Shown here: in pieces, positions 1-64,000 of the stretch
Numbering within the stretch: the stretch's first letter is position 1
How the letters are laid out: each line of letters begins with the position of its first letter
Assembly (NCBI RefSeq): GCF_000317515.1
Contig: NC_019738.1
Span: forward strand, 2,754,001-2,818,000
DNA: 64,000 nucleotides
Direction: 5' to 3'
From: Allocoleopsis franciscana PCC 7113
GTDB taxonomy: Bacteria > Cyanobacteriota > Cyanobacteriia > Cyanobacteriales > Coleofasciculaceae
Notes under the pieces: model-generated
The model's input: only the letters and a program-made list of their open reading frames with translations
Database searches by the model: none
What the model was told of the DNA's origin: nothing
Position numbers and translations under genes: made by a program

Positions 1-419
1 ACTCCAGCTTCGCTCAGCGGGCCGGAGCGCCTGATTTCTTGCTGTAAAGTCGAGCCACTGATGTATTCTTGCACTAAGTAAAACTGTTGGTTGTCTTCAA
101 AATAATCCAACAGTCTTGGAACTTGAGGATGATTGCCAATCTTTCCCAGAGTTCTGGCTTCTCGTTCAAACAACTCTCGTGCCATAGGGATCAGATGAGC
201 ACCCGTTGAGGCTGGACGCAGTTGTTTGATCACACAACAGGGATCTCCAGGCAGAGATTCATCTTGGGCTAAAAATGTGGCTCCAAATCCACCTTGACCC
301 AAGGCTTTTTGGACGCGATAGCGATCTCGCAACAACAAGTGGGAACCACACGCCTGACAGGTCTCGACGTGGATTGGATTTTTAGGCTGAGGACAGGCAG
401 GATTTAAGCAGTAGCTCAT
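1..419 (-). CDS. Ser/Thr protein kinase with N-terminal zinc ribbon (partial, cut by window edge)
   Basis: The N-terminal 139 residues of a eukaryotic-type Ser/Thr kinase, running off the left edge. The start ATG is on the minus strand at 419. The protein begins with a four-cysteine zinc-ribbon pattern (C4, C9, C21, C24 region), then the kinase N-lobe with a GQGGFGATFLA glycine loop, the VIK lysine in CCVIKQL, and the helix-C glutamate in ELFEREARTL. The HRD and DFG motifs must lie outside the window. The layout is the same as in the GUN4-kinase at 11756-13129, so the two are paralogues. The C-terminal part and any extra domain are not visible. Substrates are unknown. Confidence 0.9.
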   Translation of the reverse strand, partial: MSYCLNPACPQPKNPIHVETCQACGSHLLLRDRYRVQKALGQGGFGATFLAQDESLPGDPCCVIKQLRPASTGAHLIPMARELFEREARTLGKIGNHPQVPRLLDYFEDNQQFYLVQEYISGSTLQQEIRRSGPLSEAG

Positions 420-840
420 TCAGCGTCACCGATGGGGCGTTGTCCGTGCTGGGACGAAACCTTATGATTGAAGCACCCGGCTTTATTTACTTATTGACTT
501 TTATGGGAAACGCACCGCCGAATGCACCCTCGCTTTGACAAGCCTTTGAATGAAATCTGATTTAAAACCAGGATATCCTACTTTTCATCTAGACTTGGGC
601 GTATGTGACGCAAGATTACGTCTAATCCCCCGATTTTCTGTAAAGAGTTGCTAAAGTTATATCCATTCTATTTGAAGCTTCCATAAACGGTGGCAAGAGT
701 AAATAGCAGTGGGGAAGGGAAGATTGGGGAATGGGGAGAAGAAGATTGATTGTAGACATCTTCACCTCTCATCTTTGGTTACCCCTCACCGTCTTGTTTG
801 TAAAATAATCACATCTACGGTAGGTAAAAACTAGGAGTCA
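420..840. other. Intergenic region between divergent kinase and pheT genes
   Basis: About 420 bases between the divergently oriented kinase and pheT. It must hold both promoters. A purine-rich stretch with repeated ggggaa-type runs lies near 710-750. No T-box-like leader, tRNA or convincing small gene was recognised. Confidence 0.5.
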
Positions 841-3288
841 ATGCGTATTTCTTTGAATTGGCTTCGGGAACTGGTGGACGTGACCCTGGCACCCGAAGAG
901 TTAGCCGAAACCCTGACATTTGCAGGGTTTGAGGTAGAAGACATCGAAGACCTGCGAAAATTAGCGGATGGTGTTGTGGTGGGGAAGGTACTCGACGTAC
1001 AGCCCCATCCTAATGCAGATAAGCTGAGGGTCTGTCAAGTGGATATTGGAGATCCCAATGGACCGTTGAATATTGTCTGTGGCGCGGCTAATGTCCGGGC
1101 GGAGGCTTATGTTCCGGTAGCCACCAGTGGCACTTACCTACCCGCGATCGACCTGAAAATTCGCGCCTCAAAACTACGAGGCGTTCGTTCAGAAGGCATG
1201 ATTTGTTCCCTAGCGGAAGTCGGCTTAGAAAAACAAGCCGAGGGCATTCACATCTTTGAAGAGGAAAACCTCCAGTTAGGGAGTGATGTGCGTCCTTTGC
1301 TGCACTTGGAAGATGTGATTCTCGATCTGACGGCAACCGCGAATCGGGCTGACGCCTTGAGTATGGTTGGGGTGGCGCGAGAAGTGGCGGCATTGACGGG
1401 AGCGGTACTAAAGCTGCCACAAGCGCCTGAACTTTCGCTCCCATCTGGGGCAAAAGGCTTGCATTTGAAAATTTCTGAGCCTGGTGCCTGTCCTGCCTAC
1501 ATGGGTACGGTGATCGAAGGGGTCAAAATTGAACCTTCCCCAGATTGGTTGCAACGGCGTTTACAAGCGGCTGGGGTGCGACCGATTAACAATGTGGTAG
1601 ATGTGACCAACTATGTTTTGTTGGAATGGGGTCAGCCGCTACATGCCTTTGACCGCGATCGCCTTTTAGCCGTTACTGGCAACAATTCCCTCACCATCGG
1701 TGTTCGCCTCGCCACTCAGGGAGAATCACTGAAAACCCTGGATGGTCAAACCCGAACCCTCCAACCCCAAACGTTGTTAATTACCGCAAACGATAAACCC
1801 GTTGCCCTCGCTGGAGTGATGGGGGGTGAGGAAACGGAAGTTTACGAGGGCACTCAGAATATCGTTTTAGAAGCGGCGCTATTTGAGTCGGTGGCAATTC
1901 GCCGCTCGGCTCGTAGCCTTGGTTTACGCACCGAGGCTTCTACTCGCTTCGAGCGGGGGGTGAATCAAGCCGAGTTAGGGATTGCCACAAAAAGAGCGAT
2001 CGCTTTGCTGACTGAGTTAGCTAGCGGCACCCTCACGTCACAATCTGTTGCCGACACACGACCCGATCCCGCCACTTGGACACGCTCAATTGAGTTACGT
2101 CTTGACCGCATCAATCAGATTTTAGGTCCGGTGGAACTGGAAGACGAGATTGGCGAAATTATGCCAGAGGATGTTGAACGTATCCTCACCGCCCTCGGCT
2201 GTCAATTGCAGCGGGGCAAAGACGAGGAATCCCTTCAATGGACTGTCACCGTACCCCCTTACCGCTATCGGGATTTGGAGCGGGAAATTGACCTGATTGA
2301 GGAAGTGGCTCGTCTCTACGGTTACAACAACTTCTGTGAGGAACTGCCGGATAAGACGGAAGCGGGTTATCTCTCCCTGGAACAGCAGTTAATGCGGCAA
2401 CTGCGAGAAGCCTTCCGGGCGGCAGGATTGACAGAATTAGTGCAATATTCATTGGTCAAGCCAACAAAAGACAAGCAAATTAATCTGGCTAATCCGCTGT
2501 TTACCGAATATTCTGCCCTACGCACCGATTTACTGTCTGGGCTGATTGATGCCTGTCAGTACAACTGGGAGCAGGGTAACGGTGTCCTCAATGGCTTTGA
2601 GATCGGTCGAGTCTTCTGGCGGGAAGAGGAAGGTTTCCAAGAAGCCGACGCCGTCGCTGGGATTTTGGGCGGCGACCCCACCCAAGGGCGCTGGGTTCAA
2701 GGAGGACAGGAGTCCCCCATGAGCTGGTATGAGGCGAAGGGGGTGCTAGAAAGCGTATTTGAGCGCTTAGCTTTGAAAATTGAGTATCAACCCAATCGGC
2801 AAGATAATCGCTTTCATCCAGGACGCACGGCTTCCTTGTGGCTTCAGGGAGAAAGCTTGGGGAGATTTGGGCAGTTGCATCCCCAGTTGCGATCAGAATA
2901 TGGCTTGCCAGATAGCATCTACGCCTTTGAACTGGACTTAGATGTCTTGTTGGATGCTTTAGCTCAGGAAGCAAGCCTGACACCGCGATTCAAGCCTTAT
3001 CCCACATTCCCAGCCTCTGACCGAGATATTGCCTTCTTCGTCGCGGAGAAAGTCTCGGTGGCAGACATCGAACGCACAACGCTCAACGCGGGTAAACCGT
3101 TATTAGAGTCGGTGCAAGTGTTTGATGAGTATCGCGGGGAATCGGTGCCTAAGGGACAGCGAAGTTTAGCGTTTCGGCTAGTCTATCGTGCAGGCGATCG
3201 CACCCTCGTTGCTGAAGAGGTGGAATCACTCCATCAAAAAGTGCGAGAATCACTTGTTGAAAAATTCGGCGTCACCCTCAGAGTTTAA
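841..3288 (+). CDS. pheT: Phenylalanine--tRNA ligase beta subunit
   Basis: The beta subunit of phenylalanyl-tRNA synthetase (alpha2-beta2 enzyme), which charges tRNA-Phe in the cytoplasm. The 815 residues match the usual length of about 800. Domains in order are an N-terminal tRNA-binding OB fold (about 40-150, with [18 protein letters not shown]), the B3/B4 editing region (about 210-400), B5, the catalytic-like core, and a C-terminal ferredoxin-fold anticodon-binding domain (about 720-815, beginning near [15 protein letters not shown]). The gene is intact. The catalytic alpha subunit gene pheS is not in this window, so the two subunits are encoded apart, as is common in cyanobacteria. The next gene, YciI-like, starts about 100 bases downstream and may be cotranscribed. 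Confidence 0.97.
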
Positions 3289-3332
3289 AAAGTTGTTATT
3301 GGTTCTTGGTGGTTGGTTTTTGGCTCATACTC

Positions 3333-3380
3333 AATTACCAATTACCAATTACCCATTACCAATTACCAATTACCCATTAG
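3333..3380. repeat. AATTACC heptamer tandem repeat
   Basis: Tandem seven-base units (AATTACC with CCATTACC variants) fill about 48 bases just before the ATG of the YciI-like gene. The array reads as two near-identical blocks of about 21 bases. It occupies the place where a ribosome-binding site would sit, and no Shine-Dalgarno sequence is visible. Such heptamer runs are common in cyanobacterial spacers. Confidence 0.8.
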
Positions 3381-3385
3381 TAACT

Positions 3386-3655
3386 ATGCCTAAATACATA
3401 ATGTGGGGAAGCTATTGCGAGGACGTTTTAGAAAAGCGTGCCCCTTACCGACAAGCTCATCTGGATCGTTTGGCGAAGCAAAAAGAATCGGGAGTCTTGA
3501 TTACAATTGGCCCGACGAAGGATGTAACTAAAGTATTTGGGATCTATGAAGCAGAGGATGAAGCCACAGTACGTCAGTTAGTTGAGTCTGACCCTTACTG
3601 GCAAAATGGTATTTGGACTGAATACGAAATCAAAGAATGGATTCAAGCTTTTTAA
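3386..3655 (+). CDS. YciI-like (YCII-related) domain protein
   Basis: A small soluble protein of 89 residues starting MPKYIMWGSYCEDVL. It matches the YCII/YciI ferredoxin-like fold family in length, in the segment RAPYRQAHLDRL (a conserved His after Arg), in the central GPTKD segment, and in the C-terminal VESDPYWQNGIWTEYEI pattern (YciI proteins typically have a DPF or DPY motif here). The family is often described as potential enzymes, with the conserved His and Asp proposed as active-site residues. The true role is unknown. The ATG at 3386 is preferred over longer in-frame reading because the upstream extension covers pheT and the heptamer repeats. Confidence 0.85.
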   Translation: MPKYIMWGSYCEDVLEKRAPYRQAHLDRLAKQKESGVLITIGPTKDVTKVFGIYEAEDEATVRQLVESDPYWQNGIWTEYEIKEWIQAF

Positions 3656-3811
3656 GGGCTATGAATGGGTCGAAAGATAAAAAATATATTCTTTCAATCC
3701 GTTATTTTCATTAAGGTTAAAAAACTCACCATTCCGGATTAGCCTTGACGATCGCTGAACATAAGTCAAACTGTAGAAAAGTGCCCAGTATCATCAGTTG
3801 GCTGTATAAAA

Positions 3812-6433
3812 ATGTCGAGCGCTCCCAAGTGGAAATTCTGGAAACCTAACCCAACCTCTGCTCCAACTCAGCGGACAAAGCATCAGACAAAGACCGGGAC
3901 TTCAACGTCCGCAGGGTTTGAGCGCTGGATTAAGACCAATGGGTTGGGTCACCTGTTGGTTGGGGTCTGGGCGCTCTCAGGGGCGATCGCAACGGCTCTG
4001 AATGGGAGTCTGGTGCAATCGATGGAACGACAAGCCCAGACATTGTTCTTCCAACTCCGAGGTGCAGTCCCAGCCCCAAAAAACATTGTGATTTTAGCGA
4101 TCGATGATGACTCCATGACTCAATGGAAGAATTCGTATCAGGTCGATCCTAAAAGCGCAGCTAACTTGGAGACGATTAAAAATTGGCCTTGGAAACGAGA
4201 AGCCTATGCCATTGCCATTGAGCGACTCATGGCGGCTGGAGCCAAAACTGTCGCGTTGGATATTGTTTTGGATCTCCCCAGCAGTTACGGTGAGGCAGAT
4301 GATGCCGCATTGCAACGGGTACTGCAAAAGTATGCAGGTCAAGTCACCCTAGCCGCCAGTTACGAAGAAGATGAAACTCGACCCGGTGATTCGACTAAAC
4401 TCATTCAGCCCGGTACTTTCCTAGAAACGAAACCGATGTCTGTTGGCTCCATTAACTACTTTATTGAGCCTAATGGCAGAATTCATCGTCACGGTAAGGA
4501 GTTTCCTAAACTTTTAGGGCAACAATATTCAGACCCCGAACTGGCTAAAGCTTTTGCTGAAATTGTTGCCACAGTTCCCTCGTTTGATGAGGCAATTTTA
4601 CAAGCGGCTGGACTCTCTTACCCTCAACCGAAGGGCGACACAATTTTCTTCTATGGTTCCGCTAATAGCTTCGAGATTATTCCCTTCTGGAATGTCCTCG
4701 ATCCTAGTAACTGGAATAGCTATCTCCAACAGGGACAGTATTTCAAAGACAAGATTGTCTTAATTGGGCCAACAGCAACTTTACTACAAGACTTTCACCC
4801 CACACCTTTTTCCGAAAGCTTGTTGTATCCCCAACGGATGAGTGGAGTGGAACTCCATGCCCATGCGATCGCCACCTTACTACAGGGACGCTCCATTGCG
4901 GAAGCCATGCCTAATCCCGCCCAAAGAGGGCTTTTCGTCTTCATCGGGATTGTTGGGGCGGGCTTTTTAATCACCAGAATCAAGAACCTGCCAGTGCGCC
5001 TCGGATTAGCCGCAGGGGCGGTATTCGCTTGGGGGGGAATCAGTTATGCCTTGTTCGTTTATAGTCGTGTCATTTTACCCACCACCGTTCCAGTATTAGC
5101 GATCGCCCTATCGTCTCTCTCTTACGGCACCCTTGGCTCAATTCGGGATTATTTCAAGCAACTCAAAATTCGTCGCACCATCAAGCAATACTCTTCCTCA
5201 CCCATCGTTCGGGAAATGATTTCTCAGACGGACGAATTTGAAGGACTCTTGGAAGAGAGGGAACTAGAAATGATGAATACTCTTTTAGGTGGGCGCTACA
5301 AAACCATCGAAAAACTCGGTTCAGGAGGCTTTGGTGAAACCATTATTGCAGAAGATACCCAACGACCTGGTAATCCTCGGTGCGTTGTTAAGGTACTTAG
5401 ACCAGCTAGTAATAATCCCAAAATGTGGGAACTCGCACGACGGTTATTTATCAAAGAAGCTGAAATTTTAGAAAAACTGGGTCAACATAACCAAATCCCT
5501 CAACTCCTTGCTCATTTTGAAGAGGGTGAAGAATTTTGTTTAGTCCAAGAATTGGTTGTTGGTCGCCCTCTTACCCATGAGTTGCCGCTACTGGTGCCGC
5601 TTTCTGAAGCCAAAGTGATTGATATTGTGCAAGAGCTTTTAATGGTTTTGAAATTTATTCATTCTCATGGGGTCATTCACCGAGATATTAAACCCGATAA
5701 CATTATCCGACGGCAATCTGATGGAAAGTTAGTTCTGATTGATTTTGGTGCTGTTAAAGAACTCAATATTCAACTAACGGAGGGTGAACAGCAAACGGAA
5801 TTAACGATAGGAATTGGCACGAAAGGTTATATGCCTAACGAACAAGCGGCAGGTAATCCAAAATACAATAGTGATATTTATGCCTTAGGCATGATTGCCA
5901 TTCAAGCCTTAACTGTAACCCATCCCGCTCACTTGCCCTCTAGTCCTATAACCGGAGAAGTCATCTGGGAAGATAAAGCAACTGTTAGCCCTAAATTGGC
6001 AGCAATTATTAAGAAAATGGTTCGTTACAATTTTCGTACTCGCTATCAGTCTGCAACAGAGGTATTAGAAGCACTAAAACCCTTAATTGCAGCGTTGCCT
6101 CCAGATTTCTCTAACAGTTCTAAGGTACAGGATAAACGGCGTACTCATTCTGACTCCTCAAAGGATACTCCCTTGCACAATCCTCCTGATTCAACACATA
6201 TATGGTCGGAAGCAGAAGCGGATACACCCCAAGAGGTGCAGGATTCAACACATATATGGTCGGAAGCAGAAGCGGATACACCCCAAGAGGTGCAGGATTC
6301 AACACGGATATGGTCGGAAGCGGAGACTCCTCAAGACGTGCAGGATTCAACACGGATATGGTCTGACGTGGTTACACCTCAAGACGATGCTGAAGACTCC
6401 ACAATGCCTAAAAAGGCTCAGGCTGAAGAATGA
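3812..6433 (+). CDS. CHASE2-domain Ser/Thr protein kinase
   Basis: A membrane-bound receptor-type Ser/Thr kinase of 873 residues. A first membrane segment (about 45-66) is followed by an extracytoplasmic CHASE2 sensor (about 75-365) and then closely spaced membrane segments (about 372-440). The cytoplasmic kinase (about 496-760) has glycine loop GSGGFG 503-508, Lys527, catalytic HRD 623-625 and DFG 644-646, so it should be active. The tail carries four tandem repeats beginning DSTHIWSEAEA (residues 793-858), two of them identical. The orientation implies sensing outside or in the periplasm and phosphorylation inside. No ligand can be deduced. It stands alone, with neighbours on both strands. 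Confidence 0.93.
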   Translation: MSSAPKWKFWKPNPTSAPTQRTKHQTKTGTSTSAGFERWIKTNGLGHLLVGVWALSGAIATALNGSLVQSMERQAQTLFFQLRGAVPAPKNIVILAIDDDSMTQWKNSYQVDPKSAANLETIKNWPWKREAYAIAIERLMAAGAKTVALDIVLDLPSSYGEADDAALQRVLQKYAGQVTLAASYEEDETRPGDSTKLIQPGTFLETKPMSVGSINYFIEPNGRIHRHGKEFPKLLGQQYSDPELAKAFAEIVATVPSFDEAILQAAGLSYPQPKGDTIFFYGSANSFEIIPFWNVLDPSNWNSYLQQGQYFKDKIVLIGPTATLLQDFHPTPFSESLLYPQRMSGVELHAHAIATLLQGRSIAEAMPNPAQRGLFVFIGIVGAGFLITRIKNLPVRLGLAAGAVFAWGGISYALFVYSRVILPTTVPVLAIALSSLSYGTLGSIRDYFKQLKIRRTIKQYSSSPIVREMISQTDEFEGLLEERELEMMNTLLGGRYKTIEKLGSGGFGETIIAEDTQRPGNPRCVVKVLRPASNNPKMWELARRLFIKEAEILEKLGQHNQIPQLLAHFEEGEEFCLVQELVVGRPLTHELPLLVPLSEAKVIDIVQELLMVLKFIHSHGVIHRDIKPDNIIRRQSDGKLVLIDFGAVKELNIQLTEGEQQTELTIGIGTKGYMPNEQAAGNPKYNSDIYALGMIAIQALTVTHPAHLPSSPITGEVIWEDKATVSPKLAAIIKKMVRYNFRTRYQSATEVLEALKPLIAALPPDFSNSSKVQDKRRTHSDSSKDTPLHNPPDSTHIWSEAEADTPQEVQDSTHIWSEAEADTPQEVQDSTRIWSEAETPQDVQDSTRIWSDVVTPQDDAEDSTMPKKAQAEE
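6188..6388 (+). repeat. Tandem coding repeats in kinase tail (54, 54, 48, 45 bp)
   Basis: Four consecutive in-frame units encode DSTHIWSEAEADTPQEVQ-like segments. The first two units (6188-6241 and 6242-6295) are identical 54-mers. The third (6296-6343) has lost two codons, and the fourth (6344-6388) is more diverged. The identity of the first two points to recent duplication. Each unit holds S and T residues next to acidic ones, so the tail could be an autophosphorylation or FHA-docking segment (inference). Confidence 0.9.
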
Positions 6434-6863
6434 TCAAAGAAACATGATCAGAATTTATCCCAATCTTCCAATCTCCCATTTATGGGTAAAAACGAGAGCG
6501 TCTATGACAGCTATCACTTAACTCAACGATAATCGTCACCCATTTTCAAAGCCTTTGATCACCCGTCATTCAGGATAAATCGTAGATATTTAGGATACGA
6601 GCAGTTGAGTCGTAATTTAGCTGCTTTTGGAGAAATTGGCGATGCTTGAAAAGATACTGTTATCCATCACAATCACGTTTGCGCTCTATCTATCTGCACA
6701 ATCTGGTGAGTTGAATAAAACCCTAACGTTTTCAGTTGTACAAAAGCCAGCCATCTCAGCGCCAAGGTGAGGCAGTGGCGCTAGTCTTCATCCCAAGTTG
6801 CGTTCAAACGAGATAGATCAAAAACAGCAGGGGAACTCCCCGATGCCTAAAATTAAGTTGAAA
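6434..6863. other. Spacer between convergent kinase and TPR genes
   Basis: About 430 bases between the ends of two convergent genes. It contains one possible short gene (6642-6770, listed separately). No clear terminator hairpin with a T-tract was seen. Confidence 0.4.
6642..6770 (+). CDS. Possible small secreted or membrane peptide (42 aa)
   Basis: A short open frame starting at an ATG preceded by ggag about 10 bases upstream. It encodes a Lys-containing N-terminus, a hydrophobic core (ILLSITITFALYLSA) and a short polar tail, which is the shape of a signal peptide or single-pass mini-protein. No family is recognised. It lies in an otherwise empty convergent spacer, so it could also be chance. 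Confidence 0.3.
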   Translation: MLEKILLSITITFALYLSAQSGELNKTLTFSVVQKPAISAPR

Positions 6864-8651
6864 CTATCCTTGAAGTTTTTTGAGCTGGAACTGAGCATCG
6901 TTATAGCCACCAATCCGACCATTATTTAAAAACAGTCTGGAGGCTTCCTGAAAATCGGTGATCGCTTCCGATTTATTCCCTACCGCCAGATGGGTTAAGC
7001 CTCGACCATAGTAAGCAAAAGCATTTTTGGGATTCAGCCGAATTGCATCGGTGTAATCGGCGATCGCACCTTGCTGATCGCCCAAATCCCGACGAGCATC
7101 CGCTCGATTACTATAAGCAATACTATTATTAGAATTCAGCCGAATGGCTTGGGTGTAATCTTCTAACGCGCCTTGCTTATCTCCTAAATTGCGGCGAATA
7201 TCTCCTCGATTACTATAAGCTGTGTCGTTATTCGGATTGAACCGAATGGCTTGAGAGCAATCTTGAAGGGCGTTTTGATAATCTTTCAGATTAAAGTAAG
7301 CAATACATCGATTATTATAAGGTTCGTCCTTATTGGGATTAAGGGCAATGGCTTGGGTACAATCAACGATCGCATCCTGATGAGCACTTAAATTTAACCT
7401 AGCACTACAGCGATTGGTATAAGCTGCCGCATTCTTCGGTTCTAATTCAATGGCTTGGGTGTAATCCTCCACCGCTCCTCCATAATCTCCCAAGAGAAAT
7501 CTGGCTCTACCCCTGCTATAGTAAGCCTTAGCATTCTTCGGTTCTAATTCCAGTGCTTTGGTATAGTCCTCCATCGCCTCCCGTTGATCACCAGCCTCAG
7601 AACGCGCTAGACCCCTGGAAACATAAGCTTTAGCCTCGTTGGGATTGAGTCGAATCACCTGATTGAGGTCTTCAATCGCCGCTCGATAATTTTTCAGTTC
7701 AAAGTAAGTAATACCCCGTTTATAGTAAGCCTCGGCATCATTCGGCTGTAGTCGAATTAACTGGTCAAAATCCTCAATTGCGCCTTGCCAATCTTGCAAA
7801 TCGTAACGGGCAAGCCCCCGATTATAATAAGCACCTGCTTTATTCGGTTCAAGGCGAATCATCTGGCTGTAATCTTCAATTGCCGCTTTGTAATCGCCTA
7901 AATCATAGTGAGCATTGCCCCGGTTGCCATAGGCTAAGGGGTTGTTAGGATTAAGCCGAATAGCTTGGTCAAAATCCTGAATCGCTCCTCGACGATCCTC
8001 TTTTTTCAGCTTTTCAACCCCCTGGTTGTAATAAGATTTGGCATTGGTCTGATTTTGACTTTGAAGCAATACCAGAAATCCCGCAACAAGCCCTAGAAAG
8101 GCTCCCGCTGCCAGAATCAGCCACAGGAGTTTGCGAAACCGAGGTTTCTGAGGATGAGGAGGAGGGGGAGGCGGGGGAGGCGGCTGTACACTGTCAATTC
8201 CTTTATTATGTGCTTCTGGGGGAGATGTGGGTATCGGCGACCGTGTCGGTGTCGGCGTATTGGTCGAACCCAACATTTTGAACATTTCTTGTAACCGGAC
8301 AACCCCTTGGTCTTCTGATTGCAGAGAACTGGATTCAGTTTGTGAGTTTAAGGGATGACCCGGAACATATTCTTCCACCAAATAGAACTTTTGGTCTTCC
8401 ACAAAATAATCTAATATGTCGGAAGACGGATGATTTTGTGCCAATCGATCCAACACATCTGGCTTCCGCTCGATTAAAAATTGCAGACGGGTAAAGGCAA
8501 GCGAGTTTTTCTTGGGCAGCTTTAACTGTCTAACTACACAAACGGGAAAATCGGGATGGTGAATATCTGCCGCCAGATAGATGAGTCCCGAAGTCCCTGA
8601 GCCTAAAACTCTAACGATGCGATAACGATTATTTAAAACCTGATTGATCAT
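6864..8651 (-). CDS. Membrane TPR protein with degenerate kinase N-lobe
   Basis: A fusion protein of 595 residues. Residues 1-100 resemble only the N-lobe of a Ser/Thr kinase (NNRYRIVRVLGSGTSGLIYLA, then LVEEYVPGHPL). The lysine expected in the VIK position is Arg41, and there is no C-lobe, HRD or DFG, so it cannot be a kinase. A linker follows with a nine-proline run (157-165), one membrane helix (about 174-196), and then eleven 34-residue TPR units (about 205-577) with the typical A-Y-NRG...DYxxAIEDYxxAIRLNPN pattern. The TPRs would scaffold protein complexes. The orientation suggests the kinase remnant is cytoplasmic and the TPRs are outside the membrane, but this is not certain. Confidence 0.9.
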   Translation of the reverse strand: MINQVLNNRYRIVRVLGSGTSGLIYLAADIHHPDFPVCVVRQLKLPKKNSLAFTRLQFLIERKPDVLDRLAQNHPSSDILDYFVEDQKFYLVEEYVPGHPLNSQTESSSLQSEDQGVVRLQEMFKMLGSTNTPTPTRSPIPTSPPEAHNKGIDSVQPPPPPPPPPHPQKPRFRKLLWLILAAGAFLGLVAGFLVLLQSQNQTNAKSYYNQGVEKLKKEDRRGAIQDFDQAIRLNPNNPLAYGNRGNAHYDLGDYKAAIEDYSQMIRLEPNKAGAYYNRGLARYDLQDWQGAIEDFDQLIRLQPNDAEAYYKRGITYFELKNYRAAIEDLNQVIRLNPNEAKAYVSRGLARSEAGDQREAMEDYTKALELEPKNAKAYYSRGRARFLLGDYGGAVEDYTQAIELEPKNAAAYTNRCSARLNLSAHQDAIVDCTQAIALNPNKDEPYNNRCIAYFNLKDYQNALQDCSQAIRFNPNNDTAYSNRGDIRRNLGDKQGALEDYTQAIRLNSNNSIAYSNRADARRDLGDQQGAIADYTDAIRLNPKNAFAYYGRGLTHLAVGNKSEAITDFQEASRLFLNNGRIGGYNDAQFQLKKLQG

Positions 8652-8773
8652 AACTCCCTTAGCCCCCGCCCCTACTTAAGCGATTGTACGAGAGAAATCG
8701 ATCGGGCTAGAATCTCAGGTGACCCGCTCAAGGGTTGCTGTCATACACTTTAAACATACTAAATTCAAGGTAG

Positions 8774-8803
8774 AAGCCTCCTTTAGAGGAGGCTTTTGTG
8801 GTT
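8774..8803. terminator. Stem-loop with T-rich flank between cobA and TPR gene
   Basis: A stem agcctcct/aggaggct (8775-8782 and 8787-8794) followed on the plus strand by tttt and a run of seven T. It lies 3' of cobA, which reads leftward, and 5' of the TPR gene, so it is a likely bidirectional terminator for the siroheme operon, although the better T-tract faces the plus strand. Confidence 0.6.
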
Positions 8804-8821
8804 TTTTTGACGGAATTTTGC

Positions 8822-9619
8822 TTAATTTTGGATTTTAGGCTGTACTACCGCTGATAAAACATGATGTAACTCAACGACATCCCCAATCACAGCGATCGCA
8901 GGCGCTTCAAATTGAGTCTCCTCCACTTGGGCGACAATCGTTCCCAAGCTGCCAAATAATTCTTCCTGATCGGGTCGCGTTCCCCACCGAATGAGTGCCA
9001 CTGACGTCTGGTCACTCAATCCCGCCTCCCGGAGTTCGCTAACGATGTAGGGTAAATTGTGAACTCCCATATAAATCACAATCGTTTCTGATCCGTGGGC
9101 GATCGCACTCCAATTCACTTTGGGTCGATACTTTCCTGCCGACTCGTGACCTGTGACAAAGGTTACGGAGGAACTATAAGCACGATGGGTTAAAGGAATG
9201 CCGGCATACGCTGGGGCAGCAATTCCTGAAGTTACCCCAGGCACCACTTCCACCGACACCCCCGCCTGTAACAAATCTTCCATCTCCTCGCCGCCGCGCC
9301 CGAATACAAATGGGTCACCCCCCTTGAGTCGCACTACCACTGCGTTGGACTGCGCCTTTTCAATTAATAGCTGCGTGGTCTCCTCCTGAAACTTAGAATG
9401 ACGCCCCTTGCGCTTCCCCGCATCAATTTTTTCAGCTTGGGGATTAATCATCGCTAAAATTTGGGGACTGACAAGGGCGTCATAAATCACCACATCCGCA
9501 CACTCCAACAATCCCTTCCCTTTCAGCGTCATCAACCCAGGGTCTCCTGGCCCTGCACCCACTAGATAAACCTTACCCAAAACTCTGTTCCCTTCACCCT
9601 CTGTGACTCTGTGGTTCAT
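8822..9619 (-). CDS. cobA: Uroporphyrinogen-III C-methyltransferase
   Basis: The SAM-dependent enzyme that methylates uroporphyrinogen III at C2 and C7 to give precorrin-2, the entry to siroheme and cobalamin. The 265 residues fit the single-function SUMT length. Diagnostic motifs are [18 protein letters not shown] (about 17-34), [16 protein letters not shown] (97-112) and [21 protein letters not shown] (126-146). There is no CysG-type dehydrogenase/chelatase fusion. The ATG overlaps the stop of the upstream sirB-like gene by four bases (ATGA), which indicates translational coupling in a siroheme operon. Siroheme serves nitrite and sulfite reductases. Confidence 0.95.
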
Positions 9620-10560
9620 GGCTCAATCAAATCCACAATCAAATTTGCCAATATATCACTTGTGCCAATCGGCTTACCCAAAGTTAGTTTGACGGTAGGA
9701 AACTCGGTCTGTAGAATATCAAGCTTTTGTGCGATCGCATCCGTAATTCCCCCTGAAAAAAGAAAGTAAGGCAAAATCCCAATTCGCTTGTGACCCCTTG
9801 CCACCAAAACTTGAATCTGCTCCTCCAGCGTTGGCGGCACTGACCAGTAAGCCGCCACTGATTCCAATTCCTGCGCCACAGCCTCCACTGGCTGATTCCC
9901 ACCCACCCGTCGGCTCCCATGAGATAACAAAATCTTACCGTCCATGTCTACCCCTGACCATTGGCTAGCCAGCAGTCTTCCTAAACCCGGATGAGCACCA
10001 ACATGAGGCCTCAGATTGAGTGCCACCGCTTCACCTAAATCTCGCTGTGCCAGCGCCACTTCTGCGGGGATATCCTCCCTCACATGCACTCCTGGTAGCA
10101 GAAATAACGGCAATAACTGGATCTGGTTGCAACCCCCTGCAACAGCCGTACTGGCAAATTGCCGAATTTGCTCGTGTAATGCAGTATCAGCCAGTTCCAA
10201 GGTCGCTGTCCCTACGAGAGGATAGTGACACTTACGGCTTACCACTGTTGGCGTCGCTGGCTTCGCTTGTGCTCGTTGTAAGACACGATTCGCCTGGAAA
10301 TACCCAGCGCGATTGCTGGGTAATAACTCTTGATCAGGGGCTAGAGGCTGGGAGATGGGGGAGTTCAGTGAACACCTGTAGTTGATTGCTCCTTGTCCCC
10401 AGCCCCTCTTTTCCAATTGAGAGCGTACCCGCTCCGCCAGTCTTGCCATAGCCTGATGGGGACGTGGATCGCGACTACCGTGAGAGATTAAGAGATAAGC
10501 CGATGATAATGGCAATGCTATGTTTAAAATTTTTAATTTACCTCGTACAATTGTAAGCAC
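9616..10560 (-). CDS. sirB: Sirohydrochlorin chelatase (CbiX/SirB family)
   Basis: A two-module class II chelatase of 314 residues that inserts Fe2+ (or Co2+) into sirohydrochlorin. The first module has LLISHGSRDPRP (about 23-34) and LLPLFLLPGVHVREDIP (149-165, with the metal-binding His). The second repeats the fold with KILLSHGSRR. Between them is an unusual low-conservation insert at about 52-113, absent from compact SirB proteins. The start is a GTG at 10560, with no ATG nearby, so the exact N-terminus is uncertain. It forms an operon with cobA through a four-base overlap. The dehydrogenase step (precorrin-2 to sirohydrochlorin) is not encoded in this window. Confidence 0.88.
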   Translation of the reverse strand: MLTIVRGKLKILNIALPLSSAYLLISHGSRDPRPHQAMARLAERVRSQLEKRGWGQGAINYRCSLNSPISQPLAPDQELLPSNRAGYFQANRVLQRAQAKPATPTVVSRKCHYPLVGTATLELADTALHEQIRQFASTAVAGGCNQIQLLPLFLLPGVHVREDIPAEVALAQRDLGEAVALNLRPHVGAHPGLGRLLASQWSGVDMDGKILLSHGSRRVGGNQPVEAVAQELESVAAYWSVPPTLEEQIQVLVARGHKRIGILPYFLFSGGITDAIAQKLDILQTEFPTVKLTLGKPIGTSDILANLIVDLIEP

Positions 10561-10610
10561 TATTATTAATAATTCTGTATCAAATACTTCTAAATTGAGC
10601 CAAACCCTGA

Positions 10611-10650
10611 AATAAAAATAAAGTCAGGGAAGTATGAATTCCCTGACTTT
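10611..10650 (-). terminator. Rho-independent terminator of manganese catalase gene
   Basis: A perfect 11-bp stem (10620-10630 with 10640-10650; aaagtcaggga/tccctgacttt) and a nine-base loop, followed on the minus strand by a T-rich tract (ttatttttatttc). It sits about 30 bases past the stop of the catalase gene and upstream of sirB. Confidence 0.85.
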
Positions 10651-10677
10651 TCCCAATGTTATGGGGAGAGGTCGCTA

Positions 10678-11409
10678 TTAATTAGCGTGTTGCTTCATCT
10701 GCTCTTGGGGATTGGCAATATACTTAAAGGTCGGCTCCGAATTCCAGGGGCCACGTTCATCTGAACCATTATTGGTTGGTGCAATCGATTCTCCTTGACC
10801 ATCGCTGGACAAGTTGAAGTAAAGATTGACGGTTTCATCCGGCTGAATATTGCCAAAGAAGGGGTCAGTGAGTTTATTCAGCGACTCCAATGCTTTCATA
10901 AACATTTGGGTATGAGAAATCTCACGGGTTAGGAGAAAAACGAGAGTATCTTTGGTACCTTTATCCGGTGCCATTTTAATCAATTCTTCGTAAGTCTGAC
11001 GTGCTCCTGCTTCAGCGGCAATATCAGAGCGCAAGTCACGTACAACATCACCCCCTTCGTTGATGTAATTAGCAGTCCAAGCATTACCTTGAGAGTCTAA
11101 AAAGTGGGGGCCAATGCCTCGAATGGCAAACAAGGTACTCTTATAGATATCAGTTTGGTCTGTATTTTTGGTGTGATTTTCGATGAGTCTGCCAACTACC
11201 TCCAAATGGCTAAACTCTTCTATGGCAATATCTTGGAGCATATCCCGAATACCGGCGTTTTCACAATGAAACGACTGCACCCAGTATTGCAATGCGGCTG
11301 TAAGTTCACCCGTTGCTCCACCAAACTGTTCTAAAAGTAGTTGGGCAAACTGAGGATTGGGCGCATCGACTTTGACCGGATGCATGATTAGTTTTTTGTG
11401 AAAAAACAT
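10678..11409 (-). CDS. Manganese catalase
   Basis: A non-heme dimanganese catalase that disproportionates H2O2, 243 residues, ferritin-like four-helix fold. The five metal ligands known for the family are present with matching spacing: Glu35, Glu65, His68, Glu133 and His166 (the Glu133-His166 distance of 33 equals that of the Lactiplantibacillus enzyme). The C-terminal region is short and hydrophilic (SDERGPWNSEPTF). The ATG at 11409 is supported by ggag 11 bases upstream. The next in-frame ATG (Met9) is less well supported. It is monocistronic, with its own terminator, and an inverted repeat lies upstream of the start. It probably protects against peroxide without needing heme. Confidence 0.93.
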   Translation of the reverse strand: MFFHKKLIMHPVKVDAPNPQFAQLLLEQFGGATGELTAALQYWVQSFHCENAGIRDMLQDIAIEEFSHLEVVGRLIENHTKNTDQTDIYKSTLFAIRGIGPHFLDSQGNAWTANYINEGGDVVRDLRSDIAAEAGARQTYEELIKMAPDKGTKDTLVFLLTREISHTQMFMKALESLNKLTDPFFGNIQPDETVNLYFNLSSDGQGESIAPTNNGSDERGPWNSEPTFKYIANPQEQMKQHAN

Positions 11410-11755
11410 GATGTGTAAATCTCCTTTGTTGTGCTGAGAAAACGAGCGATTGCAAATTGGTGATTAACAAGAGTTTTGCAATGAATCCTTAACCTTTTTA
11501 AGGGTTCTGAAAATTAAACAGTAATTACGGTTTTATCCGTAATTAGCTATTCAACCCAAATTTCACTTTTCCAGCTTAAGTTAAGGCTATCGCCCTAACC
11601 TGCATCATCAGATAGAGTTAGCAAATTGAACTCTATAACTAAAGAATGATATTTTTAGTTGTTACAATCTTGGTTGAACTGGAATCTGGGTAATGGGTAA
11701 TAGATATAACGTTTAGACTCTGAGTAATAACGAGCGACGAAAGACTATATAAAAG
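11410..11755. other. Upstream region of manganese catalase gene
   Basis: About 345 AT-rich bases between the catalase start and the end of the GUN4-kinase gene. They contain a perfect inverted repeat (11522-11545) and a smaller stem near 11486-11505. No gene was seen. Confidence 0.5.
11522..11545. promoter_or_regulatory. Inverted repeat upstream of manganese catalase
   Basis: Nine-base arms taattacgg and ccgtaatta separated by six bases, about 115 bases before the catalase start. It could be an operator for an oxidative-stress regulator or a terminator stem for the preceding same-strand gene. The lack of a T-run on either side of the stem favours an operator. Confidence 0.4.
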
Positions 11756-13129
11756 CTAAGTAATGCCACATTGTTCAAGTTTCTCGGCTAAAACACTAGC
11801 GTGATTCCACCAAGAGTAGCCACCAATCCATCGACGGGAGGGCAAATGTCCCATCGGTGCTCTCTGATTGAATTTTAATGAGGCGTCCAGATTAGGTGGA
11901 TTGTGGATTGGCCAACCCACGCGATCGCAAAAACTGGGATAATCTTTTCCTACATCTTCATAGATATACTTCTGGATACTTAAGCCAAAACGCCTGTTAC
12001 TATACTTGACCCAAAGCTGGTCAATAATCCATAAATCCTCACAGGGTAATTTTTCAATATCACCACTGCTTAGATAATAACCCAGTCGCTTGCCTAACGC
12101 TTGACACAGAAGAGTCCAAGTTTGTTGGTCTGCTTCTTTCCATTTATTTCGGCTTAACAAATTTTGCAAGGGAGTGTAGTCAATACCAATTTCTGAAACT
12201 AAAGTATGACCATTAATCCTACGGCTAGACGTGTAGTTTGTTTGGGGCGTTAACTTCAGAGCTTGCAAAACAGCATCCGTAGATTGAAAGCGATCTTTAA
12301 TGGTATTTTGCAATAATTGCTCCAGGATTTTACTGAGGCGATCGCTCACTCGCTTTTCCGGAAGCAAAAAATCACGCCACACCCAACAGCCATTAATTGA
12401 ATCAAACAAATCCAGAGGCGGAACTTCCGTTAATAAGTGAATGCAAGTCACACCTAAACTATAGAGATCACTTGCCGGAAAGACTTTTCCCTTAATCTGT
12501 TCGGGGGGCATGTATTCGGGAGTGCCCGTAATTGTGCCCGTTTGCCAGAGTGCTGTATCAGAAAGAAGCTTAGCCACTCCAAAATCAATTAACACTAACT
12601 TTTTATCCTCGCGACGACGGATAATGTTAGCGGGCTTGATATCGCGATGAATGACTTTATGGCTATGGATATATTGTAAAACTGGCAACAAATCTTGCAA
12701 TAACTCCCAAATTTGAGCTTCGTTGTAAGCCCCTTTAATATCTAATTCTTGCTTAATTGTTTGTCCATTAATTAACTCTTGTACCAGATAAAGTTGTCGA
12801 TTTTGTTCAAAGTGTGCCCAAAGAGTAGGAATTTGGGGATGTTTACCCAGTTCATCTAATCGCACGGCTTCTTGCTGGAAAAGTTCCGTAGCTTTTTTCG
12901 CAACCAAACTGCTTGGATTATGTATGTAGAGTTGCTTAATCACACAGTGAGGTTTAGAGGGAATATCCTCATCCACCGCTAAAAAGGTTCTGCCAAATCC
13001 ACCAGAACCAATCGGTTTTATTGAGCGATATCGCTCTTTGAGCCATAATTTAGAGCCACAACTGAGACAATATCGAGCTGAATCTGGATTTTGAGGAGAG
13101 AGGCATCCAGGAGTGACACAATAAGTCAT
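11756..13129 (-). CDS. Ser/Thr protein kinase with C-terminal GUN4 domain
   Basis: A 457-residue soluble protein. A four-Cys zinc ribbon at the N-terminus (C4, C9, C21, C24) leads into a full kinase domain (about 34-292: glycine loop GSGGFGRTF 41-49, Lys65, HRD 161-163, DFG 182-184, and PEYMPPEQ in the activation/APE region). A C-terminal GUN4 domain (about 316-446) has the typical DYTPLQNLLSRNKWKEAD start and DRVGWP and PMGHLPS motifs. GUN4 binds Mg-porphyrins and stimulates Mg-chelatase in chlorophyll synthesis, and kinase-GUN4 fusions may sense tetrapyrroles. No membrane segment is visible. The neighbouring siroheme genes are a suggestive but unproven link. Confidence 0.93.
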   Translation of the reverse strand: MTYCVTPGCLSPQNPDSARYCLSCGSKLWLKERYRSIKPIGSGGFGRTFLAVDEDIPSKPHCVIKQLYIHNPSSLVAKKATELFQQEAVRLDELGKHPQIPTLWAHFEQNRQLYLVQELINGQTIKQELDIKGAYNEAQIWELLQDLLPVLQYIHSHKVIHRDIKPANIIRRREDKKLVLIDFGVAKLLSDTALWQTGTITGTPEYMPPEQIKGKVFPASDLYSLGVTCIHLLTEVPPLDLFDSINGCWVWRDFLLPEKRVSDRLSKILEQLLQNTIKDRFQSTDAVLQALKLTPQTNYTSSRRINGHTLVSEIGIDYTPLQNLLSRNKWKEADQQTWTLLCQALGKRLGYYLSSGDIEKLPCEDLWIIDQLWVKYSNRRFGLSIQKYIYEDVGKDYPSFCDRVGWPIHNPPNLDASLKFNQRAPMGHLPSRRWIGGYSWWNHASVLAEKLEQCGIT

Positions 13130-13190
13130 GGCTAATGTTGTCAGAGATTAGTGGTTAATCAGCGGGGACACTGGTAAGCTAAAGAGCATT

Positions 13191-13290
13191 TAACTTGCAC
13201 ATTCTAAACACAGGATAAAAGAGTTCAAATCCTCTCCCCTGCTCCCCCGCCGCCTCAACAAGCAAATTACATGCGTAACAGCTTATTGGG
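13191..13290. repeat. Dispersed repeat, copy A
   Basis: Bases 13191-13239 are an exact reverse-complement match to 17511-17559 (49 of 49). The segment up to about 13285 (ending near atgcgtaacagctta) also matches a diverged copy at 36151-36219. It lies in the spacer between the DUF4359 and GUN4-kinase genes. Confidence 0.85.
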
Positions 13291-13356
13291 GGCTGGGTGC
13301 TTTTCGAGTACGTCCCAATGCCCAATTCCTAACTTCCAATTCCCCTAAACCTAGTA

Positions 13357-13782
13357 TTACTTCTCCTCCGCCCGATAGATGTAAAAGTTTTGAAATACTC
13401 CCAAAGTGTCAAATTGATAAGCGGGTAAGAAGGAGCCAATCTCTAAATTAGTGCGATAAACGCTAAAAAAAATAAAGTTATACTGCTGTGTCGATTGGGT
13501 AATAATTTCCTCGATTTGGGGGCGTGCCGTGTCAACCAGCGATTTACATTGACTGCGGAGGGCGTTCCCGAAGACACTGGGGACTTGCATACAGGCTTCG
13601 TCTTTGAGATAGGTGCTGAGTGTCTCAACCGCATACTCCTCATAGGTATCCTTACTGGGATTCGTCAGTGCCATCGACACTCCCAGCCCGACGAGAGCGA
13701 CTCCAGCCATTGCTGCAACGACCTGTAAAAACTTCATGTTACTAGAGAACCATCTATTCACTATGACTACATCTTTTGACAT
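13357..13782 (-). CDS. DUF4359-like protein with N-terminal membrane anchor
   Basis: A 141-residue protein with one hydrophobic segment (about 18-38, FLQVVAAMAGVALVGLGVSM) followed by a soluble domain containing paired cysteines (CMQVPSVFG and CKSLVDTARP) and an aromatic-rich C-terminus (FFSVYRTNLEIG). This matches the cyanobacterial DUF4359 family as I recall it, for which no function is known. The ATG at 13782 has an upstream agga. The internal Met16 start would give a more typical signal-anchor N-terminus but lacks a ribosome-binding site. It is probably exported or anchored with the bulk outside the cytoplasm. Confidence 0.7.
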   Translation of the reverse strand: MSKDVVIVNRWFSSNMKFLQVVAAMAGVALVGLGVSMALTNPSKDTYEEYAVETLSTYLKDEACMQVPSVFGNALRSQCKSLVDTARPQIEEIITQSTQQYNFIFFSVYRTNLEIGSFLPAYQFDTLGVFQNFYIYRAEEK

Positions 13783-13870
13783 AGGAGTTCCTGGTGGGAC
13801 AAGAAAAAAAGAACTTTATGAAAAACACTAGATCGACAACCAATCTAGATGCTATACTAGGCAATGCAAT

Positions 13871-13944
13871 GGCGAGCGTAGCCAAGTGGTTAAGGCAGTG
13901 GTTTGTGGTACCACCATTCGTGGGTTCGAGTCCCATCGTTCGCC
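13871..13944 (+). tRNA. tRNA-His (anticodon GUG)
   Basis: A 74-nt tRNA cloverleaf. The acceptor stem is gcgagcg with cgttcgc (one G-U pair), plus the histidine-specific extra G at position -1 (13871) facing C73 (13944). The anticodon stem gtggt/accac encloses tt-GTG-gt, giving GUG, and the T-loop is ttcgagt. CCA is not encoded. It is the only tRNA seen in the window and lies between two minus-strand genes. Confidence 0.96.
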
Positions 13945-13996
13945 CTGATTTTACAGAAAAAGTGATGAGTATGCTTCTGAGCCTACGCCAAGAAGC

Positions 13997-16900
13997 TTAG
14001 GGCTTTTTAAGGGTTTGTTGGATGGGAATCTGAATCACAAACTCAGTCCCTTGACCCAACTGGCTATAGAAATGTAGTTTACCCCCGTGTTTTTCCACCA
14101 CAATCTGATAACTAATCGACAACCCCAACCCTGTACCTGTTCCCACGGGTTTGGTCGTAAAGAAGGGGTCGAATAGTCTGGCTTTGACTTCCTCACTGAT
14201 TCCTGGGCCGTTATCGGCAATGTGAATGGCGACCTCATTGTCGTTGCACAGTTCTGTACAGACTCTGATATAGCTGGGATTGGCGTTGATTTGTTCCGGC
14301 GTTAGCGTTTGGTTTTGCTCATCAATAGCATCGATCGCGTTGCTGAGTAAATTCATAAACACTTGGTTAAGCTGTCCTGCATAACACTCGACGAGTGGCA
14401 AGTTGCCATATTCTTTAATCACTTTAATTTCAGGATGCCCTCCGGAAGCCTTCAAGCGATTTTGCAGAATCATCAGGGTACTATCGACGCCGTCATGCAG
14501 ATCGACGGGTTTCATTTCTGCTTCGGCAAAGCGGGAGAAATTCCGCAGCGCTGCCACAATTTCACAAATCCGCTCAGCACCAACCTTCATGGAACTGAGA
14601 AGTTTAGGTAAGTCTTCCAGCAGAAAATCCAAGTCAATCGCGGCAATTTCCCCCTCAATTTCCGGCATGGGATGGGGATAGTACTGTTGATAGAGCTGTA
14701 CTAAACCCAAAATGTCTTGGGTATAGTCAGTGGCGTGCATGAGATTGCCATAGATGAAGCTCACGGGGTTGTTGATTTCATGAGCAACGCCTGCTACTAG
14801 TTGTCCAAGACTGGACATTTTTTCACTCTGCACCAGTTGCGCTTGGGTTTTGCGAAGTTCAATCAAGGTTTGTTCTAGTTGTTGAGCTTGTGATTGAGCT
14901 TGTGCCATTGCCGTACAACTTTGCTTGTAGAGTTCCGCTTGTTGTAGGGCGATCGCTAACTGGTCTGCTACCTTACAAATTAATTCCACCTGCGAATCTT
15001 GCCAATGGTAGGATTCAGTATTCATCACCAGTGCCAGTGCCCCCCACATGGAGTCACCAAAATGCAACGGTACCAGTAACCAAGAACCTGGAAGTCCCTG
15101 AATACAAGCGTTATAGACCTCGTCTTGCCAAAGATGAGTATCGTCAATCCGAACAACTTCTAATCGCTTGAGTCGGTCAGCGATCGGATTATTTTGATCG
15201 GAAATTTCCAGACTTTGACACGCTGAAGTACATACGCCCTTGCAAGATTCAGCAACACTGACCCACAGCTTTTGTTCGGGTAAGTATTGTACGATTTGAG
15301 CACAGTCTACTTCTAGGAGTTTCTCAATCTCACAGGTAGCGGTAGAAAAAATAGTTTGTAAGTCTAAAGAACGACGGACGGCCTGAGTGAGTTGATTGAG
15401 AGCTTGTTCCCGTTGACGCTGATACTGAGCTTGTTCATAAAGTTGGCTTTGCTGGATGGCGATCGCAACTTGGGAGGCTAAGGACGTGAGCAAGTCCATC
15501 TCCCATTGCCCCCATGTCCGGGGTTCTGTGCAGTGATGAGCAATCAGCAATCCCCACAATCGATTTTGGCTGGAAGGCTCCCCCCTATCCCCCTCTGGGT
15601 AAGGGAAAGTTTGATTCTGAAGAGTTTGTTCACTCTGTAGAATGGGCACAACGAGGTTAGCTCGCACCTGCAACTGAGTGAGTAAATTAATATGACACGG
15701 GTCTATATTGGCGTTGTAGATATCCTCGATCGCCTTGACCCGACCCTGTTGGTAAGGCACGATATAAGATTGCTTAAAACAAGGGTCATAAATGTTTCTG
15801 CCCAAAATCGAGAAGCAACTCGACGCCACAGATTCTACGACGACATTTCCACTCCAATCCGGCTCAAACTGAAAAATCACGACTCGGTCCGTTTGCAGCA
15901 CTTGTCGCACTTCCGCCGCCGTCGCATTCAGGATTTCCTCTAGGTTTAACGATTGGCGAATGCGCCCAGAAATCGCACTGACTAGGCGTTCCCGCTGAAA
16001 CTGCTGCTGTAGGGAGGCTTCCGCCTGTTGGCGTTGAGCAATTTCAGTTTGGGCTTGCTGGTAAAGTTCAGATTGCTGTATCGCGATCGCGGCTTGGGTA
16101 GCGAGGGAACTGAGTAAATCAATTTCCAACGACTTCCACATCCGGGGTTTGGAGCACTGTTGGGCAACTAACAATCCCCACAATTGCTCTTCGTGAACGA
16201 TGGGAACGACCAAGTTCGCCCTCACCTGAAGCTGAGCGAGTAGATCGCGGTGACAGGGTGTTAAATCTGCGGTGTAGATATCTTCTACCGCCTGAACTCT
16301 CCCTTGTTTGTATAGCTTGATATAGGCTTGTGCAAAGTGGTGGTCATTAATGCTGATGCCTGAAATCGGCCTCCAGCCAGAGTCCACCGATTCTACGACA
16401 ATTACCCCACTGCCATCGGGATGAAGGCGAAAGATAATCACGCGATCGCAGGCCAAAACTTGCCGCACTTCATCCACCGTGGTGTTGAGAATTTCGTCTA
16501 GGTTTAAGGACTGATGAATGCGTTGTGCGATCGCCCCCAGCAACTGCTCCCAGAGAAATTGCTGTCGCAATGCTTCTTCTGAGTGCTGACAACTCTCCTC
16601 TAAAGAAGCCTTACACAGCATCTGACTCTGCCGCCTTATTTCTTGTGCTTGCTTGTACTCGGTAATGTCTTCACAAATGAGAGTGATGATTGGGTCGGTT
16701 TCGGTGTTTGGCACTAAGCTAGCCTTAGCTCTCACCCACATCACGCTGCCATTTTTGCGGACAAGGCGAGTTTCCCATTGAGTTAGCTGATGCGGCGGTT
16801 GTTGTATTGCCGTTAATTGAGCTTGACAAATGGCTTCATCTTGCCCATAAAAAATGTCGCCGATGGGCTGTTGTGCTAGCTCAATCACCTCATAACCAAG

Positions 16901-17161
16901 ATAATCAGCGGCGAACTGGCTGACGGCAAGCATGATTTTCGCCGAATTGATCGCGAAACCAATACAGGGAAGACTATCATAGACCGTCAGAATGCCTTCT
17001 AAATCCACTCGTTTCAGGTTTAGGATTTGAAAGTCTTCAGTCTGATCCGATTTTTGAGTAGAGGTCATGGGCTGAATCGGCCTGAGGTCGGCATGATTCT
17101 GAGGAGACTCATGCCACTTAGATAGATGATCGACGTTCATTTCTCTGTTCCTAACCCTCAA
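13997..17161 (-). CDS. Histidine kinase with PAS and two cyanobacteriochrome-type GAF domains
   Basis: A soluble sensor kinase of 1054 residues. Order: PAS with PAC (about 55-172), GAF1 (about 212-365), GAF2 (about 402-572), GAF3 (about 590-742), a coiled coil, HisKA (phospho-acceptor His794 in GVAHEINNP) and HATPase (NAIDAI, DNGPGI, GTGTGLGLS). GAF1 and GAF2 carry the bilin-binding Cys-His pair (Cys303-His304 and Cys489-His490) before LQVRANLVVPI. GAF2 also has a DXCF motif (459-462), whose Cys461 lies 28 residues before Cys489, as in blue/green cyanobacteriochromes such as TePixJ. GAF3 lacks these. It is therefore a probable photoreceptor kinase with no adjacent regulator gene. GAF2 also has an insert at about 509-533. 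Confidence 0.9.
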   Translation of the reverse strand: MRVRNREMNVDHLSKWHESPQNHADLRPIQPMTSTQKSDQTEDFQILNLKRVDLEGILTVYDSLPCIGFAINSAKIMLAVSQFAADYLGYEVIELAQQPIGDIFYGQDEAICQAQLTAIQQPPHQLTQWETRLVRKNGSVMWVRAKASLVPNTETDPIITLICEDITEYKQAQEIRRQSQMLCKASLEESCQHSEEALRQQFLWEQLLGAIAQRIHQSLNLDEILNTTVDEVRQVLACDRVIIFRLHPDGSGVIVVESVDSGWRPISGISINDHHFAQAYIKLYKQGRVQAVEDIYTADLTPCHRDLLAQLQVRANLVVPIVHEEQLWGLLVAQQCSKPRMWKSLEIDLLSSLATQAAIAIQQSELYQQAQTEIAQRQQAEASLQQQFQRERLVSAISGRIRQSLNLEEILNATAAEVRQVLQTDRVVIFQFEPDWSGNVVVESVASSCFSILGRNIYDPCFKQSYIVPYQQGRVKAIEDIYNANIDPCHINLLTQLQVRANLVVPILQSEQTLQNQTFPYPEGDRGEPSSQNRLWGLLIAHHCTEPRTWGQWEMDLLTSLASQVAIAIQQSQLYEQAQYQRQREQALNQLTQAVRRSLDLQTIFSTATCEIEKLLEVDCAQIVQYLPEQKLWVSVAESCKGVCTSACQSLEISDQNNPIADRLKRLEVVRIDDTHLWQDEVYNACIQGLPGSWLLVPLHFGDSMWGALALVMNTESYHWQDSQVELICKVADQLAIALQQAELYKQSCTAMAQAQSQAQQLEQTLIELRKTQAQLVQSEKMSSLGQLVAGVAHEINNPVSFIYGNLMHATDYTQDILGLVQLYQQYYPHPMPEIEGEIAAIDLDFLLEDLPKLLSSMKVGAERICEIVAALRNFSRFAEAEMKPVDLHDGVDSTLMILQNRLKASGGHPEIKVIKEYGNLPLVECYAGQLNQVFMNLLSNAIDAIDEQNQTLTPEQINANPSYIRVCTELCNDNEVAIHIADNGPGISEEVKARLFDPFFTTKPVGTGTGLGLSISYQIVVEKHGGKLHFYSQLGQGTEFVIQIPIQQTLKKP

Positions 17162-17484
17162 GGTACTAGCCTATTTAAAAGCTAGGTCAATTCCTGGATA
17201 ATTCATTTATATTTTTAATATTGTTAAAGATTAGTTAAAAAACATCATTATTCCCTTCAGGTTGAACCGTGTTGATCAACAAAATGTGAAGATTGTGGGG
17301 AAAATGCTTTTGTTTTCCGTTTGGGCAGAAAGCGGCATTTGTTCACTTTTCATAACAATCAAAGAACCCGATCAATCATGTGACTAATCATTCCTAACTT
17401 TATTCCTAAGTTTCAGAATTGATTTTAAAGGTCAAAATCCGAGATGGATTCCCTCTTAAGGAGCAAGCTTTTGATTCACGAGAT

Positions 17485-17559
17485 GAAGGGAGCTGGGGAG
17501 CCGGGGAGCTGGGGAGAGGATTTGAACTCTTTTATCCTGTGTTTAGAATGTGCAAGTTA
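17485..17559. repeat. Dispersed repeat, copy B, with GGGGAGCT octamers
   Basis: The segment starts with octamer-like GGGGAGCT/GGGGAGCC units (about 17487-17516) and continues into 49 bases (17511-17559) that are the exact reverse complement of 13191-13239. It abuts the MITE-like element directly, suggesting the two form one composite repeat. Confidence 0.85.
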
Positions 17560-17654
17560 TACCAAGTTGCAGTCAAAGATAGTAGATAGGGAGACAAGGA
17601 AGACAAGGGGGACAAGGGGGAGAGAAAATACTACGTTTGAACGCAACTCGGTAT
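17559..17654. repeat. MITE-like element with imperfect 19-bp terminal inverted repeats
   Basis: The ends ataccaagttgcagtcaaa (17559-17577) and tttgaacgcaactcggtat (17636-17654) are inverted copies with four mismatches. The interior is purine-rich (gacaagg units). It has no coding capacity. A 24-base piece of its left end recurs, with one mismatch, inside the hybrid kinase gene at 32833-32856. Confidence 0.6.
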
Positions 17655-17700
17655 TAAATGGGCTTTAGCTTAGTGCTGGAGTGAAGGAAAAGAAAAATAC

Positions 17701-17728
17701 AGGGGCGTACAACAAACAATACGCCCCT
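17701..17728. repeat. aggggcgta hairpin
   Basis: Nine-base arms aggggcgta and tacgcccct form a perfect stem with a ten-base loop. A close relative occurs at 21267-21290. It looks like a small dispersed palindromic repeat. It lies 3' of the DAO-family gene and could also serve as its terminator. Confidence 0.6.
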
Positions 17729-17802
17729 ACCGCCAAAGGAGGTTACTTATGACCAAGTAGATGCCCCTGAAAGCTTATGATTGTAGCACCTAAAATCTAA
17801 AT

Positions 17803-18975
17803 TCAGGTGCGATCGCTAAAAGACAATTGACGCATAATCGGGTCATCTTGCCCAGTTGCCCAATGGGCGAAGCGCTGGGCTAGGGGAGGGACGAATACCA
17901 GAGGAGTAGAAAATCCGGAAAATACATAAACTCCCTCTAGGTTACCGAGTGACCCCACAACGGAAAGGCGATCGCGGCTAAAGGCAACCAGGCAACGATG
18001 CCAAGTTCCTGGTAACTTTTCCAGGGCCGGTAAGATTTGCCCCACTTGGGTCCGAATCGCGGCCTCACTCGCGGCTGCATCGACCGTAGCATAGGGGTCT
18101 GTCATCACACGACTAAGTTGACCGATCCGGAAATGACCATCCCGAAACTGAACGGCACCCGCGTCTAAAACGGGCAAAACTGGCTCATGTCCGGGTTCAT
18201 CCCATAAGGACTCAACCTCCGCCTTGCTGGCTTGTGCCTCTAGGGCAAACCGCTTGGTGTTGGCTGGCATTACGAGGGTTCGCAGTTGCAGGCTAACGGC
18301 TGAGGTTTCAATCATTTCTGCATGAGAAAAATACAACGGCACAGAAATTCCTGCTGTTTGGAGTAAGGCGCGACTTAAACCGCCGGCACAAATCACCGTG
18401 TTGGCTGCCTGATAGGTTTGGTGGGCTGTTTTCACCCCTTCAATCCGAGAACTTCGTTGCAACAGTTCTACCACTTGCGTGATTTGAAGTTCACCCCCGC
18501 AACGAGTGAAGGCGTCGATGTAGGCTTGGGTGGTTTTTTCAGGATGGATGTGTCCGTGACGAAATGTGAGGGCACCGGCGATCGCCTGTGGATTGAGTAA
18601 AGGTTCTAACTCACAAGCCTCTTCTACACTGAGGAAGCGAGGCGTGATGGCAAAATTTGTATAGTTAGCCGCTAGCTTTTCCGGGTTCTCTTCAGAAGCG
18701 ATATATAACAGCAAATCGAGTTCGCGGAACTCGGTATCGGCGTCTAATTCCTCAGATAAGAGGCGATGGCGTTCAATTCCTTCTTGGCACAACTGACGGG
18801 TTAATTCGGATGTGCCTGACCAATAAGCGAGTCCCCCATAACTATAACGGGTGGCACCTTGTAGCGTGGCATCTTGTTCGAGGAGCAAGACGCTGAAACC
18901 TTGGGTGGTCAGTTCATAACTGAGGGCTGCACCTGTAATACCGCCACCCACTACAATCCAGTCGTAAGTTTTCAT
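17803..18975 (-). CDS. FAD-dependent oxidoreductase (DAO family)
   Basis: A 390-residue flavoenzyme of the D-amino-acid-oxidase/glycine-oxidase (DadA/ThiO) superfamily, expected to oxidise an amine or amino acid with O2 or another acceptor. The N-terminus MKTYDWIVVGGGITGAALS holds the Rossmann GxGxxG, followed by LLLEQDA (ribose-binding acid) and YSYGGLAYW (substrate or FAD contact). A C-terminal GVYVFSGFSTPLVFVPPLA segment is the second FAD contact. The ATG at 18975 is chosen because it starts directly before the FAD motif and has aagga upstream. An in-frame extension to 19008 lacks support. The substrate cannot be assigned. Confidence 0.88.
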   Translation of the reverse strand: MKTYDWIVVGGGITGAALSYELTTQGFSVLLLEQDATLQGATRYSYGGLAYWSGTSELTRQLCQEGIERHRLLSEELDADTEFRELDLLLYIASEENPEKLAANYTNFAITPRFLSVEEACELEPLLNPQAIAGALTFRHGHIHPEKTTQAYIDAFTRCGGELQITQVVELLQRSSRIEGVKTAHQTYQAANTVICAGGLSRALLQTAGISVPLYFSHAEMIETSAVSLQLRTLVMPANTKRFALEAQASKAEVESLWDEPGHEPVLPVLDAGAVQFRDGHFRIGQLSRVMTDPYATVDAAASEAAIRTQVGQILPALEKLPGTWHRCLVAFSRDRLSVVGSLGNLEGVYVFSGFSTPLVFVPPLAQRFAHWATGQDDPIMRQLSFSDRT

Positions 18976-19150
18976 TAAACGATTGTTTCCTTTTGTAGTT
19001 ATCCTCACATCTAACCTGAAATGAGTTGCAGTTTAGCTTGCGTCTAGGGATGCATTCAAATCTTTGGGGAAAGTGATAATTTTTAACCCCGATTTAAGTA
19101 AAGCTTAATTTTTATTGAGTAACTTAATGTTGTGGCGTGAGGCATTGATT

Positions 19151-19705
19151 ATGGAAATTTTTCAGGCCGCTTTAGTGGCTTTACTGATGTTACTCCTTGG
19201 AGATTTTTTGTCTACCTTTCTCTATCATGTCCCAGAGCATATTTTTGGTAAATTCCATACATTGGTTCATCATAGTAAAAATCGTAGCTTTATCCATTAT
19301 GCGGTTTTAACCAAGAACCCATGGGTACTGATTGATGGATTATTGGGAGCTGTGCCTTATTTCATGTTTGTTCCCTGGCTTTGGACAATTTCGCCCTCTG
19401 GAACTATTTTAGGGCTTTTGTTGGGTGAGTTTCATGTAGTGTGGCGGCATAGTTCGGTACTTGATTATCAAACCCCTATTTGTATTGAGCGCATCTGCAA
19501 TTTCTTATGGATCACAACTCCTGAGCAGCATTGGCTTCATCATCAAGATGGCAAGGTAGCCTACGGGGATATTTTTACGTTTTACGATCGGCCTGCAAGA
19601 GCTTGGTTTAGGACTTTGTTGTTGTTCAAGAAAAAATTGAGAAAAATTAGAACTAGACCCCATCCAAAATTTGTAGAGAATGAAAGCTTGCAGTCTTATC
19701 GGTAA
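19151..19705 (+). CDS. Membrane fatty-acid hydroxylase / sterol-desaturase family protein
   Basis: An integral membrane protein of 184 residues with the histidine clusters expected of a diiron hydroxylase: HTLVHH (36-41), HVVWRH (95-100) and HWLHH (127-131), plus His26. Hydrophobic segments lie at about 5-24, 58-80 and 83-95. The family hydroxylates or desaturates lipids and carotenoids using O2. The protein is shorter than most members, so a substrate is not suggested. The ATG at 19151 follows gagg at a nine-base distance. ATG 19127 or a TTG further upstream would add up to 12 residues. Confidence 0.8.
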   Translation: MEIFQAALVALLMLLLGDFLSTFLYHVPEHIFGKFHTLVHHSKNRSFIHYAVLTKNPWVLIDGLLGAVPYFMFVPWLWTISPSGTILGLLLGEFHVVWRHSSVLDYQTPICIERICNFLWITTPEQHWLHHQDGKVAYGDIFTFYDRPARAWFRTLLLFKKKLRKIRTRPHPKFVENESLQSYR

Positions 19706-19746
19706 ACTCAAATCTTACCGATAAATTAGGAAATGAATGACTGTTG

Positions 19747-21132
19747 CTAAGGAACTGGGGCAGAAACAATTCCTTGGGCTTCAAGCACAGCGGCAACTCG
19801 TAAAATGAGTGCCTCATTGTAAGGTGCAGCAATAATTTGTACTCCTAATGGTAAGGCTCCAGGGCGTTGCATGGGAACCGATAAGACGGGTAAACCAATA
19901 AAAGATAATGGTTGTGTGTACATTCCCAAATGGGCACGGATGGGCACTTCTTCTCCATTAATGAGCATCATTTCTTGTCCGAGTGGCGGGGCAACACAGG
20001 GCGTGGTGGGCGCGAGAATAATATCAACATGTTGGAAGATTTCTCGGAGGCAATCGCGATACCACTGCCTGAACCGTTGCGCTTGAACGTACCAATGGGA
20101 CGGAATTAAGGCACCGGCTAAAAAGCGTCCACAGGTGGCGGGATCAAAATCTTGAGGGCGCGATCGCAAGTTGGCAAAATGCAGATTAGCCCCTTCAGAC
20201 GCGGTAATGATATAGGCTGCTGCCCTCGCCCGATGGGCTTCTGGGATTGTCACAGTTGCCGTCACTTGTAACGCCTGCGCCACCTGGGCTACGGCTGCCA
20301 AGGCTTCAGGTTGTGCACCTTGGGCAAAATAACCATCCGCGACTGCAATTTGCAACCCCTCAATGCCGTGATTGAGTTGAGGTAAGCACAGTTCTGGGGG
20401 ACGAGTGGTACAAACGGGGTCACTCGGATCAGCTCCCTGTAGGATATCAAAGGTTGCGGCAATATCCCGCACGGAACGCGCAAACGGCCCAACATGGTCA
20501 AAACTGCTGGAAAATAAGGCAACTCCTGAGCGTGATAATCGCCCATAAGTCGGCTTAAAGCCCAAAATTCCGCATAAGGATGCGGGAACGCGGATGGAAC
20601 CGTTGGTATCTGTCCCCAGCGTGAGAGGAACGAATCCTGCTGCCACTGCTGCCGCCGAACCGCCAGAGGAACCCCCTGCGATCCGGGTTGGATCGTGGGG
20701 ATTGCGCGTAGCACCGTAATGGTAATTTTCGGTCACAAATCCATAGGCGTACTCATCCATATTGAGGGCACCGACTAACACGGCACCCGCTTGTTGAAGT
20801 CGGGCAATTGCCGTGGCGTCTCGCTTAGCTGAGGGATTTTCGCTGTTGATTTTTGCTCCAGCTAGAGTGGTTAAATCGGCGATATCGTAGAGGTTTTTCA
20901 CCGCAAAGGGAACGCCTGCGAGAATACCGGGATTGTTGTTTTGGGCAATAGTGCGATCGATTTTCTCGGCTTGTGCCAGTGCAGTCTGAGTCGTGACAGC
21001 CGTGAAACAATTAAAAGCTTCATTGTTAGCCGTTATTCGTTCTAATGCTGCCGTGATAACGGCTTGAACACTTATTTCTCCAGAGCGAACCGAGATAGCA
21101 GTAGCAATAGCATCGGCTTGTTTCAAATCCAT
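19747..21132 (-). CDS. Amidase, AtzE-like (amidase signature family)
   Basis: A 461-residue amidase-signature hydrolase. The Ser-cisSer-Lys triad is present: Lys79 in PFAVKNLYD, cis-Ser155 in [12 protein letters not shown], and nucleophile Ser179 in [13 protein letters not shown]. The strong GatA-like layout together with an AtzG-like small protein encoded nearby (21991-22179) points to the AtzE group (1-carboxybiuret hydrolase in s-triazine catabolism, with many homologues of unknown substrate). It is not GatA proper, because no gatB or gatC neighbours are visible. The ATG at 21132 is preferred over a TTG two codons earlier. Substrate unknown. A role in small nitrogen compound turnover is inferred. 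Confidence 0.88.
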
Positions 21133-21266
21133 GAGCAAAATGTGCGGGATAAATTAGATTTTTGACCCTAGAATTAAGATAAATCGGTGGTTAAAATTTT
21201 ATCTGATCAGTAAGGAATTTTTATCTGTACTGTGGTTCATGATAATTATTGCCCCCAAAAGTTAAT

Positions 21267-21290
21267 AGGGGCGTATCGCTATACACCCCT
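21267..21290. repeat. aggggcgtat hairpin, second copy
   Basis: Arms aggggcgtat and atacacccct (one G-T pair) with a four-base loop. It is related to the hairpin at 17701-17728 and lies in the spacer between the amidase and response-regulator genes, where it could attenuate read-through. Confidence 0.6.
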
Positions 21291-21357
21291 ACTCTTAAGA
21301 ACCTTCGCAGGAATTAAATTCCGATAAATCGCGTCCTAAGCCAAAATTGACTTTAAT

Positions 21358-21744
21358 TTAAATCCTCTCAAACCGTTTGAGACGAGCGGTGATCGCACTA
21401 AGCAATTCTTTTCGCGTAAAAGGCTTAGTTAAATAATCGTCTGCTCCTAATTCCATGCCCAATCGCATATCATCTTTAGATACTCTTGCCGTCAGAAAAA
21501 TAAAGGGAATGTTGGCAGTGGTAGGATTAGAACGTAAGCCTGTCAGGACATTATGACCGGTGACTCCTGCCATGGTTACATCGCAAAGTACAATATCTGG
21601 CAATTCTCGTAACGCTATTTCTAGCCCCTCTCTACCGCCTGAAGCAACAAGCACTTGATATTTATCTGAAAGCAGGTCTTCCAGATTTTCTCTAATTTCT
21701 TTTTCGTCTTCAATAACTAGGATTTTTGCAGAATTCTGGTTCAT
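21358..21744 (-). CDS. Single-domain response regulator (REC)
   Basis: A CheY-like receiver of 128 residues with no output domain. It has the acidic pair Glu12-Asp13, phospho-acceptor Asp55 (IVLCDVTM), Thr85 (FLTARVS) and Lys107 (YLTKPF). It could relay phosphate from any of the orphan histidine kinases in this window or act by protein interaction. It sits between the AtzG-like and AtzE-like genes, all on the same strand (gaps of 246 and 225 bases), an unusual position that may place amidase expression and signalling in one unit. Confidence 0.93.
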   Translation of the reverse strand: MNQNSAKILVIEDEKEIRENLEDLLSDKYQVLVASGGREGLEIALRELPDIVLCDVTMAGVTGHNVLTGLRSNPTTANIPFIFLTARVSKDDMRLGMELGADDYLTKPFTRKELLSAITARLKRFERI

Positions 21745-21990
21745 AAGTCAATAAGATTTGAAGATATCCCCTGGAGAACTATTGAATACTTCTTGAAGTT
21801 TGAAAGTTATTCGGTAGCCTTGATTTCAATAGCGAAACGGTATTGTTCACGAGCCATTAACGATTAACCTCATGTAGTCTTCTTCCAAATTACCGGGTAA
21901 TGGTCGCTCTGACTACCGAGAAAATACGTAATTGTGAGAATAATTGCACTGGTTTCAGTATTTTTACCCAGTCTGATGAACCGATAGGCT

Positions 21991-22179
21991 TCAGGGTTCA
22001 AATACGGGGGCGAGTTCAATATCTTCAGGTAGAGTAAATTCTACCACCAGAGTTGCGATCGCAGCAATTTTGGCAAAATTCTCTACTACGTTGAGCTGGT
22101 ATTCTGGCGCAAGTGGCAAATCAATCAATTGAGCGGTTTGCTCCACATATTGAGCTATATTTAGGTTTTCTTCAGGCAT
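21991..22179 (-). CDS. AtzG-like small protein (DUF4089)
   Basis: A 62-residue helical protein beginning MPEENLNIAQYVEQTAQLIDLPL and ending LPEDIELAPVFEP. Its length, the two-helix pattern (AQYVEQTAQLIDLPL, YQLNVVENFAKIAAIATLV) and the acidic proline tail fit DUF4089/AtzG. These GatC-like subunits pack on AtzE amidases. The amidase gene lies 860 bases further along the same strand, so the pair probably works together. The function is assigned by family and context, as no catalytic residues are expected. Confidence 0.75.
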   Translation of the reverse strand: MPEENLNIAQYVEQTAQLIDLPLAPEYQLNVVENFAKIAAIATLVVEFTLPEDIELAPVFEP

Positions 22180-22515
22180 GAATGCTTAGCTCCCTAGGCC
22201 AAAGCGTTGTGACAATTTTACTCTAAACACAAAAATGAGGAAAGGAAATCATTCTAAGGGTGATGTTTCTAAGTGTGGAGAGCTTAGTTTCACAGGTACA
22301 GTACAGTCTTGTTGTTATTTTTTTGCCTTTTATAACATTTGTGGTTGTGCTGTCTTTCAAAATCACCCAATTGGGTGAATCCACTGGGTGAAGCGTGTAT
22401 TAATTACTAATACTATTCTCAAAAATTACGTATAAATTATTAAAAATAACCGGAAAATGTTGATATTTCTTGTAGCTCTATGTTGTGAACATAAAAGGTG
22501 AAATTACTCCTGATC
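22180..22515. other. Divergent promoter region, AtzG-like gene and lipoprotein gene
   Basis: About 335 AT-rich bases between divergent genes. They include a 16-bp perfect palindrome (22363-22378) followed by a half-copy (ctgggtga) about 14 bases further on. No small gene was recognised. Confidence 0.5.
22363..22378. promoter_or_regulatory. 16-bp perfect palindrome (candidate operator)
   Basis: tcacccaattgggtga is fully self-complementary and is followed by an additional ctgggtga half-site near 22385. It lies midway between divergent genes, the usual place for an operator. No regulator is identified. Confidence 0.4.
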
Positions 22516-23172
22516 ATGCGTAAATTACTTTACTTGCTGAGTGGCATAGTGGTTTTGAGTACATCCATAGCTTGCGCCTCTCAAACTGATCAACCAGGAA
22601 ACGGGGCTACCCATCAAAATGCTTCAACAGTTACATCTATCGATTCAAGCACAGCGTCAAAATCTAGACCTAATAAGAAAACAGTCACTGATGAATGGAC
22701 ACAGAGACAAATTCCCGTCAAGCTGTTTAACCAAAACGGATTTCCCTTTACCACTTACTTTCCTGAAAATGACTTTGTTGTTGAATCTGCGGCAGCGGAT
22801 GAAGGTATGGGTGTGTGGTTTTATTCCAAAGCAAGTGGTAAGAAATATCAGTCAGCCTACGTCCACTTTTTCTTTCCAGCTCAGTCTCAAAATCTAGAAG
22901 GAATGAGAAGTTCGGTTGTGGGAAAACGGGGTTTGATGGAAACCAATAAGTGGACAGTTAAGCGTCGCACTCAAAATGTTCCCTATCGCTGGGCTAAAGA
23001 AAGAATTGATTTCGAGAAAAAGCAAGGGAATAAATCAATCATGGGGACTGTCTATCTTGGCGAATATAAGGGTAAAGCTTTTCGAGTTACAGAACATTTC
23101 CCTGCCGATTATGGAGATGGATTTGCGCCTAGAGCAAGCATCATTTTAAAAGAGTTACAACTCAATAATTAA
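22516..23172 (+). CDS. Predicted lipoprotein of unknown function
   Basis: A 218-residue exported protein. MRKLLYLLSGIVVLSTSIAC forms a lipoprotein signal peptide with lipobox SIAC (Cys20), followed by a Ser/Thr/Asn-rich linker to about 60 and a mixed alpha/beta domain with aromatic positions (VWFYSKASGKKYQSAYVHF, then TVYLGEYKGKAFRVTEHFP). No family is recognised with confidence. The ATG at 22516 gives a textbook n-region. An upstream in-frame GTG at 22498 would add six hydrophobic residues. It ends near a hairpin shared with the convergent AllA-like gene. Confidence 0.8.
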   Translation: MRKLLYLLSGIVVLSTSIACASQTDQPGNGATHQNASTVTSIDSSTASKSRPNKKTVTDEWTQRQIPVKLFNQNGFPFTTYFPENDFVVESAAADEGMGVWFYSKASGKKYQSAYVHFFFPAQSQNLEGMRSSVVGKRGLMETNKWTVKRRTQNVPYRWAKERIDFEKKQGNKSIMGTVYLGEYKGKAFRVTEHFPADYGDGFAPRASIILKELQLNN

Positions 23173-23180
23173 CTGTGATG

Positions 23181-23244
23181 AAGTATGAAGGCTGAAGGGT
23201 AAAAATGAAAAATTACTTTTTATCATCTTTCATTCTTCATACTT
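23181..23244. terminator. Long-loop stem between convergent lipoprotein and AllA-like genes
   Basis: Ten-base arms aagtatgaag (23181-23190) and cttcatactt (23235-23244) pair across an A/T-rich loop. The right arm overlaps the stop codon of the AllA-like gene. It is a plausible bidirectional terminator, with T-rich sequence inside and after the stem. Confidence 0.5.
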
Positions 23245-23734
23245 GAATTTCAAATTGTAGCTGATGGCTTTTAAGAAAGTCATAGGTAAAATGGTCAACA
23301 ACATTAGTGTCATTCAGTTCTAGATTGTAGAAATCAACAAAATCATGATTAAAATAAGGACCTGCGTGCCAAGTCCCTATCTCTAACTTAATAAAACAAT
23401 TGCCGGGAATGTGGAACGCGGCGATATCTGCTAAGGCGGGTTCGTCAATTTCAGGATTCGGCGGAGCAACTGCAATGAACCAGTCTTTGCCTTCCAAAGA
23501 ACCTAAACATTGAGTGCATTGGACATGGCGAGTAATTTTGTGAAACTTACGGCTTTTGTGATGTAGGCGCATAATATAGAATCGAGGTATTCCATTCTGA
23601 AGATTTAACTGAGCATCGTCAGCATCATAAGATTTGCCATCTTTACTCGCAAAAATGACTTGACCATAGGGTCTAAATTTTTCTGGTGTAATCCATTCAG
23701 CAGGTAATGGTTGAACAATATTTTCTTTACTCAT
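23237..23734 (-). CDS. Ureidoglycolate lyase (AllA)-like protein
   Basis: A 165-residue cupin-like protein resembling the ureidoglycolate lyase/hydrolase family. It has PLPAEWITPEKFRPYGQVI at the N-terminus (typical of AllA starts), a central HKITRHVQCTQCLGSLEG region, AAFHIPGNCFIKLEIGTWH (His in a GTWHAG motif) and a C-terminal DFYNLELN. In purine degradation AllA converts ureidoglycolate to glyoxylate and urea. No allantoinase or other purine-catabolic genes are present, so the actual substrate may differ. The nearby AtzE/AtzG-like genes make a urea or carbamoyl-nitrogen link possible, but this is inference. Confidence 0.8.
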   Translation of the reverse strand: MSKENIVQPLPAEWITPEKFRPYGQVIFASKDGKSYDADDAQLNLQNGIPRFYIMRLHHKSRKFHKITRHVQCTQCLGSLEGKDWFIAVAPPNPEIDEPALADIAAFHIPGNCFIKLEIGTWHAGPYFNHDFVDFYNLELNDTNVVDHFTYDFLKSHQLQFEIQV

Positions 23735-23933
23735 GAATTAACCTCTGCTAGTTACAGTTTATTGTCTTCTTAATATTTTCTTACAACAAGGATAACTCAC
23801 CTGGTTAAAGTTGAGTATAGGAAAATTGCGCTCACCATTAACGGGCGTGGAACAGCTATTGCGGAGGAAGATTCTGTACAATTAATGGCAATAATCTGTA
23901 GAATAATACAGCTTGTTACAAAACCCCTGTCAA

Positions 23934-25127
23934 ATGACTCAAAACATCAGTATTTTTTCTTTTTTTTCTGGGGCTGGTTTTCTCGATTTAGGCTTTGAAT
24001 TCAGTGGTTTTAACATAGCTTATGTAAGCGAAATTCACTCACCTTTTTTAGAAGCCTACCGCTACTCTCGGCAAGGTCTTAACCTCCCTTCACCTAGATA
24101 TGGATACCAGGAAGGACAAGAGGCAAATATCATGAACCTAACAAGAGGAGAAACAGCACTCCATCTGGGGGATTTAATCAAAGATTGTCGCCGGACAAAT
24201 GAGCTTGTTGGATTTATTGGTGGCCCTCCCTGCCCTGATTTTTCTATAGGTGGAAAAAACCGAGGTCAAGAAGGAGATAACGGCAAGCTTTCTGCCTGCT
24301 ATATCCAATTAATTTGTCAGCATCATCCAGATTTTTTCTTGTTTGAAAATGTCAAAGGATTATGGAGTACTCAAAAACATCGTAGTTTTTTTGAAAAACT
24401 TAAATGCCAATTAATCGAGGCTGGTTATATTTTAACAGAGCGCTTAATTAATTCCTTAGACTATGGGGTAGCTCAAAATAGAGATAGGATTATTCTGATT
24501 GGATTTCAAAATAGCCTGATTCAAGACTTAGGAATAAACTTTATAGGTAAAGACAATTTATTATTAGAGTGTTTTCCTTGGGATAAGTATGTAATCTATC
24601 CTAAAAACCAAGTTTTTTCTTACCCTTGGCCTACAACCCATTTATTTAAAGAGGATTCTATCATTCCTTGCCCTGAGCATATTCCTCAAGAATTAACCGT
24701 TGAGTACTGGTTTCAAAAAAATGATGTACTCAACCATCCTAATGCTCAACATTTTTTTAAACCTAGGGCTGGTATCAAGCGATTTGAGTCTGTGGATGAA
24801 GGTGATGATTCTAAAAAGTCATACAAGCGTTTGCACCGATGGCGTTACTCCCCTACAGCTTGTTATGGAAACAATGAAGTTCATCTACATCCTTATAAAG
24901 TCCGTAGACTTTCAGCGGCAGAAGCGCTGGCAATACAATCTTTACCGAAAGACTTTGTTTTGCCCGATCATCTATCTTTGAGTAATCTGTTTAAGATGAT
25001 TGGTAATGGTGTTCCTTATCTCGCATCGAGGGCGCTTGCTTTAACTATCGCTGATTTTCTGGAGATAACTGAAAGGCAAAGTTCTGATTCTTTATCTTGT
25101 CCTTCCTTTGTCTCGCTCTTTGGCTAG
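23934..25127 (+). CDS. DNA (cytosine-5-)-methyltransferase, solo
   Basis: A C5-cytosine DNA methyltransferase of 397 residues. Motif I is FSFFSGAGFLDLGFE (about 8-22), motif IV is GGPPCPDFS with catalytic Cys100 (PCP instead of the more common PCQ), motif VI is FLFENVKGL (136-142), motif VIII is QNRDRIILIGF, a target-recognition region follows at about 210-320, and motif X is IGNGVPY near the end. The ATG at 23934 is used, since the upstream TTG extension is not convincing. No restriction endonuclease gene is adjacent, so it is an orphan methylase. The gene is AT-richer than its neighbours and I found no HIP1 sites in it, suggesting horizontal acquisition. Confidence 0.92.
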   Translation: MTQNISIFSFFSGAGFLDLGFEFSGFNIAYVSEIHSPFLEAYRYSRQGLNLPSPRYGYQEGQEANIMNLTRGETALHLGDLIKDCRRTNELVGFIGGPPCPDFSIGGKNRGQEGDNGKLSACYIQLICQHHPDFFLFENVKGLWSTQKHRSFFEKLKCQLIEAGYILTERLINSLDYGVAQNRDRIILIGFQNSLIQDLGINFIGKDNLLLECFPWDKYVIYPKNQVFSYPWPTTHLFKEDSIIPCPEHIPQELTVEYWFQKNDVLNHPNAQHFFKPRAGIKRFESVDEGDDSKKSYKRLHRWRYSPTACYGNNEVHLHPYKVRRLSAAEALAIQSLPKDFVLPDHLSLSNLFKMIGNGVPYLASRALALTIADFLEITERQSSDSLSCPSFVSLFG

Positions 25128-25189
25128 TCGTGGGCATAGCCCTGCTCACAAACTTACTCTAAAATTAAGCAGAGAAAGAAATAACATCT

Positions 25190-25963
25190 ATGCAAACATT
25201 AAAAGAACCTCAATCCATATTTCAGCCTCCAACCTTTGCTACGGTTGAGGAAGAACGCCTTCATCGCAAGCAACGCCTTGCAGCAGCATTGCGTCTATTT
25301 GGACACTTTGGGTTTAGTGAAGGTATTGCAGGGCACATTACCGTCCGCGACCCCGAACACCTGGATTGCTTCTGGGTCAATCCGTTGGGTATGCACTTCG
25401 GTCTTATCCGGGTTAGTGACCTGCTTCTGGTGAACCATCAGGGTGAAGTGATAGAGGGCAACAAGCCTATTAACACGGCAGCTTATGCCATCCACTCTCA
25501 AATTCATGCCGCCCGTCCTGATGTCGTGGCAGCAGCACACGCTCATTCAATTTACGGCAAAAGCTGGTCTAGCCTCGGTCGCCTCCTGGACCCCCTCACC
25601 CAAGATGCCTGTTCCTTCTACGAAGACCACAGCCTGTTTGATGATTACACGGGAGTCGTGCTTGAACTTGAGGAAGGTAAGCGCATAGCAACAGCATTAG
25701 GGGAGAATAAAGCCATTATCCTCCGCAACCATGGTCTACTCACAGTGGGTCATTCAGTGGATGAGGCGGCTTGGTGGTTTGTGGCAATGGAACGCTCTTG
25801 TCAAGCGCAGTTGATGGCAGAGGCAGCGGGCACACCCATCCTCATCGACTCTGATAATGCTCGTCTGGCAAAGCGTCTGGTAGGCTCACATCAGCTAGGC
25901 TGGTTTAGCTTTCAACCGCTTTACGAATTAATCGTACATCAACAACCTGAACTGTTGGAGTAG
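25190..25963 (+). CDS. Class II aldolase/adducin family protein
   Basis: A 257-residue metal-dependent class II aldolase/adducin-fold protein. Zn ligands are seen as His117 and His119 (AAAHAHSIYGK) and His181 (LRNHGLLTVGHS). FSEGIAGHITVRDPE (about 42-56) and FWVNPLGMHFG form the phosphate/substrate loop. The family includes fuculose-phosphate and ribulose-phosphate enzymes, but members of this longer subgroup are mostly uncharacterised decarboxylases or aldolases. It follows the methyltransferase by about 60 bases on the same strand and precedes a truncated dioxygenase start, so an original aldolase-dioxygenase unit may have been broken. Confidence 0.88.
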   Translation: MQTLKEPQSIFQPPTFATVEEERLHRKQRLAAALRLFGHFGFSEGIAGHITVRDPEHLDCFWVNPLGMHFGLIRVSDLLLVNHQGEVIEGNKPINTAAYAIHSQIHAARPDVVAAAHAHSIYGKSWSSLGRLLDPLTQDACSFYEDHSLFDDYTGVVLELEEGKRIATALGENKAIILRNHGLLTVGHSVDEAAWWFVAMERSCQAQLMAEAAGTPILIDSDNARLAKRLVGSHQLGWFSFQPLYELIVHQQPELLE

Positions 25964-26071
25964 GGATGGTTTGATGAATTTTGAATTGAGGATTATTTAG
26001 AAATATCAAGACATCGGCCCTGATTTTTCAGCCACGCTCTGTACAAAATAGAAAAAAGCTAGGAGATAGAT

Positions 26072-26221
26072 ATGGGAATAAATACACAGTTTTTATCAGA
26101 AACTTTTGGTCAAACCATCATCAATACCGATAACATCAGTCTTTTAGACTTAGATAGGGAAGAAATTATTAATTTGTTTAAATCTTATGGCGTATTGCTT
26201 TTTAGAGGGTTTAAATATTGA
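26072..26221 (+). pseudogene. Truncated TauD/TfdA-like dioxygenase N-terminus
   Basis: A 49-residue frame with an excellent ribosome-binding site (aggag, seven bases before ATG). It ends DREEIINLFKSYGVLLFRGFKY, which closely resembles the N-terminus of Fe(II)/2-oxoglutarate-dependent TauD/TfdA-type oxygenases (the FxxYGVLLFRGF segment). It then stops, with all the iron and 2OG ligands missing. The sequence right after the stop belongs to the 3' flank of the opposing NACHT gene, so a deletion or rearrangement has probably joined the two. A functional small peptide cannot be excluded. Confidence 0.65.
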
Positions 26222-26256
26222 GATAGGCTTACCCTGTTTATTTACTGCCCTACTCG

Positions 26257-28644
26257 TCATGATTCATACTTTAATAAAGTCGTCTCAATATCAGTTCGCA
26301 TGGCAGAACTATATCGACAGTCACTATTAAGACAATCCACCAATAACTTATTTGCTTGATAATACTGCTTGAGTCCCTCTAATTCCAAGGCTGTTAACGG
26401 CAAACCCTGACCAATTTGGCGATACTCTACTAACATGGAGCGAAATTGCGCTGCCCACACCTGACCATCCGTCTTCCACCATTGCAGCGAGTAATCTCGA
26501 CCTTTTCCCAAATCAGGTAATTGCTGTTTGAGTTGCTGGAATGATTGACTGAATAGCGATCGCTTTTGTTCCCCACCCAACCCGGATTCTCTTTCCAAAA
26601 GTTTCTCCAAGTTTAAAGCAAAACCCAGCGCCAAAATTTGTTGGATGTCAGGATTGCGCGTCAGACTCTGTACTAAAGAGAAAGCACGCGCTAACTCTAA
26701 ATCTAAAGCCAATTCCGGTGTCAAATCGCGAGCGAGATTTTGATCCAGCGCCACCGCTAATCCTAAATCACGGTCTAAAAAGAGAGTAAAATAAAAGGCA
26801 CGTACTGCCGCTGGTTTGTAAGAGGTTTGCAGCAAATAGCCTTTTTGACTAATACCCGTCAAGAACTCCTGCAAATGACAATTTTCTGCTATCAAGCTAT
26901 CAATTTGCTGCTTCATTAACTTGAGTAACGGTTCTGCATTCCTCAATAATCCAGCCGTTAGTAAAAAAACTTCCCGCCACTGAGGTTCCCGGATGTGGGT
27001 ACTCAACCGTTGCAATGCTTCCATGAGGGTTGCTGTATCCGGACTAGCAACAATATTCCGAGCCGTTAAATACTCTTGAAAGGTTAAATGAGAAAATGAA
27101 TAAACCCCTAGTGCTCGTTCCACTAATAACCCATGTTGTGCCTCAATTGCTTTCAACACCGCTTCGCTGTTCAGCCGCAGTGTTTCTGGGTCTGTGTTGG
27201 CTCCTGGTAAAGTAGTGAGATAGTCAGCAATATGTTGCTCAATTTCAGTTTGTTCAAAGAAGTAATTTCCTTCTTCAAACGTTGTAGCTGCAATATGGCT
27301 CAAAAGTTTCATCTTGTGAGGTAGAGACAAATTTCGATAAATTTCATCTCGTTGAATGCCTCGCGCTTCGTCCCAGCGCACCAATAAAATATCTAATCCA
27401 GCCTCATATAATTTGGAGCGTTTTTTGGGAAAATCGGCCTTAGCCTGAAATACACTGACGGTTAAATTCAATAAAATGGGGGTTTTCGCAAGTTCTCGAA
27501 TGGGTTGGTTTTCTGGTAACTTCAGTTTGTCAATAAACTGAGTGGCTAGATTTAAACCGTCCTCTTCGTTTGGTTTAGACGTTGCTGTAATAAACCATTT
27601 TTTAGCAAAGGCTTCGATTTGAGTTTGGTCGAAATCGGCAAGCTCAACATAGGTAAATCCAGGAAAACGGTACGGTTGAGCTGCAAAACGACAGGTAATA
27701 ATAAAGGAATTTTGATAATAGGTTTCCGAAAATTTAGTAATTTGTTTGAGTAGCGTATCGATATAATCAGCTCGGACTTCGTCTAACCCATCCAGCAAGA
27801 TTAACAGCTTGCCGTGTTTGAGCAAGGTTTCCACATGCTGTACCGAAATTCCAAAATCACTTAACTTTTGATTTATATAATCTAATAAACTAAAATCATC
27901 TCCAATCGTAATCGTGTTACCGATCGCTTCCTCTGCCAAGTTTCTCAGTTGAATAAAAATAGGAATTCTAGCTAAAGGTAACTCGCCTCGAATACACTGA
28001 AGTGCGACTTTTTGTAAAAAGGTGGTTTTCCCCGCTCCTGGCTTGCCCATCACCATCAGTTTGGGGTAAGTTGCGATTATCCTTTGGGAATCCGCCAAGT
28101 TACTTGTATCCAGCGCTAGAAATCTCTTTTGGCTCGATTGAGTCAAGCCTAAGCGATCAAAGGGGGTGACTGTCGCTGATTGTAAATCAGAAACCTCTAG
28201 CCATTGTTGAGAACTCAGTTGTTCGAGAATGTTGACATTGACATAAATTTCATCCAATGGTATCGGTTGAGCAATATCAAGTAACCGCAAGGTACCACAC
28301 TGGGCAAGAATGGGGGAATCAAGGAGCGATCGCACCTGTTCGACCAATGCATCCACATCAGAGACCACCGTTAAATTCTGTACAATTGGTGCTATCTTTT
28401 GAGCGGGTGGTGCTGAGTTCAGGTTTAAGTCAGCAATCTCTTGCCAATCCAGATCCAAGCACAAACAAATATCGATAAAAATATGGCGCTCAATGGGTTG
28501 ACCTTTGAAGAACTTCCAAACCGACTGGCGCGTCTCTAACCCCACTTCACTCGCCAGATACTCTTGCGTCCATCCTTTACGCTGGAAGGCTTTTTTAGCC
28601 TGCTCAATGCCTACTGTAGATGCTCGAAGCGATCGCTTTACCAT
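26257..28644 (-). CDS. NACHT NTPase with N-terminal HTH (NLR-like STAND protein)
   Basis: A 795-residue STAND-class ATPase. Residues about 13-70 form an XRE-like helix-turn-helix (GWTQEYLASEVG ... SVWKFFKGQPIER). The NACHT core spans about 190-480: Walker A GKPGAGKT (200-207), Walker B LLILLDGLDEVR (280-291, with the extra acidic residue typical of NACHT), and a sensor ITCRF (316-320). A helical C-terminal region (about 480-795) resembles the NACHT C-terminal helical domains of cyanobacteria, without WD40 or LRR repeats. Bacterial NACHT proteins are known antiphage factors, so defence is plausible. A transcriptional-regulator role through the HTH is the alternative. It contains HIP1 sites, so it is not a very recent arrival. 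Confidence 0.9.
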   Translation of the reverse strand: MVKRSLRASTVGIEQAKKAFQRKGWTQEYLASEVGLETRQSVWKFFKGQPIERHIFIDICLCLDLDWQEIADLNLNSAPPAQKIAPIVQNLTVVSDVDALVEQVRSLLDSPILAQCGTLRLLDIAQPIPLDEIYVNVNILEQLSSQQWLEVSDLQSATVTPFDRLGLTQSSQKRFLALDTSNLADSQRIIATYPKLMVMGKPGAGKTTFLQKVALQCIRGELPLARIPIFIQLRNLAEEAIGNTITIGDDFSLLDYINQKLSDFGISVQHVETLLKHGKLLILLDGLDEVRADYIDTLLKQITKFSETYYQNSFIITCRFAAQPYRFPGFTYVELADFDQTQIEAFAKKWFITATSKPNEEDGLNLATQFIDKLKLPENQPIRELAKTPILLNLTVSVFQAKADFPKKRSKLYEAGLDILLVRWDEARGIQRDEIYRNLSLPHKMKLLSHIAATTFEEGNYFFEQTEIEQHIADYLTTLPGANTDPETLRLNSEAVLKAIEAQHGLLVERALGVYSFSHLTFQEYLTARNIVASPDTATLMEALQRLSTHIREPQWREVFLLTAGLLRNAEPLLKLMKQQIDSLIAENCHLQEFLTGISQKGYLLQTSYKPAAVRAFYFTLFLDRDLGLAVALDQNLARDLTPELALDLELARAFSLVQSLTRNPDIQQILALGFALNLEKLLERESGLGGEQKRSLFSQSFQQLKQQLPDLGKGRDYSLQWWKTDGQVWAAQFRSMLVEYRQIGQGLPLTALELEGLKQYYQANKLLVDCLNSDCRYSSAMRTDIETTLLKYES

Positions 28645-28881
28645 GAGTCACAATCGTTTCCACTTGTTCGTTAATTATGGTATGTATCGCTACATTTTTC
28701 GGGAGTCCCTTAACAAATATATCTAAAATTGTGCCCGATCTATCTGTATTAAGCACGATTCATCAGTCACATTTCTTTAAGTTTTCCAAGAGTGGAAAGT
28801 GAGAGGGTAATAAGAGAAGTTAAAAAACTAGTTTTATTTGACATTTTTGATGACAAAAAGTTGAGAAAAACGGTTTAAATT
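28645..28881. promoter_or_regulatory. Divergent promoter region, NACHT gene and hybrid kinase
   Basis: A 237-base AT-rich spacer between divergently transcribed genes, so both promoters must be here. No clear operator or consensus -10/-35 pair could be assigned by eye. Confidence 0.4.
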
Positions 28882-31800
28882 ATGTGGGACATTATTTTCC
28901 AGATCATCAGTGCAGCAACAATCGGCTTACTCGTTGGCTATTTCTGGGGCCGGGGAAAAAAAGCCTCCTCTCCAGAAAGTGATCCGGTTTGTCCAAACAA
29001 TCTCCGAGAGTGCCAACAAGCTGAGGAGTCCTTACGGGAGAGCCAACGCACATTAACGACCCTGATGAGCAACCTACCGGGCGTGGTCTACCGATGCCAG
29101 AACGACTGCAATTGGACAATGGAATTTGTCAGTGAGGGCTGCTATCCCCTGACTGGCTATCACCCCGCCGACTTAATGGAGAACCGAACAGTCTCCTACG
29201 GACAACTCATCCATCAGGATGATCGCAACTGGGTCTGGAACGAGATTCAATGCGCCTTGCAAGAGTCCCGACCCTTTCAGTTGACCTACCGCATTATCAC
29301 CGCAACTGGCGAGGAAAAGTGGGTTTGGGAGCAGGGATGTGGAGTGTTTTCTCCTCAAGGGGAAGTGTTAGCCATCGAAGGCTTCGTGACCGATATTACA
29401 CAACGCAAGCAATTTGAAAAGTCCTTGCAGGAGAGTGAGGAACGATTTCGCCGTCTATCAGAAGCCACTTATGAAGGGATTTTAATCCACGAGCAGGGCG
29501 TGATTATCGACGCGAATCAAGCGATCGCGAAAATGTTTGGATACGAAACCGATGAACTCATTGGGGTGAGTGGCTTTCACCTGCTGGCTCCCGAATCGCG
29601 AGATATCGCCTTAAAGCAGATTCAGGCCGCCTATGTAGAACCTTACGAAGTCGTTGCTTTGAGCAAAGAAGGCTCTAAATTCCCCATAGAAATTCAAGCC
29701 AAACTGATTCCTTACCAAAATCGCTTCGTGCGGGTTGTGGCAATTCGGGATATATCCCGTCGCCAACAAATCGAAAAAGAACTACGGCAAGCCAGAGACC
29801 AGCTACGAGCCGTTTTGGATGCCGTACCTGGAAGTATTAGTTGGATTAGTTCCGAATTAAACTACCTAGGCGTTAATCGCTATTTAGCCAAAAGCTTCAA
29901 CCAACCCCCAGAATTCTTTGTCGGCAAACCCATCGGCTTTCTTCAGCCCGGTTCGCAAGTGAGCGAGTTCTTGCGTCAATTTTTTGCAAGTTCCGAGTCA
30001 GAAGCCTCCCTGGAATTAGACTGGCAAGTCGATGGTGTTCCTTCCCATTATTTAATTGTTGCCCAAAAGTATCTGCAAGGCCAAGCCGCTGTCTGTGCCG
30101 GGTTTGACATTACTCGACGCAAGCAAGCCGAGCAAGAACTGCGCTACAGTGAAGCCTGCATTCGAGCGTTGTATGAAGTGACAGCCGCTCAAGACCTGAC
30201 TTTTAACCAACGCCTCCAGAGGTTATTAGAACTTGGATGTGGCTGGTTTGGCCTGGATATTGGATTGTTGGGACGCTTAGAGGAAAATTGTTATCAAGCG
30301 ATCGCCTTTGGCGGTGCCCAAGGGGCAATCGCAGCTTTTGCGGCAGTGCAGTCCGATCATCTGGAGCCGAATGTCTTAGTCTACGATTTTGTTCAGGAAT
30401 CTCAGGGGAGAACGGATTTTCCAACAACCGCCAACCCCGCTTTATCCACACCCATACTCCCCAAAGGCAGTATTTTTGATTGGAAGCTGAGGAATTGCCA
30501 GAAGATTTGGCAAGCCGCAGAATTAGTGAACCTAGAGTCGGCAGTGGCGGCTCAATTGTCCGGCTATCCAGCACAGTCTATCGCGGCGATGGAGGCTTAT
30601 CTGCGTACCCCAGTAACTGTTGCCGGTCAGGTTTACGGCACCCTCGGCTTTTGGAGTTGTCGTAAACGCAACCGCAACTTCAAAGCGGTGGAACGGGAAT
30701 TGTTGAAGCTGATGGCACGGTGGATTGGGGGTGAAATTGAACGGCAACAAGCCGCAGATGCCTTGCAACAACAGTTTCATCGTGCGTTACTGCTCAAACA
30801 AATTACCCAAGAGATTCGCCAAAGCTTAGATACCCAACAAATTTTACAGACGACGGCGATGCAAGTGGGGCGGGCACTTCGCGTCAATCGTTGTTTATTG
30901 TTTCGATATGAGGCGACGCCACCCTCTCGGTTAGTCTGTGTGGCGGAATATTTAGGGGGAAGGCATACATCCCTCCTCGATTTATTAGAGCTTGCCGTCA
31001 AAGGCAATCCTTACCTCGAAGAAATATTGTCTCAAGACCGAGCGATACCCGTCACTCATATCGATGGCTATCAGTTGTTGCAACCTTTTGTGCGCCTGTT
31101 TCATCGCCTCGGTGTGCAATCCTTGTTAACGGTTCGCACCTCTTATCATGGGCAACCGAACGGTGTGATTAATGTACACCAGTGTGATGCAATCCGAGGT
31201 TGGAGTGAGGATGAAATCGAACTACTTGAAGCCGTAGCCGATCAAGTGGGAATTGCCCTTGCCCAAGCTCACCTTTTAGAACAAGAAAAGCAGCAACGTG
31301 AGCAACTGGCTGAACAAAATGTAGCACTAGAGCAGGCCAAGCAGGCAGCAGAAGTCGCCAACCAAGCCAAGAGTGAATTTCTGGCGATGATGAGTCATGA
31401 AATCCGCACACCAATGAACGGGATTATTGGCATGAATAACCTGCTGCTCAATACTTCCCTCACAGAGCAACAACAAGAATTTGCGCGCACCATCGGCAGC
31501 AGCAGCGAGGCTTTGCTGCGGATTATTAACGATATTTTAGACCTTTCCAAAATCGAGTCCGGGAAGCTGGAGTGGGAGGATCAACCGTTCGATTTGCTCT
31601 CTTGTATTGAGGCGGCGGTGAATCTACTGACTCCGAAGGCGGTTGATCAACGCCTAGAGTTGACTTACCAGATGGACGCCCAAACTCCACTCACTCTGGT
31701 GGGAGATGTGACTCGGTTGCACCAAATTCTGCTCAATCTCCTGAGTAATGCGGTCAAATTCACGGATGCGGGTCAAGTCAAGGTTTCAGTCACCGCCCAT

Positions 31801-33231
31801 GCATTGGGAAATAGCGAACCATCTAACTTAGTTTTAAACCCCCATTCCCCATTTCCCAGGCTCTATGAGATCCAGTTTGCTGTCCAAGATACAGGTATCG
31901 GCATTTCCCCAGAGCAAATGAATCGACTGTTTAAGCCCTTTAGCCAAGTGGATGCTTCAACCAGCCGACGTTACGGAGGGACAGGTTTAGGTTTGGCGAT
32001 TAGCCAACGGTTGTGCGAACTGATGGGAGGTCGAATGTGGGTTGAGAGTCACGGGGTGTGTGCTGGAAATCCGCCTGAAGATTTAGTCTGGGAAAATCGC
32101 AATCGCCCAGGCGATGAGCCGATCTTAGATACCGTTGAATTTGACCCGTTATCTCACCCTCCAACATCCTCAGGCTCTACATTCTATTTCACCATCGTTG
32201 CTCCGGGTTATCCTTTCACCCAGCCAGTTCGTGATCAAGGCGATCGCTTACTGCTTGAACGTACTCTCCCAATCACTCAACCCTTTCCATCGATTCCGTT
32301 ACGGATTCTACTGGCGGAGGATAATCGTGTAAACCAGCAGGTTGCCCTACTAACTTTGAAACAGTTGGGATATCAAGCCGATGTGGTCAATAATGGTCGA
32401 GAAGTCCTCGAAGCCTTGCGCCGTCAGCCCTACGACGTGGTGTTGATGGATGTGGAAATGCCCCAAATGGATGGATTGACGGCTACCCGTCTGATCTGCC
32501 AAGAATGGAATGCCGACCTCATACTAAAAAATGCTGGCAAAGAATCACCGATTACTCAATCCGATGCAGTAACCACTTATCTCCAATCCCAGCGTCCCCG
32601 AATTATTGCCATGACAGCTTACGCGATGGCGGGCGATCGCCAAAAGTGCCTTGAAGCTGGGATGGATGACTATATCAGTAAACCCATCCAAGAGCAGGAG
32701 CTGATTCGAGCTTTACAATTGTGCCAGTCTGCAATCGGTGAGTCTAGAAAGCCGCCAACACAGGAAGGCGGGGGAGCTGGGGAGCTGGGGAGCTGGGGAG
32801 CTGGGGAGCCGGGGAGCCGGGGAAAAAGTCTGCTATCTTTGACTGCAACTGGGTATGACAATGTTGATTCTCCACCCGTACTCGATCATCGGGTACTCAA
32901 CTCCCTGCGGCAAATGACGGGTAGCAAAGCCGCCACGCTCTTACGTCAAATCATCGATGATTACCGAGAAGATGCTCCTCAACAGCTACAAGACATCCGG
33001 GACGCTGTGGCGGCTGGGGATGCTCAAGCCTTGCGACAGTCCGCCCATACCCTCCGTTCCAGCAGTGCAAATCTGGGTGCAATGAATCTCTCCTATCTCT
33101 GCAAAGAGTTGGAAATGATCGGGCGTGCGGGTACTACGACGGATGCGCCGGAGTGGATAGCGCAGGTAGAAGCAGAGTATGAGAAAGTAAAAGTGGCTTT
33201 ACAACTCGAATATAAGCAATTTTCTTCATGA
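28882..33231 (+). CDS. Hybrid sensor histidine kinase (TM-PAS-PAS-PAS-GAF-GAF-HisKA-HATPase-REC-HPt)
   Basis: A 1449-residue hybrid kinase with one N-terminal membrane helix (about 4-22). Three PAS domains (about 58-172, 186-296, 305-415) are followed by a diverged GAF (about 425-620), a second GAF (about 635-800) and a coiled coil. HisKA has His839 ([15 protein letters not shown]). HATPase has [18 protein letters not shown] (1003-1008) and [11 protein letters not shown] receiver (about 1140-1275) has Asp1190 ([12 protein letters not shown]) and Lys1267, and a C-terminal HPt (about 1335-1440) has His1389 ([13 protein letters not shown]). All phosphorelay residues are present. The REC-HPt linker (about 1293-1325) is encoded by an inserted repeat. 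The stop overlaps the start of the next regulator gene by four bases. Confidence 0.94.
32770..32856. repeat. Dispersed repeat within kinase coding sequence (copy D)
   Basis: A run of GGGGAGCT/GGGGAGCC octamers (about 32770-32823) is followed by ctatctttgactgcaactg (32833-32851 and onward), which matches the left end of the MITE-like element at 17559-17582 in 23 of 24 bases, reverse complement. It is read in frame and encodes a Gly/Ser/Glu-rich linker between the REC and HPt domains. Confidence 0.8.
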
Positions 33232-34145
33232 ATGTTCCATCTCACCCAGATTCTTCCCTGGTTCTGGTCGTTGATGATGACCGCTCCCTCAGAACACTGC
33301 TTCGCTTTGCGATGGAAGAAGAAGGTTATCAAGTGGCAGAAGCGAATAATGGAGAGAACTGCTTGGCTCAATTCGCACGGCTCAAACCGGATATTGTGTT
33401 GCTCGATGCCGTGATGCCGGTGATGGATGGCTTTACCTGCTGTAGGCAATTGCGTACTCTTCCCACGGCAGAGTACACGCCTGTACTGATGATTACGGTA
33501 CTCGACGATCAAGAGTCGGTTGATCAGGCTTTTGCGGCTGGTGCGACGGATTATGTCACGAAACCCATACATTGGGCTGTGCTACGTCAGCGTGTTGCCC
33601 GTCTTTTGGAAGCGAATCGATCACTCACCCAAGTTCAGCAAGTCACTGAGGCGTTGCAAAGGCAGCTCCAGCGGGAGCTATTATTCCGAACCATTACGCA
33701 ACATCTGGCTCAGGTTCTGACTTTGGAGGAAATTCTCCACCCTTGTGTCCAGGAAATTCGAGAGTTTTTAGGTGTAGATAGTCTTGGACTATACCACAAA
33801 AATGGTCATCTGACGGTTAAGTCTCTCTCCGAGAGCGGAACTTCTGGGTTAAAATCCGCAGGGAAAGAGTCGGGTTGGGAGATGGAATATGCCCAGGAGT
33901 TTGAGGCTGGGAGGATTGTCGCTATTTCGGATATCCAGCAGCCAGAAGTACCTGCTACTGTTGTTAATCGTCTCAAGCAGGTAAGTATGAAGGCTGTGCT
34001 GATGGTACCCGTTTTTGTCCGAGGAGAGTGGTGGGGACTACTAGAGGCGGCTGACTCGGACTCTAGGGATTGGCAAGGGGAAAGGGTAGATGTATTGGTT
34101 GATGTGGCAAATTTGATATCCCTCGCTTTGGGCTACCCTCGATAA
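33228..34145 (+). CDS. Response regulator with REC and GAF domains
   Basis: A 305-residue regulator. The N-terminal receiver has Asp16-18, phospho-acceptor Asp60 ([13 protein letters not shown]) and Lys in YVTKPIHW. A short coiled linker (about 135-160) leads to a C-terminal GAF domain (about 160-302). The GAF lacks the bilin Cys-His pair and there is no DNA-binding or enzymatic output. The ATG overlaps the hybrid-kinase stop (ATGA), which implies translational coupling and a cognate pair. Phosphate would most likely come from the kinase HPt His1389. The output mode is unknown, possibly protein interaction. Confidence 0.93.
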
Positions 34146-34149
34146 ATGA

Positions 34150-34169
34150 GAAGGCACTCAAGTGCCTTC
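34150..34169 (+). terminator. Perfect hairpin after REC-GAF gene
   Basis: gaaggcact/agtgccttc arms with a two-base centre, five bases after the stop codon of the response regulator. The T-tract is weak (tttttt appears only about 25 bases further on). It is a likely terminator for the kinase-regulator operon. Confidence 0.55.
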
Positions 34170-34361
34170 TACGAACAGGAACGGGATTTTTTGAGGGATC
34201 ATTCACCAGACATAATATGAGAGATGTCTGCCAAATTGTAACGAAGTGTAAATAGCTTATACACAAGTTGAACAGAAGTTGAACGCGATCGCAAACATCA
34301 GCCTCTGATACTAGACATATAGACAGCCCAACAAGATTGAACAACAAAGGACTTTAAGGCT

Positions 34362-34607
34362 ATGCAACTGTGCTATCGCGGCGTATCCTACGACTATAAC
34401 CCTACTTCTGTCGAAACCTTTGAGGGTGAAGTAGGTGGCAAGTATCGGGGTCTGCCTTGGAGACACACTCATCTGAAACTGCATAAAGGGCTAGGGATTA
34501 AACCCATTTTCGATCTGTATTATCGAGGTGTTACTCCTAAGCGTAAGCAGGATAGCCAACCCAGTGGAATTCCTGTTACCGAACCCAACACGGCTGGCTC
34601 TTTCTAA
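34362..34607 (+). CDS. DUF4278 small protein
   Basis: An 81-residue basic protein beginning MQLCYRGVSYDYNP and continuing GEVGGKYRGLPWR, then a second YYRGVTPKRK motif. This is the cyanobacterial DUF4278 pattern (YRGxxYxY ... GKYRG). The function is unknown, with no signal peptide or membrane segment. It is probably monocistronic. Confidence 0.85.
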   Translation: MQLCYRGVSYDYNPTSVETFEGEVGGKYRGLPWRHTHLKLHKGLGIKPIFDLYYRGVTPKRKQDSQPSGIPVTEPNTAGSF

Positions 34608-35009
34608 AAGGATTCTCATCTTTCTCAAAAGATTCTAATAAATTTTGATTTTGAATCTACTTCTACATCTCAATACATTCCCCTGTACTGTTCGCCGCGT
34701 ACCTTAAATTAGAAATTTCAAATGCAGACAGGGATGTAGTTTTAACCAAGTTCAAACAGGCAGAACCTATGGGTGAGCGCTACAGCCATCTTGAACAAAA
34801 CAACACAAGGATGGCTGTATATTTTTTTTTGGATATTCTGTGAGAAAGGTAACGAAACTCAACAGGAGGTAATAGGCCAACAAGGAAAATGTGATTAAAT
34901 TTAAAAAAATTTAATTGCTCAAAAAAGTATAAGAATAAAGCAAGGGTTTACTCAGCCTTGATTCTTAGAATCTTTCCTGATATTTTCAGGGTTAGATTAA
35001 TGTAAGGTT
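34608..35009. other. Spacer with an isolated terminator
   Basis: About 400 AT-rich bases between the DUF4278 gene and the ABC binding-protein gene. The one clear structure is the strong terminator at 34781-34830, about 175 bases past the DUF4278 stop. A small RNA ending at this terminator is possible. No known riboswitch was recognised. Confidence 0.5.
34781..34830 (+). terminator. Strong rho-independent terminator
   Basis: Stem tacagccatcttg (34781-34793) with caaggatggctgta (34806-34819, one bulged G), followed directly by ta and ten T. It reads in the plus direction. The nearest upstream gene ends about 175 bases before, so it either ends a long 3' UTR or a separate small transcript. Confidence 0.85.
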
Positions 35010-36083
35010 ATGAGTAACATTTATCGAATTAATCGCCGCCAGTTTCTCAAATACAGTTCCCTGACCCTTGGGTCGGGTATTGTTGCTGCTTGTACTAATA
35101 TTAGCAATCAAGCTTCCTCACCGAAGACTTCCCCAGCTTCTAACTCAACTGCGAGTGACAAACTGGACAAAGTGACTTATGGCACTAACTGGTATGCTCA
35201 AGCCGAACATGGCGGCTTCTACCAAGCCATTGCCACAGGCATATATCAAAAACACGGTCTAGATGTCACGATTAAAAGTGGAGGACCTCAGGTGAATGGG
35301 ACTCAGCTACTCATGGGGGGTGCTGTAGATTTCTTCATGGGATACGGCGTGGATGCCATCAAAGCTGTAGAAGCAGGAATTCCTAAAATGACGGTAGCGG
35401 CTATCTTCCAAAAAGACCCCTTGGTGCTGATTGCTCATCCGAATACAGGTGTAAAAACCTTAGAAGACCTTAAAGGTAAACCAATTTTCGTTTCGGCAGC
35501 GGCGAATACAACCTATTGGCCTTTTCTCAAAGCCAAGTATGGTTTTACAGATGACCAAAAGCGTCCTTATAATTTTAATCCTGGTCCATTCCTGGCTGAT
35601 AAGACTTCTGCTCAACAGGGCTATGTAACTTCTGAACCCCGGATTATTAGCAAGCAAGCTGGGTTTGAGCCAGTTGTGTTTCTCTTGGCGGATTACGGTT
35701 ACATTCCCTACGCCACGACTATTGAAGCCAAACGAGAACTCGTTGAGAAAAATCCAGATTTGGTACAGCGGTTTGTCGATGCTTCAATTAAAGGTTGGTA
35801 CAGCTATTTAGAAAATCCTGCTCCTGGTAATGAGCTGATTAAAAAAGATAACCCTGAAATGACGGATGAACAACTCGCTTATGGGCTGCAAAAGTTCAAA
35901 GAGTATGGGATTCTTACCTCTGAGGACGCTGAAAAATTGGGAATTGGAGCCATGACAGAAGCTCGCTGGCAATCTTTGTTCGATACGATGGCAAAGGGAG
36001 GCGTGTTTAAGTCAGATACCAAGGTTCAAAATGCGTTCAGTTTGAAATTTGTCAATCAGGGTGTCAAAGCTTACAAGTCTTGA
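35010..36083 (+). CDS. ABC transporter substrate-binding protein, NMT1/THI5-like
   Basis: A periplasmic solute-binding lipoprotein of 357 residues. The N-terminus has a twin-arginine pattern (NRRQFLKYSS) and lipobox VAAC (Cys28), so it is probably exported by Tat and lipid-anchored. The mature part starts VTYGTNWYAQAEHGGFYQAIATGIY, the hallmark of the NMT1/ThiY group that binds thiamine-pyrimidine precursors or related small organic ligands; nitrate/taurine/sulfonate binding proteins are more distant relatives. The cognate ATPase follows 135 bases later. No permease gene lies between or near them. The ligand is uncertain. Confidence 0.88.
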   Translation: MSNIYRINRRQFLKYSSLTLGSGIVAACTNISNQASSPKTSPASNSTASDKLDKVTYGTNWYAQAEHGGFYQAIATGIYQKHGLDVTIKSGGPQVNGTQLLMGGAVDFFMGYGVDAIKAVEAGIPKMTVAAIFQKDPLVLIAHPNTGVKTLEDLKGKPIFVSAAANTTYWPFLKAKYGFTDDQKRPYNFNPGPFLADKTSAQQGYVTSEPRIISKQAGFEPVVFLLADYGYIPYATTIEAKRELVEKNPDLVQRFVDASIKGWYSYLENPAPGNELIKKDNPEMTDEQLAYGLQKFKEYGILTSEDAEKLGIGAMTEARWQSLFDTMAKGGVFKSDTKVQNAFSLKFVNQGVKAYKS

Positions 36084-36150
36084 GCATTGTCCATTCTTAG
36101 ATTTTCCTACCAAGTACCTGTTGCTAAGCTAACGCCCATTTAAATTGTAT

Positions 36151-36219
36151 ATTCTGAAAACAGGACAAAAGCGCTCTCCCCAGCTCCTTGAACAGCTCAA
36201 TTAAATGCGTCACAGCTTA
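36151..36219. repeat. Dispersed repeat, copy C (diverged)
   Basis: It starts attctgaaaacagga, passes through ctccccagctcc and ends aatgcgtcacagctta, matching copy A (13201 to about 13285) at both ends with a shorter middle. It lies between the ABC binding-protein and ATPase genes, and its right end abuts the ATPase start codon. Confidence 0.7.
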
Positions 36220-37004
36220 TGAGTTCTCACCCTGCGAATTATCCCACGCAGCGCTGCGCGATCGCCCTTGACCAGGTCAACAAGGTTTACTCCAATGGAA
36301 CTCTAGCCTTACAAGACATGAGCCTGAGCATCGCTGAAGGTGAATTTGTAAGTTTGGTTGGGTCATCAGGATGTGGTAAAAGTACGGTACTACGACTGAT
36401 TGCAGGGTTAGGCAAAATTAGTTCTGGTAATCTTCAAGTGGGGAAAGGTGGACAAAAACCAGAACTGGCTTTTGTGTTCCAAGAAGCGGCACTGATGCCT
36501 TGGGCAAATGTGGTTGAGAATGTGCGTCTGCCTTTGAAATTAGCGGGTGTCGCGAAACACCAGTCCCGTGCCGCTGTGCAAGAGGCGATTAACTTAGTAG
36601 ACTTGGCGGGATGTGAACACAGCTATCCTCGTGAGTTATCCGGCGGCATGAAAATGCGGGTATCCATTGCCAGGGCACTGGTGAAAAAGCCAGATATCAT
36701 GCTGATGGATGAGCCGTTTGGTGCGCTTGATGAGATGACTCGCAGTAAATTAAACAGCGATTTACTGAATCTATGGCAGCAAAAGCGCTGGACGGTTGTG
36801 TTTGTCACGCACAATATCTACGAAGCCGTGTACTTGTCGAATCGCGTGATTGTCATGGCTCCTCGTCCTGGGCGAGTGGTAGCGGATGTTACCATTGACG
36901 CCCCTTACCCCCGCAATGAAGAATTTCGCACGTCCCGCATCTGTAATAAGTATTGCCGCGAAGTCTCTGCTCGTTTGACGGCAGCGATGACAGGTGTTCA
37001 TTGA
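36219..37004 (+). CDS. ABC transporter ATP-binding protein (nitrate/sulfonate/thiamine-precursor type)
   Basis: A 261-residue ABC ATPase with Walker A GSSGCGKST (48-56), Q-loop VFQEAALMPW (86-95), signature LSGGM (140-144), Walker B IMLMDEP (160-166) and H-loop His198. The QEAALMPW segment is typical of the NrtD/SsuB/TauB/ThiZ subgroup, which fits the upstream NMT1-like binding protein. The start codon abuts the right end of a dispersed repeat (tta-ATG), so its natural translation signals may have been replaced. The permease is missing, and transport would require one encoded elsewhere. Confidence 0.9.
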   Translation: MSSHPANYPTQRCAIALDQVNKVYSNGTLALQDMSLSIAEGEFVSLVGSSGCGKSTVLRLIAGLGKISSGNLQVGKGGQKPELAFVFQEAALMPWANVVENVRLPLKLAGVAKHQSRAAVQEAINLVDLAGCEHSYPRELSGGMKMRVSIARALVKKPDIMLMDEPFGALDEMTRSKLNSDLLNLWQQKRWTVVFVTHNIYEAVYLSNRVIVMAPRPGRVVADVTIDAPYPRNEEFRTSRICNKYCREVSARLTAAMTGVH

Positions 37005-37045
37005 GAAACGGCAGGTGTGCCCTAAGACGTGAAACCATCAATTTG

Positions 37046-37070
37046 ACTCCCCCCAAAACGGGGAGGAGTT
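37046..37070. terminator. Bidirectional terminator between ABC ATPase and tldD
   Basis: A G/C-rich stem (arms actcccccc and ggggaggagt, one bulge) with an aaaac loop, followed by ttctttgtattt on the plus side. It lies between convergent genes. Confidence 0.7.
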
Positions 37071-37114
37071 CTTTGTATTTGTGCAAGTTTGATGCAACCT
37101 AAAGACGCATCCGC

Positions 37115-38512
37115 TTAAGCGGCTTCACCGCCAACAACCACATCGCGAATCCGTAAACTCGGCCCGCCACAACCTACCGGTAAACCACTTTGTCCTCCCT
37201 TCCCGCAGCCGCCGGATTCATCCCAGTAGAAGTCATCCCCAACCGCTTCAATATCTTCTAACGTTTTGAAGACATTACCCGAAAGCGTCACATCCCGCAC
37301 GGGTTCAGCCATCTTGCCATTGCGAATCATCCACGCTTCTCCAGCGCTGAAGGTGAACATTTCGCCATTCGTCATGCCACCCGTCCAGTTGCGGGCATAA
37401 ACCCCCTCTTTAATCCCGTTGAATAAGTCCTGTACTGGCGTTTCTCCCCGCTCAATCCAGGTATTGGTCATGCGGACGATGGGGGGATAATGATAGTTGA
37501 GGCAACGGGCGTTACCGGTCGGACTTTCTTCTAACTTCCCAGCGGTTTCCCGCGAGTGGAGACGCCCCACTAAAATCCCATCTTTAATCAGTTGAGTGGT
37601 GGTGGCGGGGGTGCCTTCATCATCGTAGAAATAACTACCCCGATGCCCCGGAGGTGCCGCACCGTCAAAAATTTGTAACTCTTCTGGACCAAATCGACGC
37701 CCCATGCTCATCACTTCTAATAAGTCAGGGTTTTCGTAAGCCATATCGGCTTCGGAAAGGTGCCCGAAGGCTTCGTGAACAAATAAACCCGTGAGCATCG
37801 GGTCAATCACAACCGTGTAGGCACCTCCCTTGACTGGGGGTAGAGACAGGGCAGTGACGGCGCGTTGAGCCGCATTGCGTACCTGTTCCTCAAGATGGCT
37901 TAGGTCTTCGTAAGCCTTGCGAGAGCCGGTGGTTTCCCGCCCTGTTTGCACAATCTCACCGTTCCGGGCGGTAGCAGCGAAACGCATTTCCATATCTGCC
38001 CAGGATTGCTCGATCAGAGTACCTTCGGATGTGGCAATAATCACTCGCTGGGTACTATCGCCATAGCGCACAGAGGTACTGGTGATTCGGGGGTCAATGC
38101 TTTTGAGGATGTCGTTGTAGCGATCGCACAATTGTTTTTTATGAGCGATCGGAACATGACGCGGGTTCGTGCCAATCAGGGGCAGTTGGCAAATCGCCTC
38201 CACGGGTTTAACAGGAGCGAGTATGGTTTCCTCATCCCCAACAATTCGTGCTGCTGTAATCGCTTCTTCAACTCGCTCGATTAGCGTCGAAAGCTGGTTA
38301 AAACTGGCAAATCCCCAGCCCCCTTTATAACAAGCCCGGACTTGCCCACCCATGGCTAAACCCTCACTCAGGGTTTCTATTTTGTCTCCCCGCAACAAAA
38401 TACTGGTTCCTTCTGATTCCTCAAGACGAATCGCTAAGTAATCCACGCGGGAGCCATAGCGAGCCATCAGGTCAGACAGCAGATTTTTGGCATCAGCGAG
38501 TACAGTCGGCAT
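37115..38512 (-). CDS. tldD: Metalloprotease TldD
   Basis: A TldD-family zinc peptidase, 465 residues. The catalytic HExxxH is HEAFGH at 246-251, followed by EADMAYE. The C-terminal CGKGGQSGLPVGCGGP segment contains the third metal-ligand cysteine region. TldD works with TldE/PmbA to degrade unfolded peptides, process microcin B17-type leader peptides and act on CcdA antitoxin in E. coli. In cyanobacteria the pair is usually housekeeping. The TldE partner gene is not in this window. There is no biosynthetic peptide gene next to it. Confidence 0.93.
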   Translation of the reverse strand: MPTVLADAKNLLSDLMARYGSRVDYLAIRLEESEGTSILLRGDKIETLSEGLAMGGQVRACYKGGWGFASFNQLSTLIERVEEAITAARIVGDEETILAPVKPVEAICQLPLIGTNPRHVPIAHKKQLCDRYNDILKSIDPRITSTSVRYGDSTQRVIIATSEGTLIEQSWADMEMRFAATARNGEIVQTGRETTGSRKAYEDLSHLEEQVRNAAQRAVTALSLPPVKGGAYTVVIDPMLTGLFVHEAFGHLSEADMAYENPDLLEVMSMGRRFGPEELQIFDGAAPPGHRGSYFYDDEGTPATTTQLIKDGILVGRLHSRETAGKLEESPTGNARCLNYHYPPIVRMTNTWIERGETPVQDLFNGIKEGVYARNWTGGMTNGEMFTFSAGEAWMIRNGKMAEPVRDVTLSGNVFKTLEDIEAVGDDFYWDESGGCGKGGQSGLPVGCGGPSLRIRDVVVGGEAA

Positions 38513-39070
38513 AAGAGTTAATCAGCTCAAGGAACTGCCTTTATTGTGCAATGAGTCGGGCTTTGATCGCTACAGTTGACAACGTTTGTTTCTGGATACC
38601 CATTTCAGGCTCTTTCCGAATGCTGAATTGTCGGCTAATGCTTTGATTATCCGTATTCATTCAACCTCTATATAATCTCATCAGTTCTTTCTTTATTTTT
38701 TTCGTATTATCTATCTTCTTGCCTATCTCCCTAGGATGAGTATTTAAAAACACTTTTAATAATTAAATCTTTCCAACATATTCCTCTATTTAGGGTGGCG
38801 TCAGAGTTCTCTGGTAATTTGCCAACCGTCTTCTACCACTACAGGGGTTGTTAAAGGGTTTAAGCCTTTTCCCTGTTTAAGCTCAATTCATTAATATCAC
38901 TTCCGTTTGATCACTTCGATAGCTTTGTTGTATCTTTAATTGAGCAGGAGATTAACAATAGATGAAAAGAGATTAAATGGAAGTTAAGTTTCATCTATCT
39001 GCCGACGGAAACTTGTTTATGAAGCAGTGAGATAAATTTGAGTAAACAAAATTGAATTCCTGTTAACGTA
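38513..39070. other. Gene-free AT-rich spacer
   Basis: About 560 bases between the start of tldD (leftward) and the end of the DUF3082 gene. It contains T-rich runs and a weak stem near 38850-38880 (aagggtttaagcctttt), but no credible coding frame, tRNA or repeat. It carries the tldD promoter. Confidence 0.5.
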
Positions 39071-39418
39071 CTACACCTTAGAGGGTGGAGAAGTACGATT
39101 TTTTAGCTGTTGAACGAACAGATAAATTGTTACACCCATTAAACCAACACCGATGATCGTAAACAGGGCAGTTGCCAGGGTACTAATGCCCACAACTAGA
39201 GTACGAACCGCAATTGAAATCTGAATCGCCGTCTGGTTAGAAGAGGGAAGAGGCTTATTGGCAAAGGTGTTACCAATCGAGGACGTTAGGAAGTAAAGCG
39301 CGATCGCAAATCCTCCCGAAATTAACGCGCCACTCAAGCATTTCAGTGGACTCGGTAGTGTTTCTTGCAGCTCAGCCGACGGGGCGTCTGTGTTGGGTGT
39401 GGGAGTTGGATTTGTCAT
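39071..39418 (-). CDS. DUF3082-like small membrane protein
   Basis: A 115-residue protein with a Pro/Thr-rich N-terminus and two hydrophobic helices (about 29-48 and 72-104) and a short basic tail. The arrangement and the LKCLSGALISGGFAIALYFLT start of the first helix fit DUF3082, a cyanobacteria/plastid family with no known function. It is probably in the thylakoid or plasma membrane. Confidence 0.75.
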   Translation of the reverse strand: MTNPTPTPNTDAPSAELQETLPSPLKCLSGALISGGFAIALYFLTSSIGNTFANKPLPSSNQTAIQISIAVRTLVVGISTLATALFTIIGVGLMGVTIYLFVQQLKNRTSPPSKV

Positions 39419-39572
39419 AAATTTATATTAATCAGATTCGAGCCAATAAAAACGCGATCGCTATTAAAAATTACAAACCTAAGTGCTGAGAAACGAACAA
39501 GAGCAGCGGTTGACACCGACAGAGTCATGGCTCAATTCGATAAATTCCGTCCCTGTTTCAGGCAAGCTGTAC

Positions 39573-40028
39573 TTAAGACGATAATTTTTTGACATTGAGA
39601 GTAAAAGAGCCATGAGCCTTATTTTCACCCGAAGCCCGTACTCGAATAATGTAATTTTCTGTTTTGGTAATTTTGACAGCCAGTAGTGAATTAGTACTCC
39701 CATCAGGGCCATCATCGTTCTCTTCAATGACGGAACCATCAGCCGCTATAAGTGAGACAAAGGTATCAAAGTTATCAGAGGAGGCTGCAATCTCTACTTT
39801 GTCTCCTGCTGCCAAGTTCACGATGTAGTCTTTGGCAAATCCCTTTTTGCCAGTGGGAATATCTTTGTCTGAAAGAGCATCCTTAATTGAATTACCAACT
39901 GATAGAGGAATCGGTTGGTAGAGCTGAACTTGCGCTGTGGCGACTACAGCACTCAAACCAACAGCAAGCATAGTAACGGGAGCAAGGGAGATAGCGCTCA
40001 TGGTATGGAAAAAGTGTAACTGAGTCAA
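39573..40028 (-). CDS. Secreted PPC-domain protein
   Basis: A 151-residue exported protein with a signal peptide (hydrophobic core about 14-30, cleavage near ATAQ-VQ) and one bacterial pre-peptidase C-terminal (PPC) beta-sandwich (about 55-148: KDYIVNLAAGDKVEIAASSDNFDTFVSLI, ENDDGPDGSTNSLL, YIIRVRASG, GSFTLNV). PPC domains usually ride on secreted proteases, and here the domain stands alone. Met10 (start at 40001) would give a more usual signal peptide. The role is unknown, possibly an envelope adhesion or processing domain. Confidence 0.85.
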   Translation of the reverse strand: MTQLHFFHTMSAISLAPVTMLAVGLSAVVATAQVQLYQPIPLSVGNSIKDALSDKDIPTGKKGFAKDYIVNLAAGDKVEIAASSDNFDTFVSLIAADGSVIEENDDGPDGSTNSLLAVKITKTENYIIRVRASGENKAHGSFTLNVKKLSS

Positions 40029-40217
40029 CGCGCCTTGTTTCCTAATGGCTTTATCGGCTTTATTGGTATTTTTGGCGACAGCCGACTGGGTAAAACGGCT
40101 TAAGAGAATTTCTTTTAGCCTATGTTAGCAACAAAAATACTCTCCCGCCTGTCCGTCGAGAGAGTTGAATTACCAGGAGTGCGAGTAGCAAGGGTATTCC
40201 TGACCCATCGCTATCAG

Positions 40218-40739
40218 CTAGCGTTCTTCCTTGTCACCGTAGCCAATCACGGCAATTTTATGACGGTAGACCAGTTCGCCTCCATACCAACCCGAAATGC
40301 CCAGCAGTGTTGCCACAATCACCGAGAGGATGAGTCCTGTGAACAAAAGATTGTCAACGGGGTTACCTACTCTCAACCCTAGATTGATGGCTGTCACAAC
40401 CAGTGCTGTGACGTTAGCATACATGTGCGCCCAACCGGCTGTGTGCTTACGAACCCGACCAATTCTGATGAAGTCTAGCAAACCAGTGATGGCAGCCAAT
40501 AGACCCGTGACTAATCCACCCACGATCAGCCAAAATGAAGCGCGTGCCCAAAAAACATCACCCAGGAACCAGTAGGCTATGTCTGTTACAGGCGCGGTAA
40601 CCAGAAAACCAATAGGTAAAGTTATGAGGGCGGGATGGAGCGGATGCCCTGCAACTGCTACTGTACTGGGCACACCAGTATCTCGATAATTACTCTCTTC
40701 ACTTTCAATTATGGGCGGGATATTGGGAGTCTGTGTCAT
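40218..40739 (-). CDS. DUF2231 membrane protein
   Basis: A 173-residue membrane protein with four predicted helices (about 40-60, 68-90, 105-125, 130-150). AGHPLHPALITLPIGF near the start of the first helix is the DUF2231 signature, and the GWYGGELVYRH ending is also typical. The family is sometimes found with cytochromes or heme-containing membrane proteins, the conserved His residues being possible heme ligands. The function is not established. Confidence 0.88.
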   Translation of the reverse strand: MTQTPNIPPIIESEESNYRDTGVPSTVAVAGHPLHPALITLPIGFLVTAPVTDIAYWFLGDVFWARASFWLIVGGLVTGLLAAITGLLDFIRIGRVRKHTAGWAHMYANVTALVVTAINLGLRVGNPVDNLLFTGLILSVIVATLLGISGWYGGELVYRHKIAVIGYGDKEER

Positions 40740-41006
40740 AATTCGTCTGCTTAATTTTTCAGATTTCTATAGGTGAAAGTCGCGTGGCGGTTTCTTACAG
40801 GAATTCTGACGGAAAGGTATTTATGAAACGTCTTCCAAAAGGGAGATTTAGGCCGTCATCAGCGAACAGAAGACCTGAAAAGTCAAAAATTAAAAAAGAA
40901 GTCAGGAAGGGAGATTAATTGTTGTCTTGTTGAGAAATGATCGGTTACCTATATCCTGATCTCTCTCGTAGCTCTCCCATTACCGCCTTTCTTAGGAGCA
41001 ATGCCA

Positions 41007-41750
41007 TTAAGAATCAGGAAATTGCTCGACATGAGCTGTACCTTGAAGCGTTAGTTTGCCCTTTTGCACGTCCATTCCTTTGAGGCGCAGTGACATCCCT
41101 TCTAGTTCAAAATTGCGTAAATTCAGCAGTTCGCTTGCCCTGTCTAAGAGTGCCGTAGTCAGTTCTGGCGATAACTCTTTGCCTTGGGAGTACTGAATGT
41201 CCTCTAGGGCGATTCGTTCTCCGCCGGGAGTCAGGTGGGGTACAGTCGAGAAGGAGATTGTCTGAGTTTCTCCGGTTTCCTTCAAAAGAATTTCAGCAGT
41301 GAGCAAAATTTTTCCGTCACCCGGTAGGCGCAATTGTACCTGACGTGTGTTGATTACCAGGGGCTGACCATTGACATGCACCTGGAGGTTTTGCAGCTTG
41401 TTATGGATATATTCAGAGTTAAAGGCACGTTCAAGATCTTGTTCGGTGAGAACAACATGAGCATCAGCATCTGTGGGACGGGTCAATTCAATTTTCCCAA
41501 AAGCCGCACTCAGAGGATTGATCGCAATGTTGCTGGTTTTGATCTCCAATTCCTGGGCACGAAGGTCTTTCTGCATCACCAGACCTTTGCCTTCAATTTC
41601 AACGGATTCTAATTCTCCTTGAACCAGCTTACCTGGATCAGTACGGATATCAACGTCCAGATCTTCTACTTCATCCAGTTGGGTTGACAGTCCAATTTCT
41701 GCGGCTTTACTCAGTGCTTGTTCGCCAATATCGGGTTTGCCTAGTGTCAC
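41007..41750 (-). CDS. DUF2993 (LmeA-like) phospholipid-binding protein
   Basis: A 247-residue protein of the DUF2993 family with the typical Q(L/F)DEVEDLDV(D/E)(I/V)RTDPGKLVQGE start, repeated beta-strand pattern, and an ELTRPTDADAHVVLTEQDLERAFNS core. The family resembles mycobacterial LmeA, which binds phosphatidylinositides. There is no signal peptide or transmembrane helix, so it is probably cytoplasmic or peripheral. A paralogue is encoded divergently at 42706-43452, with a DUF1003 gene between. Confidence 0.87.
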   Translation of the reverse strand: MTLGKPDIGEQALSKAAEIGLSTQLDEVEDLDVDIRTDPGKLVQGELESVEIEGKGLVMQKDLRAQELEIKTSNIAINPLSAAFGKIELTRPTDADAHVVLTEQDLERAFNSEYIHNKLQNLQVHVNGQPLVINTRQVQLRLPGDGKILLTAEILLKETGETQTISFSTVPHLTPGGERIALEDIQYSQGKELSPELTTALLDRASELLNLRNFELEGMSLRLKGMDVQKGKLTLQGTAHVEQFPDS

Positions 41751-41872
41751 GAGCTAAATTTCCTATCTTAATGATTGTTCACACAATCTAGGCGATCGCT
41801 TCTGAGCCGTGAATCTGCCTGACGACATAAGGAATTGGTGGGATGTCTCAAGGCATATAGACGTTTATTCCC

Positions 41873-42508
41873 TCAAGAATCGGATGAATCTTTTTGCTGA
41901 AGCTGTTCCAGTTCTTCAGTTAAGGTCTTTTCCAGCACTTCCAGAACAACATGGGGATCGGCGGGTTGCTTCATCACCTCCGCTTCCGGGTCGTCTCGAT
42001 CTCTAACATTGGGAATATCGCGGCGCAGTTCCTCCACCAAGGCAATCAGCTTGGCAATTTTTTGCTCGGAAAGTAGGTTGAGTTGCAAACTCAGTTGCAT
42101 ACGCTGTTCCGTCAGCTTTTCTTGCCGATTTTGGGTAATCAGCACTCCTGTTGAGATGAGCAAACTACCTAGACCGAGTACATGATCCAGCCATTCAAAC
42201 GGTGGTGGGTCAAATGGCGGGATGCCGAAGCCGTGGGGTAAGAGATTGACAACCATCCACAGCGTCACACCCAGCAGGATGCAGTACAGAAATTTCGGAT
42301 GAGCGATAAAAGCGGTGATCGTTTCTACGACTCGCTGAGTTCGGGATAGGTCTTTTTCTGCTTTAGCTTGCAAGGCGATTATCGCCTCAATATTTTGAGC
42401 AAGGGGGTCAGGTAAGGGAACAGAAGGGATAACAACTTTCCTGGAGTGAAGTACTGTCTGAATTTCTTCGAGTGAGTTTTCAGGTTTTCCTGTCTGTCTG
42501 CTTTTCAT
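41873..42508 (-). CDS. DUF1003 membrane protein
   Basis: A 211-residue protein with two central transmembrane helices (about 68-90 and 110-128) separated by a short proline-rich loop PPFDPPPFEWLDH. This FDPPPF motif and the trailing ISTGVLITQNRQ are the DUF1003 hallmark. Long soluble helices lie on both sides, with a Glu/Gln-rich coiled tail. The function is unknown. It lies between two DUF2993 genes, and shares orientation with the left one (gap of about 120 bases). Confidence 0.87.
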   Translation of the reverse strand: MKSRQTGKPENSLEEIQTVLHSRKVVIPSVPLPDPLAQNIEAIIALQAKAEKDLSRTQRVVETITAFIAHPKFLYCILLGVTLWMVVNLLPHGFGIPPFDPPPFEWLDHVLGLGSLLISTGVLITQNRQEKLTEQRMQLSLQLNLLSEQKIAKLIALVEELRRDIPNVRDRDDPEAEVMKQPADPHVVLEVLEKTLTEELEQLQQKDSSDS

Positions 42509-42705
42509 AGCTAGTAGTACTAAGAATCTTTTGGGTTTTATTCATTACTGTAAAGATGTTTAGCAGCGGATTAGATCGTCAAGTGGTCAACGGTGCTGTA
42601 TACAGCTAGCTTGTCTTCCAATTTGCGTATTCCTTGATACAGATTCCTGACATCCTGTTAAAAGTCTAGACTAAGCAGTAGCAGCACGCGAGGAGCTTAC
42701 GAGTC

Positions 42706-43452
42706 ATGCCAAATGAGCCACGGTTGGAGGAGCAGGCGGTATCTGAAGCGGCTGAGATGGCGATCGCGGCGCAATTCGATGAGGTCGAAAACATAGACGT
42801 AGAAGTCCGAACCGATTTGGTGAAGATGGTTCAGGGACATGCGGATTCTGTCTCGATTGCGGCTCAAGGTGTGGTCATGCAGAAAGACATCCGCGTGCAG
42901 GAGATGGAAGTACACACCAATCGCATTGCCATCGATCTGCTTCGCACGATTTTCGGTCACGTTGAACTGGACACACCCCTAGATGCCACTGCGCGTGTGG
43001 AACTAACAGAACAAGACCTCAACCGTGCCTTAAACTCAGACTACATCCGCAGCCAGTTTCAAAGCTTGGAGTTGGATGTGGAGGGTCAAATTATAACCCT
43101 GGAACCGCAACAGCTCAAGATTCATCTCTCAGGTGATGGCAAGATTGGATTTAGTGGAACTATTGTGTTAAACGAAACAGGTAAAACACGGCGTATGGGC
43201 TTCACGGCTTTAATTCGTCTACCGATAATGCAACAGCCTCTACTACTAGAAGCGTTTCAATGTACTGAGGGAGAAGGCATTTCCCTAGAACTAGCGCTCA
43301 CTTTTTTAAATAAAGCAAGAGAACTGATGGACTCACCCTATTTTGAGATTGAGGGAGTTGCGCTTTGCATCAAAAAGCTGGATGTCCAATCAGGCAGACT
43401 CTCGCTGTATACCGATGCTTATGTCCGTCAACTTCCCGAAACTCATTCTTAA
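42706..43452 (+). CDS. DUF2993 (LmeA-like) protein, paralogue
   Basis: A 248-residue paralogue of the protein at 41007-41750, recognisable by EEQAVSEAAEMAIAAQFDEV ... VRTDLVKMVQGHADSV and ARVELTEQDLNRALNSDYI. The pair share the same overall beta pattern and length. The protein is probably a peripheral lipid-binding protein. It is transcribed divergently from the DUF1003 gene. Confidence 0.87.
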   Translation: MPNEPRLEEQAVSEAAEMAIAAQFDEVENIDVEVRTDLVKMVQGHADSVSIAAQGVVMQKDIRVQEMEVHTNRIAIDLLRTIFGHVELDTPLDATARVELTEQDLNRALNSDYIRSQFQSLELDVEGQIITLEPQQLKIHLSGDGKIGFSGTIVLNETGKTRRMGFTALIRLPIMQQPLLLEAFQCTEGEGISLELALTFLNKARELMDSPYFEIEGVALCIKKLDVQSGRLSLYTDAYVRQLPETHS

Positions 43453-43846
43453 AATTGCCTATTTAAGTAGGCGATGAATTAACTCACTTTTAAAAAGCTT
43501 TTTGGAAATTTATAGGGTTGTTCAAAGCTAAAAAATATTTCTATAAAATTTGTGTCTGATTGGCATGGGTTGCCAGCATGGAAAGCCAATAAATGTTGGC
43601 TTAGACTAACCGCAATTTAATGCTTTTTATAACTAATCAAGAAAAACTAAAAATCATCTACCAGAAGTATTAAATTATACAAAAATAAGAAGAAGCAACA
43701 AAACGGTCAATAGCAGAAGCTTTGAATATTTTTGTGTTTGTGGTTACTCAAAATATGAATCCGTCAATAGAAGGATGAAGCAAATCAACCACTGCGACAA
43801 ACTGAAAGAGTTGAAATTTAAACATCCTTTAAAGAGAGAACAACAA
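43453..43846. other. AT-rich spacer upstream of hemerythrin gene
   Basis: About 390 bases that hold the promoter of the hemerythrin gene. An imperfect hairpin (gccagcat 43572-43579 with atgttggc 43593-43600) is the only structure seen. An in-frame upstream ATG at 43775 could extend the following gene by 24 residues. Confidence 0.4.
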
Positions 43847-44881
43847 ATGCCGGTAACACTTGATGATACCAAACGTCTTGCGATCGCCCAAAAACTAGCT
43901 GACATGAAAGCGATCCAGAACTTAATTATTTCCAATGAACAGAAATTAATAGAAGCCTGCACCGACCAAGAAATTCGCAAGCGTTTGCAGGATTTTATCC
44001 AAGATGATCAGAAAAACATAGGCGTTCTGGACACGGTGATGGTTCAGTATGGTGTCAAAGGAGAGCCGAAAGAAACCACTCAGATGATGATTGAGCAAGT
44101 TCAGAAACTTATGGAAGGTTCTGAGCTAACGATGTATGAAAAAGTAGCTCAGCACGAACTGCTCAAGCATAAACAAACAATGGCTGGACTCTTGATTCAT
44201 AAGTGTGCCCAGGTTGTTGGCGCTGACGTTATGGCAGCGATAGGACCATTGAATGCAGTTAACTTTGATAACCGTGCTCATCAAGAGCAGCTCAAAGGAA
44301 TTCTAGAAATTTTGGGCACTCGTGAATTGACTGGGCAAGAACCCGATCAAAGCCTGTGGGGTCGCGTTCAAGATGCTGTTGCCGCTTTGAGTGGTGTAGT
44401 TGGAAGCGCGGTGACTCGCAGCGATGATGAGATGGACATCCGCGCCCTCATCCGTATGGATCATACCAAGGTCAATACCCTGTTCATGGAAGTTCAGGGC
44501 ACCAATGACCCTCAAAAATTACAAGAGTATTTCGGTCAAATCTACAAAGATTTAAGCGTTCATGCTGCTGCCGAAGAACAAGTTGTTTACCCAGCAATCC
44601 GCTCCTATTACCAAGACACTCAGGAACTTTATTCTGAGCAAGCTGAAATGAAGCAAATGCTGGAGCACATTAAGTCCTTAAATCCATCTGACATTGACAA
44701 CTTCAAAGCTAACATTGAGCAGTTGATGAGAGCTGTTCAATCTCATGTGCAGCAAGAAGAGAACGAAATGTTCCCCAAACTGCGCGACAACTTCAGCCAT
44801 GAGCAGCAGAAGCAAATGGCGACTGAGTTCAAATCCGTTAAAAGTCAGTTGCAAGACCAGATGGCAGCTTCTAAAAAGTAG
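43847..44881 (+). CDS. Hemerythrin HHE-domain protein
   Basis: A 344-residue helical protein. The N-terminal half (about 1-180, MPVTLDDTKRLAIAQKLADMK...) is a helical bundle of unknown type. The C-terminal half (about 195-335) is a hemerythrin/HHE cation-binding domain with metal-ligand-type residues in IRMDHTKVN, HAAAEEQVVYP, MLEHI and HVQQEENEMFP. Such proteins bind O2, NO or iron through a diiron site. The start at 43847 is preferred, preceded by a purine-rich agagag. It has its own strong terminator. Confidence 0.88.
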   Translation: MPVTLDDTKRLAIAQKLADMKAIQNLIISNEQKLIEACTDQEIRKRLQDFIQDDQKNIGVLDTVMVQYGVKGEPKETTQMMIEQVQKLMEGSELTMYEKVAQHELLKHKQTMAGLLIHKCAQVVGADVMAAIGPLNAVNFDNRAHQEQLKGILEILGTRELTGQEPDQSLWGRVQDAVAALSGVVGSAVTRSDDEMDIRALIRMDHTKVNTLFMEVQGTNDPQKLQEYFGQIYKDLSVHAAAEEQVVYPAIRSYYQDTQELYSEQAEMKQMLEHIKSLNPSDIDNFKANIEQLMRAVQSHVQQEENEMFPKLRDNFSHEQQKQMATEFKSVKSQLQDQMAASKK

Positions 44882-44939
44882 TAGTCTGCTAGCTTGCAGT
44901 GACAATCCAATAGCTACATAGAAATAGTAACGGAATAGG

Positions 44940-44969
44940 CTCCTACCATTCAGATGGTGGGAGTTTTTT
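44940..44969 (+). terminator. Rho-independent terminator after hemerythrin gene
   Basis: Ten-base stem ctcctaccat/atggtgggag (one G-T pair) with a tcag loop and six T, 60 bases after the stop. It may also limit read-through from the convergent rhomboid gene. Confidence 0.9.
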
Positions 44970-45028
44970 ATGGATGATTTGCCGGACATTATAAGTAGGT
45001 AGGCACAGCGATCAATCGCTGGAACTAT

Positions 45029-45676
45029 CTACAATCCTCCATTAATTGATGCAGGTAACATAACCCGAAACATATCTAGAAAGCAGGCAACGAGTACCCC
45101 AGCCATGAACCCAAAAAGATGGCCTTCCCAGGATACTCCTTCTTCTTCAGGAAAAATTCCCCAGAGAATTCTGCCATACATGAAGCCAACAACAACTGTG
45201 AGAACAATTGATAGGGCATCCTCGGTAAAATAGCTGCGTACTAGTAGAAAACCTAAATAACCAAAAATTACGCCTGAAGCACCCGCATGATTAGTATAGG
45301 GTGCGCCAAATAACCAGACTCCAAGACCACTAAACAGTGCGATAAAAGCCGTAATCATAAAGAAATTCTGAATCCCTCCTAACATCACAAACCAACCGAG
45401 GATTAAGAAAGGAACAGTGTTTCCTGCTAAGTGTTCCCAATCACTGTGCAGAAAAGGCGATGTCAAGATACCTAAGAGTCCGAGGGAGGTGCGAGGGCGG
45501 ATGCCCAGCTTTCTCAGTGCTCCGCCGCAGAAGACCCAATTGACAACTCCTATGCTCCAAGCGTAGACAATGAGTTCACCTAAAATTCTGAATTGAGTTT
45601 TAAACTCAGCAGTAATGCCGCCTTTAAGGGTGAAACTAAAGCACACGGCATAAACGAAAATTTCTAGTGGTTTCAT
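45029..45676 (-). CDS. Rhomboid-family intramembrane serine protease
   Basis: A 215-residue membrane protein with about six helices. The catalytic dyad is Ser134 in AGASGVIFGYLG and His186 in GHLFGFMAG. Asn86 in HLAGN and the preceding FLHSDWEHL complete the rhomboid pattern. It should cleave substrate transmembrane helices in the lipid bilayer. Convergent with the hemerythrin gene. No substrate gene is evident nearby. Confidence 0.92.
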   Translation of the reverse strand: MKPLEIFVYAVCFSFTLKGGITAEFKTQFRILGELIVYAWSIGVVNWVFCGGALRKLGIRPRTSLGLLGILTSPFLHSDWEHLAGNTVPFLILGWFVMLGGIQNFFMITAFIALFSGLGVWLFGAPYTNHAGASGVIFGYLGFLLVRSYFTEDALSIVLTVVVGFMYGRILWGIFPEEEGVSWEGHLFGFMAGVLVACFLDMFRVMLPASINGGL

Positions 45677-45997
45677 GAGTGTTAATAGGACTCTTGCTAG
45701 ATAATCTGCGCTGCGATGCCTGTCCTAGACTTGTGCCAATTTAATTAAGACCATACGTGCTGTGTCGCGCCTACTTGTGCTAATGCTGATGTCTTTTGGA
45801 CGAACGATTTTCACACTCTTCAAAGGTTGGCAACTGTCTAGTTGGGTCGCTTAACTATAAGTATGTATCGCTGGTGCCCCTACCTCTTATGCAAGATATC
45901 ACCTAATGATGATTGCCTTTGGCACAAAAACCACTCAGCTAAGCGCAAACATTTAACACGTTTACTCTTCACTGCTCACTGCTTGATTGATGGATGG
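45677..45997. other. Spacer upstream of rhomboid gene
   Basis: About 320 bases between the rhomboid start and the end of the multi-PAS kinase gene. It carries the rhomboid promoter. I see no gene, repeat or terminator in it. Confidence 0.4.
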
Positions 45998-48900
45998 TTA
46001 AGACTGTAACGGCAGCGTAACAGTAAAGGTTGTTCCTACTCCAACCTCACTCTCCACAGTAATCTCGCCCTCGTGCAAATCTACACACCGTTTAACAATG
46101 GCTAGCCCTAATCCTGTCCCAGGAATGGCACCCACATTGCTTGCTCGCCCAAAGGATTCAAATAAACGCTCTAAATCTTGGGGGGGAATGCCAATTCCGC
46201 TGTCTTGAATGCGGAACATAACCCAAGTGCGATCGCAAACTAAATCGAATTTAACAGTTCCTCCATCCGGGGAATATTTAATCGCATTAGTGAGTAAATT
46301 CGTCAAAATATGACTTAATAGTTTTTCATCCATTTGGGCATCACGAGCCTCACCAATCACCACAAAATCAAGCTGATGTTGCGGCTTTGCACTCATTTGC
46401 AAACTTTCAACCAAGTCACAGCAAAAAGCGACTAAATTGATGGGGGACGGCGTGAACTTCAGTTTTCCCGCTTCAGCTTTGCCAATCGTCAGAACATCTT
46501 CTAACAACTGAGTCATCCGTTGCACGGCATTTTGAATGCGCCGATAGTGATTTTGTTTCTTCTCCTCGGATAATTTATGGTTGTAGCGTTCAAGCAGTTC
46601 CGCTGAGGATTGAATTGTCGTTAGGGGTGTGCGAAACTCGTGGGACACTAAAGACACAAATCCCGATCGCAATTCGCTCAGTTCTCTTTCCCTTTCCAAA
46701 GCTTGAACAATTTCAGCTTCAGCCTGCTTGAGTTTTGTAATGTCCCGTCCCACAGCCTGAAACTCCAGGATATTGCCAAAGTCATCAAACAAGGCTCGGT
46801 TCGTCCACTGTTGCCAGCGATTTTCTCCACAAGGCAGAATAATTCGGTGTTCGTGAGTCACAATAGGCTGTTCTACACCTAGAAAACTAAAACTCTGGGT
46901 AACCAATGCTTGGTCTTCTTCTGGAATTACTGGCATAAAGCTGTAACCAATCAGCTCAGAACGCTGCTTATGGAAATAGCGGCAGTAAGCATCATTAACA
47001 AACGTGAGAGTTCCGTCTGGCTGATATCGACAGATCAATTCAGTTTGATCTTCAATAATGGCACGGTAGCGAGCCTCACTCTGTTGCAAAGCTTCCTGGG
47101 CTTGCTTGCGTGCTGTGATGTCCTCGATCATGGCTAATGTATAGAGGATACACCCCGATTGATCGCGCAAAGCAATCAAAGTTAAATTCACCCAGACAAT
47201 CTCTTGATTCTTTTTCTGGTAACGTTTTTCTAACTCAAAGCTATCTATTTTTCCGCTTATGAGCTGCTCCATACAAGGAATTTCTAGCGCTAAGTCTTCG
47301 GAATAAGTAATAGCCTCAAACGTGAGCGCCATGAGTTCAGACTCGGTGTACCCCAGCATTTCATAAAAGGCTTGATTCACCCTGATGTAGCGATTATCCA
47401 AGCCTGCCAGCGACATTCCAATCGGGGCTTCGTCAAACACTCGGCGGAATTGTTCTTCGCTTTGACGAAGGGCGGCTTCTGCCTGTCTACGTTCTGTGAT
47501 GTCCTCGACCATGCCTAAGCCGTAAAGGATTTTTCCCGACTCGTCGCGCAGTATCATTGAGGTTAAATTGCCCCAGAGAATCTCTTGATTCTTTTTGATA
47601 AAACGTTCTTCGACTTGAAAGCGGTCAAGTTCTCCTTGTTCTATCTGCTTGAGATAGGGAAGTAAACGCTTCCAGTCTTCGGGATGGGTGATATCCTCGC
47701 AGGTTAGGCTGATAAATTCAGACTCACTATAGCCCAGCATTTCAACTAAGGCTTGATTCACCCTGAAAAAGCGCTTATCCTTTGCAGTTACCCCCATGCC
47801 AATCGGTGCCTCGTTAAACACCCGGCGGAATTGTTCTTCGCTCTGACGCAGCGCTGCTTCTGTACGCTGACGTTCAGCAATCTCGGCACTCAGTTGCTCA
47901 TTGATGTGCTGAAGTTGAGCAGTACGCTCCTCAACTCTTGTTTCTAGCTCGTTCATCACCTGTTGCAGAGTGGCTTCTGCCTGTTTTTGATCGCTAATAT
48001 CCAAGACTAGGGAGAAAATTGACACCAAATTGCCCGACTCATCGAAGAGTGCCGAGTTGTACCATTGGCAATAAACAATTTTTCCATCTTTGGTATAGTT
48101 GCGATTTTCATCTACAGTGCGTTGTAGAGTTCCATCCATTAATTGACTCAGGATTTGATCAACTGTTGGAGCATCTTCTTCATAGACGAACTGCCATTCT
48201 TTAGGATGGCGATTGAGAACCTCAGCAGTTTTCCAGCCAAATATTTTTTCTGCCTGTTTCGACCAACGCTGCAAGCGAAAGTCCTTGTCCCACTCCAGAA
48301 TGGCTAAAGGCGAGTTATCGACTAAAAGTTCCAATTGCTGATAGGCTTTTTGTAGCTCAGCTTGTGCCCGTTTGCGCTCCGTAATATTCGCAATAAACCC
48401 CACCATGCGATTAAGATGACCCGCATTATCGGTGTAAAATGTACCGTTGTCTTCCAGAATGATGTAACTACCGTCTTTTTGACGCATCCGATACTCAACA
48501 TGGAGTCGCTCTTTAGTGGCAATAACTCGGTTAAGCTCTTGGATAACTTTCTCTATGTCATCGGGATGAATTAACTCCATCCACTGCTCTAAAGAGCCTG
48601 AGAGTTCTTCCTGGGCATAACCAAAAACTTGTTCAACATTAGAACCCCAAATAATTTCCTCTGTCTGACTATTCCATTCATAAAGCAACAGACCATTAAT
48701 TTGACCGGCGGCTTCATAGCGATTTTTCCATTCGGTTAATTCTGCAACGGCTCGTTGCAAATCTAGTTCCACGGGTTGATTTGCGAAATCGTTACGACTT
48801 TGAGCGCTGAAAATTGCTACATCTTCTACTTGTTTTGCCGTTGTAATGTCCTTCGCCACTCTATAGACAAGTCCATCTTCTGCATTGGATACTCGCCAAG

Positions 48901-49216
48901 ATAGCCAACGGTAACTTCCATCTTTGTGGCGATAGCGATTTTCATATTCGACAAAGTTGTTTTGGCGATGCAGGTTCTCGGTATTCAGTGTCAACTCCCT
49001 ATCATTGGGATGAACAAGTTCAAGCCAAGGGATGTTTTGTAAATCAGACACCGTCCATCCCAGCACATTTTCCCACGCTGGATTGATCTGCTGGAAATAG
49101 CCATTTTCCTGCGTGATACAGAATAAGTCGAATGATAAGGTCAGAAATCTATTCAAAGCCGATTCTGCCTTTGCAGAATTTTCATTATCTTCGATGGGGA
49201 ACTTAGGAGCATTCAT
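45998..49216 (-). CDS. Six-PAS sensor histidine kinase
   Basis: A 1072-residue soluble kinase. Six PAS/PAC units lie at about 20-130, 165-282, 290-410, 455-578, 583-705 and 712-830, with a coiled coil at about 410-455. HisKA has His859 (LVSHEFRTPLTTI). HATPase has ILTNLLTNAIKYSPDGG, DSGIGIP and [14 protein letters not shown]4 and PAS5 are a recent tandem duplication (both begin with AALRQSEEQFRRVF and EAPIGM). There is no transmembrane segment, REC or HPt, so it is a cytoplasmic kinase. Its partner regulator is unknown, as no response-regulator gene is adjacent. Confidence 0.93.
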   Translation of the reverse strand: MNAPKFPIEDNENSAKAESALNRFLTLSFDLFCITQENGYFQQINPAWENVLGWTVSDLQNIPWLELVHPNDRELTLNTENLHRQNNFVEYENRYRHKDGSYRWLSWRVSNAEDGLVYRVAKDITTAKQVEDVAIFSAQSRNDFANQPVELDLQRAVAELTEWKNRYEAAGQINGLLLYEWNSQTEEIIWGSNVEQVFGYAQEELSGSLEQWMELIHPDDIEKVIQELNRVIATKERLHVEYRMRQKDGSYIILEDNGTFYTDNAGHLNRMVGFIANITERKRAQAELQKAYQQLELLVDNSPLAILEWDKDFRLQRWSKQAEKIFGWKTAEVLNRHPKEWQFVYEEDAPTVDQILSQLMDGTLQRTVDENRNYTKDGKIVYCQWYNSALFDESGNLVSIFSLVLDISDQKQAEATLQQVMNELETRVEERTAQLQHINEQLSAEIAERQRTEAALRQSEEQFRRVFNEAPIGMGVTAKDKRFFRVNQALVEMLGYSESEFISLTCEDITHPEDWKRLLPYLKQIEQGELDRFQVEERFIKKNQEILWGNLTSMILRDESGKILYGLGMVEDITERRQAEAALRQSEEQFRRVFDEAPIGMSLAGLDNRYIRVNQAFYEMLGYTESELMALTFEAITYSEDLALEIPCMEQLISGKIDSFELEKRYQKKNQEIVWVNLTLIALRDQSGCILYTLAMIEDITARKQAQEALQQSEARYRAIIEDQTELICRYQPDGTLTFVNDAYCRYFHKQRSELIGYSFMPVIPEEDQALVTQSFSFLGVEQPIVTHEHRIILPCGENRWQQWTNRALFDDFGNILEFQAVGRDITKLKQAEAEIVQALERERELSELRSGFVSLVSHEFRTPLTTIQSSAELLERYNHKLSEEKKQNHYRRIQNAVQRMTQLLEDVLTIGKAEAGKLKFTPSPINLVAFCCDLVESLQMSAKPQHQLDFVVIGEARDAQMDEKLLSHILTNLLTNAIKYSPDGGTVKFDLVCDRTWVMFRIQDSGIGIPPQDLERLFESFGRASNVGAIPGTGLGLAIVKRCVDLHEGEITVESEVGVGTTFTVTLPLQS

Positions 49217-49551
49217 TCCAACAAAGGCTCAATCCGTAAGAGTGACGACAAGATGATCGTGCCGCATCTATCTTAAGTCATGAGCATAAGCATGAAAAAT
49301 TTTCAAGCCGATGGCGACTGAGGTTGAAGCCTTGGCTCAGTGGCTACTCGTATCGGCAATGCCTGAGAGTAAAGTCACTGCATCACGTCCCAGAATCGTG
49401 AGCGCACGGCATTGCACTGGTTCTCGCTCATCGTTCTGTTGGAGTTCCAAGCCAAACTTTATCCCCGTGTTCTAAAATTTCAGGCGCTTACTCAGAACTG
49501 GAGTTTAGACTAAGAAAAAACTACAGCAATCTACAAAGTGGTCGCACACAG
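49217..49551. other. Divergent spacer
   Basis: About 335 bases between the divergent multi-PAS kinase gene and the 201-aa gene. It must contain both promoters. No structure, repeat or small gene was recognised. Confidence 0.4.
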
Positions 49552-50157
49552 ATGGGCACTCAGTTAATCTCATTCCGTCTCAAAGATGAAGAGGTCGCTC
49601 TGCTGATGCAGTATGCTAGCTCCGAGGAGAACGCGAGTCTGACTGCTCAACGAGTCATCCGGCAGCTATTAGGAACCCAAGAAATCCCATCCGATAAACT
49701 GACAAGCCTCTTAATTCAAGTGAATGAGTTAAGAGAGCAAGTCAAGTCTGTGAAAATTTTTATCGGTGAAACGATTGACGAACGCCTAGAAGATGTAGAC
49801 AAACTCGTTGACGAAGCCGTTCACCAACAGATGCCAGCAGAACTGCTCCAAGCGCGTGGGCGTTTTGATAAATTTGAGCAGCGGTTAGATAAGTATTTTG
49901 AGATTCTCCGGGCATCCGGTCAATTACCTGCCCCGAAAAAAAGACGGTCTGAAGTTCCGATGGAGCCACTTCATCCCTCGGATTTAGCGCAACGGTTGAT
50001 TAATCCAAAAACCGGATCTCCTTACTCCCCCAGTGCTATCAGTCGTCAGAAGGATCGAGTAAATTTTCCGTTTTGGTCAGAAGCGCGTGATCCGCAGGGT
50101 ATACCGTGGGAGTACGACCCCAACGATGGCTTGTTTTATCCGCTCCAGCCTTTCTAA
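49552..50157 (+). CDS. Putative DNA-binding protein (RHH-like N-terminus, coiled coil, winged C-terminus)
   Basis: A 201-residue protein of no recognised family. The first 45 residues (TQLISFRLKDEEVALLMQYAS ... TAQRVIRQLL) have a ribbon-helix-helix-like pattern. The middle (about 50-125) is a charged coiled coil. The C-terminal part (about 138-200) has a helix-turn-helix-like LAQRLINPKTGSPYSPSAISR followed by FPFWSEARDPQGIPWEYD, reminiscent of small DNA-binding or excisionase-type domains. Its stop codon touches the convergent Mut7-C gene (50157/50158). A transcription or plasmid/phage-type regulator is the best guess. Confidence 0.7.
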   Translation: MGTQLISFRLKDEEVALLMQYASSEENASLTAQRVIRQLLGTQEIPSDKLTSLLIQVNELREQVKSVKIFIGETIDERLEDVDKLVDEAVHQQMPAELLQARGRFDKFEQRLDKYFEILRASGQLPAPKKRRSEVPMEPLHPSDLAQRLINPKTGSPYSPSAISRQKDRVNFPFWSEARDPQGIPWEYDPNDGLFYPLQPF

Positions 50158-50910
50158 TCAAGCCGACTCTTGTGCGTTAAGTACTCCCTCAATAAATTGC
50201 TGCATTCGTTCGTAGTGCGAACCTCTCCAATAAATTTGGCTACATTCCCCGCAGCGATGAAATTCATCAATTTCTAAGCGGGTTTGGTGGGGGAGTTGGT
50301 TGAGGATCGATTCTTTTGATACAGGTTCTAATAACCCATTGCAGCGTATACATCTTTGAAATGGTAGGATTTTCCCAAACAAGTCGAAGCGTCGTAAGAC
50401 TTCGATGATCTGTTGCTCTGGGTTAGTCGCCCTAACATAGTATCCATAGGTCACTCGACTTCGCATCAATAAACCTTTGTCACGAGTGAATAGCACCCGT
50501 TGTTGGGAGGCAGAAATTTCAGCTAATTCTTCGTCGTCGTAGTCGTTGCGGTATAACGTGTCGAAGCCCAGCAAGCGCAGGGAGGAGGCTAATTTCCCTA
50601 AATGGACATCTAGAACGAAGTGCAGGATACTGGGCAGGGGCGGTCGGAGAGAGACTACAGGTATGATGTTCGTGGCAGTAGAAATCGGGTGGACATCGAT
50701 GCGTTCGCCATCTTGAACAATATAGGAAAAGTCCACCGCTTCGGCGTTGACCCAGATACAGTCCACTTCCGTATGGGGGACACCCAAGGCTTCGATCATG
50801 TCCTTAATTGAGCATCGCTCTTTAAAAACATGGGTAAAGCTGACCTGTCGCTGGCTAGGTGGCAAAAAGTCGTTTAGTTCTGCGTGAAAGCGAAACACTA
50901 CTTTAGCCAT
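50158..50910 (-). CDS. Mut7-C RNase with ubiquitin-like N-terminus
   Basis: A 250-residue protein. The N-terminal ubiquitin-like Mut7-C fold (about 1-80: MAKVVFRFHAELNDFLPPSQ) leads into a Mut7-C PIN-type RNase domain (about 93-180, HLGKLASSLRLLGFDTLYRN, RVLFTRDKGLLMR) and a zinc ribbon (RCIRCNGLL ... RCGECSQIYW). Such proteins are predicted RNases related to the C-terminal part of animal Mut7/EXD3. The target is unknown. The start at 50910 is taken because upstream extension starts only at a TTG. The gene is tail-to-tail with the 201-aa gene. Confidence 0.9.
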   Translation of the reverse strand: MAKVVFRFHAELNDFLPPSQRQVSFTHVFKERCSIKDMIEALGVPHTEVDCIWVNAEAVDFSYIVQDGERIDVHPISTATNIIPVVSLRPPLPSILHFVLDVHLGKLASSLRLLGFDTLYRNDYDDEELAEISASQQRVLFTRDKGLLMRSRVTYGYYVRATNPEQQIIEVLRRFDLFGKILPFQRCIRCNGLLEPVSKESILNQLPHQTRLEIDEFHRCGECSQIYWRGSHYERMQQFIEGVLNAQESA

Positions 50911-51229
50911 AGGGAGTGTTAGACCAAACTCTGCATCAACTTTAGCGCGACTGAGCAATTCATCAGGAACTTCTAGCCCCAGTAGCCGTCAACGAAAGAA
51001 ACAGGCACTCCCAACACTCCAGAATTTAGAAAAGGCTTTTTCCTGATTATTCTTGGGGTCATGATGGAAGCCAGTTGAGTAACTGTCCATCCTCAGACTA
51101 CGAAAACCCCTAAAAATTGACCCAGATCGACTCAAGACCAACTGTCACTTGAGGGAGTTGCATAGTGCCGTTTTTTTTCCGGATGAGAATTTCCTATCGT
51201 CGGAGTATAAAGAGTTGAGGTTGAAAGAT

Positions 51230-51373
51230 ATGCAATTAGTTCAAAGCTTTATCTCGATCGCGGAAACGGCTGCCAAACAAGAGGCTCGTCAACTCAAGAC
51301 TACTTCTAAAACTGAGGCTCAACAAGGGTCGAAGCAGCTAAGTCTCAATGGCAAATTTCATCGGCTGATTTAA
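51230..51373 (+). CDS. Small hypothetical protein (47 aa)
   Basis: A short, Gln/Lys/Thr-rich protein (MQLVQSFISIAETAAKQEARQ ...). The start ATG at 51230 follows gagg about 9-10 bases upstream, which supports it over a longer frame from a TTG at 51149. No family is recognised. It is not part of an operon. Confidence 0.5.
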   Translation: MQLVQSFISIAETAAKQEARQLKTTSKTEAQQGSKQLSLNGKFHRLI

Positions 51374-51425
51374 AGTAGAACTAAGTCGGGTTAGGGGTAA
51401 CCTGGCTTAGTTAAAAGAGAGTATT

Positions 51426-51779
51426 TTAAGCTGAAGCTTTGGCATAACCAATCTTAGGTGCAGAGTAAATAGAAACAAAGACAGAGTCTTCTGTCCCTTC
51501 ATTAACCGCACCGTGAACTTGATTTTGGTCTGCGATCGCAAATTGACCCGCACTCAAGGTTTGGCGCTGACTGTTGCCTAAGTAATAAGTGAGAGTACCT
51601 CGCAGCATAAACCATGTATCTTGCCCATCGGGATGGCAATGAGCTTCAACCTCTTGTCCCGGACGCACTGCCCAAACGGCAATACTAGAGTTTTGGGTAA
51701 TCACAACTTCAGTGACGACTGCCTTTTCATCAGAGAAACAGGCGTAGGCTTCAAGAGCAAAAATTCTTTCATTCATCAC
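51426..51779 (-). CDS. Cupin-domain protein
   Basis: A 117-residue single-cupin protein. The core has EAHCHPDGQDTWFMLRGTLTYY (metal-ligand histidines and glutamine in the usual H-x-H...E region) and a second motif QVHGAVNEGTEDSVFV. It would bind a metal and act on a small molecule. The substrate cannot be told. It lies near an IS remnant but appears intact. Confidence 0.88.
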   Translation of the reverse strand: MMNERIFALEAYACFSDEKAVVTEVVITQNSSIAVWAVRPGQEVEAHCHPDGQDTWFMLRGTLTYYLGNSQRQTLSAGQFAIADQNQVHGAVNEGTEDSVFVSIYSAPKIGYAKASA

Positions 51780-51798
51780 GATAAAAGCAATTTAGGAG

Positions 51799-51972
51799 CT
51801 ACGCTCTTGCTAAGCGCTTGAGCATCAGTCTGATGAGACAGCAATTGAGGACAGGCAGCCGTATGATAACATGAGCTAGCGTTCGCTCAAAGTTTTCGAC
51901 GAAACTCTTATACCGCTCCATCGAAGCGTTAGAACGTTCAATTATCCAACAGCGATTACAGACATCGTTGTT
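51799..51972 (-). pseudogene. IS5-like transposase C-terminal remnant
   Basis: Reading leftward, an open stretch of about 57 residues ends at a TAG (51799-51801) and is preceded by an in-frame TGA at 51973-51975. It reads RCWIIERSNASMERYKSFVE then NFERTLAHV and ends IRLMLKRLARA, which is the typical C-terminus (Y-rich, ERxxAxxxRxKxxxKNFERT, FIRLMLKRL) of cyanobacterial IS5-family transposases. The rest of the gene and the IS ends are gone, so this is a decayed fragment. Confidence 0.75.
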
Positions 51973-52137
51973 TCATCTTACCCCGTTCTCAGAGGTGCCA
52001 AATGGATTCTATACTATCTTTCTGACTAGCTGCTCGGATTAAAATTTGAAAAAGACTGTGCTGACTACTAATGCGCTCCACTACAGAAAAGCGTACCAGA
52101 GCGCGATTACAAAAGTTTGTGGTCTACTGACCGCCAC

Positions 52138-52386
52138 TCAAATATCGTTGAGCTTGCCAAGTTCGGAGCCACTGAGGAGTTGATACACTGAAACGCATCC
52201 CCAGTACAAACCGCTCAGAACCTGAATCATGACTAAGATAGGGAGAGCAAATACAGCTACACCCAGACCACACAAAACAATGGCGAATCTCTCGGATAAA
52301 ATCCCTGAGTAGGGTTGCTCGTTTAAGTGGCTCTTAGGGGTTGTAGAAGCTTCCTGAAAAGCTATCATTTCGGTTTTCGCTCTCAT
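52138..52386 (-). CDS. Small hypothetical membrane protein
   Basis: An 82-residue protein with one or two hydrophobic stretches (about 33-68, FAIVLCGLGVAVFALPILVMI ...) between a polar N-terminus and a short tail. No family recognised. The reading frame is open and in a gene-sized gap. Confidence 0.6.
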   Translation of the reverse strand: MRAKTEMIAFQEASTTPKSHLNEQPYSGILSERFAIVLCGLGVAVFALPILVMIQVLSGLYWGCVSVYQLLSGSELGKLNDI

Positions 52387-52540
52387 CTAGCGTTTAGTTT
52401 GCTTATCTAATCCCAATTATGCCTAAAGGTAGATACCTGTTTATCAAGGGATAGTTTAGATAGTTGGCGACTGTATAAAGTTTGTGTAAAATCTTTCCCC
52501 TGTCACTCAGAAAAATCGGGGAAAAGGAGAATGGAGGATA

Positions 52541-52840
52541 TCACACCCCAGCTTCTGAGAGTAACAATTGCATGGTATTCCAAGTCAGACCTTGCTGAAG
52601 ATAACGAGGCGCATCAGGGTTGTAAGGACTAGCAACTCGGTCAATCGAGATAATGTGTGCTTCTGGAGGTAGCACTGGGATATCGGGGTCAAAAGCGGTT
52701 GGGCGCATCAAAGAACTGGAAAAGCCTTTGAAAATGGCAATCTGGTCTTCTTCGCCATCTATTTCAGCCGTGACTATCACAACTTCCTGGGGACGCTTAA
52801 TCGTGTATTGCTCTAGACGCCGCCCAATGGAATTAATCAT
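52541..52840 (-). CDS. Conserved hypothetical protein (99 aa)
   Basis: A soluble protein of 99 residues with an alternating beta pattern (QEVVIVTAEIDGEEDQIAIFKGFSSSLM) followed by PPEAHIISIDRVASPYNP and a C-terminal helix. It looks like a conserved cyanobacterial and possibly plastid-lineage protein (maybe the family called DUF7734), but this is not certain. It follows the DUF3177 gene on the same strand, 30 bases away, and is probably cotranscribed. Confidence 0.65.
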   Translation of the reverse strand: MINSIGRRLEQYTIKRPQEVVIVTAEIDGEEDQIAIFKGFSSSLMRPTAFDPDIPVLPPEAHIISIDRVASPYNPDAPRYLQQGLTWNTMQLLLSEAGV

Positions 52841-52870
52841 TGCGAATCACCACTCAATAGTATGCCGTAT

Positions 52871-53464
52871 TTATTGTTCCATAGCTGAGCGCCCTTGTTT
52901 GCCCAGCCGAATCAGGACGAAATAGCTTAAGTAAAGGACGTAGGCGATTAAGCCTGTCACCCCCAGAAAACCGAGAAAGCCTGGTCTGGAATCGTTATGG
53001 AAATACTGTTTGAATAACAATGGCGGCTGTAACCAAACTTGACAGAAAGGCGTTTTGATTGATCCGGGCAAAAAGGCACAGCTCAGAAAGGGAATACTGG
53101 CTAAAGCGCCCAAGATACAATATGCAGTAATAGCCCATCGCCATGATGTCAGTGCCAACTTTAAAGGACGCTGCGGTTGATCCTCAATATCTTCGTTCAC
53201 ATCCACCCAAAACCAGAGGGCAATGGGAATTAGGATACGACCGAACCAACCTGAAACAAAACCAATCGGCAAACTGGCAATAAATAGGTAAACCGTAATC
53301 GCCAAGAGACTGGCAACACGCCAGTAGATGATCAATAGGCGTACCATCGAATCCACTTTCTGCACAAAAGCCCAAATCAGCAGAATCAACGGGATGATCA
53401 CCGTAATTAAAACTGCCAATCGGTAGTCTGTCCAAACTAGGGATCGAAGAAATTCGTCTTGCAT
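52871..53464 (-). CDS. DUF3177 membrane protein
   Basis: A 197-residue integral membrane protein with about five helices (15-33, 43-63, 68-85, 107-127, 165-187). The DYRLAVLITVIIPLILLIWA start, SLPIGFVSGWFGRILIPIALWFW and the C-terminal GFLGVTGLIAYVLYLSYFVLIRL are typical of DUF3177, a cyanobacteria-specific family of unknown function. It lies upstream of the 99-aa gene in the same orientation, separated by a small gap. Confidence 0.85.
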   Translation of the reverse strand: MQDEFLRSLVWTDYRLAVLITVIIPLILLIWAFVQKVDSMVRLLIIYWRVASLLAITVYLFIASLPIGFVSGWFGRILIPIALWFWVDVNEDIEDQPQRPLKLALTSWRWAITAYCILGALASIPFLSCAFLPGSIKTPFCQVWLQPPLLFKQYFHNDSRPGFLGFLGVTGLIAYVLYLSYFVLIRLGKQGRSAMEQ

Positions 53465-53589
53465 TGCTCGTTGCCGAAAAGACCTTTATCTATGTTATTC
53501 CAGTAGGCGCAGCTTTCCACCCAATCTGGCTGGATAGCATTCGGCTGTGTTGGTGTGCTACCCCCCAGTCTCAAGCCTGTACAACAAAG

Positions 53590-53620
53590 AGCTGGAATCC
53601 TCAGGTTGGGAGTTCCAGCT
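53590..53620. other. Stem-loop between cp12 and DUF3177 genes
   Basis: Arms agctggaa and ttccagct with a 15-base loop that can extend the stem. It lies downstream of cp12, so it may be a weak terminator or mRNA 3' end stabiliser. No T-run. Confidence 0.5.
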
Positions 53621-53680
53621 ACTTGCGCCCATTGGCTGATATACCTAAACCGACTAAAGCTGACGTTGAGGGATTGAATA

Positions 53681-53908
53681 TTAGTCTTCGTACACCCGAC
53701 ATTCATCAGCGTCTGGGTTAGCGTCGCAATATTGCTCAAAAGCGTTTTTCTTGGGAGCTTTTTGGCGTTGGTGCGCGGCTTCAGCTTGCAGTTCTTCTAC
53801 TACATCCCACGCTGCTGCACAGGCACCAGACTCTGCCCCGTTGATATCACAAGCAGCTCTAGCTGCTTCGCGCTCTTGTTGGATTTTTTCTTCAATGTTG
53901 TTGCTCAT
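53681..53908 (-). CDS. cp12: CP12 Calvin-cycle regulator
   Basis: A 75-residue redox-switch protein that ties GAPDH and phosphoribulokinase into an inactive complex in the dark or when oxidised. The core AWDVVEELQAEAAHQRQK contains the AWD_VEEL motif for PRK binding. The C-terminal YCDANPDADECRVYED contains the Cys pair for GAPDH binding, and the N-terminal pair is C20/C30 (ACDINGAESGAC). All four cysteines are present. The ATG at 53908 has a palindromic site 22 bases upstream that may regulate it. Confidence 0.95.
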   Translation of the reverse strand: MSNNIEEKIQQEREAARAACDINGAESGACAAAWDVVEELQAEAAHQRQKAPKKNAFEQYCDANPDADECRVYED

Positions 53909-53929
53909 TTCCTTACCTTTTCCTGCGTA

Positions 53930-53945
53930 CTGTACTTAAGTACAG
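53930..53945. promoter_or_regulatory. 16-bp perfect palindrome upstream of cp12
   Basis: ctgtacttaagtacag is fully self-complementary, centred about 30 bases before the cp12 start codon. Its position over or near the promoter suggests an operator. The regulator is unknown (it does not resemble the NdhR/CcmR T-N11-A type site by eye). Confidence 0.5.
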
Positions 53946-54010
53946 CAAGTTGCTTAGTCGAGAGGGAATCATGATCAATCTAGTCTTAGCGCCAATTGGG
54001 TTCTTAATTA

Positions 54011-54024
54011 CCGGATTAATCCGG
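54011..54024. promoter_or_regulatory. 14-bp perfect palindrome in the cp12-FIST spacer
   Basis: ccggattaatccgg is self-complementary and followed by atttttt. It could be an operator for either divergent gene, or a small terminator hairpin. Confidence 0.4.
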
Positions 54025-54281
54025 ATTTTTTAAGATTGTGCCAATTTTCGCTTGCCGACGGTCAGCTCGCCTATTACAGACTTAACTGATTTCACTGCCT
54101 ACATATTAACTTATGTGAAGCACAATCGCTAGCCATTCCGTCACCCTGTCAGGATAAAGGCATGTGTTCAGTATCTAATCTTACCTTTAGAGTTGCCCCC
54201 GTTAGCGCTATCATAAGGCTTAAACCGCCTGCCAACTCCCAAGGGTAAGAATCGGCATCGGAATTGAATTCGGCAGAACCA

Positions 54282-55529
54282 ATGGCTAATCCAATTCAGT
54301 GGGCAAACGCCTTATCTACCTGTCCATCTTTGGAAGCAGCAATCGCGGAAGTGGTAGACCGCGCCCAAAAGTCGTTGACCGCCACACCTGACTTAGGGTT
54401 GGTGTTTATCTCGTCTGCCTATGCCAGCGAGTATTCTCGACTGATGGCCTTACTCCAAAAGCAGTTGTCGGTGCCAGTGATCATTGGCTGTGGTGGTAGC
54501 GGTATTATCGGTATGAACTCCCAGGGTGAAACCCAAGAAATCGAGGGAGAACCGGCTCTGAGTCTCAGCTTGGCTCACCTGCCTGATGTTCAGGTTCAAG
54601 CTTTTCACATCCCTGGAGATGGCTTACCCGACCTAGATAGTCCCCCTAATACCTGGGTGGATTTGATTGGCGTTCCACCTCAGGAAGAACCTCACTTTAT
54701 TTTGTTAGCAGACCCCTTTTCTGCCATTAATGACCTGCTGCAAGGGCTGGATTTTGCCTATCCAGGGTCAAGTAAGGTAGGAGGAATGACCAGTGCTGGC
54801 GCGATGGGCGTGCAAAGTGCCCTATTTTGTAACTATAAACTCTACCGCGAGGGCACCGTTGGAGTCGCATTGAGCGGCAATATTGTTTTAGAAACAATTG
54901 TGGCTCAAGGTTGTCGTCCGATTGGTCAAACGTATCAGGTGACGGCCTGTGAGCGGAATATTGTGTTGGAATTAGCTACACAGGATAACGTCGAGAAGAC
55001 CAGCAGCGAGATTGAGTCTCGTCGCCCCTTGGAAGTTCTGCGAGATTTACTGCAAAGCCTCAGTGAGGAAGACCGGCAACTGGCACAACATTCTCTGTTT
55101 GTCGGTGTTGCCCGCGATGAATTTAAGCAACAACTGGGTCACGGAGACTTTCTGATTCGCAACTTATTGGGCGTCGATCCCAGAGTTGGGGCGATCGCAA
55201 TTGGCGATCGCGTTAGACCCGGTCAGCGTATCCAGTTCCACCTCCGGGATGCCCGTACCTCCGAAGAAGACTTAGAACTGCTCCTCCATCGCTATCAAAA
55301 GGATACCTCTGGGACTACAGAGGCGGCTGGTGCTTTAATGTTTGCTTGTCTAGGTCGGGGAAAAGGACTTTACGGGAAGCCTGATTTTGATTCCCAACTG
55401 TTTGGTCGCTACCTGAGTAACATTCAACTCAGTGGCTTCTTCTGTAACGGTGAAATTGGCCCAGTGGGTGGTAGCACGTTTCTGCATGGCTACACCTCAG
55501 TTTTTGGGATTTGCCGTGCAAAACATTGA
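54282..55529 (+). CDS. FIST-domain sensor protein
   Basis: A 415-residue protein made of FIST N (about 20-215, FISSAYASEY..., IGCGGSGIIGM) and FIST C (about 225-400, ARDEFKQQLGHGDFLIRNLLG, RDARTSEEDLELLL, GALMFACLGRGKGLYG, FFCNGEIGPVGG). FIST domains are predicted sensory modules that bind small ligands (possibly amino acids) and are often linked to signalling proteins. Here it is stand-alone. The ATG at 54282 (MANPIQWANALS) is used, as the upstream TTG extension is weak. No kinase neighbour. Confidence 0.9.
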   Translation: MANPIQWANALSTCPSLEAAIAEVVDRAQKSLTATPDLGLVFISSAYASEYSRLMALLQKQLSVPVIIGCGGSGIIGMNSQGETQEIEGEPALSLSLAHLPDVQVQAFHIPGDGLPDLDSPPNTWVDLIGVPPQEEPHFILLADPFSAINDLLQGLDFAYPGSSKVGGMTSAGAMGVQSALFCNYKLYREGTVGVALSGNIVLETIVAQGCRPIGQTYQVTACERNIVLELATQDNVEKTSSEIESRRPLEVLRDLLQSLSEEDRQLAQHSLFVGVARDEFKQQLGHGDFLIRNLLGVDPRVGAIAIGDRVRPGQRIQFHLRDARTSEEDLELLLHRYQKDTSGTTEAAGALMFACLGRGKGLYGKPDFDSQLFGRYLSNIQLSGFFCNGEIGPVGGSTFLHGYTSVFGICRAKH

Positions 55530-55560
55530 ATGGCTCACATCTTGCACCTTTGTCAGTAAG

Positions 55561-55812
55561 CCTCCACACCCGCCAAGAAATTAATTTCTTGGCTTATAGC
55601 TCAAGTCCATTGAAATGGACTGAAACCCAAATCCTGTCGTATGAAGACGAGTGCGAGCTATGAGACAGTGGTTAAAACCACTGGTGGTTGTTGCAACTGA
55701 TGCAAGATTTCAGATGGGGGAAAGTTGAGCCTTCAAACAGAAAGGGGGCAACCACGGCCGGAGCTTTAGTGAGGAGATTGCCCCTAAAGGTGGCGTTCGT
55801 GCGTAAGTCCTG
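55561..55812 (+). ncRNA. Structured, palindrome-rich non-coding region, possibly transposon-derived RNA
   Basis: About 250 bases after the FIST stop that hold nested inverted repeats: a 22-bp perfect palindrome (55572-55593), a hairpin agtccat/atggact (55604-55621) inside an outer stem atagctc/gagctat (55596-55602 and 55655-55661), agtggt/accact (55667-55682), and ggggcaa/ttgcccc (55745-55751 and 55778-55784), ending gcgtaagtcctgac. It has no credible coding frame. The density of structure and the terminal palindrome recall the structured ends (and guide-RNA region) of IS200/IS605/IS1341-type elements, but no tnpA or tnpB is present. The strand is assigned by that analogy only. Confidence 0.45.
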
Positions 55813-55816
55813 ACTT

Positions 55817-56953
55817 TTACTTCAATAGCAGCGTTGTATGGTTGTCGATCAGAGCCGGTTCACCGTCGCTGCTTTTCGCACTAAATGCCTCGAAGTAGCG
55901 ACGCGCTTCTGGGAAGAACTCTGGGAAATCAAACAAGAAGTCACCGGCAGCAATGTTAGCCCAGAAGTAGCGGAGGCTAGGGGCAAGTTTTTCAGCATCT
56001 GCTAAGGGTAAGTTTAACGGCTCAGTGGTAAGAAGTTTCAGCATGAATGGATGGGAGCGATCGCCCATTAATTCTCGTGATTTCTGAGGCAAATTCTCCC
56101 AACCGGGCACTGACGTCACTCGATGAGACTCAATCTGTAACCATCGTTGTCCTTGCTCGTCCGTTCTCAACTCAAATATCCGATAAGGGTGAGGATAGCT
56201 CACGAGAGAACCAGTTGTGATATCGTAAACGCCCTCATGGTAGGCGACATCCTGAACATGTAAGTGACCCGTAAACACCAAATTGACCCCAGCCTGCTTC
56301 AGGATTTTCAGCAGTGCCGGAGCATTATCCAACATATACCTGCGTCCCATGGGATGGCGAGATTGATAAGGTAGATGCTCCACAACATTGTGATGTACCA
56401 TCACCAGTACCAATTTATCTTGGCTCTCTTGCAGAACTTGCTCAAGCCAGACTAATTGCTGTTCATCTAGACAGCCTAACTGTTTACCTGATGCATCAAA
56501 TTGATTGGAATTTAACCCAATTAACTGGACTCCCGGTAGAATTTCAGTGGTGTAGTATAGCTGGTCTGGATTGTCATAGCCCAATTGATGGTAATAGTAG
56601 GGAAAGTCTTTTAATCCAATCGAGTGTTCATTCGACAGTAGATTTGGGACATCATGATTCCCTGGCACCACATACACCGGAAAAGGTAATTGACTCAACC
56701 GCTTTTGCAACCAGGCATGATTATCTCTTTCACCATGCTGAGTTAAGTCTCCGGGTAGTAGCAGAAAATCAATATTTTGCTGATTTAAGTGTTCCAGAAT
56801 CAACTCAAGAGCTGGAATGCTAACTTCCACTAAATGGAACCGATTGGGATGATCCCAAATGGTATGAGCTAGTCCGATGTGCGGGTCGCTCACTACCGCA
56901 AAGCGAAAATTTAGACCCATGATATAAACTTTATTAAAATCCATGCGAGGCAT
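55817..56953 (-). CDS. Calcineurin-like metallophosphoesterase
   Basis: A 378-residue soluble phosphoesterase. The five-block metal-site signature is complete: SDPHIG (Asp23, His25), LLPGDLTQHGE (Asp69), VPGNHD (Asn99, His100), VMVHHN and FTGHLHVQD. The C-terminal third is specific and of unknown function. It could act on phosphoesters or nucleotides such as cAMP or nucleic acid. Met12 would be an alternative start (56920) with the first strand retained. Monocistronic, convergent with the structured region at its 3' side. Confidence 0.9.
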   Translation of the reverse strand: MPRMDFNKVYIMGLNFRFAVVSDPHIGLAHTIWDHPNRFHLVEVSIPALELILEHLNQQNIDFLLLPGDLTQHGERDNHAWLQKRLSQLPFPVYVVPGNHDVPNLLSNEHSIGLKDFPYYYHQLGYDNPDQLYYTTEILPGVQLIGLNSNQFDASGKQLGCLDEQQLVWLEQVLQESQDKLVLVMVHHNVVEHLPYQSRHPMGRRYMLDNAPALLKILKQAGVNLVFTGHLHVQDVAYHEGVYDITTGSLVSYPHPYRIFELRTDEQGQRWLQIESHRVTSVPGWENLPQKSRELMGDRSHPFMLKLLTTEPLNLPLADAEKLAPSLRYFWANIAAGDFLFDFPEFFPEARRYFEAFSAKSSDGEPALIDNHTTLLLK

Positions 56954-57182
56954 AATTTAAATTATCCCTCATCCCCTTATTCTTGGTGAGCTTAAATAGT
57001 ATATCTTATCTTTTCTTATCAATTTAGCCTCAAAAATATGCTTAAATTGAAAGGATTGCTAAAATACAAGGAAGACAAGGGTTAATTCTTGATTAAGGCA
57101 GATATTCTTAAAAATAAAAGAAGAGTATAGGATTAAATTTAGTTCATGCAATGTATCGTTACTGATTTTTCAGTAACGAATC

Positions 57183-57190
57183 AGGAGGTG
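57183..57190 (+). promoter_or_regulatory. Strong Shine-Dalgarno of trmB (decides a TTG start)
   Basis: AGGAGGTG is a full anti-16S match located six bases before TTG at 57197. There is no ATG at that spacing, so it supports TTG as the start codon. Confidence 0.85.
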
Positions 57191-57196
57191 TAAACG

Positions 57197-57838
57197 TTGC
57201 CCAAAGTCCGAGTCCGTCAACATGTCAATCCACTGAGTAAGAAATACCAAACGCCGGTTCAACCCCCGCTTTGGAACTGTGTTTATGCTCAACCCGCTCA
57301 ACCCTTGCATCTGGATATTGGCTGTGCCAGAGGGGAATTTTTGTTGAGTATGGCAACACTAGAACCCAATTGGAATTTTTTGGGATTAGAAATTCGGGAG
57401 CCATTGGTAGAACAGGCTAATGCTAAAGCTTCAGAGTTGGGGTTAAGAAATCTCTACTACTTGTTTGGCAACGTTAATAATTCCTTAAAACCACTGCTGG
57501 AGTCTGTTGAGGTGGGGATGTTGCGGCGTGTTACACTGCAATTTCCTGACCCTTGGTTCAAGAAGCGGCAAGCCAAACGACGTGTGGTGCAGCCAGAATT
57601 AGTCGATACTTTAGCAACTTACCTGATGGATAGGGGAGAGGTTTTTTTGCAATCGGATGTTGAGGCGGTAGCGGTGGAAATGTGCGATCGCTTTGAGGCT
57701 CACCCAGCGTTTCAAAAACAGGGGGCTGATCTTTGGTTAGCCACTAATCCTCTGCCAGTTCCCACGGAACGAGAAGTCTCTACTCTTTCAAGGGGTGAAC
57801 CGGTTTATCGTGCGCTGTTTGTTCGTCGTGAGCTTTGA
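57197..57838 (+). CDS. trmB: tRNA (guanine-N7-)-methyltransferase
   Basis: The SAM-dependent enzyme that forms m7G46 in tRNA, 213 residues. LDIGCARGEFLLSMA is the SAM-binding motif I, then NFLGLEIREPLV, and QFPDPWFKKRQAKRRVVQP is the TrmB-specific catalytic motif. Translation starts at TTG 57197, decided by a perfect ribosome-binding site. The upstream in-frame region is short and non-coding. It is convergent with the FHA-type gene, separated by a G/C-rich hairpin. Confidence 0.93.
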   Translation: MPKVRVRQHVNPLSKKYQTPVQPPLWNCVYAQPAQPLHLDIGCARGEFLLSMATLEPNWNFLGLEIREPLVEQANAKASELGLRNLYYLFGNVNNSLKPLLESVEVGMLRRVTLQFPDPWFKKRQAKRRVVQPELVDTLATYLMDRGEVFLQSDVEAVAVEMCDRFEAHPAFQKQGADLWLATNPLPVPTEREVSTLSRGEPVYRALFVRREL

Positions 57839-57868
57839 CAAGAGTGTCTCAGTGTCTCATGCTGGAAA

Positions 57869-57901
57869 CCCCTCCCCATCCTTCCCAGCTACGGGGAGGG
57901 G
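57869..57901. terminator. G/C-rich stem between trmB and exoprotein gene
   Basis: Arms cccctcccc and ggggagggg enclose a 15-base loop, positioned between convergent genes. There is no T-tract on either side, so termination function is possible but unproven. Confidence 0.5.
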
Positions 57902-57921
57902 GAAGGTAACAATCATACTCT

Positions 57922-60900
57922 TTACTCTGGTACTGGGTTAGCCTCTGCTGGGCACTCCACTGGAGTTTGCCAGGTATGATGAGGTGTCACGTTCGGTGCA
58001 GAAGCGGTGAGCACAACCTGCCCTTGCTCATTAATTCTCCATCCTTGGGCTTCTACTAGTTGTTTGGGGGCAGAATTGCTGGGCGTTGTTGGCGCTGGGG
58101 GCGTGTTATTCTCTGTCTCAAAATCGAGGATGACCCAGTTGGGTGTGATTAAAGATTCAGCTTGTAGCGTATCGTTAGGGCTAGGTGGGATACCGCCACG
58201 TCCGGTAACGGTAAAACTTCCACCTTGGTTGGCGGCTTTGGGAGTACAGCGCTGATCAATTTGTTGTGAGGCATCAACTAAGTTAGTCGGTAACTGGGCT
58301 AAGCCTCGACTGGGGTCAACGCCAGGGGTGTTGAGGGCAAATGTCCCCGATAAACCGAAGGTGGAACTAACAGTAATGTCGTTTTTGGGGGTGCGTTGGG
58401 GTCGAAATTGGATGCCGAAGAGTCCTTGAGTGGTGATATTGACTCGTCCTCCGTTGCCTTGTTCCGCGTTGGCGATGATGTCGCTGCCTTCGGGGCCGAT
58501 TGGGGGTGTGGCAACAATTAGGGTGGAGTCGATGGTGACGTTGCCACCGTTGGCGTTGTTGAGGGCGCTGGCGGAGATCAGGCTTTCATTGTCCATTCTG
58601 AGGAAGTCTAAGCCGGAGAGGGTGATGTTGGCTCCACCTCCAGGGCTACTGGTGCCGGTGACAGCAGAGAGAGTGCCTCGATTGAGAGTTAGGGAATTAG
58701 CGGTAATGGATAGATTGCCTGCTTGTCCTTGGGGGCTGCTGACGGTTACTTGTGCGCCACCAGTGACAGACATTTCGTTAGTTTTAACAATTATGTCTCC
58801 AGCAGTCCCCCCCTCAGTTGCTTCAACCGATAAACGGCTTACGCCGTAGAGTTGCACCGATTCGGAAGAACCAATAACTATGTTTCCTGCTGTTCCAGTT
58901 TCAGTAGAAGCTGAAATGGAGCTGTTGAGTATCTCCAGGGTTTCCAAATTTTGTAGAATGATACTGCCACCTTGGCTAGATACAGTCGCAGCAGTGAGTT
59001 GAGAGCCTTGTTCAAGGATGAGCTGTTGAGTATCGAGTGTTACATCTCCAGCTAGACCTGCGCTGACCGATTCAGTAGAAATCCCGCTATTGTTGGAGAG
59101 CAATACCAAATTTGCATCTTTAACCAAGATGCTTCCTGCGCTTCCCACACCAGAGGTAAAAGCGGACATCCAAGCTCCTTGCTGAACAAGTAAAGTGGGA
59201 GTAGTAATCATCAAATCTCCAGCATCTCCAACTGCTTTAGTCACAGCAAATAAGCCACTAGGAACCAAACCATCAGGAGAGGTGCCAATTAGTTTCACTG
59301 ATTCAAAAGCATTGACTATTAAATTTCCCCCATTTCCTTCACCTAAATTGCCAGATGAAACCTGTGCTCCATCCCTGACAAGCAAATGTTTAGTATTAAT
59401 TGTCAAGTCTCCAGCATTGCCTGTCGCTCCACGATTAACTTGAGTAAAAAAGCCGCTGGATTCTCCGATAAGCTGGATTGATTCAGAAGCGTTAACAATT
59501 AAATCTCCTCCATCTCCTGCCCCCTTAGTGCTAGCGGAGATTTCTGCGCCATCTTGAACAATTAACTGTCTTGTATTAATTGTCAAGTCTTTGGCATCTC
59601 CTGCTCCTTCAGTGCGAGCAAATAAACCACTAGTAACCTCTCCTCCATTAGCTGAGATACCAATACCAATCACCTCAACTGATTCAGAGGCATTTACTGT
59701 CAAAATTCCCCCGGCTCCTTCTGTACCTAAATTGCTAACTGCAACCTGTGCTCCATCCCTGACAAGCAAATGTTTAGTATTAATTGTCAAGTCTCCAGCA
59801 TTGCCTGTAGCTCCTCTATTGGCTTGTGCGAACAAAGCACTGACAATCAAACCTTCAGGTGAAAGATCAATTATTTCAACGGATTCGGAGGCATTCACTG
59901 TCAAACTTCCTGCATCTCCTGCTCCCTCCGTGGAAACAATAATCCGACCTCCGTCCTGAATGTGTAATGAAGGAGTGGTAATCGTAATATTTCCTGCCTT
60001 TCCTGTTCCCTCGGTACTAGCAGACAAGCTACTACCAGCTAAAGGGTTAATTGGTAAAACACCATTCAACTGCACGGATTCTGACGCGTTGACAACTAAA
60101 TTTCCTCCAGTTCCTACACCAAAGGTATCGACTAAAATCTGCGACCCATCTCGAACCAGTAACTGACCCGTTTTGATTGTCACATCACCACCTTTACCTG
60201 CTCCAAAAGTTTGGCTGGCAACAAAGCTACTTGTAAGTGAAATTGTATCCTTGGCATTCAAGAAAATACTGCCAGCATTACCAGCTTCAGAAGATGAATC
60301 AATGATGCTATTAGTGAGTACAATGCTGCCACGAGAATTGACAATCAAATTCCCTCCAATTCCTGCACCCAAGGTACCGACTAAAATCTGCGACCCATCT
60401 TTAAGCAGCAACTGACCCGCATTGATTGTCACGTCACCACCTTTACCTCCTCCAGAAGTTGCGCTGGTAACAAAGCTACTTGTAAGTGAGATTGTATCCT
60501 TGGCGTTCAGGAGAATACTGCCAGCATTACCAGCTTCAGAAAAGGAATCAATGCCGCTGTTAGTAATTCCAATATTGCGTCTTGAGTCGAGAATGACAGA
60601 GCCACCATTTCCCCTACGACTACTGGCATCAATTCCATCACCAAACACCCCTGCTCCCGTTATAGTTATGTCTCCACCGGGCAGTGTGGTATTGGGTTGG
60701 TATTGATTGGTAATAAAGACCAGTCCATTAGGAGGAACAATCCAGACATCGCCGATAGTGATATTTGCACTCGTTGGCGTATTAGTCCCCAAAGCCCAAC
60801 CCAACAATCTGTCCCTAGGGAAGTTAAAACCCGTGATTCCAGGAACACCAATAAACGCTGGATCTACACCTGCTCGAATATCAAGGGTTGGCTGAAGACG

Positions 60901-61983
60901 ACCATTAATAGATACCTCAGAGCCATTAGATAAAGGTACCGTTTCCTGAAGATAGTCAACCCCAGCAGCACCTGTTTCTGCACCTGTAATGATAACTGTG
61001 CCAATATTCACCTCACCTCCTGCCAAAATATGTAGGGAGGTTCCTTGGTAAATATCAAAACTGACATCACCCAGAGAGCGAATAATCGGGTCATTGGGAC
61101 TATACAAATCCCCCAAACTTCCATCCAATTTTTCAATCCGAAAACTGCCCCCACTCCAGTAGTGAGCATCTCCTCCCAGCGTATTGGCACTTCGCAACAC
61201 CATATTCCCACCGGAAAACAACCCACTATCGGGATGATTCAAGGCAAAAATATCTACCTTTTGATTCCCCTGAACCAGCAATGTTCCACCCGATGAGGCA
61301 ATGAAAGGACTGGTGGAAGAGTCACGCACTTTCACCGTATCAGTAGCTTGTAAAGTCAAATTCCTTCCCGCCACAAGCTGCCCCTGTAAGTCCAAATTCC
61401 CCGCAGCTAGCGTTAAATCCTGTCCTACTGCTAAATTGCCCCGATTAGTAATCGTTGCTCCAGGTTGATTCGTTCCCCACTGCACCCCTGGAGTAACATT
61501 AATTGTCAACAATGGCGGTGCTTGAGGCTTGATTGCGCTAAACTCACTCCCATCAGAAAATTTAAAACTATTCCCCGTCGTTGCAAAAAACGAACCCCCA
61601 ATCTCTAACCGAGCATTTTGACCAAAAATCACTCCATTCGGATTGAGGAAAAACAAACTCGCCGTCCCATTAGCGCGAAGCAAGCCATCAATATTAGAAA
61701 CCGAATTTCCCGTCACCCGACTGAAGATATTCTGAATCTGCAAAGCATTATTAAAAAACGCCTCACCACCAGTCGGCACGGAAAACTCACTAAAGCTGTG
61801 AAATAAGTTAACCCCTCTGTGAGTCCCCCCGTCAATCGTACAAACCGTGCATCCCGGCGTTACCCAAGAATTCACCGGGAGCGTATCATCCGGAACGATT
61901 TGCGCTTGCACAGAGCTAGCCGTTGCCAAACACCCAAGCAGAAGATAGCCAGCTCTCCAGAAACGGAAGACAGGGCGTATCAT
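57922..61983 (-). CDS. Filamentous-hemagglutinin-type exoprotein (two-partner secretion, TpsA-like)
   Basis: A secreted beta-helix exoprotein of 1353 residues. A signal peptide (1-27, cleavage SVQA-QIV) is followed by the TPS domain (about 30-165, with NPNG 114-117 and GGSFFATTGNSF). The rest is a long series of imperfect beta-helix repeats such as GDLTINTKHLLVRDGAQV ... GGNLIVNASESV, and ends in a Pro/Ala-rich tail. It would be exported by a TpsB outer-membrane partner and may mediate adhesion or contact. The partner gene is not in the window. Near-identical DNA blocks inside (e.g. 64 bases at 59361 and 59745) show recent internal duplication. Confidence 0.92.
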   Translation of the reverse strand: MIRPVFRFWRAGYLLLGCLATASSVQAQIVPDDTLPVNSWVTPGCTVCTIDGGTHRGVNLFHSFSEFSVPTGGEAFFNNALQIQNIFSRVTGNSVSNIDGLLRANGTASLFFLNPNGVIFGQNARLEIGGSFFATTGNSFKFSDGSEFSAIKPQAPPLLTINVTPGVQWGTNQPGATITNRGNLAVGQDLTLAAGNLDLQGQLVAGRNLTLQATDTVKVRDSSTSPFIASSGGTLLVQGNQKVDIFALNHPDSGLFSGGNMVLRSANTLGGDAHYWSGGSFRIEKLDGSLGDLYSPNDPIIRSLGDVSFDIYQGTSLHILAGGEVNIGTVIITGAETGAAGVDYLQETVPLSNGSEVSINGRLQPTLDIRAGVDPAFIGVPGITGFNFPRDRLLGWALGTNTPTSANITIGDVWIVPPNGLVFITNQYQPNTTLPGGDITITGAGVFGDGIDASSRRGNGGSVILDSRRNIGITNSGIDSFSEAGNAGSILLNAKDTISLTSSFVTSATSGGGKGGDVTINAGQLLLKDGSQILVGTLGAGIGGNLIVNSRGSIVLTNSIIDSSSEAGNAGSIFLNAKDTISLTSSFVASQTFGAGKGGDVTIKTGQLLVRDGSQILVDTFGVGTGGNLVVNASESVQLNGVLPINPLAGSSLSASTEGTGKAGNITITTPSLHIQDGGRIIVSTEGAGDAGSLTVNASESVEIIDLSPEGLIVSALFAQANRGATGNAGDLTINTKHLLVRDGAQVAVSNLGTEGAGGILTVNASESVEVIGIGISANGGEVTSGLFARTEGAGDAKDLTINTRQLIVQDGAEISASTKGAGDGGDLIVNASESIQLIGESSGFFTQVNRGATGNAGDLTINTKHLLVRDGAQVSSGNLGEGNGGNLIVNAFESVKLIGTSPDGLVPSGLFAVTKAVGDAGDLMITTPTLLVQQGAWMSAFTSGVGSAGSILVKDANLVLLSNNSGISTESVSAGLAGDVTLDTQQLILEQGSQLTAATVSSQGGSIILQNLETLEILNSSISASTETGTAGNIVIGSSESVQLYGVSRLSVEATEGGTAGDIIVKTNEMSVTGGAQVTVSSPQGQAGNLSITANSLTLNRGTLSAVTGTSSPGGGANITLSGLDFLRMDNESLISASALNNANGGNVTIDSTLIVATPPIGPEGSDIIANAEQGNGGRVNITTQGLFGIQFRPQRTPKNDITVSSTFGLSGTFALNTPGVDPSRGLAQLPTNLVDASQQIDQRCTPKAANQGGSFTVTGRGGIPPSPNDTLQAESLITPNWVILDFETENNTPPAPTTPSNSAPKQLVEAQGWRINEQGQVVLTASAPNVTPHHTWQTPVECPAEANPVPE
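59361..59808. repeat. Identical 64-bp internal repeats in exoprotein gene
   Basis: The 64 bases at 59361-59424 recur without change at 59745-59808 (offset 384 = 128 codons). A similar pair with a 249-base (83-codon) offset exists around 60173-60300 and 60422-60549, with about 90% identity. These repeats allow length change by recombination. Confidence 0.85.
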
Positions 61984-62089
61984 GGGATTTCTCTCAATAC
62001 AGAGAGATAAACGCTACGGGATTATCTTAAACCTAAGCAATAGTACTTACTCTAAAAAATAACTTTTATTCACAAAGGCTATTGACAAT

Positions 62090-62497
62090 TTATTGTGTTT
62101 GCGCTTCTGTTTCTCTTTGAGGCGGACAGGAAAGACTACTGATTACCACTTCATCCTTACCCACATATCCCGTAACGAGCAGGGAATCAAAAATCGGGTT
62201 ATCGACACGAACGATTCTCTCAAAATAAATTTCGGTTTCATTTTCATCAGGCACAATATATTTAAATTCTAAACCTGAAAAATTGGCATCATATTCTAAG
62301 TACGTTAAGGCAGCAAAAAAAGCTGGAATGAACTGAAGATTTGGATTCCCATGATTATCCTGATTGAACGCGACAAAATGATAGGAGTATTTAGGGGAAT
62401 CATCTTGATTGACTTGGGTCACATGAATCTTCAGATTGTAAGGAAAAGCAACTTCACCTTGGTGAAAAGAGATAGAAAACAAATTCCCTTCATTCAT
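62090..62497 (-). CDS. Hypothetical protein (135 aa)
   Basis: A soluble protein of 135 residues with a mostly beta pattern (EVAFPYNLKIHVTQVNQ, SYHFVAFNQDN, LQFIPAFFAALTYLE, TEIYFERIVRVDNPIF). No family, signal peptide or membrane segment is recognised. It lies upstream of the exoprotein gene on the same strand with about 106 bases between them, so co-expression is possible. Confidence 0.65.
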   Translation of the reverse strand: MNEGNLFSISFHQGEVAFPYNLKIHVTQVNQDDSPKYSYHFVAFNQDNHGNPNLQFIPAFFAALTYLEYDANFSGLEFKYIVPDENETEIYFERIVRVDNPIFDSLLVTGYVGKDEVVISSLSCPPQRETEAQTQ

Positions 62498-62754
62498 GAT
62501 TTTAAAGACAATAGATATATTTTATTTCTCATTATAAAGAGCAAAATAAGGATTGTGGCATAAAGAAACTCTTGCAGAAATACTGTTCAGTCCGTTTAAC
62601 GTCCTAGCATAATTATGAAAACGCCTCAACAGCCACTCCTAAAGATATAACTCCTGCAAATCCCACAGGGGGAGTAAGCAAAATCAGCGATTTTGAGGTA
62701 TATTGCAGGCAAAACTGCGTAAATTCTCGGATTAGTTGGTAAATTAGGAAACAA

Positions 62755-63201
62755 ATGCTTAGGAAAAGTTACCGATCACTTCTGGCTGTCATGCTGACTC
62801 TGGTGATGACGCTTCTAGTTAGCTGTAGTAGCCCGACAGTCACAAAGCCACCTACCTACACACCTGACAAAATTGCCCAGATTCAGAAATACGCTTCTAC
62901 CGTAACGGATCTGCGAGAGACAATGCCAACCTTGGCAACCAGCATTCAAAACCGCAACTGGACAGAGGTCGGTTCATTTATTCATGGCCCATTAGGCGAA
63001 CTGCGGCAGAAAATGAGCTATCTCACTCGCGAACTCCTGCCCCAAGACCAAAAGGCAGCGAGGGAGGCGGCGCAAGACTTGTTTACTCGTTTGGAGAGCA
63101 TTGACCTTGCCACAGAAAGCGGCAATTATCAGAAAGCGGTAGACAATTACCGACTCGCCATCAAAGACTTTGATGCGTTCTTACAGCTAATTCCTGAATA
63201 A
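62755..63201 (+). CDS. psbQ: Photosystem II protein PsbQ (CyanoQ)
   Basis: A 148-residue lumenal lipoprotein of the PSII oxygen-evolving complex that stabilises the manganese cluster environment. A signal peptide with lipobox LVSC (Cys24) is followed by a four-helix bundle (DKIAQIQKYASTVTDLRETM, SFIHGPLGELRQKMSYLTREL, DQKAAREAAQDLFTRLE, YQKAVDNYRLAIKDFDAFLQL). This pattern and length match cyanobacterial PsbQ. The next gene starts five bases after the stop, so a DAO-family flavoprotein is probably cotranscribed. Confidence 0.93.
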   Translation: MLRKSYRSLLAVMLTLVMTLLVSCSSPTVTKPPTYTPDKIAQIQKYASTVTDLRETMPTLATSIQNRNWTEVGSFIHGPLGELRQKMSYLTRELLPQDQKAAREAAQDLFTRLESIDLATESGNYQKAVDNYRLAIKDFDAFLQLIPE

Positions 63202-63206
63202 AGCGA

Positions 63207-64000
63207 ATGAGCCGAGTTGCCATCATTGGGTGTGGTATTGTTGGGGCAGCGATCGCCTACGAATTAAGTCTGATTCGTGGCTTAGAAATCACAGTTCTGG
63301 AACGGCAACAGCCGGCACAAGAGTCTACAGGTGCCGCCTTGGGCGTCCTGATGGGTGCAATTAGTAAAAAAAAAGGTAGGGCGTGGCAGTTGCGGCAAGC
63401 GAGTATGCAGCGCTACGAAACCCTGATTCCTGAATTAGAGGCACTCACTGGGCGTCCCATTCCCTTTAATCGGCGTGGCATCGTCATGCTTTGCTTTGCC
63501 GAAGATGACTTGGCTTCTTGGCAAAAGTTAGTCCAAACTCGCCAGTCCCAAGGTTGGCAACTAGAAATCTGGGATGCACAAGATGTGCATTCCCATTGTC
63601 CTCAATTGCATCCTGACAATATCGCCGGTGCCATTTATTCTCCCCAAGACCGACAAGTTGACCCAACTGTTCTCACCCAAGCTTTGGTAACCGCAGCACA
63701 GAGTAATGGCGTTACCTTTGAGTTTGGGGTTACCGTCGAAGACGTTCAGTCTCAGGTACTCGATGGCAGTGTGACGCGAGAATGTATCCAACTTCACACT
63801 CAGCTCGGACAAATTGATGTAGATTTCGTCGTGGTGGCGGCTGGATTGGGTTCAACACCAATCACTGTGGCATTAGAGCAAGCCATTGATATTCGACCGG
63901 TTTTAGGTCAAGCCTTGCACCTGCGGGTTGAGCATCCCTTAGGGCATCCGGATTTCCAACCCGTAATTACGGGGCATGATGTCCATATTGTACCCATCGG
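63207..64000 (+). CDS. FAD-dependent oxidoreductase (DAO family, partial)
   Basis: The first 264 residues of a flavoprotein cut by the right edge. The start ATG at 63207 is five bases after psbQ. The Rossmann motif is VAIIGCGIVGAAIAYEL, followed by ITVLERQ and ESTGAALGVLMGA, and further along VDFVVVAAGLGS. It belongs to the D-amino-acid oxidase / glycine oxidase (ThiO, DadA, SoxA) superfamily. The C-terminal half, needed to choose among them, is outside. Its coupling to psbQ is notable but may be incidental. Confidence 0.88.
   Translation, partial: MSRVAIIGCGIVGAAIAYELSLIRGLEITVLERQQPAQESTGAALGVLMGAISKKKGRAWQLRQASMQRYETLIPELEALTGRPIPFNRRGIVMLCFAEDDLASWQKLVQTRQSQGWQLEIWDAQDVHSHCPQLHPDNIAGAIYSPQDRQVDPTVLTQALVTAAQSNGVTFEFGVTVEDVQSQVLDGSVTRECIQLHTQLGQIDVDFVVVAAGLGSTPITVALEQAIDIRPVLGQALHLRVEHPLGHPDFQPVITGHDVHIVPI

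Follow-up and report, generated by a model that had tools for sequence, protein, structure and literature searches.

A conserved tandem-GAF histidine kinase of Allocoleopsis franciscana PCC 7113, probably a cyanobacteriochrome reading two colour pairs

Analysis of a 64,000-nt stretch of the Allocoleopsis franciscana PCC 7113 genome (the window) showed a histidine kinase gene whose product is probably a soluble cyanobacteriochrome kinase reading two colour pairs. The evidence consists of sequence motifs, their spacing and conservation, the relatedness of the domains, the predicted fold and the bilin supply encoded by the genome. The first-pass annotation had raised a two-colour kinase as a possibility; pocket residues, the tree, the predicted fold and a conserved asymmetry point to two GAF types, which would serve a single kinase. 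The protein is a well-conserved instance of a known photoreceptor kind, not something new. Coordinates below are positions within the window, and residue numbers are counted from the TTG start. The gene and its domains are as follows.

13997..17161, minus strand: histidine kinase, PAS-GAF1-GAF2-GAF3-HisKA-HATPase; 1054 aa if begun at the TTG, more probably 1047 aa with the ATG at 17140 as start.
16637..16990, minus strand: PAS domain, approximately residues 58-175 (Pfam PAS_9, 5.7e-09; PAS_3, 1.6e-05).
16070..16522, minus strand: GAF1, approximately residues 214-364, single-Cys cyanobacteriochrome type (Pfam GAF, PDB matches, tree).
15440..15964, minus strand: GAF2, approximately residues 400-574, dual-Cys DXCF type (Pfam, PDB matches, tree, pocket residues, Foldseek).
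14867..15376, minus strand: GAF3, approximately residues 596-765, without the canonical bilin Cys-His motif (Pfam and sequence).
14018..14866, minus strand: HisKA and HATPase_c (Pfam and kinase box motifs).

The ATG at codon 8, preceded by AGGAACAGAGAA, is the likelier start codon, and starting there would lower all residue numbers by 7. The numbering used in the first-pass annotation agrees with the TTG start of the ORF translation; the N-terminal PAS domain and the third GAF were added by Pfam and the sequence. All boxes expected of a sensor histidine kinase are present and intact, namely the H-box GVAHEINNP (791), the N-box NLLSNAIDAI (937), G1 DNGPGI (983) and G2 GTGLGLS (1009). The HATPase_c domain was matched in Pfam at 3.5e-24, and HisKA scored below its own Pfam cut-off (21.4 vs 26.9 bits).

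Clustering with cyanobacteriochromes had been named beforehand as the test on which the assignment could fail, and both GAFs fall among the cyanobacteriochromes by tree, sequence and predicted fold, with PPHK, miRFP670nano/NpR3784 and TePixJ as best PDB matches. The PDB sequence matches of the GAFs are bilin GAFs (PPHK, miRFP670nano, TePixJ, NpR6012g4 and RcaE). Foldseek with the AlphaFold2 model of the tandem, whose matches are not split by GAF, returned PPHK (54% across some 180 columns), miRFP670nano (highest TMt 0.96) and TePixJ 4GLQ (TMt 0.91, 1.1 Å). The Cys-His pairs claimed for the two domains were found in the sequence, as Cys303-His304 in GAF1 and Cys489-His490 in GAF2. The DXCF motif and the canonical Cys of GAF2 map as follows.

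15776..15787, minus strand: D459-P-C461-F, DXCF motif of GAF2 (sequence).
15695..15697, minus strand: Cys489, the canonical GAF2 Cys, 28 residues beyond Cys461 (sequence).

The spacing of Cys461 and Cys489 equals that of C494 and C522 in TePixJ (PMC6955287), as had been proposed. GAF2 combines the Cys-His pair and a second Cys 28 residues upstream with a predicted TePixJ-like fold and a place in a clade of 11 rows (support 98), all with DXCF, nested in a mostly DXCF set. The TePixJ GAF (PDB 4GLQ, 4FOF, 3VV4) is a DXCF blue/green domain, and its pocket is identical to that of GAF2 at 10 of 13 compared positions; the shared residues include D-P-C-F, C-H, the Ile two residues before the Asp, the D-ring-contact His and the alpha4 Leu. 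GAF2 differs from it in a 22-residue hairpin insert and in its host protein, a histidine kinase instead of a methyl-accepting chemotaxis-type protein. TePixJ forms a long branch (end branch 1.07) away from GAF2 in the tree, so the blue/green call rests on the motif and the pocket residues and not on near kinship.

Typical DXCF domains isomerise phycocyanobilin (PCB) to phycoviolobilin (PVB) and switch from blue to green (PMC11284453), and GAF2 should likewise be a blue/green domain with PVB. A teal variant carries Phe at the beta2 and alpha4 positions (PMC5240096); GAF2 has Val and Leu there, which argues against that variant. Of the violet/blue-to-green photocycle predicted by the first-pass annotation, the dual-Cys DXCF type was borne out by pocket, tree, predicted fold and conservation; blue/green is likelier than violet. 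The extent of PVB formation is not set by the DXCF motif alone. GAF2 could keep its PCB un-isomerised despite the two Cys residues and run a blue/orange cycle, a colour pair that exists in the phytochrome superfamily (PMC6955287). We consider this unlikely, since PVB and blue/green switching are typical of DXCF domains (PMC11284453) and the pocket matches TePixJ at most positions.

GAF1 carries the canonical Cys and lacks the second one.

16253..16255, minus strand: Cys303, the Cys at the canonical bilin-attachment site of GAF1, with His304 next to it; invariant in 16/16 GAF1-clade members.
16334..16345, minus strand: D273-HHF, standing in GAF1 where DXCF would be, with no second Cys (sequence).

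Reading DHHF at this place as the mark of a single-Cys type of different colour, as was done at first, is backed by pocket residues, tree, predicted fold and relatives: in the pocket alignment, none of the 16 clade members carries the second Cys of the DXCF motif. As a side observation, GAF1 of L014/L080 and of L096 has DCHF, with a Cys one position ahead of the usual second-Cys site, and a different adduct might form there. GAF1 is predicted to bind PCB and to absorb red light in its dark state, with a photoproduct that is harder to predict. The red/green-tuning Phe residues are missing at the beta1 notch, beta2 and alpha4 (the absence at alpha4 sets GAF1 apart from 14 of the 16 clade members), so homology does not dictate the colour of the photoproduct.

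The lineage of GAF1 is the least settled and most interesting point of the analysis. A typical XRG red/green domain was rejected, because GAF1 has no Trp of WXDXXL (Ile-Asn-Asp-His-His-Phe stands there instead) and is placed apart in the tree. With XRG domains (AnPixJg2, NpR6012g4, Slr1393g3) it shares the single canonical Cys-His and the conserved Asp; it differs in the missing Trp, the missing beta2 Phe and its separate branch. The closest PDB matches of GAF1 are PPHK (6OAP) and then miRFP670nano. PPHK (Leptolyngbya sp. JSC-1; PDB 6OAP, 6OAQ, 6OB8) is a dual-sensor histidine kinase whose single-Cys GAF switches between Pg and Pr, with Pg at 562 nm (PMC11480761). Its beta1-notch Phe and D-ring Asn are both absent from GAF1, and its non-light sensor responds to phosphorylation, whereas the second sensor of the window kinase is, by its motif, another bilin-type GAF.

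In keeping with these matches, GAF1 may possibly belong to the NpR3784 red/green lineage as an ordinary member, absorbing red in the dark and forming a green photoproduct. That lineage, which supplied the template for miRFP670nano, resembles GAF1 in sequence and in lacking both the second Cys and the XRG Trp. The NpR3784 reference was rebuilt by reverting the 18 published miRFP670nano substitutions, and the result was consistent. GAF1, however, lacks two residues described for the NpR3784 group: the beta1-notch Phe (PMC5240096), in place of which GAF1 has Ile and its entire clade Ile, Leu or Val, and the Val two residues before the Asp (PMC11284453), which is Ile in GAF1. The D-ring contact position also differs, being Asn in NpR3784 and Gln in GAF1, where it is the first Gln of LLVAQQC. 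This Gln occurs in 16/16 GAF1-clade members and 2/61 DXCF rows; at the same position, N117H gave miRFP670nano a D-ring hydrogen bond. In the free tree GAF1 belongs to a 16-sequence clade (SH-aLRT 95) separate from the NpR3784/PPHK clade. A tree joining the two clades was not rejected by the AU test (p-AU 0.67) and had a higher likelihood than the quick free tree. GAF1 may thus have lost its second Cys independently, but this is a possibility only and was dropped as a firm claim, the free tree pointing there and the AU test giving no ground to insist on it. We suggest tentatively, and with considerable doubt, that GAF1 represents an uncharacterised single-Cys lineage, which would have lost the second Cys independently of XRG and NpR3784, be marked by the Gln and have its own photocycle, on a fixed-pitch stalk where relatives have swapped in blue/green- or RcaE-type second domains.

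The asymmetry between GAF1 and GAF2 was found in ten distinct proteins, with no second Cys in GAF1 and DXCF in GAF2 (the window protein, L013, L002/L012, L020, L014/L080, L015/L083, L016/L082, L017/L079, L019/L023/L081 and L121). It is therefore conserved and not a private degeneration, and the conservation of both motifs in same-genus and same-family relatives shows that they did not arise by chance. The orthologue in a same-genus genome (L013) is 88% identical. A paralogue in the host genome (G000:C1 1058270-1062370; L012:2271-6371) is about 75% identical in its GAFs and kinase part; this 1366-aa protein shares the GAF1-GAF2 tandem, has an extended N-terminal region and lacks the GAF2 insert. 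The tandem also occurs in same-family genomes, in Coleofasciculus, Limnofasciculus and Symplocastrum, and on other cyanobacterial contigs. The host genome (7.97 Mb, 9 contigs; chromosome contig 7,470,429 bases) encodes at least 79 GAF domains, several with DXCF, and a sensor of this kind is therefore nothing out of the ordinary here.

One or both GAFs might have ceased to bind bilin and serve as structural or dimerisation modules only. GAF3 of the same protein has no bilin motif, and non-bilin GAFs thus do occur in this stalk. For GAF1 and GAF2 this is very unlikely, since the canonical Cys, the Asp and the pocket residues are kept in the examined relatives.

GAF2 has additional residues after its Cys-His motif.

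15566..15631, minus strand: GAF2 insert, residues 511-532, a variable disordered beta-hairpin loop (alignment, spacing, model).

Between the canonical Cys and LWG, most GAFs, that of the paralogue among them, span 24 residues, and a few span 44 to 54; GAF2 and its same-genus orthologue span 46, which is 22 more than usual. The first-pass annotation had called this insert unusual and close to the bilin pocket. Its existence was confirmed, and the rest was weakly borne out: the loop is short in 98 of 117 measurable GAFs and longer, with variable length, in the other 19, and the insert forms a disordered hairpin tip in the AlphaFold2 model (pLDDT <50). Retention of the insert in the 88%-identical orthologue would fit a functional role at the bilin pocket, with an effect on colour or kinetics. 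Such a role is nevertheless highly improbable: the insert is absent from the close paralogue, ranges from 0 to 29 residues in the family and is modelled as disordered, and other GAFs and RcaE (6, relative to the host-genome GAF used as query) also carry additional residues at the equivalent place. The insert is best seen as an ordinary tolerated surface loop that was somewhat over-read at first. A genome-wide DNA search gave no second copy, its longest hits being chance-level matches of 25 bases, and the core pattern of the insert had no match in the genome with up to 3 mismatches allowed. A dispersed or mobile repeat was ruled out by this single copy in the whole genome. The L013 insert contains a Cys (NQTSPCPEGDKEDAP); the window insert has none.

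The pitch, counted between the LWG of one GAF and the canonical Cys of the GAF after it, was exactly 162 residues in 23/23 tandem pairs of the group, compared with 148 to 184 in other tandem types of the set. It holds with a DXCF or an RcaE-like second domain, and any loop insert in the first GAF lengthens the loop alone. In the AlphaFold2 model a single 60-residue helix joins GAF1 and GAF2. The fixed pitch agrees with the integration of signals by regularly spaced sensor domains on coiled coils (PMC6798134). Seven loci (L085, L090, L091, L093, L094, L095 and L103) have a GAF1 relative followed at the 162-residue pitch by an RcaE-like GAF with a CL motif and no DXCF. The RcaE-like second GAF in these relatives is a natural swap of the colour module.

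We infer bilin attachment, the colours and the direction of kinase control. In GAF2, PCB would be attached at Cys489 and isomerised to PVB, and Cys461 would add to C10; by analogy with TePixJ, the blue-absorbing dark state would open to a green-absorbing photoproduct. In GAF1, PCB would be attached at Cys303. Without a second Cys, this domain would absorb red (or orange) light in the dark and form a green-to-orange photoproduct. Both signals would pass through the continuous, fixed-length helical stalk to the HisKA/HATPase module, which would phosphorylate an unlinked response regulator. The host encodes three heme oxygenases and PcyA and is thus able to make PCB; PebA and PebB are also encoded.

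A receiver domain is absent from the kinase, and its gene has no response regulator gene beside it. The closest single-domain response regulator gene lies at 21358-21744, and nothing marks its product as the partner. Two genes downstream of the kinase gene, window 11756-13129 (minus strand) encodes a fusion of a Ser/Thr protein kinase with GUN4, a domain of a tetrapyrrole-binding family; the neighbourhood looks alike in a same-genus genome (L159). The window also encodes a NACHT NTPase with an NCH2 C-terminal domain (26257-28644, minus strand), an adjoining large hybrid kinase with PAS/GAF/HisKA/receiver/Hpt domains (28882-33231, plus strand) and a histidine kinase with about five PAS domains (45998-49216, minus strand).

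Among the papers searched, none treats cyanobacteriochrome kinases of Coleofasciculus or PCC 7113 that read two colours through a tandem. Kinases of the cyanobacteriochrome type that carry several bilin GAFs have been described before; the way in which a single one of them integrates two colours is poorly understood. The present family offers a clean system for studying this, as colour types, order and exact spacing are conserved and relatives carry another second domain at equal pitch. The GAF1 clade may be home to a photocycle not described so far.
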